Part shown: positions 1-64,000 of the stretch, in pieces
Position numbering within the stretch: the first letter of the stretch is position 1
Layout of the letters: the number at the start of each line of letters is the position of its first letter
From: Apostichopus japonicus
Lineage: Eukaryota; Echinodermata; Holothuroidea; Aspidochirotida; Stichopodidae
NCBI RefSeq assembly: GCF_037975245.1
Contig: NC_092563.1
Span: 2,878,501-2,942,500, forward strand
Reading direction: 5' to 3'
Length of the DNA: 64,000 nucleotides
Notes under the pieces: model-generated
Database searches by the model: none
Told to the model about the DNA's origin: nothing
The model's input: only the letters and a program-made list of their open reading frames with translations
Position numbers and translations under genes: made by a program

Positions 1-50
1 CTTTCCTAACTATAGCATGCTATAATTGGAGCCAGTAAAGCAGATTATTA

Positions 51-777
51 AGCCTGGCCGGGTACCGTTATTTTCCGCACACGTTACTTTCCGCTGAAAC
101 AAAACGGTGTTTTCCGCAAACAAATTTGTGAGCGGAAAAAAACGTTTTTTTCAGCGGAAAGTAACATTTTTTTTGGAGGAACAGAATAACTTACTGAATT
201 GATTAGGCACATGGAATGATTTAGGAAGATGGAGAAGATAGGATTTAACTGTAACAGGATAAATCGGCCATGATTTTAGATGAAACTCGTAAGAAAGGTG
301 GTGCAAAATGCGTGTTCGGTTATTAAAACAGCCCTTACTAATACAGCCATTTCCAGCGAAAATCAAAGATACCGCCTTTTACAACTTTTTTTTAAACTAT
401 CAGTAAGCGGATCGCAGTTTTAATACATTATTAGATAGTCAATCTTTCATAACGCGGGCGTCCCTTTGCCCTTTCATCGGCCGACCGCCTCATACTTCTT
501 TAATAATCCCTAATTACACACCCCCAAGCCTCCTCTATATTATAAGCAGCTTAACTTTTCTGACATGAACTCAGTCTAACCATCCTTTATCGACGTTCTT
601 TGATACTTTCTCATGTTATTTGAATCATCCTGCCTGAATTTGGTATCCTAAAATTGCGGAAAAATATAGTATACAGGAAAGTGAAAAAAAAAGGTGTTTT
701 CCGCAGAAGAATTTTTTCAGCGGAAAGTAATCAGCGGAAAGTAACGTATGCGGAAAACAACTGAAACCAGCCTGGCC
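51..777. mobile_element. Non-autonomous TIR element with 9-bp TSD (Mutator-like MITE)
   Basis: The direct repeat AGCCTGGCC occurs at 51-59 and 769-777 and brackets an element of about 709 bp (60-768). The two ends are inverted copies of about 37 bp that share TTTTCCGCA, ACGTTACTTTCCGCTGA and flanking bases. Further copies of the TTTCCGC motif lie inside in both orientations, for example near 111, 132, 154, 655, 698, 719 and 732. There is no transposase ORF. A 9-bp TSD with long TIRs fits Mutator-like elements; the superfamily is inferred from TSD length alone. Confidence 0.75.
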
Positions 778-918
778 ATGGGAATGAAAGGTTTACAATT
801 GCATCAAAAGATTCGTCGATGACATGAGACTGTGTACATATGCAATTTTTATTAATCAAATTTTTTATATCCACGTGAGCTTTTTTCAAGATTTAACCGC
901 AACATTGTTTTTATTATG

Positions 919-1505
919 GGGGCTGTGTCATTCCGCCATCGGTACATTCTGCCATAGAAAATGTGCTCTTTCCACCATAGAAAAAGTGCCATTCCGCCAT
1001 GTTATCCTGATGGCAGTAAAGCACATTTGAATGGCGAAAAGAGCACATTACTGTGGGTGCACTGTAGGCCTATATGCACTGTATATTGTTTCGCTTCACA
1101 CTACTTAGGCCTGCAAAATCCACAAAATCGGTCACTATGTTTATATATAAATTTATATAATTTGATTTATTAAACCAACTTTATTGTATATTTGAAGACA
1201 GTGTATCGACACTTACGAACTTACAATTTAAATTATTCAATCAACATGTATATTAAAGACTATCTATTCCCAATCTTGTCTTAACTACAATTCAGTCTAT
1301 CCAGCGAACCGTCACATTTGAAGACGATGTACCTATCCTTCCACGTGAATCAAAGAAAGTTTCACCGATACATTCCTGTGTAAAATCCATTCCTAAAATG
1401 AACCTTTCGGCTATAGGTTCAAGCCTTTCCGCCATGGAAGAAAGGATCGAAACCTATGGCCGAATGGTATGGCGGTATGCACCCATGGCGGAATGGCACT
1501 GGAAC
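919..1505. mobile_element. Second TIR element (MITE) with CATTCCGCCAT ends
   Basis: The left end near 925-957 and the right end near 1468-1501 are inverted copies sharing CATTCCGCCAT and GGT-CAT-CGCCAT blocks. Inside the left half is a second inverted pair (AATGTGCTCTTTCCACCAT near 960 against the complement near 1030-1047). There is no coding capacity. The exact ends and TSD are not clear; TTTATT is shared by both flanks but that is weak. It differs from the element at 51-777 but is also built around TTCCGC. Confidence 0.55.
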
Positions 1506-2036
1506 CATTTATTGCTACTGAAACTGATGAGCATATACTGTGTAGACATACTGTAGAGAACAAATGGGAGTATCATTACTGCATGTATTGTGGGTACTAG
1601 GCCTAAGAGGCATAAAATGTGTGATATACGTTTTTACTGCTGTATGATGTTTTTGGATGGTCTGTGTGTGATGGCTAGCCTTCTTTGTGTAAATAGGCCT
1701 AGGCTTCATGAAAGTTGAGTATGCAGGCAGTATACTGGTCCAGCGATTGTCATATTTGTCATAATTGTCGCCAGGGCCCAAGCTGGCTCTCAATGTCTCT
1801 GGACGTGTATTTCCATTTTGATGTCATATCAGTAGCCAACCTAGTGACAAGACACAGTAATGCATAAAAATTGGTATTCCGGATAATTAATGCACCTCTT
1901 ATGACCCTGCTAGTACATTACGAATAGCCACAACTTTAGTTGAAATTTCATAAGATTTGTTGTCAAACCTGAGGCCTAATTATGAAAATTGAGTTTTAGC
2001 TTTTTCTTGTTTTCCTTTGTTTCAGAAAAATTCAGG
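1506..2036 (+). other. Upstream region of NSUN2, 5' UTR end only
   Basis: No protein-coding exon was recognised. A pyrimidine-rich acceptor ending TTTCAG at 2020-2025 precedes the start codon at 2037. This suggests an upstream noncoding first exon that I could not place. No TATA box or CpG-rich core was convincing. Confidence 0.35.
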
Positions 2037-15182
<13,146 letters not shown>

Positions 15183-15849
15183 TGGTGACGCTCACTTCAA
15201 TATAAGATGCTGTGAAGTCAGAACTACTAAGAGCATCATTGGAAGGTGGTCAATGTGGGCGTATCTTTACCTGCTCTACCACCTTTAAGATGTTGTGAAG
15301 CGAGAGCTACCTGCATTGTCGGAGGTAGTCTAGATGGGTGTAGGCAGTAGCGTAGGCTAGGCCCGGTGCAAATTCCTGGGGGCGCCCCAAGCCCCAGGGG
15401 GGTCGATGTCGAGGACGGGAGACAAATAACCACTCATCATTTAAAGTCGGCCATCGGCCATAGTCTGGTGAAGCGGCTAGTATTTATATTAAAGGGGAGC
15501 AGTCAGTAAACCAGATGGCCCCCGCCCCAATCCCCCCCCCAAAGGAATTTAAAGGAACCCTGTCTGTAACAGAGGAAGCCTGCAAGTGTCATATCTGAGT
15601 GTCTTGAGTTGCCCAAAATCATAGATTGTTCACCCAAACCATCGTTTGCCTGACTGTGGACTCTCATTTAGGGTTCCATTTCTATTACTGTGCCACTGGG
15701 GGGGGGGGTGTAATCGAATGTCTTACACTATTCTAGCTCGCCAATTGCAAGAGGAAGGGAAAAGTGGGTGCATCTAACCCTAACGTGGCTAGACCAGGTG
15801 GGTGGATGATATCAGGATCCTCTGCTCTACTTAATGAGCTATCCAGCCC
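15183..15849 (+). other. Proximal 3' UTR of NSUN2
   Basis: Noncoding sequence after the stop codon. It contains G- and C-runs and, near 15347-15430, a stretch resembling the GCGTAGGCTAGG-type ends of the small TIR elements found elsewhere in the window. No second gene is seen. Confidence 0.5.
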
Positions 15850-16440
15850 TCAGTTTTTTGGGGTGGGGGAGGGGGTAGAGAGAAGGCATATCTATCCAGC
15901 CCTTACTTCTTTGGGGTGGTGAGGGGGGTAGAGAGAAGGTATATCTATCCAGCCCTTACTTCTTTGGGGGGAGGGGGTAGAGAGAAGGCATATCTATCAA
16001 GCCCTTACTTCTTTGGGGTGGTGGGAGGGGGTAGAGAGAAGGTATATCTAACCAGCCCTTACTTCTTTGGGGGGGGGGGGGGTAGAGAGAAGGCATATCT
16101 ATCAAGCCCTTACTTCTTTGGGGTGGTGGGAGGGGGTAGAGAAAAGGTATATCTATCCAGCCCTTACTTTTTTGGGGTGGGGGGGGGGGTAGAGAGAAGG
16201 CATATCTATCCAGCCCTAACTTCTTTGGAGGTGGGGGAGAGGGTAGAGAGAAGGCATATCTATCCAGCCCTTACTTCTTTGGAGGTGGGGGAGAGGGTAG
16301 AGAGAAGGCATATCTATCCAGCCCTTACTTCTTTGGGGTGGGGGAGGGGGTAGAGAGAAGGCATATCTATCCAGCCCTTACTTCTTTGGGGTGGGGGAGG
16401 GGGTAGAGAGAAGGCATATCTGGGGGGAGGGGTTAGAGAG
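15850..16440 (+). repeat. G-rich 53-bp minisatellite in NSUN2 3' UTR
   Basis: About 11 copies of a unit of roughly 45-55 bp: TAGAGAGAAGGCATATCTAT, then CCAGCCCTTACTTCTTT, then a variable run of 9-20 G-rich bases. It lies between the NSUN2 stop codon and the candidate poly(A) signal at 16733, so it is probably transcribed. The 145-codon frame across it is a consequence of the repeat. Confidence 0.85.
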
Positions 16441-16732
16441 AAGGTACATTTCAGATGATAACTTTGGTTTAATTAATTTATTCACATGAATAGAACTACA
16501 TGGAAATATATGACATTTTTAAGTTATGCCTTATAATTATATAAATGAAAAATGGAGTTATAGAATCATTTGGCAACAAGCACGCCTGGTCTGTGTTTTG
16601 TTTTAGTTGTTACATTGGCCTTTATTGTTTGAATTGTTTTTAAAAGATGTTAATGAAGAAAAACCTGGTACATAAACCATACATTATGATTTTCTTTTTT
16701 CATTTTTGAATTCATAAACATGTGAAAGTCAC

Positions 16733-16738
16733 AATAAA
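16733..16738 (+). promoter_or_regulatory. Candidate NSUN2 poly(A) signal
   Basis: AATAAA about 1.55 kb after the stop codon, in an AT-rich setting with T-rich sequence downstream. It is the first convincing canonical hexamer in the plus orientation after the G-rich repeat. Confidence 0.5.
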
Positions 16739-16739
16739 G

Positions 16740-17350
16740 TATCAAATCCTAGTTTGATTGCTCTTGATCATTCATCAGTTTTGTATAGTGTATCTATAAG
16801 ACAGTAAGGAATGGAATGAGGGAAGAGGGGGGGTACATCAGTTTTGTATAATGTATACCAAACTGCATGTAGGATTCTATAAGACAGTAAGGAATGGAAT
16901 GAGGGAAGAGGGGGGTGGGGGCTCTGGGGGGAGTAAATCATGAAATGAGATTTTTAATTCGGATTTGCACTCCTTAAAAAAAGAGAAAAGTCGTTATAGA
17001 ATTCACATTTAGCAAGAAGTACGCCTGGTCTGTGTTTGTTTTAATTGTATCAACAGTTAACCGCCACATCCCCCACAACCCCAGCCCCCACCCCCACATG
17101 CCCCACCCAACAACCCCCTCACCCTAGCCTTGGTATTTAGATCCATCATGCTGAGTATACGAATCCTACTGTTTTCTGTGAAGTCAAAGGTCGTGTGACA
17201 TTGACAGAGTTTAAACTGGGGATCCATTTCAAGCCAATAACTTGATGTAAAACTTAATTTACTTCATACTTGGTCTTTATTTCCCCATTAGTGTTTACAA
17301 GAATCCTACTGTTTTCTGTGAAGGTGAAAGGTCATTTGAGGTCACCAAAG
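16740..17350. repeat. Diverged local duplications between NSUN2 and the lectin gene
   Basis: Three pairs of direct repeats are visible: CATCAGTTTTGTATA with AAGACAGTAAGGAATGGAAT (near 16777-16825 and 16839-16905); ACGCCTGGTCTGTGTTT (near 16583 and 17023); and GAATCCTACTGTTTTCTGTG (near 17161 and 17302). No coding sequence. Confidence 0.6.
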
Positions 17351-19200
17351 GTTTGGGGAAGACGGGCGTCTTGAAGTCAAAACATGAATGAAGTCGATAG
17401 TTGATATGAAATGAAAGTCTACATTTAAAGCAAGAACCTTACATATCACTTGACGTGTGTTATGAGTTTAGTTGTTGAATGTGGACTCATCTAAAACGTG
17501 GCAAGGGATCGATAAGCCAATTTTCTCTCATTTTTTTTTTCATTATTAAATATCGACCACGTGTGTGATCAATGGGAAACTGATACTAAACTCATTGCAA
17601 GCTCAGTGTCGAAAATAGCCATTCCTCTAATTATCAACAACCCACGTGAAACACAAACGTGACCCTGATATTTTGAAAATTAAGTTTAACAGTACTGCTG
17701 ATTCTTGATTCGTTCAACTTTTAACGATGGTTTCGTTTCAAAATGATTGACGTTTCAAGTTAACCGAATCAACTTGTGCACCTTACGTTAACTTTTTCTT
17801 AGCGGCGAATAAAAGGAACAATGCTAGGAAATTTTAATCCTTAAAAATGGAGCCAAGTTAGTTGTTTAGTATATAAGAAACTTCAATAATAAAAGGTTGA
17901 TATTTAGAAATTAAATTGATCACAAAGAAGATCTATTACGGTGTTTTATTTCTGAATAGAAACCGCGTTTGACCGGCAGAAGAGAAGAGGATTACTGTGG
18001 GGAGGGGGAGGGGTGGTGGCACAAACTCGTAGAGCAGTAGGGGCATTGTGACCTTTTTTTGAGACAAACCTTAAATATAAGAACGTTTTAATTTGATAGT
18101 TATGACAGAAAATGACCAATAAAATAAATTTAAGCAAATCTTTTAATCATTGCTTACAGATGATTTGTGGCGTCATTCGTTACATAGTAAAATATAGTAG
18201 AATTTATTGTTCCCGTCATATCCATGACTGACTTTGCTGGTGGTACAGTGGCGGAGCTAGGGGTATTGGTCAGGAGGGGCGAGAATGGTCTGTAGGGGGC
18301 GCTTTCGACACTATCTAAGCGGAGCGCCACCACAGGTTGGCGCGTAGCGGACAGAATTTTTTTGAGTAAAGATACTCCCTAGATCGCGGGAAATGACCCT
18401 TTCCGGGCCTGGCTAATTTGCAGATAAACGAAGAATAAATAGGTGTCATCGCCAAATTACACCAACAAAATGTGACAAATGTCAATATGTTGATGAGAGC
18501 GCAATAAAAAAGTCAATAATCACGAATAAGTAAAAAGTGGTAAAGAGCTGAAAAGGGCGCCAGCAGTCCATTTGAGTCCGTCAGGGGGGGGGGGGGGGCA
18601 TTCGCCCCCTGACTGTATGGACGCTCCGCCACTGGCTACGTATAGTAAAAGCGCTGGACCTCGACATATATGAAAAGTACATTATTGATTGTTGATAACA
18701 ACAACTTTCGTCTAGAAAACGTATAAATATGTTAATATGCTATCGGCCTGGATACAATTACTCGTTCAGTATTCTGAATGTTTTCACATTAGGTTTCAAA
18801 TAGGCCTTCTATATCTGTTTATTATATTAGTATACTGCTGTAATCAAATATCTTACTGCAAACATATTTTGCTCTAGAAAGGGAGAAGTAAATTTCTTCA
18901 GACTTGTGACCTGATATGCTAGAAATTCGAATACTGATCGCAAAGTTTTACATTTTGAAGCCACATCGTATAAGTTGACACGCCTTGATTGTATTTGAAT
19001 AATTTTGAGCCTAGTGAGAATCATGTTTTTTGAATAGTTTTAACCAACTTTAACACACATTAAAATTTCGTAAAATATATTGGCGATCTTAAAAAGGTGC
19101 GTTCAATTCTTTTGCATGTTGCGAAAACTAGTTGCTTTGAGAAAGGTATAGCATCAACAAATTCCATTTGAAAATGCAACTATTTTTTTAAACTTTTTTT
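17351..19200. other. Intergenic region between converging genes
   Basis: This holds the probable 3' UTR of the minus-strand lectin gene and one TIR element (18246-18634). TTTATT at 18818-18823 (AATAAA on the minus strand), about 380 bp after that gene's stop codon, is a possible poly(A) signal. No other gene is seen. Confidence 0.5.
18246..18634. mobile_element. hAT-like MITE, family E copy 1
   Basis: Begins CAGTGGCGGAGC and ends GCTCCGCCACTG, a 12-bp perfect TIR. The body matches the copies at 56007-56381 and 63135-63646 over almost the full length. There is no ORF. No TSD is visible at this copy; the hAT assignment rests on the 8-bp TSD of the 56007 copy. Confidence 0.85.
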
Positions 19201-27923
<8,723 letters not shown>

Positions 27924-28953
27924 ATTATATTTATTCGTGGTAAAATATTATATTTATTCCAAAACTGTTTTACCATAGTTGTCATATCGCTGTCTGTAGT
28001 TATAAAAAGAGCATCTACATATGATCAAAATCCATCCTGCATATAGTTCTTTGCGGGTTTACTTATAAAGAACTTGTTTTGAAATCGACCTTTTCTTAAT
28101 GCTTCATATCTCCATCGCGCGCCAAATAAAAAGGAAAAACAGAAAATAGAAAGACGTCGGACACATTTTGGTTGGTTAACGATTACCTTTTGTGTGCCCA
28201 ATATATTGATCATTTGCGTTAAAAGTAGAACAAGGCTAAACATTGCGAAGTAAACTAAGCCATTTCTTTTAATATTGCCATTATAAACTTTGATATTTAA
28301 TTAGAAATGCCAATATTCAATTTTTTATCTTCAATAGCGGATTGTCGTCACAGCACGGAAACTCAACAAGTTTGATTTTACTTTGGAAATGCACTTTTTA
28401 TTGTTTCAAGGACACAGCGCTATGTCATTGCTTTATGCGGTCTCCATGCGTTGACGATATAGTTTAGGTACGCAGAGCGCATGCCCAACGACCAACATTC
28501 ATACATATTCAGTAGGCTATCATAATCTTATATTGATATGCAAAGTCTGGTTTGTATTAGCTGTGATAATGTAGTGAGTCCACACACATATATATGAATA
28601 TTGAAAGTAGCCGTGCTTTCTTAAACAATCATAATTAAGACTTCAATGACAACCAACATCTGTTTATTTATTCGTCTGTTGGCAGGAAATAACATTTTCA
28701 GAAGTTTTTTTTCTTTCCATAGCTACAAACAACAGATATGAAACTTTGCGTGAGTGTGAAGCCACATATAAGTATTTCACACGGGTTTTTGTGTGTTCTT
28801 TGCATGTTTGCGAACCCAGAGTTAGTGAAGGCCAAAGATGTTTCAAAAGGTACACAGTGAATATGCATTGCTAACGCCTTGGTGATTGATGACGTAACTG
28901 GTATAGGGTCAAGGGGCAGAGGTCAAAGGTTAAAACCACAACTTTGAGATGAG
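27924..28953. other. Intergenic, upstream of copy A
   Basis: AT-rich sequence without a recognisable exon. It should contain the copy A promoter, but no core element stands out. Confidence 0.4.
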
Positions 28954-29231
28954 CTATGTAACTCCATGAATGTTCATATTTTCTGATGTTTTATATTCAC
29001 GGGGTCTTATTTCTGCATATGTGCAATTAGCACTTTCCTCGTAGTTTTGAACATCAAAATTGTCAATTTTGTAATTTAATTCGCAATTGTAAAGTTCTGT
29101 TAAAGTTTCGTTCACGTCACACCAGTTAAAATACAATCACCGGTCACTGGAGGGGTACAGACATCTGCGCATGCGATAATAGAAGTTATCCGTGCGGATG
29201 TATAGACGCTCTCCCTCAGTCGTTTTCGTTA
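28954..29231 (-). pseudogene. Relic PAN exon of a third lectin copy
   Basis: The minus-strand sequence is clearly homologous to the last exon of copy A: AAACGACTGAGGGAGAGCGT near the start, and a frame YNCELNYKIDNFDV...NCTYAEI at the end. An in-frame stop and a frameshift near 29125-29135 separate the two parts, and the N-terminal 14 or so codons of the exon are missing. The acceptor TTTATAG at 29232 is retained. It is probably nonfunctional. Confidence 0.8.
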
Positions 29232-30204
29232 CTATAAAGATTGAAAAAAAAGATCTAAGTGAGTTGTATGCAGCAACTATATGTAACAATTATATACTCT
29301 CCTTAGTTTGGGGCAATTATAAGATGTATATCCAACCCAGGCCCATATAGTCAGGAATTCTGAGTTAGGGAGGTTGTGGGGGGGGGGGGTGGGGGTGGAC
29401 ACCAACAATATGAGGTACACTATCAACAATAAAGAGGATGGGGTTTACAATACTCGTCTCTTATAACTTGCGATGTCTTTTTTACGAATGGCGGTATAGC
29501 ACACATGGGAGCAGAATGGTCTGCAAGTGGGGGGGGGGGCGGTCCCTGTGCCCGGCCTAGTCCAACGAGGTCGTGGAGTGGAAACTACCAAATTTTCGGA
29601 TTTTATTTCACTATGTAAAATTCAACTTGATGTATTTCATGTTATGTAACGTATCATCGCAGGTTATCTCAGTGAAAATAAATTAAAATTCATAATTCCG
29701 CAAGAATGAAACCATATACAAAACTATCTTTTAAGACTAGACGTAATAAAATGCCTTATTGTATCAATAAAGTACTGACACTCCAAATACCTTCAACTTG
29801 ATTGCAGGTATACAATGTACAATATTAAGTTTGTTAATTCCATGACATTTATACATATACACAGACTAGCGAAATAAAAATTACACCATCATTGCAAAAT
29901 ATTATTCTAAATCTATTTATTGTTTTTATTCAGTTTATTACAAAGAATCATTATAATATTACATGTTATCAATCTTGTGATACAATTTAATGTTACTTTG
30001 TTCCATCTTGTATATTCAGTACTTTCATACCTTACATATGTCGTACCTGTCTCTCAATGAATACATTAATTAATTAATCCATATTAAAATATGTCATATC
30101 TAATTGAAAACATAATAGTTGTAATTCGATAGTAAATCACTATTCTAGATAATTTTGTTGTTGTATAAGTTAAGAAATACTTCAGAGTATCTACTTAAAA
30201 TTAC
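29232..30204. other. Noncoding gap within the third-copy relic
   Basis: AT-rich sequence with two G-runs (near 29375 and 29530). No CTLD or WSC exon is present, unlike the same interval of the two intact genes. Confidence 0.6.
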
Positions 30205-30277
30205 CAAACGGTTGTCTTAAGAGAAGTAAAACTGTCCATATCGATAATGAATAGACTAAAAATCTTCGTTTCCACAT
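30205..30277 (-). pseudogene. Signal-peptide exon of the third lectin copy
   Basis: The minus-strand frame MWKRRFLVYSLSIWTVLLLL is plainly related to the copy A signal exon (MWTLNLLTYSLTTWTVLVVL), including the shared WTVL and LRQ. It ends in phase 1 at a GTAATT donor, like the functional exon. The exon is intact by itself, but the only downstream family exon left is the broken PAN exon at 28954-29231. Confidence 0.75.
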
Positions 30278-30829
30278 ATTGGATGTGTCCGTCTTAAATA
30301 ATGTAGGTCGCTAATGTTCACTTATCGAATCTTCCGTTTTATTAAAAAAAATTATATGAAATTGTTTTATATTATAATCGATTATTTAATACCTATAGGC
30401 ATATATAGATTTAGCGTTATATTTGGACGAGTTTCATATCTTCATATGTTTTAAATTGATTTACTTTTGTCAAGCTTTTCAAACATTTCGTCACAACTTC
30501 GATCAGACAATGTGGACGAAGATATATATATATATTTAACTGAAACAAGAACAGAGCTTTTTTTTTCTCAGGGAGACTTGTCACTGAAAGATATATATAG
30601 CTAAGAAATAATCAATACTCACTTTTATCTTGGGAATTAATGTTCTAATTGTACTTTAAATTACTTCGGAATCATGTTTTGAATTATGTTTTATTTTATA
30701 TATTTTCTTATTTGAAACAGAAACATTTTTCATGCATTGACCATTCCATATATTGTGGTTATAATTTGGTTAAAAGTTGACCAAACTTATGTAGAAGCGT
30801 ATTATATTATACTCGGGAATGAATTGTTT
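30278..30829. other. Intergenic
   Basis: AT-rich sequence with no recognisable gene. Confidence 0.4.
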
Positions 30830-31151
30830 GCATGCATCAGGCGCGTAGCCAGGGGGCAAAGGGGGCCACCGCCCCGCCCCCCCCCCGAACGTATTTTTTT
30901 GTATGTTTTTATGATATCGCTAGTAATTTCAAAATACAAAATTCTTAGATGCAACTTACAAGGCCTGGGAAGTGCCATTTCCAGCGATCTGGGAGGCATT
31001 TTCGGCCAAAATTCTCTTGCACGCTTCTCGCCAACTCATAGTGGCGCTACACGCTTAGATAGTTTGCAGATCCATATATACGCATATAGATAGTTTGCAT
31101 ACAGGTTCGCCCCTCCCTTGGCAAATTTCTGGCTACGCGCCTGGCATGCAT
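30830..31151. mobile_element. hAT-like MITE, family F, with perfect 8-bp TSD
   Basis: The element at 30838-31143 starts CAGGCGCGTAGCCAG and ends CTGGCTACGCGCCTG, a 15-bp perfect TIR. It is bounded by GCATGCAT at 30830-30837 and 31144-31151. The reverse complement of its body matches the sequence from 56738. The 8-bp TSD and CAG..CTG ends are typical of hAT. Confidence 0.9.
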
Positions 31152-31611
31152 AGACTGCCGTTTATCTTACACGGTAATATCTTCCTTTCCATATTGAAGT
31201 ATGAGATCTGCGATGTTCCCACGACACATATTCCTCCAAAGATTTACTATCCTATTATAACATTATTAATTAATGTGCCGTTGAAATGTCATTAAATTTA
31301 GTACAGTTTGAGTTTGGTTGTCATTTTTTCTTCTATATTTAGAATTAAGAATCAATATTTAACGTGTTTGTGAGAATATTTTTTTCCTCAATGGAGACAT
31401 AATTTTTACATTATTAAAAAAAAAAGAGTAACGACACACCTTTACAGCCATCAATGATAACATCAATAACTCGGCTTTTGCCAGATGTATTCATAAAAAA
31501 CAATCCAAAATGTTGAAAAAAACAGAAAATACTATTAGGATGTGGTTTTGACCTGAGGATGAAAAAAAAAATCCTAGCCATTTTATTAAACAATGATCTT
31601 CATTAACCTGA

Positions 31612-31930
31612 ATGTATATCCCTCTAAACCATATATCCATCTAAACCACAAATCCCTCTAGAGCGTATATCCCTTTGAACCATATATCCCCTTAAACTGT
31701 TAATCCACTAAAACGTATATCCCCTAAACATATATCCCCTAAACATATATCCCTTTAAAACGTGTATCCCTCTAAAACGTACCCTTCGTGAATAACTAAA
31801 ATATTCAGTAGCAAGCAATTTTATTAAACAATGAACTTCATTAGCCTGAATGGGTATCCCTCTAGAACGTATATCCCTCTCAAACGTATGTCCCTCTCAA
31901 ACGTATATCCCTCTAAAACGTACCCTTGTT
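31612..31930. repeat. Short-unit minisatellite (GTATATCCCTCTAAAAC)
   Basis: About 15 copies of a 14-18 bp unit in two blocks. The flanks of the blocks are also repeated (TTTTATTAAACAATGA..TTCATTA and GAATAACT.AAATATTCAGTAG), so a larger segment has duplicated too. Confidence 0.8.
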
Positions 31931-32968
31931 GTGAATAACTGAAATATTCAGTAGGAAGCAAGTCATTATGTTGATGACCGAATGAAACGTTCAACTACAA
32001 ACTCGTATTAATTCTTACGAGAACCAGCATGACTTGATTATATAGGGACTTTGTGCGTTTTGCACATTTGCACAGTACTGTTTAAATCACTATGATTTAA
32101 AGGGATATTATCAAAAAAACGTTTCTTCTGAAAATATCCATCCGGTCGGACATTATCAGTCTGCGAGGACAGCATTTACTGTTACACTGGGCAATTGATT
32201 TTTGTCTCTTTTTTTTCACAGAGATATTCAGCTGACATTAATGAGCAAAACGAGAATGGTGTTTAATTGCAACCAGGAGTGATTTTTAAATAGAGAAAAA
32301 ATAAGAAAGAAAGAAGGATCAAAGTCAGAGACAAGGTACGCATGAGAAAATCGTGGTAAACCACTGTTGCATGTGACCCCACCAGCGTTTCTACGGGATC
32401 TCTGCAGTCATGTGTTGACCAACGGTTTCGTGTAGTCACTCGACGAACGAATTAGAAAACACACATCTTGAAGTCCTTATAAAAGTGAGTTTGACTGGAA
32501 ACTTTGGACGTATCTTTTGAATGACATATTGTTTTCATTAATTACGAACAAAACTTTATATACCATTAGTGATCAAGTCAAGGTACTGCTAAGCTACCGT
32601 ACTAAAACTCGTAGCAACAATTTGTCAAGTTTCGCGGAACTGGGTAGGACCGATATTATAGCGGCCTCTTTTCAATTTGTAATTGGACGAAGAGCACCTC
32701 TACTATCATCGAATGGGTCAATTATATAAGAAGAAAAAATTAAGTGGGAAAATAGTCAAACATAAATAATTACGTTTTGAAATTAAAATCTCATAGATTG
32801 ACCTGATCGAAGTTTCAAATGACGATTTCTCTGACGTCACGATATATTGTCACATGTCGGTCAATGATTGATCACTTTACAGTGTCCTTCATGTAAATAA
32901 GTTTTTTTTTCTTATCTGGAAGGCACAAGACTGGTTCTCTCTTTGAATTTAAGAGGCGGGCTTTATCA
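31931..32968. other. Probable 3' UTR and intergenic region below copy B
   Basis: No gene recognised. Sequence immediately below 32969 should be the 3' UTR of copy B; no single poly(A) signal is compelling. Confidence 0.4.
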
Positions 32969-35900
32969 TCAATATTGATAAAAATCACAAAGTTGAGAAC
33001 TCTCTTCGACAGTATCGTGTAGATTGGTTTTATAGTTTAATTCACATGTATACATGGCCGGTCTGTTGCCAGGCGACGGGGAAGCACTGCAGTAATTAAA
33101 AGATAGACATCTTGAGTTGGATGTACATTCGTCCGCACAAGCTGTCACGGATGTCGTCATGAACACTAAGAAAGAACTATCGGTCAATCTTTTACCCTTA
33201 GAGGATAAAGTGTATTCCCTTGATACAACATCCGGATGAAAATCTGAAGAAAAAAAAATTGAAAGAGAAGAAAAGAAAGGCAATAACAGAGGAAAAGATT
33301 AATTCTTTAAATAATAGTATCTAACCGCCCATACCCCCTCTATTTCTCTCTCTCCCTAGCAATATTCACTCCCTGATCTATCTTTGTGCTTTGTCGTATT
33401 TCCAAAAATTGTGTTAGTGGCTTTGTTCGTCAAACAGTTTACGCGCGCACTTGGCTAACATTTTCAGCTTCACGATTGAGGCTATCGAAGCTATACGCAT
33501 GTTACCATTTCGGCGCTCCACGTGATTCACGTGACTCCTGCTCCTAAGTCTCCAACAGCCCCATCTGTCTGACCGCTTTGGCAGTGTGCTTCATAGCGAG
33601 CCATACATGGTTGACTGCAGCACAGAGAAATCTATGTGTGTCCTCCGTTTAATGTATAACTTTACGTTTTCATGATTTTCCAAGCTTTTTTAAAATTGTT
33701 ATCTCGTTCCATTGCTTCTGTAAAGAGTGCGAGTATGGTGCTTAAAGGAATTTCAGGCCGAACTAAAACAGAGGAACAGTATTACGGATTCTTATTACAG
33801 GCGGACTACTACGTTTCACTGTGACAGTATCATCATATTTTGTAGCACTATTGACAAGAGAAAAGAAAAACTGTTTGTTTACTCACCAATGTGATAAACA
33901 AGTTGCCTAGATCCATCTCCACAGTATTGGTCTATGTTCCCTTTACATGGTTGCGCGCATTCCCATGCTGGCAGTTGGCCGTAAAATGAATACATTTCGT
34001 TGCCGCAATTGCACTGGGTAGATTTCCTCAATCCTACCATTACGTAATTAGCGGAATTACACGCTAACGTACAGTCGTACAGGTTGTTATCAATCTTAAA
34101 TTCAGTCCTGTACCCTGCTAGAGATTGTCTGTTATGATCACGAAAGCAGCCACGGTATTGTTCTGTAAAATAAAAGGGAATAAGACAAAGGGATTATTAG
34201 AAATATTAAAAGAAGAAAAAAAAAATCTGTATTAAATATAGAAAGAAAAAAAGACATATACTAATTGGAACGTGTCAAAATTCATACAACAAAAAGCGTT
34301 TTGATTCCATTTGTATATATAGGAAGAAATTTTACAGTCAAAAGGTGTGAGAGAAGCAATTCGTTAATGAAATGAGTGGGCGTGGCGGGCGGGGCGTGGC
34401 GGGCGGGCGGGCGGGGAGGTGGCGAGTTGGGGGTATTCATATGAGGCACATAACTTAAGAGAATCAAGAATATATTACTAAATTATCAACATGTGGTCCA
34501 AGTATTTCAATGAATCTAGCAATAAACAGCGGCGTAACAATTCAATTAACTTGGAAGCTTGGGACAGGAGATGGGGGTGGGGGGTGGGGAGGGGTGGGAT
34601 TATATGGGACCCCTAAAGCGAGTGCATCGAGCAACCATTCCCTAAGGACCATGATGTTTTTTTTTCTTACCAGTGGCCTCTTTGAGTGAGAATAGTTTAA
34701 TTTATGTAGTGCTATTACCATATTTGTTGTAGATATGGTACATTATCACCGCACAAGCGCAACGAGGAATAGCTTCGTTGCGTACACTTTCTTACCAAGG
34801 CTCAGCCGCCAAGTTATATGGAAACCGGTTTTCGCCTGCTATTCCGTACAATTCAGCGCCTAAGGTTCCATGCATATGGATTTCTTTGATAATCGACACT
34901 ATCTGCATTTATAGCGGCGATTATTTTACTCATGGGCGTACAGAATCTGTAAACTTTAAACAGTTATCTATTTAACAACGCTAAATTGGCCTATATGAAC
35001 ATTAATTTAGTACTCTTGTCGGACTGAGGGTTTAAAAAAAGAAAGAAAAAAAGTCGTTTGTCAATGGAGAATATCCTCAAACCCACGATTTTTTGTTTTC
35101 CTTTTACTCACAACGCTTTTTTCTTGGTCAAAAAAGTTGTTAAGAAAAGATATTTTGTAAGCTTTACAACCATGTAAAAATATATTTTCTGATTGGTTCG
35201 GTAATTTTATCGGACTCGCCTGTCATTGTTACGAAATTCAAGTGGAAGATCGCCATCTAATAGCTAATTGATATGCACAGTCATTGGATTTTGGTTTGTG
35301 CTACTGGATTCATTACATAAGTATTGAAATGCTTTAACGTTATGTTAGAATTGATTTCAGTCATACTAATCTATATATATCATATGATTCATCTCTTATA
35401 AACTAGAAAGCAATATTCTGTAAAAAATTACAGTTTTATGGTTATACTGACTTGGGCGTCGGTACTCTGCTACGGGGAATACCGTACTGTAATACAATTC
35501 CCACGCTATGAAAATTTCAAAGTGTATAGGCCTATCATCGAAGTATTTATAAGCCTATATGGTGTATAGGTAGTTCACACTTAATCGCACATAGGCTAGA
35601 GTTCTAACATAAGACATATGCGGCGAGTTACTTTCGAGTTACTATGGAGTGAAACAATAGTTTCTGTCACTGAAGATGTATAAAAGAATGTCACTGAAAG
35701 ACACGGTGAGTGCACGTACTGTATCAAAGGATTAAGTACAGAAAGATAGCAATGGCCAAGGCGATGAATTCCGCTTCGTTTGAATCCTATATATCTAACT
35801 TGACTGTACTATTACTAACGTAGCCTAGCCCATCAATACAATGCGTAGATATAGACCTTACGTTGGGCCTAGTAGTACTGGTAGTTTGGTACTAGAAGTA

Positions 35901-38900
35901 GGAAGGTGATCAACATATTGGTGCGATAAACCCTGCTTAAACTGAGCTGCAGTATAAATTAAGTTAAAGATGAAATGAAAATAATTAGGAATAACCACGG
36001 GTACGTGACTGTGTGAAGATCGGACTGTGATGTATATGTGCATTAAACATAGTACGTGTCTGCAGAAACATGACCTTAACCCTCTCCCCGCCCCTCCACC
36101 TTCACGCAAATGGCAAATCTCCCAAGGAATGAGTTTGTATCACAGAATCAGTGAAGTTCGTAGTGCGCAAGTGTAATTAATTCGACAAACGGCCCAAAAC
36201 GTTTCCATATGTTTTATAATAAATATTTTGCAAGCTTTACAACAATGTCAAAAGTTCGGACGAATGGTTGAGTAATTTCATCGTGCTCTCCTGTTTCTTA
36301 AAACGAAATTACAGTGACAGATAGCCATATAATAGCTAATTGATATCCCAACGGGTGTCAACAAAGACCACGTGACCAAAGTCTTACTTTTTTTTCGTTT
36401 CGCATGTGGAACGTCCACGTATGAATGTGCATGTGATATTGTGTTATCTTTGTATCACAGAAACGATGGTAAACGTATTGCGCAATGTTTATCACGTGAC
36501 AAACTGCCACCAATATTTCCATATAAGTGATACTGTGAACCTTTTGAACGCAATTTGTTTGGTTGTTAAGCTTGGGTTCCCTTTGGCTCCCAGGCCCGGA
36601 CGGCTTTGGCCCCTGGCGTTACATCGCTGATAATATTAGAACCGTCGAAACATTTCTTTAAAGGTGCTTCATGCGGTACTTTTGTAAGTAAAATTCAACC
36701 TTTGCAACATTTAGAATCAATCATACAAGAAGTTTACCGATATTATAGAAAGAGACAAAATGGAAACAGGTCAAGGTCGAAAACAACTGACTAAGATAGA
36801 ACCAGGACTTTTGAATAGTGGCTGCAGAAAAGTGTTCATGGAGGTCCCTTTATCTTGGAGACCCAATCTTGACTCGTCTGTTCAGTGGATAATATGACAA
36901 TGCTCAATAAGCTTACCTTTAGGCATCTGGCAAATAAAGTTGAAGAGGGCGCTAGTACAATCTTCTTCTTGGAAGGTTCCGGACACGCCCATCACTAGGC
37001 AACTATCAGATGAGATGACAGGGGGCTCACTGCTTCCAAAATCTGACGATAGGATAATAGAAACATCATAACTGTATCCTGTCAGCTATTTGATGGAAAA
37101 TATTGACTTAAGCTTTATATATACATTTTTTATATACGGAAAATATTTACTCAAGCTTTATATATTTTTTATATATTTTTTATTCAGTTTTTCGCCAGTC
37201 CAAGTATTACTTCAAGTTAATTGAATGCAATTGAGCGAGACAAGACGCCCTCCTAGATATTTACTCCAAACTTAACGTTTGTGAATGATGTATTTATATA
37301 TTTTCAGTTGTTTTTTAACGTCTCGGATGCAATTATCGTATTATAAATACAGGTCACTAAATCTTAAATTTCCAAGGCCGCCTTAAAAATTTCAGAGCGT
37401 TACTTTTGACTTAATTTGAAATGAAAGTTGATTACCACTCCCGTCGACAGCTGTGAACAACATTTTGATAATAAAGAGCTTTGTGTCGACGTTTGTCGAA
37501 GCTTCCAGCTAAAAAAGTATAAACAACAATATTTAACAACAGCAACAATTACAACAACAACATGCATTTAAAGCAACAGGGTTTGTTGCATTATATACTA
37601 AATCTATTTACTTCTCTGTGTCCCGTTTCTATACCAGTCCACCCAAGTAACCCACAAATTTATACCGTAATTCCCCTCTCCCCTTCACCCCATACCCACC
37701 TTCAACCCTGCACACCACTAGGGGAAGTGTGGCGCGTGTCAGCTACTGACTATTATATGCAAGTAATTGAAATGTATAATCAGCTGGGGTATTGTGTTTT
37801 ACTTTTTTCTTATATCCAAGCAATCACCGATCCCGAATGTTTCTGTACATACAAAATCCAAGTCTCAATGTAGATTGATTTCTTGATAGTTTACGGTATA
37901 TATCGCGAGATGCCAATACAATTTATGATCATGATTTAACCGAGTCTTACCTAAATACGGCGTCGTTGTACCATAACACGTCCACTGGTTTGTCACATCG
38001 CGATTGTCACAACCGATCCAGACATCGCGGTTTTGAAATAAATTTCTGATCACGTCCCTCTCCTCGGCTGTTTCGAACACTACTAGATCCGACACGGCTT
38101 TCTGGCAATACGCCTGCGCATCCTGCCAGTTATGTTTGGAGAGACTATAGTAGTAGCACTTGTCGTTAGAAATAACCCATCCCGGTGGGCAGTTGTCTGT
38201 AAATATGGAAGATGCATTTTATTCAGAAGTGAAAATATAAACCTACACATGCGCCATGATAATGATCAATGAACACGTGAAGTTAGCTCCCAAAACCCAG
38301 CATTATAGTAATGGCAATAATTTGATTTTTTTTGTAAATGGCATAATTATAGTGGATCATACTGTAACCATTTTGCTTAGAATTTAATCTCGGTGTTCCA
38401 TTTATATATTATGAAAGAGTGACACCGGTATACGACAATACAAGCAGGGACAGACGAGAAGAGAACGATTTTAAATAGGAACAGTCAGGTGGTTGTAGTT
38501 GATTTATTTATTTATTAGGAACAGTCAGGTGGTTGTAGTTTATTTATTTTTTAGGAACAGTCAGGTATTTGTGGTTTATTAATTGTTTTAATAGGAACAG
38601 TCAGGTGGTTGTAGTTTATTAATTGTTTTAATAGGAACAGTCAGGTGGTTGTAGTTTATTAATTGTTTTAATAAGAACAGTCAGGTGGTTGTAGTTTATT
38701 AATTGTTTCAGTAAGAACAGTCAGGTGGTTGTAGTTTATTAATTGTTTTAATAGGAACAGTCAGGTGAATGTAGTTTATTAATTGTTTCAATAGGAACAG
38801 TCAGGTGAATGGAGTTTATTAATTGTTTCAATAGGAACAGTCAGATGAATGTAGTTTATTAATTGTTTTAATAGGAACAGTCAGGTGGTTGTAGTTTATT

Positions 38901-41647
38901 GTTTTTAATAGGAACAGTCAGGTGGTTGGAGTTTATTAATTGTTTCAATAGGAACAGTCAGGTGGTTGTAGTTTATTAATTGTTTTAATAGGAACAGTCA
39001 GGTGGTTGTAGTTTATTCATTGTTTCAATAACAACAGTCAGGTGGTTGGAGTTTATTAATTTTTTCAATAACAACAGTCAGGTGGTTGGAGTTTATTAAT
39101 TGTTTCAATAAGAACAGTCAGGTGGTTGGAGTTTATTAATTGTTTCAATAAGAACAGTCAGGTGGTTGTAGTTTATTCATTGTTTCAATAAGAACAGTTA
39201 GGTGGTTGGAGTTTATTAATTGTTTTAATAGGAACAGTCAGGTGGTTGGAGTTTATTAATTGTTTCAATAGGAACAGTCAGGTGGTTGTAGTTTATTAAT
39301 TGTTTTAATAGGAACAGTCAGGTGGTTGGAGTTTATTAATTGTTTTAATAGGAACAGTCAGGTGGTTGTGGCTTATTAATTGTTTTGATAGGAACAGTCA
39401 GGTGGTTGGAGTTTATTAATTGTTTTAATAGGAACAGTCAGGTGGTTGGAGTTTATTAATTGTTTCAATAGGAACAGTCAGGTGGTTGGAGTTTATTAAT
39501 TGTTTCAATAGGAACAGTCAGGTGGTTGGAGTTTATTAATTGTTAGAAAGTGTGTAGCATATTTCGGTCAAAATCAAATTCTCGTATATAGCGGAGAGAT
39601 GAACTGTTCAAATGTTGGTGGTATGTTGTCAATACATCTGGCAACAGTGGAGTGAATGACGTCATATAGGCAATTGAATTGGAGATGTATTATAAAGCGG
39701 TTTGTTTTATTATATTTCAATTATTTATCTACAGAAGAAAAGTAATATTTCTACGAAAACAAAGAAAATATTTATTATAAATGAACTTCTAAAAACAGAC
39801 AACATTGACACCTGAAACAAACATTTGCAAATGTATATCAGGTTTCGTGTAGAAATCAACAAGAACATTAAATTGTGAAAGTAAAACTTTTGAAGAATAT
39901 CTACAAAACTGCTACCGATATCCTAGAGTTTAAGGGAGGGTTACAGTCGGTCAAAATAGTTTACATTCATCAAACATATCTCTATTTAAAGGTACAAGAT
40001 ATAAAGTATAGGGGGTGGGGTGGTGGGGGGGTCAACCAATATTGTAAAATAGTTGTTCTCTCTGAGAGAAGGGTTCATTGTGCTGATACAGGAATCTCGA
40101 TCTTTTTAAAGAGCCTTCTACTTTAAATGAAGATTTAACTGGGGTCGGTCAGTCAGTCAGTTTTGCTTTGGTAACAAATTTACTTACTGAATCTATCAAC
40201 GGTCAACTTGTCCAATTTAGCTTCACAGATAAATGTCTTTTTTCTGGAACATAGTCGAGTTTTTGCACGAAGCATGTTGTCGAATGAAGTACAACCCAAT
40301 ACGGAATCTTCTGGTGGCTCATCCCATCCTGAGGAAGGGGTGGAGAAATATAAACGATCAAGAACTATATATATATTAAAGTCGTATTTATGCGCTTGAT
40401 TAACCATCTTGTTCAACATCATAGAACTGGAGAGGAATAAAAAATAGCAAGTCTTGTACGTTGTCTTACAGGAGCTGACATCAAACTAGTTAAACTCCGA
40501 ACATCGGTGAGACTCGGAACGTTTATCAGAGAAAGCAAATCGCAAGATCACTTCAAAACAAGATAGATCCTATGTGCATCCTTTAGCACAAATTCTAGTA
40601 TTAGAATGCTTTTCAACAAAACGGAACTATTTTTAAATTACTTATTTTGTTAACTTCTCAACAGAAGAGCTCAGATTTGTTGAAATAACAAAACAGTCCC
40701 AGTTCATTTCAAAGATGGGGGGAAAGGGTTCCTTTTCATTTTTTCATTGACAAAGAGAGCCCTTTTATTTATTTAAGAAAAAGAAAAGCCACTTTTGAGA
40801 TTGTTCATCCCCGCCCGGCTCCCTTCGTCTTTGGAACAGACTTGACCTACCTGGTAGAATTGTCATATTCGTCCATCTGCATACGTAGTGAGTTCCATCC
40901 ATTTCTCTGTTAGAGCAACCGATCCACATGTCAGCTACATCAAAGCTATCGTTGACCGCTCGGACCTCCTCTTCGGTATCAAACACCAGTAAATTACCTC
41001 CAAAGGATTGACAGTATAATTCTGCTAGTTCCCAATGTAGACGATCAGTTGGCATAACATAACACGTATCGTTGAACCGAACCCAACCAGGTGGACAGTT
41101 TGTACCTTTATGGAAGTAATATTATAAAAAGGAAACCGATGCAAGCTACAGTCGACAAGAATTCTACTCCGTTATTTCCTTTTATTGAGTCGATATGTAT
41201 TCCGTTAATTGCATAAAATCTGACGTAGTAATAGCAGCAGTATAGTAGTAGAAGTAGTAATAGAATTAAAGGGTATATAGTACTACTAGTAGTAGCAATG
41301 GTAGTAGTGGTAGTCGTAATAGTAGTGGTTGAAGTACTAGTAGTGGTAGTAGTACTCGTCGTTATGGTAGTAGTATAAGTGGTAATAGAAGTAGTAATAG
41401 TAGTTGTAGAAGTAGTAGTAGTAGTTGTAGAAGTAGTAGTAATAATAGTAGTAGTAGTAGTAGTACAAGTAGTAGTACAAGTAGTAGTAGTAGTGGTAGT
41501 AGAAGTAGTAGTAGTAGTAGTGGTAGTAGTAGTAGTAGTAGTACAAGTAGTAGTACAAGTAGTAGTAGTGTTAGTAGTAGTAGTAAAGGCAGCAGTAGTG
41601 GTAGTAGTAGAAGTAGTAGTAGTAGTAGCAGTAGTAGTAGTAGTAGC

Positions 41648-41699
<52 letters not shown>

Positions 41700-42832
41700 A
41701 TGGCAGTAGTAGTAGTAGTATAAGTGGTAATAGAAGTAGTAAGAGTAGTAGTAGTAATGGTAGCCTATAGTCGTAATAATAGTAGCCGTAGAATAAGTAG
41801 TAATAGTATTAGTAGTAATATTAGTAGTAGTAGTAAACGTAGTAATAGTAGTAGTCGTTGTAATAGTCGTAGTAATAGTTGTATTGGAAATAACAGGAGT
41901 AGTAGCACCCCGAAGGTCCTAACATAAAAATAAATACCAATGTTATCCATTAACATTTTATTTTGCAATCACATTAGGAATTATCTTTGGAAAATGGTAA
42001 TCGTTTCGGAAACGATGTTGTTTTCAAATAACTTACTAACATCGCTGGTCGACACGAGTTCATTCGGTTCGGCTTCACAAACAAAATGGCGTACTGAGAG
42101 ACAGGATATATCTTCCAGAACATTGTTTATTCTAACAATGAGACAATTATCTCTATGTAGTGTATCATTCGTTGGAGGGGTCCCCCATCCTGTTTTTTTT
42201 TGGGGGTAGAAAGTAGACATGTAAAAGTAAAAGTAAAACGAAAAACAACGACAGTACTATAACCAATATACCGGTTTATTACACAAGTTCTCTTCTATGA
42301 GGGATATAGATAGAGGCAGTGCCATGGTTAGAGGAAAGGACCTGATGTGCCAGCCCGAATCTCACTACATTTACCATGAGTAGTGTGCAACATATGCCTG
42401 TAGGGTGATCAAACCTAAAGAAGGCCGTATTATAATTGTCCGCATGCCATTCTTTTGGCAGGGCGGTTTGAAATTTTTGTGAGAGGAATCTGGCCAGCAA
42501 CATCTTATTGAGAACGCCTGTTTTAAGATGGTACAAAATTCGTTCATATTGTTCTGCTAAAAAGACAGCATGTCACCCATAAGGTCCGTCTACGGAAAGT
42601 AATGCAGAACGCTATAAATAAGAAAGCAAGGGGTGCCAAAAAAAAAAGAGGGGGTAAGGGGGGGGAGATTATGTTACCAAGACATATATAGGGTAACGCG
42701 CTAGAATGGAAAACGACTGATTTTACTGCGTCATAATTTGTGTGACGGAATACAATTGAATTTCTTGAGCCAAATTGCCTATAAAAGGAAAAGAATTAAC
42801 TTGCCCTTAAACGGGTAAAATATATTACAGAC

Positions 42833-42898
<66 letters not shown>

Positions 42899-43829
42899 GC
42901 AATTTAATATATTTTATTTTTTTATATATAACTTGACATATAGTTCCCTTGGCCATGTATAATGCGTGGAAAACGAACAAACTTTGTCAGCGCAAGTTAC
43001 GAGGGAAAAAACTTGAGATTGTACACTCACGGATGGCGTCACTTAAAGTTTCATTGTAACACAGCCATGTTGATTCCGTTTGTTTATCCGTACATCCCAA
43101 CCATATCCCCTCGGATACAATCATATCTCTCAGGTCAATCATTTCTTGTTCCGTTTCCAGTACAACCAGATGAGCTCCCCGCAGATAGCACCAAACGTTA
43201 GCTTCATCCCAAGAATGCTTCAACCCGTCTGCATAAATGTAACAGTGGCCGTTAAGCAGGGTCCAACCATCGGGACAATTCTCTGCATCTTATAGAAAAT
43301 AAAAATAGAACACAGTTACGTACATGAATGCATTCATGCCACACCCTCCGTGTTTGTTTAAACTAACTCCTCCCCCTTCCTTCGATTCTCTCTATGCTCA
43401 TTCTATCTCCCAACCCCCCCCCCCCCTTCCTTCAATCCTTTCCCTCGTTGTCATTCCATCTATCACTCCCCCCTCGATCCTCCCTCTCATTGTCATTCTA
43501 TCAACCACCCCCTCCTCCCATATGATCATTTATTTCATTGTCAGCCTATCTGCCCCCCCCCCATTCGACAATTACAATTGCCTGACGATGGAGTGGTGAC
43601 CACTCCGAAATATAGCAGTATGTCGTTGTTAAAAATATTCGCTTGTTTATCTTTTATATTATATATATACTATATATTATCTTTTATATTATATATATAT
43701 ATACACACACATATATATATATATTTATATATATATATATATATCTATATAAATATATATATAATATATATATATATCTATATATATATAATCTATATAT
43801 ATATAATCTATATACATATAATCTATATA

Positions 43830-43878
<49 letters not shown>

Positions 43879-44603
43879 AAAGATAAACAAGCGAATATTT
43901 TTAACAACGACATACTGCTATATTTCGGAGTGGTCACCACTCCATCGTCAGGCAATTGTACAAGATCAATTAAATACAAGGGCTAATATACATCCAAAGA
44001 CGACAATAGTGATAAGCATGAGTGATTTTTAAACTAGGAATGATTAGAACAACCAGCACATTTTTTTAGTGAATATTTTCAACTTAGGAATGAATAGAAC
44101 AACCAGCAATAAAAAGTAACTAGGGATTAGAATAGCTCCAACCCGTAGCTCGCTACATTTCTATTTAGGTCAGCATTTAAGGCTTTTATTAGGAGACTCT
44201 CGTTAATCTTCCTCCTGGGAACCACTGGGGTTCATTACCAATGGTGGCACAATGGTCAACAAAAGTTTTGTTGACCATTGTCTACTTTTGAAAACTCGTG
44301 AAATTATGAAGATCACTTAACGTAATTAATCCGAAAAATTTAATAAATGAAAGGTAATCTGGATTTTTAATTATTCAAGTAATGAATTAATCCTAAGTAA
44401 TAAATTCATAGTCGATAAGGCTTGTCACATGTGATGTTAAGCTCCAGTTCGGTATTTTCTCTGCACCAATATGCCTACTTGCAAAAATGTGAAGATTCCT
44501 TTGTTTTAAACAAATTTAATATAGTTATACCTGAAATAATTTGTAACTTACTTGTATTTTCTTGGAGAAATGAAGCTACAAGCAAGAAGAGTAATAAATT
44601 CAT
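32969..44603 (-). CDS. Secreted CTLDx3-WSC-PAN protein, copy B (9 exons)
   Basis: Minus-strand exons in gene order: 44603-44552, 43288-43031, 42189-42037, 41105-40851, 40328-40188, 38196-37951, 37042-36917, 34162-33887, 33243-32969. They join in phase 1 throughout to give about 593 aa. The order is a signal peptide (MNLLLFLLVASFL), three CTLDs (about 18-154, 155-286, 287-410), WSC (about 411-502, YRGCF...QCNCGNE...QYCGD) and PAN (about 503-593, CADEC...RCLSFNYC...YTCELNYK), then a stop. Exon lengths match copy A almost exactly (258/258, 153/147, 255/252, 141/138, 246/246, 126/123, 276/276, 275/275). The CTLDs again carry W[IL]GC and lack EPN and WND. It is a tandem paralogue of copy A in the same orientation; function is inferred as secreted recognition. 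Ligand unknown. Confidence 0.87.
35158..36350. repeat. Pair of diverged direct repeats in copy B intron
   Basis: A segment of about 130 bp near 35150-35280 recurs near 36227-36350, sharing AAGCTTTACAAC and ATAATAGCTAATTGATAT-type blocks. A second pair (GTATCACAGAA ... TTTCCATAT) occurs near 36135-36213 and 36450-36525. Old local duplications between the WSC and CTLD3 exons. Confidence 0.55.
38478..39543. repeat. 40-bp minisatellite, about 26 copies
   Basis: The unit is AATAGGAACAGTCAGGTGGT followed by TGTAGTTTATTAATTGTTTT, with alternations GTAG/GGAG and TTTTAA/TTTCAA. It lies in the copy B intron between CTLD2 and CTLD3. Confidence 0.95.
41223..41912. repeat. (TAG)n microsatellite of about 0.7 kb
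   Basis: Imperfect AGT/TAG trinucleotide tract in the copy B intron between CTLD1 and CTLD2. Poly-Val and poly-Tyr frames here are artefacts. Confidence 0.95.
42836..42895. repeat. (TA)n microsatellite
   Basis: Pure TA tract in the intron splitting CTLD1 of copy B. Confidence 0.95.
43574..43632 (+). ncRNA. Candidate hammerhead ribozyme, left arm
   Basis: The core CTGACGA (43582-43588) is followed by a hairpin GGAGTGG-TGA-CCACTCC (stem II), then GAAA (43607-43610). Stem III is ATATA-GCAG-TATGT (five pairs, one U-G) and ends in the cleavage triplet GTC, so cleavage is predicted after 43624. Bases before the core (CAATTGC) pair with those after the cleavage site (GTTGTTA) as a weak stem I with wobbles and one U-U. 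One extra T sits between the core and stem II. Hammerheads of this kind are known from Penelope-like elements. Confidence 0.7.
43668..43866. repeat. TA-rich microsatellite between ribozyme arms
   Basis: TA repeat with ATATATAATCTA and CACACA interruptions. It forms the loop of the 43573-43960 inverted repeat. Confidence 0.9.
43902..43959 (-). ncRNA. Candidate hammerhead ribozyme, right arm
   Basis: Same motif as at 43574-43632, on the minus strand: CTGACGA at 43951-43945, the stem II hairpin, GAAA, stem III and a GTC triplet, with cleavage predicted between 43909 and 43908. This copy is in the sense orientation of the adjacent retroelement fragment. Confidence 0.7.
44127..44231 (-). mobile_element. 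C-terminal coding remnant of a Penelope-like element
   Basis: On the minus strand a frame contains RRKINESLLIKALN then LNRN and ends LELF followed by a stop at 44129-44127. The pattern RRK..ESLLI......LN.N......LELF is a familiar C-terminal signature of metazoan Penelope-like and related retroelement proteins. An upstream in-frame stop shows it is truncated. It lies in intron 1 of lectin copy B, just upstream of the minus-strand hammerhead motif. Confidence 0.65.
44250..44280. repeat. 31-bp near-perfect palindrome
   Basis: CAATGGTCAACAAAA, one central G, then its exact reverse complement. It borders the Penelope-like remnant and may mark one of its edges. Confidence 0.8.
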
Positions 44604-46755
44604 GATCAATGGTGCTGGAATCAGTCCGTTTCTCTCAATTGTGTATTAACTAACAGTGTGTGCAATTCACATGAAGATGTGCCCTCAAACTAACATTCTA
44701 CGCATGCGCTTAACACCCTGGAAAGTAAATTAATTTATTATTAAATTTAAAATAACTTTAGAAATCAATTTTTTGGAAACGCATAAAAAGTACATATATA
44801 TGTTTTTTTTTTTTACAGTTAGCATATTTCGATTTTCCAATTTCATGATAATGTTCTTACAAAGGATTCGATAATTTCAGGAAAAAAGCAGATATACATT
44901 GTGAATTTATCATCTCTTTGCTGAGAGAGGAATTGATCCATTTTAATTGACGTCTTTGAATTCAATTTGGTATTTAATAATGTAAGCATTTTTTGAAGCA
45001 TGTCGATGGATTATATTACGGGCATATGAACAACTTTTGAACATGGTGGAAACACTCTAGCACGGTTTAAGTAATTTTCTACTGTTTTTTTTTTTTTTTG
45101 GATAGATATTTTTTTTTTGTGGATAGCTTTTCTTGGTCAAATTGCCTCCCTGATGATAAAATTACCACAAATTTGTTACCATAGAAATAACGTTATAACG
45201 AAAAGGAAAGGAATGGCGATTAGTGTAAATAAGTGTTAATGTGTATTTATTATTGTTTTTGGGGGGAGGGGGGATGGGGGGGGTAATGTATGGGTGCAGA
45301 GGTGAGGGCTGTGAGCATTACCCAATGTCATTAATCACAATTTGCAAGACATTACAATGTGCTATAAGAGAAAGTAGAATCTATTTCTGTCTGACGTTTC
45401 TACTTAATATTACTTTTTCTACCTTCTGAGATATATAATATTCATGAGCGATTTTAATATTCATGAGCGATTTAAATATTCATGAGATATATTTACATGA
45501 ATGAGGTATAACTTAAAGACGTTCATCAATTACAGGCTGATAAGAGAACTTGATTTAACTGGTGGCATGTATTTAATGCTAATATGAAAGAAAACAAAAT
45601 GAAAGAACAACGAAATTAGTAGCATCGAGTGACATCACTAATTGGATAACTAACATCTCGACCTTTTATTATCTGTTCGTTATGCACACATGACGATGAC
45701 CACACAGTGACAGTCTCGATGCAAGGGGACTGGGGTCGAGAGCGGATCAGTCGTTTGGTTTTTCGTGACCAGATTCTTTCTTTGGTGACTTTCCTTACAA
45801 AGAATGTTGGTTTTTACAAATTATTGAATAAATTTTAATCTGAATTTGAATAATACCGTAGGCTGGGTATTTTGACAAATTTTCGTTTTCGTCACAAATT
45901 GACTTTCAAAATGGTAGACAATGAAGATTCTAAACCTCCAATTTTTAAATATATTTTTTTATATATTTTATTTATTATTTTTATTACAAAGGAAAGAATC
46001 TGCAAAAATAGAGACACAGAAAAACGACATAATCAAAACTTTAATGGTTTGAATAGATTTAGAAGTGTATTTACAAAACTGCGTGAAAGGTGTTATGTTA
46101 ACACTTTTCCAAAAGTTAACATTTTTATATTTAATACAAACCTCGAGCAATAATAAGAAACTAAATTACTAAGGGAGAAAAAATGTACGCTGGCCGTTTT
46201 CATTTCAAAGCTTCATGGAAGAAAGGTTGGCCTGCTAATAGCGGTATAGAGGAATTCGACAGTATTATCGTATTTGTTTAGACTAGATTGGCGTTCCATA
46301 GAGCAGATGCTTGTCGCATCATCATCATGTTGGTGATATTCACAAGGGTAGAACATGCGGGTACAAATCTTAGGAAAAATATAGTGAAAAGGAGGTTTAC
46401 TAATTTTTTTTTTTAAATGTCGTGATGTTTCATTTTAGTTGATGGAAAGAGAAGTTAGGTCCAAATGAAGATCAAGGCGACATAACAATTAGGAACGGTG
46501 GTTGTAAAGTAAACAAATGAGGAGGGGGGAGGGGGGGCGGTGGCAGCTGTCTTGAGAGTCTTGAAAAAGTTTGTATATTTCAAAACGTAATTTCTTAACG
46601 TAGCAAGAAATATTCTTCTTTCCTTTTCTTTTTGTGGCTCCATGGTCTCTTCGTTCGATATCACTATAGTAACCAATTACCTTGGCAACAGAGTAAATGC
46701 TTATAGCGCGCGTAGAAGCCTACTATAGTATATTGATTGACCCAGGCGGTAGACC
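44604..46755. other. Intergenic region between lectin copy B and CA8
   Basis: AT-rich sequence with T-runs, a G-rich patch near 45260 and a short tandem TATTCATGAGCGATTT at about 45436-45488. No exon recognised. It should include the copy B promoter and the CA8 3' UTR. Confidence 0.5.
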
Positions 46756-49120
46756 TTATCTGAATGATGCCCATACGATTCTCTTGTTCAAAGGTTGGAC
46801 TGGCCGAAAGTTGTCCACGAGAGATCCAGAATCATTTCCGGCAGGAGTAAGCTGTTCGCCTTTCATGTGATTTTTGAGACGTCTGAAATCTTCGATCTGG
46901 TTTATTCAAATTTAAAAAAAAAATGTACAAAATATGATGAATTAAAAGCAAGATAAATGGGGAGTAATAGTGATGAGTAATATTGTTTTCATATTATTTC
47001 ATAACGATGTTTTTCTTAGCGTGACGTATATCGAGGACATACAGCATTGTGCTTGTATGTTGAGGTTTTATGACGTCATCATGTAATCTTTCCAGGTCAG
47101 ATATCAACAGATGGCCTCATTACGTCACACTTTCCCTCATTTCTCATCTACTTCGTATTAGAGTTGGTTAATTACAAACGTATAATATTAACCCTATAAG
47201 TTTATAGAAGCTATATGGAGCTCATCACTACAGGCTAAGGACTGGACAGCTATAGTTTGTAGAGCCCAGTACTTGTGACTATATATGGTCACTATATATG
47301 GTCACTTTATATGGTCACTATATATGGTCACAATATATGGTCACTATATATGGTCACTATATACGGTCACTATATATGGTCACTATAGATGTTCAATTTA
47401 TGTGGTCACTATAGATGATCACTACATATGGTCACTATATATGGTCACTATATATGGTCACTATATAGGTTGAGCCCCGTTCTAGAAAAACATCTTCCCA
47501 CTTATTTTCAACTTAATTGGATAAATTGTCTATTTTTTTATATTTTTCTTATAGTAACACATAAATTCCAATAATATGGTCATAATTGCCAATCGGTCAA
47601 GTGAAGACCGATTTGATAATAGGATAAATAATATTTGTTCCCCTTTTTCCCCTTTCAGTGGCGTACCTGTGAAATGGACAATGTGAGCGGATATCGGAAA
47701 AGAATCCATGTTACATTCTCACAACACGGTGGTGACGTCAGAGACCCCTGGTAAGTCCAAAAATCTCGTAACATCGGATCTTAAAAAGAAAGGAAATGAT
47801 GGCTATTAATATTACGAAATTGGAAATAACTCGTTGTCATCAATAGCAGTTATTATTATTCAAATAAATTTATTGCCCCAGATAAAATAATTGTTTCAAT
47901 ATAACAACACTTAAATTTATTGTTGTCCATTGGTGATGGATTTTGATTGAATTTAATGAATGATGCTAAGCCTTTCATGGGCGACTGGAGGTATGATAAG
48001 GGAATTTCCGCATTGTACTTAGTTATCAAATTTTCAGCGCTATATAAAATCGATGATGGGAAACAATGTTTTGCTTGATCCATGCAGTCTGCGGTTGTTG
48101 AAGTATCCTGGAAATAAACTGTTCTGCAGTTTGTGATAGCTATAGTTTCTTTATGGTTTTCGTGAAGTACAGGGAATTGGAAGACAGGGTCCTGATCGAT
48201 AAATGTTCCGTGTTCTGAGAGTTATTGCGCCATTAATCCCTCCCCACCCCATCCCCTTCCAGTAAAGAGCGTGTAGAGTCTGGTAAGGTCCCGGGAAAAA
48301 ATTAACATCGCAGCCCCTGTTTTTGTTTATTAAGTCTTCTTTTTTCCTTGAGTATATTATGTAAATGAGGATACATCATTGTTTTTCTCCTGTTTGCCTC
48401 GACTCCCTAATTTACCTCGAGCCTTAGGCTGTATCCCCTGAAATACCCCCCGGCCCCCCCCCCCCCCCTCTCGCCAGTCTCAAAAAAATCCCAATATACG
48501 TTACAGCTTACCGGGTAAAAGGCAATTCGTGTTAAAAGGCGTTGAAACTGTAATGCTTCTTCCCTGTCAAATACAACCGAAATCCAAATTAGAAACAAGA
48601 TCATCATTCAAATATGGAATAAACCTTTCTTTAAATAAAGCTCCCGCCCCTCCCAACCTTTCTATTGTCACGAAAATATCAGAATACATATACATAATAT
48701 GACTTGTAATGTAATTTATGTTCAGTGCGTTTGCAAAATTCTGGGATTTTCTATTTTCAAATAATGTATGTTCATTCATACTTAGTAAAGATTCCTAAAT
48801 CCTATTGGTCCATTCAGGTCAGCTGACCGTGGTTAATCCTGTGAGTAACGCACGGTAAAATTACGGGGCATCACTTTAATAAATCTTTGGTTATATGTAA
48901 CCAAAAATGATTTTTCCCCCACACAAATGGTAGTGTATGAATGAACGGGGTTAATCAACGGTCTAGCGTGCGTTACTCACATGATTAATGCACTCCGGGT
49001 GTTAATGCTATCGCTGGATGCACTCGGGCACCGCCCTCGTGCATCGCTTGCATTATCCCCCGATCGTGCATTAATCCTGTAAGTAACGCACGCTAGACCG
49101 TTGATTAACCCCTTATTTCC

Positions 49121-49202
<82 letters not shown>

Positions 49203-52200
49203 CTAACTAACTTATATTTTTTTCATGTTGAGTACCCAGAAATTAATTGCATATACTTCTACCATTATTGCACTAACATGTCGTAACACAATACAAATTC
49301 TTCCTTTGTAAGTTATCCAACTGTCAAATGGTAATCAATTTTTTTTTGTTAAACTATATTTGACGAATATGAAAAGGCAGATATCCCCATCACTGAAATT
49401 AACGGGTTTTTTGTTGTTGGAATTTTTAGATTTCTGAATGAAAGTTCGTAAAATTCGTTCGTTCGTCGAGTGCGATTCAAACGTTTGAAAATGCCTTTAT
49501 CTGTGGTGTCGCTGTTTCAAAAATGTTATTCTGAAGTAAAAGCACCTGCGTTCGTGACAAAACAAAAATTAATTTGCACGAATCATCTTGGTTTCGAGGG
49601 TTGACTGACTCAGCTTCAGATTTATAATGACTGGAATTATTACATAAACGGCGTACCTTGTACTGTATAGATTCCAAGCAGTCTGTAAAAGATCGTAATC
49701 CATTGTTCTCTCGACCAATCTGTGAGAAGAAAGTTATAAGGGCAAGAAGGAAAAAATGTTATATCTATTCCATTTTCATTTCGACATCACCAATTATTCC
49801 TGCATTTCAATAAATTGGTTATCTGTTTATCTAGAGTATAGTGGAAATGCAGTGGAGACATAGATTCAAAATGCAGTTTTGAATTCTTTTTCGCAGATCT
49901 GTGCTAGGCTATTTGATGCATACTGTAACACGTTATACCGCACAATCGTGTCTCCCTTCATCTACCGAATCACCCACCCCCCGGCCTTGTTCCTACACAC
50001 ACAAACACTCAAAAGTATGAATTGTCTCTCAGAACTTCTATAACTGACTACACCAATGATAGTCCGATTGGATGTGAGACTGTTTCAAAGGAACGAGTCG
50101 ACACAATTGGTCAAATTTGACGAGATTTAAACACGTGACGTTTCGTCACCTAACGTTATATACTTCCATACGTAGATGTAGATAACGTACGATAGTATAC
50201 GAATGGTTGTTTAAGATATTGGGAGCGTATATTCTTTACCAGATTGTTCCTTCTACGGTTGAGCAAAATTACAGTCAAAGAGCAAAACACATATCCTTCG
50301 CGATCCAACTATATATCTCTCTCTATTATGACATGACCTATCAAATTTAAATGGCGTATAGAGCGCAGTTACATAAACCAGCTCCATGCACCGAAGAGAA
50401 AGAAAATTCAAGCTTTCTGCAAATAGCTTAGTGGGTAGCCTATATCATTGTAATTTTACCTTCGTAGGTTTATTTGTAAGTGCTAATAACTAGGATCCGG
50501 TAATAATTTCTGTATAGATAATGTTACTATGGTAACATTGGATCGTCGTGTTAGAGTCATATATGCAGATCTATAAATAGCTCTGGATTGCTACTGAGGG
50601 CGTATACTAGCAGTGGGGAGGCAATATGTGACTTGGTTACGTCACTTCCTCTCCATCATCAACAAACATACCGTACGTATTTGTACCTGAACAAACAAAG
50701 CGATGATAGCCAATCCGCCTGGTCTTCCCATTGCATCTTCAACTGTAGAAAACTTAGTCGTGTTCCAGTGGATTAGATGAAGCTGTTAAAACAACAAGGA
50801 CTGATTAATTAAATAATTAATTGTCAAAGCATGCAAAGTTTTATCTTAAAACAACCGGCAGTTATGGTAGTGACGAACGAGGTCTTACAACGAGACATTA
50901 GAAATAACTTTGTTCTGATAGCAGGATGTGATTGCTTAGCTTCATGTCAGTGGACATGATAGTAATTATTTTACAGTCATCGGTGAGGCAGCATGCTTGA
51001 ACACGATGAAATGTCCCATAGAAATGAGGATAAAGAGAAGAAACCAGCCAATAGAAAGATTAGTTTTCTTATCTCTCTTCATCTCTTATGTCCATTGACT
51101 TGCATAACGTATACACATGTATATACATATTATACATGTATACATATTATACACATGCTCGTAAATTACACTTAGGGCAAATACGAAAAGTGATCTCCTC
51201 GTTATAAATTCGTGTGATCAATCAGTATAACAAAGACATATGACGGACGAAAAAAGGTACATTGCTTCGAACAGAAATCGAAGGAACACTTTATCCTTTA
51301 ATATGTCATTCATTGGCCCATTGTGTCTCTTTAGTAAACTGTTCTACTATTAAAAGTGGAAAAATTGCTACAAGCAGCGTCGGGAGGGAGGGGAGTGGGG
51401 GGGGGGGGGGGTTGGCGTTTTTCCAGCAAAGCTGGTTTAGGTTGTCTCACCTCCATGGGGTATGCTTTAAAGTTGACGGTGTGCTCTGACCCACGATCTT
51501 CTTCTTTCCCCCAATGGAAAGTACAAGCCGCTAATTCGTAGTCGTCACCATCCTGGAATGGACCTCCACGAATGTCTGGAATCAAATTAATTAGACAATT
51601 TATTGATGTTTGGGCTTCATATTTTGTGATATGTAGTGTCCTACACAGGGTCGGATACACCGTTTGTTTTCGGGCCCGGGGATACACCTTATCTTTTAGG
51701 GGGAGAGGTGGGGGTGCCCCAACTGACCTCTAAGGCAAATTATGCAGGCGTTCTTTTCACATTTTAAATATAGGAACAAACGGGTGTTCAATTAATATAT
51801 GTGTGTATAGTGTGCGCGCATTGTGTGTTGTTTATATCTCATTCATATCTTTCACTGGATGTCAATGTTTGTTATACCTTATAATTAGGAAAGTAAAAAC
51901 TAAAGAGGCAACCAGAGGCAGACATTTATTTAAAGAATAATGATGATATATTTTTATATATTCAACTCACTCTCCTTCCCCTAATTCCTTTAATCCGTAT
52001 CCTATTATTAGATCGAGAACTTACATGAAATAGTACTGTCTTCTCGCTTGCTTCCGAGTTTGTTACCATCATCTGTAGAAATGAAGAAGGAAAAGAGTGT
52101 TATCAAGTGAGATGTCGGTATAATGCCTTATATTAATAATTGCATTTACAAAATGAGAAATTATGCACTTTTGTGGGCCTATACCATTTATCGTTTAACT

Positions 52201-55200
52201 TGTTTTTGGAATTGATATTTTTGAAATACAACATATTTATTTCTTCCTCCTGCTTATTTTCTTCTTTACCCACTCAATTTCTGATTGTTATACATCAAGA
52301 GTGCACTATAAAATAAACATGTTATTCAGCATTTTTTAAATGCTATAAAATATTTTCAAACCTACCCGAATCGTGTTTGAACGTAACTTGCACAGTAGCT
52401 CCCGTGTTCAAGATTTCACTTTCTCGACACAGAACATATTTGGCTTCTAGTGGATTGTCCTTCAATTTCTGGTCATACTTAGCTTCTCTGGAATTAATGT
52501 TTATCGGTGACTGGCTGTCTCCACTAGCCTCCGGAAAATGTAGTCCCCACTCTGTCGTGCCTAAAGAAAAAAGAATATAACAAACAGCTGATTTAAAACT
52601 CTGTATCGGAGAAATTAAACAAAATGGTAGCTTTCCTGTATGGTCTATACGAATAAAAAATGGATCAATTCTGTGATGTTAGCTATGATAAATTTTGTTA
52701 TAAATATTGTTGTTCTATTTTGGGTGTAATGTGCAGCAAGGAAATGCATAAAAGGACAGAAATAATTTTTCCTCTGCTAATTAACGTACAAACCCAAACG
52801 ACTGATGCTGGGAGTCTTTAAATATTTAGCAAATATAAAAGATGATGAGGAATTGTTGATTTTCTCAATCATCTATATGAAATCGTATATTTTAGTGGCT
52901 CCACATTATACATACTATGTTTTCATACTAAATGTTTTAATGAATACACAGAAGAAGTTATCTTCTTCCATTTTACCTTGAGAATTAAAAGATGTACTCG
53001 GTAAGTCATTTCTCAAGGTATCAAAGCATTACAAGAAACAAAACCAAAGCAAAATATATGATGACGTCAATGAAGAATTTTATAGTCTTGTGTGTTTCCC
53101 GTGATTTGTTGTTCATGTTGCTAAGTAACATAAGTTTTATTTCAGGTCAGATCGAGGGCGAGAAAAAGCGGTCGACATTGTTAAACACCGCCCTCTATTT
53201 CAACCGGTAGAAGCATTTACGTGACGTCATAATGCTAACATCGCCATTTTTGAGGAGCCACTATAGTGCTAAACCCGGAAACGTACATCATCTACGGATA
53301 TGTTACCACATTGAGTTGAACAATTTTGAATGTGAAATAGTCAACCGAGGGAAAAATACTTGGTTAACTTTCAGATAAGCATACGAAGGCTGACATGTGG
53401 TTATTTGTCTTCCGTCGCCAAGGCAACCGATCACATGATCATGACCAAGACAAACACAAGAAAGTTATCAGGTAAGTTTTCTTATAAATCAAATTTAGGG
53501 CAATAATGTCTGAACGGCAAGTGTTAAAATCAAAATTTCAGTATGAACTGTTTCACGAAATGTTATGAGGGCGGTAGTGAAGAACTAAGCATGCATAGAC
53601 TCCTGATGTGTGACCTGATTGATTCACTTTGGCTTCGGCTTTGAGTACAACGTTTCTGCATGCTACCGTGTTTGACGAATCTAACCGTAATAGTAATAAC
53701 TTGCCTATCCATGTTACAATGCAATAAAAAAAAAATTGCAAAATGCGGGTCCTCCTCACAATTTTGCAAGGTCGTTAAGTGAGTCCATAGTTTCCCCTCT
53801 CGGGAAACCAAAACGATTGTTTCTACCATAAAGAAGAATGTTATTTTGTATGCAGGATTTGCACATTGCGAGATAAGTAACATCCATAACAAATGTGGAG
53901 GGGGCGCTAGTCCGTTTCTGCTCTCTGCGCAGAGCCACAAGTGCATTTTGCACAAACAAAACACTTGACTTTGTCCGTGACCACGACATAGAGGGGAAAA
54001 AAAACCAAAGGAGAAAAAAAGATCGATGTAGGAAGAAGAAGGAAAGCAAGGAGCAAATATTCCGTGAAGCAGCTCTTTAGTTGTTATTAAGAAAAAAAAT
54101 TCCACAGCCAAACCACCCCAACACCTGCCCAAACTCTACCTCAATTACAATTCAGATAACTTTACATAAATGCAGTAAACATAAATATTTGTGTGTATTT
54201 ACGATCATAAGCACCGAGCGACATATCACAAATTTATTTCAATGTGGCATTAATAACTACATCGTATACAAATTGTAATAACATTACTATTAACATTTTT
54301 ATCACGATTCGTAACTAAACAAAGTGTGTCATGGCATGTAACTGCTAGCTAACATCCACCTGGTGTACATAACCGGCGTAGGCCTATCGATATCTGTATA
54401 TGTAATACCTGTGTCACGCCTTGTATTGCTTGCATGTCGCCGTACACGTACTCTCCAATCGTGATTACGTCCATCTTCCGTCGAACAATACATGTTTTTG
54501 TATGTCAAGATAGCTCAAAATCGTTTGCTTTAGTCACAGAAAACAAATTTAATAACTCTCACACGATGTCATCACGAAAATAATTTTGCAAAACGTTATC
54601 CGATTAAGTTGAATTCTTGTTGATGGAGAATTGATGTGAAATCAAACTGAGTATAAATTTTTTCCACGTTCTTTCCTTTCCCCTTTTCCTGTCTTATACG
54701 TTGATTCTCGGATACAAACAGGATGACAATCGTTAATTGCATTTGGCCTACGAAAATCACGACATAACGGCTTTGCCGCTGACTGACTTCCTATGATTCG
54801 GAATGTCTCGATTTCCGTACGCGGGCGATATATACTCACAGCTTTTTAGCCTTGAGGTATTCGCCGCAGAATTGTTTTTTTTTTTAATATATTTTTATTA
54901 TAGAGAGAGAGGGGTACGAAAGTCCTTTATTATATAATCTACGCGTCACCTAGGCAACGACTATGCTGTTGATCGAAATTAGTAAACGGTGAAAAGAAAA
55001 CGGATAGATTTTACACAGTGCGCGCATTAAGATACACAAATTGCTGTCAGGAAGACGCCAAAAACAAGGGAACAATAATGTACAGACAACAAACAACACA
55101 CAGTGATGTCAATAGTGAGAATACATAGGCATTTATCGTGGTCAAATATTATAATCCCATAATCAGAAGTTACAAGCATAGATATATATATATATATATA

Positions 55201-58200
55201 TATATAGGAATAATGGGAGAACTGTTAAACATATATGCTGCATTTAGAGAAAGGCTGGATCTCGAGTGAGATACAATAATTAAATTAGGGAAGTGATTGG
55301 AAGTAAAACAGCCAATGTATACAGGCGCGTATCCAGGATTTTCTAACCCGGGGGGCGCGAATTACTATCTAAGCGGAGCGCCACCATCGGTTGGCGCGCA
55401 GCGTACAAGAAAATTTCTGGTTTTGATACCCCCAGATCACCGGAAACGGCACTTCTCGGGCTTGAAATGACCAACCAGATGTACACTTTTTGCCTGAGAA
55501 CCAAGTATTTCCTAATAGTTTTTTTTCCATCCATAACCTTTTTGAAGATTGTCAACCCGGCACACGTCATGTTCGACCTGATCGCATCTCCTGTGGGTCT
55601 TTGCTTTTGTAGGTGATTCTACGTCGCGGCCCACAATACCCGTCAGCCCCACTTTTCAAGGTTTTAAGCCCCAAATTTGTTCAGAATTTGAAAATTCACA
55701 TTTCTCGTGAATAAAGTCACTTCAAAACATACCCATAATGTTGTACAAAATTTCATCTATGGACAACCAATATAGAAAAACTTCCTTGAACCCCTAACAG
55801 ACCGGTCAAAATTGCACGAGTAGAGGGAAGTGTGATGCAGAATGTTGGTCAGAAATTTTCGAAAATTCAGACACAGTTAACTTATTGGTGTAGAAATATT
55901 AAACCTCTTATAACTGCTATTATAAAACTTGGTTGAAGGAAATGAAAAAATAGCAGATATTTCCTTCAACCGAACACTACACACATAGGCGTAGGAGGCG
56001 CGGCGGCAGTGGCGGAGCTAGGGGTATTGGTCAGGAGGGGCGAGAATGGTCTGTAGGGGCGCTTTCGACACTATCTAAGCGGAGCGCCACCACTGGTTGG
56101 CGCGTAGCGCACAGACAATTTTTGAGTAAAGATACTCCCTAGATCGCCGGAAATGACCCTTTCAGGGCCTGGCTAATTTGAAGATAAACAAAAAATGGGT
56201 GTCATCGCCAAATTACACCAACAAAATGTGACAAATGTCAATAAGTAGATGAGAGCGCAATAAAAAAGTCAATCACGAATAAGTAAAAAGTGGTAAAAAG
56301 CTGAAAAAGGCGCCAGCAGTCCATTTGAGTCCGTCAGGGGGGGGGCATCCGCCCCCTGACCGTATGGACGCTCCGCCACTGCGCGGCGGGGGTGCAGCCC
56401 CTAATTCGCCATTACTAATGTAAAAGAAACTTTTGACATAATTGGACCTCCATGCTTTTTATACATCTACATGAGACATGTCGTTGTTTACATTAGCATC
56501 CCGCGGTATACTGCGCAATTTGAACGGACCGTACGGTACATGATGGCATGCGATGTAATAACCGATGCTTTGTTATATGATATTGACATTGACACGTTGA
56601 ACGCGCGCTTCGCGCGCGAAAATTGTTGGTAATTTTTTCAGGCAAGTCGGACAGTTTTGAGGATTTTCATCCTGGAACGCCATTTTCATGCTCACTGATA
56701 TGATGTGATATCTGCTGTTTGCGTTACAAATTCGAACAGGCGCGTAGCGAGGAATTTGCCAAGGGAGGGGCGAAGCCTGTAGGCAAATTATCTAAGCGTA
56801 GCGCCACCATAGGTTGGCGCGAAGCGAACAAGAAAATTTTGGCCGAAAATGTCTCCCAGATCCCCGGAAATGACACTTCCCAGGACTTGTAAGTTGCATC
56901 TAAGCACTTTCTATTTTGAAATTAGTTAGCGATATCATTTTAAAAAAATGCTGAATTGGGGGGGGGGGCGGTCGCCCCCATCCCAAAATGCGTCATGTTC
57001 CCCGACGACACGGTCGAGTTCGAGACCAGCCACAGTTGGTTTCATAGCACAATTCTACACACGCGTTATGATAGACCATATATAGTATATATATAGATCA
57101 TTAGTGAGAGAGGAAAATGGAAACGTCAAAAAAATGGAGTTGTCGGTGTAAGGGGTAGGGTGAGGCACACTTTTACGAAATCATTGATCCGTCACTGGCT
57201 ACCCTTCAGCGCTGTAATGATGTGACTGTTCCTCTTTCTCTTCCCGGTGTCTTCGCGTTTTTCTTTTACTCCCTCCTTTTCTCCTTCTTCTCTCTTTCTT
57301 CTTTTTCTTTTCCCTTCCTTCCTCTCCTCCTCCTCTTTTTCCCCTCTTTTTTCCTTTTTTCTTCTTTTTTTCTCTAATCTTTTTCTTACCCGGGGGGCGC
57401 GCGCCCCCAACGCCCCCCCCCCTGGATACGCACCTGGTTTATATATATATATATATATATTTATATATTCTTGTTAATACCAATTACGTATGTTCAATGA
57501 ATCCTATAGTCACAGCTTCTCGTCTGGAAGAACTGACTCATTTGTGTATCATGTAGCATATACCTCTCAGACATATTGTACATCAGTATAGCGATCGATG
57601 GAAATTTAACGTGGTAAACTTGCCCTTTTTCCCTGTTTTGACAACTTCATAAGATCAGTGAATTAGACAACATCATCACAAATAATGATCATTCAAACGA
57701 TTCGAGATTGCAGAAAGAGTGGGCGTTCACATCTCAAATGAATCGTTTTGATAGGTAGCCTATATGAGGCTTGTTCGTTGATACATTGTGGATCAATTTG
57801 GATAATTTGAATAAGTATCCATGGCAACGGTGGAAGATGAAAGGATAAGAAGAAACTGGCTGAGGATTTCACAATTAAGAGTCTCTAATATATCTTTGTT
57901 GTCAGGTATTCATTTACCGTAGGGATTATACTGTGTAGACAGTTGCTAATGAAAGATGTATAGAATCAGATTAGTGCATCAGTGTATTATATATGTGGCC
58001 CTAGCATCCATATGGTAAAGTTTATGTTTGTGTTAAACGTAATTCTGGAAATATAGCTAATTTCTTATATAGATCACACGATTAACGATGTGTGAAGACC
58101 AGTGATACTGACGTATAGTTTAGTTTGGTGACGAGGGGGGGGGGGGGGCGGTAAGGTAGGTATGATGGTTTAAATTAGACAAATCAGGAAATCTTGAAAT

Positions 58201-58736
58201 TTTGAATGATAGTCGCGCGAAGAAGGAGAAAATTAGGCGGCGTCTTGGGAAGGAGGAAAATTGGGCGTGGTATGGGAAGTGGATAGAGGGCGCAATGCTA
58301 GAACGTTTTCAATCGTGTAATTTCGGTAGATGGAATAGTACATTTATAGTTTGGAGAAAAGGTCAAAGATGAGTGAAGTACTTGCACGTAATTTGTATGA
58401 CAACACATTAATATTTTGATATTTTTAAGACTTATTTTGACTTATTCGGACTGGAAGGAGATCGGTCGTCGAAGGAAGAAGGTCATATAAGGTCACAAAC
58501 AGATCAATCTAGGAACGCTAAGAGAACAGTATGTTGGTTGCGAGGAGAATTCAGTAAAACAGTTGTATTGTAATAAAGCTAGCAATAAATATTAACAATT
58601 ATATAAACATAGCACTCATTGAATAAATGAGTTGATACTTACCGTACTCGCTGTTGTACTGCCAGCCAGCAGTAGCGTGGTATATGAATGTATTTGGACA
58701 TTTAAGCCTAAAGGCATCGTTGCTGAAGTGGGCCAT
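46756..58736 (-). CDS. CA8: Carbonic anhydrase-related protein 8 (CA8-like, 9 exons)
   Basis: Minus-strand exons in gene order: 58736-58643, 52560-52366, 52072-52025, 51575-51451, 50782-50687, 49719-49657, 48563-48512, 47779-47667, 46896-46756. Phases join cleanly to give about 308 aa, or 292 without the 48-nt third exon; human CA8 is 290 aa. Family marks are [57 protein letters not shown] and [12 protein letters not shown]. Of the three zinc histidines of active carbonic anhydrases, the first (His94 in CA II) is Thr131; the second (His133) and third (His156) remain. Loss of that histidine is the known hallmark of acatalytic CA8, where vertebrates have Arg. CA8 is known to bind the IP3 receptor in vertebrates; conservation of that role is inference. 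The first exon is less certain because its N-terminus is not conserved beyond W-Y-x3-YG. Confidence 0.9.
47280..47468. repeat. 13-bp minisatellite (ACTATATATGGTC)
   Basis: About 14 copies in the last intron of CA8, with a few substituted units. The three reading frames all stay open in part because 13 bp cycles through them. Confidence 0.9.
48948..49112. mobile_element. Hairpin (foldback) element beside a TA tract
   Basis: GGGGTTAATCAACGGTCTAG at 48948, continuing through CGTGCGTTACT and ATTAATGCAC, is mirrored by the reverse complement ending GGTCTAG-type bases at 49112. The arms are about 47 bp with only a few mismatches. A third partial copy (GTTAATCCTGTGAGTAACGC) lies near 48831. Noncoding, inside CA8 intron 6. 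Confidence 0.75.
49125..49201. repeat. (TA)n microsatellite
   Basis: Pure TA tract directly after the hairpin element. Confidence 0.95.
52025..52072 (-). other. 48-nt symmetric exon of CA8 (possible cassette)
   Basis: Flanked by ACAG and GTAAGT, phase 1 at both ends, and open in the gene's frame ([16 protein letters not shown]). It inserts 16 residues before the RGGP motif, at a point where vertebrate CA8 has none. Skipping leaves the frame intact (the junction residue changes from Tyr to Asp). Confidence 0.6.
53553..54132 (-). other. Unidentified region with overlapping open frames in CA8 intron 1
   Basis: Minus-strand frames of 189, 97 and 68 codons overlap. One reads [11 protein letters not shown] and then, after a frame change, TYLAMCKSC and [18 protein letters not shown]. 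The cysteine spacing looks domain-like and frame changes suggest a decayed coding sequence, perhaps transposon-derived. I do not recognise the family. Confidence 0.3.
55999..56389. mobile_element. hAT-like MITE, family E copy 2, with perfect 8-bp TSD
   Basis: The 375-bp element at 56007-56381 has CAGTGGCGGAGC and GCTCCGCCACTG ends. It is flanked by CGCGGCGG at 55999-56006 and 56382-56389. Its body is nearly the same as the copy at 18246, with a few short deletions. Confidence 0.92.
56738..57010. mobile_element. Family F-related element, 3' end unclear
   Basis: Begins CAGGCGCGTAGCGAGG and follows the reverse complement of the 30838-31143 element through GTTGGCGCGAAGCG, ATTTTGGCCGAAAATG and AGTTGCATCTAAG. 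The matching right TIR was not found, so it is truncated or interrupted. Confidence 0.65.
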
Positions 58737-60389
58737 TTCTCCTATATTTCTCCTATACAGCAAGAGTTATCATAAAAGTGGTACTTTGAAAAGTATTTTG
58801 AATCGTATATCTTCCTTCAAATATCCAGCTGTTTGGATCTAGCGATCTTTCATATATATGATATATATGACGTTATGATTTCTGTGAGTATATAACTGCT
58901 GCAAAATGTTCATAACGTAAACTTAACAGATTCGTGTTGGGCTTTGTAAACGGGACCCTGAGACACACTCAAAGATCATTATGCTTACAAACAAGAAAGA
59001 GTTGATAACATTTTTTTTGTAGAAAAAAGGAGCCAAGTGGAGGTGAATTGAACATGAAATCATTATGATAGGTATGTACGTTGAACACTAAAATGGTATC
59101 CTTTTTAGTCCAAGCGTGCACTGAAAAGTGATGCTTTACTCCGATGACGTCATGACGATGTGGCCAATCACGTGTCGTGCTACTGTTTCTTTTCTTTCTT
59201 TCAACAAAGAGCTATTCTTGCATATTCTGCTCATTTGAATAACGATGAAGTTGTGCTTTATCTCTGAAAGTAGGGGGCGTCCTACATGAATGATAACGCA
59301 TGCTTGGTTCAAAAAGGGAAGCAAATCAGATTTTTTTTTTGCTATTGCTTGGTCAAGAACGAAACGTAACCATGCAGTTGCTAATTCAATTAATTAAAAA
59401 CTGTAAACAACATTAAAATGTAAAGAAAAGTTGCAGCGCGTTTGAACTTTGTGACCGGAAACCTTGGTAGATTATACACATGTAGTCTAAAACAATAGCT
59501 TTAAGTTCTATTTTATTCAGAAAGACAACGAAAATAACGTCATGCAAATCGTCTATAGATTATCTTCAGAGCTAAAAAGAGTTGCTTCCTGATAGAATTC
59601 GCTTCCTTCCATATGAAGTTTGAAAAATAAAGTAAATGCTAATCAATGGCAAATTGTTAAACGAATCACAATTCTAGACATCTTTATAGTTTTCTTTTTG
59701 AACAAACGTTTGCCGTTCAAAACGCTTAACATATCACCAACCGACAAATGTTTGATCACAATTAAACAAACAGAAGCAGCTAAATTCCTCTTTCACTCAA
59801 ATCAACAATAAAATCACGAAAACAAAACAAAAGCAGCTATATGTTTGTGTCATCGGTCAAACCTGTAATGAAGACGCAACCGATATGACCACGTGTTTTA
59901 ACATAAGTCACTGATTTTTTCCAGAGCATTAAGCTATCAATGTGATCATGGAAATCATAACATGGCGTGATCACTTAAAAATTATTTTCGACTCAATTTC
60001 CTGTCCTCCTCTGCCTGGAAGTTTAGATACGATTCTTGCCTCTTGTACACTAAAACTCGCTTGATTGCTTATCTCTCTATTCATGTATATCTATAAGACA
60101 AGACAAAACATAGATACCTGTCTTCTCTGCCTCTAAGAAGACGAAGACAGATTTGGATCGTAAATCAAAGATATAGTAAACTGACTCCTTATTATCTATG
60201 CTTTGTTCGATGAACAAATAGCACAGAGTGATCATTGAATGTATAGTCAATAGCGCTTTATATTATGATAACATACAATATTCCTTACAATAAAATCTCA
60301 TAAAGGTCTTCCATTGAATCGAAGGTTGCAAGGAATGAAATTTTCGATCGCTAAGATCGATCTGTTTATGGCTTTTTGATTTTCTTTTA
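58737..60389. other. Noncoding region upstream of CA8
   Basis: AT-rich with no recognisable exon. The stretch above 58737 is the likely CA8 promoter area; no core element stands out. Confidence 0.4.
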
Positions 60390-60870
60390 TGTTCGTGGGG
60401 GGGGGGCGGGGCGGGGGGTGGTTGTTTTGTAGTCGATTCGCTATTTTGATGTAAAAGATGAATTAATACATATTGTTATGCTTTAGGATGCGCGTCAACG
60501 CATATGCATCACCAACATTTATCAGTCACACGGAAGGAGGTCACAAATGCCATGGCTTCTGGTGACGGCGTTAAGGTCTGTTCATCATGTTTTGCCTTTT
60601 TTTTGAGGGGGTGGAGGGCGGGGGGCGGGGGTTGGGAGGACGATTTGTAGTAAGTGAAACTAAATGTTTTACATGTCTCAAGAGGGAAGGGGATGGGGTG
60701 GCGTGGTGGTGAGTGTATACAGGCGGCACCTGAGGTCGATTTGGGGGTTCTCGATAAAATTAATGTATTTTTTTTTTAAATATACTGAAGGAATAATTGA
60801 CATTTCAAAAAGAAGAGAGGGGGTGGGGTGTGGAGGGGGCGGTGACAAAATTTTCCCGGGTCTGATCTGA
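60390..60870 (+). repeat. Cluster of G-runs
   Basis: Four separate G-rich segments (near 60398, 60606, 60685 and 60820) within about 0.5 kb, all on the plus strand. They could form G-quadruplexes. No gene was recognised around them. Confidence 0.5.
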
Positions 60871-61690
60871 CTCTAGACGTCACTGCTAATTTGAAAAACA
60901 AAGAGTCTGGACAATGAAATGTTGAGAACCGATTTATTTTGAGAAAATTAGGGAAGGTTTCTTAGTGCAACTATTCAATATATTTGGTCACGTTTTCGGC
61001 GAAACGGTAAAATCCTGCTTTTATTTTGTATCACATTTTGCGTTTCAACACATAAGGGAGTTGTTGAAGTCGTTCCCACATCGTGAATCGAATGTGTGGT
61101 ACTGTGTTATGACACCATACATCGCGTTATTATTATTATTTACTCCCTGCAACTTTCGACATAACCATTTTTTCGTTTGAAAACCGCGTAACGTTTATTG
61201 CCAACCTTACAAAAAGCTTTGGCATAACAACAAGTAGGCTGGTTTCAATAAAGGTTTTATTACACTCACTCAATCCATTTGGGCTATGATTAGATTTACC
61301 GCGTTATAGAGCATTTGTATGACACTAATATTACCAGCGAAATTAATATTGCAGACGCGGGAAGACTTAAACAACAAAAAAGACACGGGTTTATGTTATA
61401 CTATATACATGATGCGTTCACTAAAAGTCACTGTTAAATGTTCACAACGCGGATTATATTAATGTTGGATTTTAACAGTGTAGAGACATCACAACAAATT
61501 ATCAGCAATGTGTTGCCTATGTATGGTTTCTTTCATGTTCTACATGAGATCAAATCAGTTGTTATGGAGCATGGCAGTCATATCATTTTAAACCTGGTCG
61601 TTCTGCGTTCTTGATCTGATGTACTTCAGCATTTCAGAGAGCTGCAAGTTCACCATCACAGCTCAGATATGTATTTAAAAAGAAAAGAAA
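60871..61690. other. Noncoding region
   Basis: No gene, RNA or clear repeat recognised. Confidence 0.4.
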
Positions 61691-61692
61691 AA

Positions 61693-61696
<4 letters not shown>

Positions 61697-61767
<71 letters not shown>

Positions 61768-61835
61768 CATACACGCATGCACGGATACATTCACCCCATC
61801 CATACACGCATATACATACACGCATACATAACTAC

Positions 61836-61866
<31 letters not shown>

Positions 61867-61890
61867 TTGATATATATATACATATACATA
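61697..61890. repeat. (TA)n microsatellite with ACACGCATACA interruption
   Basis: Two TA tracts flank a short segment rich in ACACGCA. Frames over it are artefacts. Confidence 0.92.
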
Positions 61891-62052
61891 CATATATAAA
61901 GTATAGCCGATGCATGCCATAAAAGTGCTCAATACATAGAGTATAGAGCTTCAAACCATAATATTCGGAGGCAGCGCGTGGTGTCGAGGACAGGAAGGAT
62001 GAGCGGTGGTGACGGGTGTATTAAAATGGGTAAATGGGTTGAAAAGACTTAC

Positions 62053-62212
62053 CATGGTAAATCGATGTGAATTCTGGGAAGTTTGGACCGCTCAGGATAC
62101 GTTCTCGTATAAGTGATGACTTCTCACGTCCACTAATCTTCCGCTTCTTCTTCACGATATGAAAACTAATTTTTTTTTGGCCCTTCCGAGAGACAGAATG
62201 GTAATACGCCAT
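62053..62212 (-). other. Possible alternative first exon of CA8
   Basis: A minus-strand frame starts at ATG 62212 and stays open for 53 codons (MAYYHSVSRKGQKK...FTSIYHG). It ends in phase 1 at CATG|GTAAGT, the same phase as the 58643 exon. Spliced to the exon at 52560 it would give HGTTEWG. It could equally be chance or part of an unrelated gene. Confidence 0.3.
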
Positions 62213-62590
62213 AATTGGGCGACCTGATAGTATAGCATTTATATACTGACATTACATCCCTCAATAAGATGAAAGCGCAACTAAAGCAGAGCACACTACA
62301 TGTAGCCTACTTGGTGTTTATATAGCTTATACTTAAATCAGGGATGTGTACTTCTTAAATACTAGAATCTTCCCGAGGGGATCTAATGCTTGTAATCGCC
62401 TTTACGTAATTCAACAATGTGAAGTCATCCAATCAATGGCTTATAATGCCTTCTTTAAATTCGAGACACATTATGACGTCATTAATTGGTATTTATTAGA
62501 GGACAGTGTCTCTAATACTACTAAAATGTTAAGTTCTATCATACAAATACTTTCCTACAAGTATCGAGCTTGAAACGTAAAACTAAATCC

Positions 62591-62978
62591 GGCTGCACAC
62601 TGCCCGACCGACCCCGACTCAACTTGACCGCATTAACGGGGATTATCGTGGATTGTCGGGCAGTGTTCGTGAGCTTACGAATACGACAGACCCAGATTTT
62701 GTCAGCTTAATTCGCCTCTCCTCAGTCTATATGTAACATGGTTGCTACTACTACCTAGTTAAAACAATTAACCAATTACGGGAAGATGATTTTTTTATTC
62801 AGTTCAGTGTGTGGCAGCCATTAGTGGGACTGTGGTCGATCTTCACGACCAACGAAACATGAGTCAAGATATTCTAGTTGAGTCGGATGACGTCATGTCC
62901 GGCAGTGTATCGCAACTTTGACGGAGAGATTTGGCAAAGAAGAAAAACTTCTGAGTCGAAAACACTTGTAGTGTGACC
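62591..62978. mobile_element. Probable TIR element
   Basis: The left part CTGCACACTGCCCGAC ... CCGACTCAACTTGA is mirrored near 62868-62918 by TAGTTGAGTCGG and CCGGCAGTGT. The outer ends may be GGCTGCACACTGC and, inverted, GGTCACACTAC. TIRs are imperfect, and no TSD or ORF was found. Confidence 0.4.
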
Positions 62979-63134
62979 ATAGATATCTATTTTCTTCTCA
63001 TCCCGGTATAAATGTGAGTAATTATACTGTTTTCTCTTGGTTTTCATATTTCCATCAATTAATTAACCAACAGACATACAAGACATCCATGATGACATAA
63101 CAGGCCACTAACGTCTACTATAATAACATAACAG

Positions 63135-63646
63135 CAGTGGCGGAGCTAGGGGTATTGGTCAGGGGGGGGGCGAGAATGGTCTGTAGGGGCGCTTTAGACA
63201 CTATCTAAGCGGAGCGCCACCACAGGTTGGCGCAGAGCGTACAGAATGTTTTTGAGTAAAGATACTCCCTAGATCGCCGGAAATTACTCTCTCCGGGCCT
63301 TGCTAATTTGCAGATAAACGAAGAATAAATAGGTGTCATCGCCATTTGTGACAACTCGGAAGTTTATATGGGTGTTGAAAGTATATGCGCTTCATCACAA
63401 TCCCTGTGGTATCTTTGTGAGTGCTCATATTTTCGTAGCCCTGACACAATGCCTGTTGTGCCTATTAATTATTCTGGACCTGTAAATGCCAACAATACCA
63501 CAATAGGTAGATGAGAGCGCAATAAAAAAAGTCAATAATCGCGAATAAGTAAAAAGTGGTAAAAAGCTGAAAAGGGCGCCAGCAGTCCATTTGAGTCCGT
63601 TGGGGGGGGGGATCCGCTCCCTGACTGTATGGACGCTCCGCCACTG
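63135..63646. mobile_element. hAT-like MITE, family E copy 3, longer form
   Basis: Same CAGTGGCGGAGC/GCTCCGCCACTG ends and body as copies at 18246 and 56007, but with about 150 bp of additional sequence at roughly 63345-63505. No clear TSD at this copy. Confidence 0.85.
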
Positions 63647-63659
63647 CACCCCCCCCCCC

Positions 63660-64000
63660 GACACCACCACTATATGACTCTAATGCCTATGTTTATTTCT
63701 TACCTCTAATGTCGTGTCCATCTTCGACAGAAGTCACGTCATTTATGTCTGGATATGGTACCTTCAGTGTACCATAATACGTAATGCCTCATTTTTCGAA
63801 TGCTGACCGTAGGCTATGGATATAAGTGGTATCACTGTGGTGATATCCTCACCAACAAGACTATATTAATATTTTCTTGATCCCTAGTATATGAAAGAAG
63901 TTTATATGTGTTTACTTGTATATAAAATAGAAATGAGAACTGAATTAAACTGATATATAAACCAAAACACTGAAATCAAAACCTGTTATACTGGTATGTG
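63660..64000. other. Window end, nothing recognised
   Basis: AT-rich sequence without a recognisable gene or repeat. Confidence 0.4.

Follow-up and report, generated by a model that had tools for sequence, protein, structure and literature searches.

Two tail-to-tail copies of a Penelope-like element probably account for a pair of hammerhead-like motifs beside a C-type lectin exon

The window, that is, the whole 64-kb stretch of DNA that was analysed, contains a C-type lectin domain exon of a host gene on the minus strand (42987–43289; Pfam Lectin_C, PF00059, E = 1.1e-5) and, about 280 bp from it, an inverted repeat, I1. The two 97-nt arms of I1, at 43573–43669 and 43864–43960, are complementary at 97 of 97 positions (100%) and enclose a TA-rich spacer of 194 nt (43670–43863). 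A sequence-only reading of this DNA had described two hammerhead ribozyme motifs on a perfect inverted repeat with arms matching over at least 90 bp, and this was confirmed, as the complementarity covers the full 97 nt and the pieces of the core lie in the correct order in each arm. The same reading had expected a long hairpin that could compete with folding of the motifs, and all 97 arm pairs are indeed present in the minimum free energy fold.

The left core, on the plus strand at 43582–43624, begins with CTGACGA (43582–43588), which is followed by an extra T (43589), a 7-bp stem II with a TGA loop (43590–43596 paired with 43600–43606; GGAGTGG-TGA-CCACTCC), GAAA (43607–43610), a 5-bp stem III that includes one U-G pair and closes a GCAG loop (43610–43614 paired with 43619–43623), and GTC at 43622–43624. 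Cleavage is predicted after C43624, between 43624 and 43625 on the plus strand, and in mirror image between 43909 and 43908 in the right core on the minus strand (43909–43951); these are the same cuts, at 43625 and 43908, that had been claimed before. Stem I is weak, its successive positions being C-G, G.U, a U/U mismatch, U.G, A-U, and A-U, and the last two A-U pairs are gone in the TTTT subfamily (TACTTTTGCC). In the numbering of the hammerhead core, which runs from C3 to H17, all of the canonical type I elements are present (C3-U4-G5-A6-N7-G8-A9, G12-A13-A14-A15.1, and U16.1-H17). The canonical junction, however, leads from A9 straight into the 10.1-11.1 pair of stem II, and here one U (43589) intervenes; one active viroid hammerhead also has an extra residue. 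A9 together with this U and the following G spells ATG where stem II begins, and a TGA follows two codons later.

The bare pattern of CTGANGA followed by GAAA is weak evidence, because the window holds 8 occurrences where 3.3 would be expected, a count also attained in 2 of 100 shuffles. A full descriptor that combines the core pattern with minimum lengths of 5 bp for stem II and 3 bp for stem III, and with U-H, matched only the two arm motifs in the 64-kb window. As a control, the descriptor was run on 300 order-1 Markov windows of the same length, where it matched 19 times in all (about 0.06 per window), with alternative stem III lengths counted separately.

The arm belongs to a Penelope-like element (PLE), here named family A, and forms its 3′ end. 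In the genome (671.6 Mb, 35 contigs) the arm has at least 45 matches with the two arms counted, and thus at least 43 others, the figure of 45 being a lower bound with 40 scored among 159 first-look candidates. Similarity to the right copy extends past the arm, to 44000 or beyond, in 19 of 27 other places, and upstream of the 3′ UTR the displayed copies read ...GGQKGAINLHCTAHKHHLPTFVDHCATIGNEPQWFRRKI.ESL in better frames. At locus L038 the family ORF carries RVT_1 over its cut-off and a C-terminal GIY-YIG domain (E = 2.3e-4, 21.8 bits where the cut-off is 22.6), so that a reverse transcriptase and a C-terminal GIY-YIG are joined in one ORF as in EN+ PLEs. This locus (G000:C19:5477066-5480956) is itself a large head-to-head inverted PLE repeat with two ORF-bearing arms, whose matched stretches are ~99% identical and lie ~165 nt apart.

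Within the window, PLE coding sequence is confined to the C-terminal end. The right arm (43864–43960, minus strand) is the 3′ end of a longer, 5′-truncated minus-strand copy at 43864–44266, which comprises the end of the endonuclease ORF, the 3′ UTR, the hammerhead-like motif, and the tail; many-copy matches stop at 44266. Remnants of the endonuclease C-terminus are readable in two frames at 44127–44281 on the minus strand (KINESLLIKALNADLNRNVASYGLELF; TFVDHCATIGNEPQWF). The 5′ junction of this copy is marked by a short palindrome at 44249–44281, seen as a 33-nt reverse match of 97% with L003/L004, which may possibly represent a snap-back of the cDNA end. The left arm (43573–43669, plus strand) is likewise a 5′-truncated PLE 3′ end, which starts with TACAATTG, 9 nt before CTGACGA, and runs into the TA tract, and the two PLE tails are separated by the TA-rich tract at 43670–43863. 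At 43660–43700, TTATCTTTTATATTATATATATA is present once more downstream in the left tail, as if reverse transcription had slipped or re-primed. Several 5′-truncated copies of family A begin at CAATTG or close to it, just ahead of the core, namely those of L005, L014, L016, L018, and the window copy at 43573.

The state of the motif in the family was assessed in 20 places chosen from 77 protein matches as new loci that reach the C-terminus, a sample drawn from a larger number of C-terminus-reaching matches. The motif region is present in 17 of the 20; the other three (L054, L055, and L066) share a common deletion and resemble one duplicated locus. Of these 17 family A copies, 9 have an intact core with intact stems II and III, and the remaining 8 carry a change there. 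Mean substitution across the 17 copies was 0.033 in the motif compared to 0.029 in the upstream 3′ UTR, and therefore no extra constraint on the motif is visible from family A alone; covariation within the family has too little variation behind it to inform. A comparison that appeared to indicate strong conservation (2% against 14% divergence, in 40 of 43 copies) was dropped, as copies chosen for arm similarity were mixed in and indels were counted.

Thirty loci chosen with the arm, corresponding to 28 distinct places (L003/L004 and L028/L029 coincide), were used to examine how copies are paired. With an exact motif search, in which altered motifs such as that of L025 go unseen, an inverted neighbour was detected within the 3-kb locus in 10 of the 28 places; nine of these pairs are head-to-head and one, in the window only, is tail-to-tail. 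L018 holds a further head-to-head partner, the tenth, which is truncated within the motif. The tail-to-tail layout in the window is thus unusual (1 of 10 automatically detected inverted neighbours). Two tail lengths occur in the family, the longer on 15 of 57 placed ends (53 distinct), and of the scorable short ends 34 of 36 continue into TA repeats. One short and one long tail are combined in 9 of the 10 family A head-to-head pairs (L005, L009, L010, L014, L016, L018, L020, L022, and L027), the exception being L028/L029. In the set picked by protein (L051–L070), long tails were present on 6 of 14 placed ends, and at that rate 9 or more long partners among 10 would be expected with p = 0.003; the query used to select the thirty loci had a short tail, a bias that touches the first member of a pair and not its partner. 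In the composites of family C, a diverged PLE family described below (L073–L075), the ends share flanks of 14, 13, and 9 nt in three of three cases, and one short and one long tail were read in all three.

Given the pairing of short with long tails and the shared flanks, head-to-head composites probably insert as one unit. Tentatively, and without favouring it outright, we can picture such a composite as one event, in which reverse transcription is primed from both cut target strands with one short-tail and one long-tail start; the hammerhead-like motif would then sit just inside both starts, and the tail-to-tail, short-short pair of the window would be an exception that arose via a second, separate insertion. 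The family-wide pairs and tails and the family C flanks agree with the inverted ends, optional one-copy 3′ tail, and short TSDs that an excerpt of PMC3846280 gives for the inverted pLTRs of Penelope elements. The window pair departs from that description in being tail-to-tail with two short tails, since head-to-head is the usual arrangement there. No TSD or shared flank around the window pair was seen by eye.

A single event might nevertheless have produced the window pair, by self-priming of the RNA or cDNA via its self-complementary UA tail. This seems to us rather unlikely, although it would fit the perfect identity of the arms, and self-priming on a sense template would yield a tail-to-tail product according to the portion of PMC3846280 that treats it. 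Perfect identity does not need one event, because the arm is a common version in the family: of 41 other placed copies, 9 are full-length and match it exactly across 73 nt (8 of them come from loci selected for arm likeness), and among the matches listed, two other places are identical across all 97 nt. Both window tails are short, moreover, unlike the tails of 9 of the 10 head-to-head pairs. Under the reading that we prefer, the window pair would represent two insertions at one TA tract.

Given the position of the motif at the end of family A, more distant relatives were compared at five diverged loci whose proteins are 34–38% identical in amino acids to that of family A. CTGANGA, a hairpin, and GAAA are found downstream of the ORF in all five, which fall into two families whose proteins are 39% identical to each other: family B (L071 and L072; CTGATGA-T-GAAAGT/ACTTTC-GAAA-CATG-TC) and family C (L073–L075; CTGACGA-G-GAAGAT/ATCTTC-GAAA-ACGTT-T). 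The family A model, R1, picks up family C (21.2 bits, E = 0.0039), while family B is not listed by R1 at E up to 5 and its motif came from the descriptor search. The match of the left core to R2, a model of the three families, is there by construction, the left-core sequence being included in R2. At a sixth diverged locus, L076, where similarity ends before the C-terminus, no motif was found. The combination of core, 6-bp hairpin, and GAAA occurs at 8 places in the 22.5 kb of the five loci, compared to 0.02 expected from 400 Markov sets, and as the 8 places are copies of two families they amount to about two independent cases.

Stem II is kept as a helix across these families: 24 of 24 cells are paired and both sides are changed in 4 of 6 pairs, on the basis of four distinct rows and of one helix drawn from those same sequences. 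Sliding the stem II partner by 1–3 columns made both pairing and covariation worse, and the count of further stem II pair types was equalled in 117 of 500 shuffles. Stem III is found as 5 bp with one U-G pair in family A, while families B and C have no more than short palindromes there. The extra nucleotide ahead of stem II is a U in family A and a T in family B; family C has an extra G if its stem II is taken as the 6-bp hairpin, and the descriptor also fits a 3-bp stem without an extra nucleotide. The recurrence in diverged PLE families and the covariation of stem II support the earlier claim of a hammerhead-type motif, and the motif is very likely a relative of the PLE hammerheads.

The covariance search proposed along with the sequence-only reading gave the result which that reading had named as refuting it, with no hammerhead model of Rfam over its gathering score in the window and none matching around the arms at E up to 10. 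As a control for the search, Hammerhead_1 gave at least 59 matches elsewhere in the genome, at least 50 of them above the cut-off, from 74 scored out of 66,307 first-look candidates, and it was confirmed in five of five loci taken from its match list. The family B and C loci likewise have no Rfam hammerhead match, and for that reason the miss may reflect a PLE variant and not absence of the motif. Because the stem II junction and the Rfam score differ from those of a canonical type I hammerhead, we set the feature apart from that class, which it resembles and of which it is very likely a relative. The extra U, the weak stem I, the negative Rfam result, and the genome-wide repetition of the arm are additions to what had been read from the window before.

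Folding points in the same direction as the Rfam result. For the two left-copy constructs the best fold is another hairpin, at -16.7 compared to -12.1 kcal/mol and -23.5 compared to -14.2 kcal/mol, and for the two right-copy constructs it is again another hairpin, at -19.7 compared to -16.6 kcal/mol and -25.8 compared to -19.3 kcal/mol, the second energy of each pair being that obtained when hammerhead stems II and III were imposed as constraints. The alternative wins in all four constructs, and when the right copy is folded under these constraints stem I does not form. These energies, together with the Rfam-negative result, the extra U, and the weak stem I, would suit a core that resembles a hammerhead by chance, in which case it would be a hairpin of the PLE 3′ UTR that has no ribozyme ancestry and perhaps serves as a signal for protein binding or reverse transcription. 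We consider such a coincidence improbable, since CTGANGA, a hairpin, and GAAA follow the ORF in three families with a covarying stem II, and since all available PLE sequences have hammerhead motifs, usually minimal ones with no helix III, as stated in a passage of PMC6155905. Family A departs from that usual form in having a 5-bp helix III with a GCAG loop.

We therefore hold, with considerable confidence, that the window contains two copies of one PLE family lying tail-to-tail at a TA tract by a lectin exon, with a 3′ end that carries a PLE-type hammerhead motif. This rests on the identity of the repeat, the PLE coding domains, the presence of the motif downstream of the ORF in each of three families, and the covariation of stem II. 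A motif is found on each strand of the inverted repeat because the PLE 3′ end is doubled. Hammerhead motifs of Penelope-like elements were reportedly described by Cervera and De la Pena in 2014, and small PLE hammerhead variants are said to have followed in a 2017 paper. The core of family A is like PLE hammerheads in lying near the PLE end or unit junction with a short or weak stem I, and it is unlike them in the one extra nucleotide before stem II, which families A and B share, as does C on its 6-bp reading.

The motif most likely belongs to PLE replication, and we infer that the family A motif cleaves. In a full element, long transcripts of the PLE would be cut by it close to the unit junction, probably with help from the PLE protein or from the pairing of two motifs. 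In the PLE PAc, the relevant passages of PMC11167929 place a hammerhead at the pLTR-ORF junction and report that it does not cleave unless the PLE protein is present and that insertion in vitro does not require it; the PAc protein cleaves both strands of the target and extends each, with a preference for AT-rich DNA. The start codon of PAc lies at the start of stem II in that description, as does the ATG formed by A9-U-G in family A, but the family A ATG meets a TGA after two codons. The type I order of the core and stems is shared with the metazoan retrozymes and SINE-like elements covered by an excerpt of PMC7229834; the window motif differs in belonging to the terminal part of a coding PLE family. 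The window feature looks like a new example of already published PLE hammerheads and inverted PLE ends, and not like a proven host gene switch. It adds, from three families, PLE hammerhead relatives that are Rfam-negative and have an unusual junction before stem II, and these could guide a better model.

The proximity of the lectin exon had led to the proposal that cleavage could affect the lectin pre-mRNA, and this part of the sequence-only reading was unsupported. In a minus-strand lectin transcript only the right motif is in sense and the left arm is its complement, so that the two arms pair together, with all 97 arm pairs forming; as the left arm would mask the right motif, an effect on the pre-mRNA is argued against. 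A pair of host-adapted ribozymes that sits in the lectin intron and cuts or regulates the pre-mRNA would accord with the adjoining C-type lectin exon, with the right copy lying in the sense of the gene, and with published hammerheads from introns and from the 3′ UTRs of rodent Clec2 (an excerpt of PMC6155905). We regard it as very improbable, given that the sequence is typical of a dispersed PLE with at least 43 other matches and that the motif has no special conservation in the 17 family copies. If the PLE reading is correct, the motif would have no special role for the lectin gene; the inverted repeat by the lectin exon is explained as PLE debris, and a host regulatory story is unneeded. A MITE or other DNA transposon with terminal inverted repeats starting TA-CAATTG, which the TA-flanked arms alone do resemble, has a negligible chance of being correct and was rejected for the family, since at 19 of 27 other places similarity runs upstream past the arm into the PLE 3′ UTR and ORF, and an exact search found no mirrored partner for 18 of 28 distinct places.

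Canonical type I hammerheads exist elsewhere in the same genome, being Rfam-positive in five of five fetched loci, and membership of the arms in that canonical family was rejected because the sequence differs. Seven such hammerheads were found in these five loci, with the form CTTCGC-CTGANGAGTCC...GGACGAAAC... and each directly after GGTTCGATTC: L077 403–445 (+), L078 360–402 (-), L079 378–419 (+), L080 232–273 (-), and, in L081, 274–315, 614–654, and 941–982 (all +). We take GGTTCGATTC to resemble a tRNA B box, and the loci look like a SINE-like element carrying a hammerhead; by eye, no PLE frame was seen in the five stretches of 501–1101 nt. L080 additionally contains a copy of the family A motif. 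Elsewhere in the window, positions 22480–23499 form a long low-complexity tract, whose translation is made up mainly of Asp, Ser, Met, or Ile according to the frame chosen.
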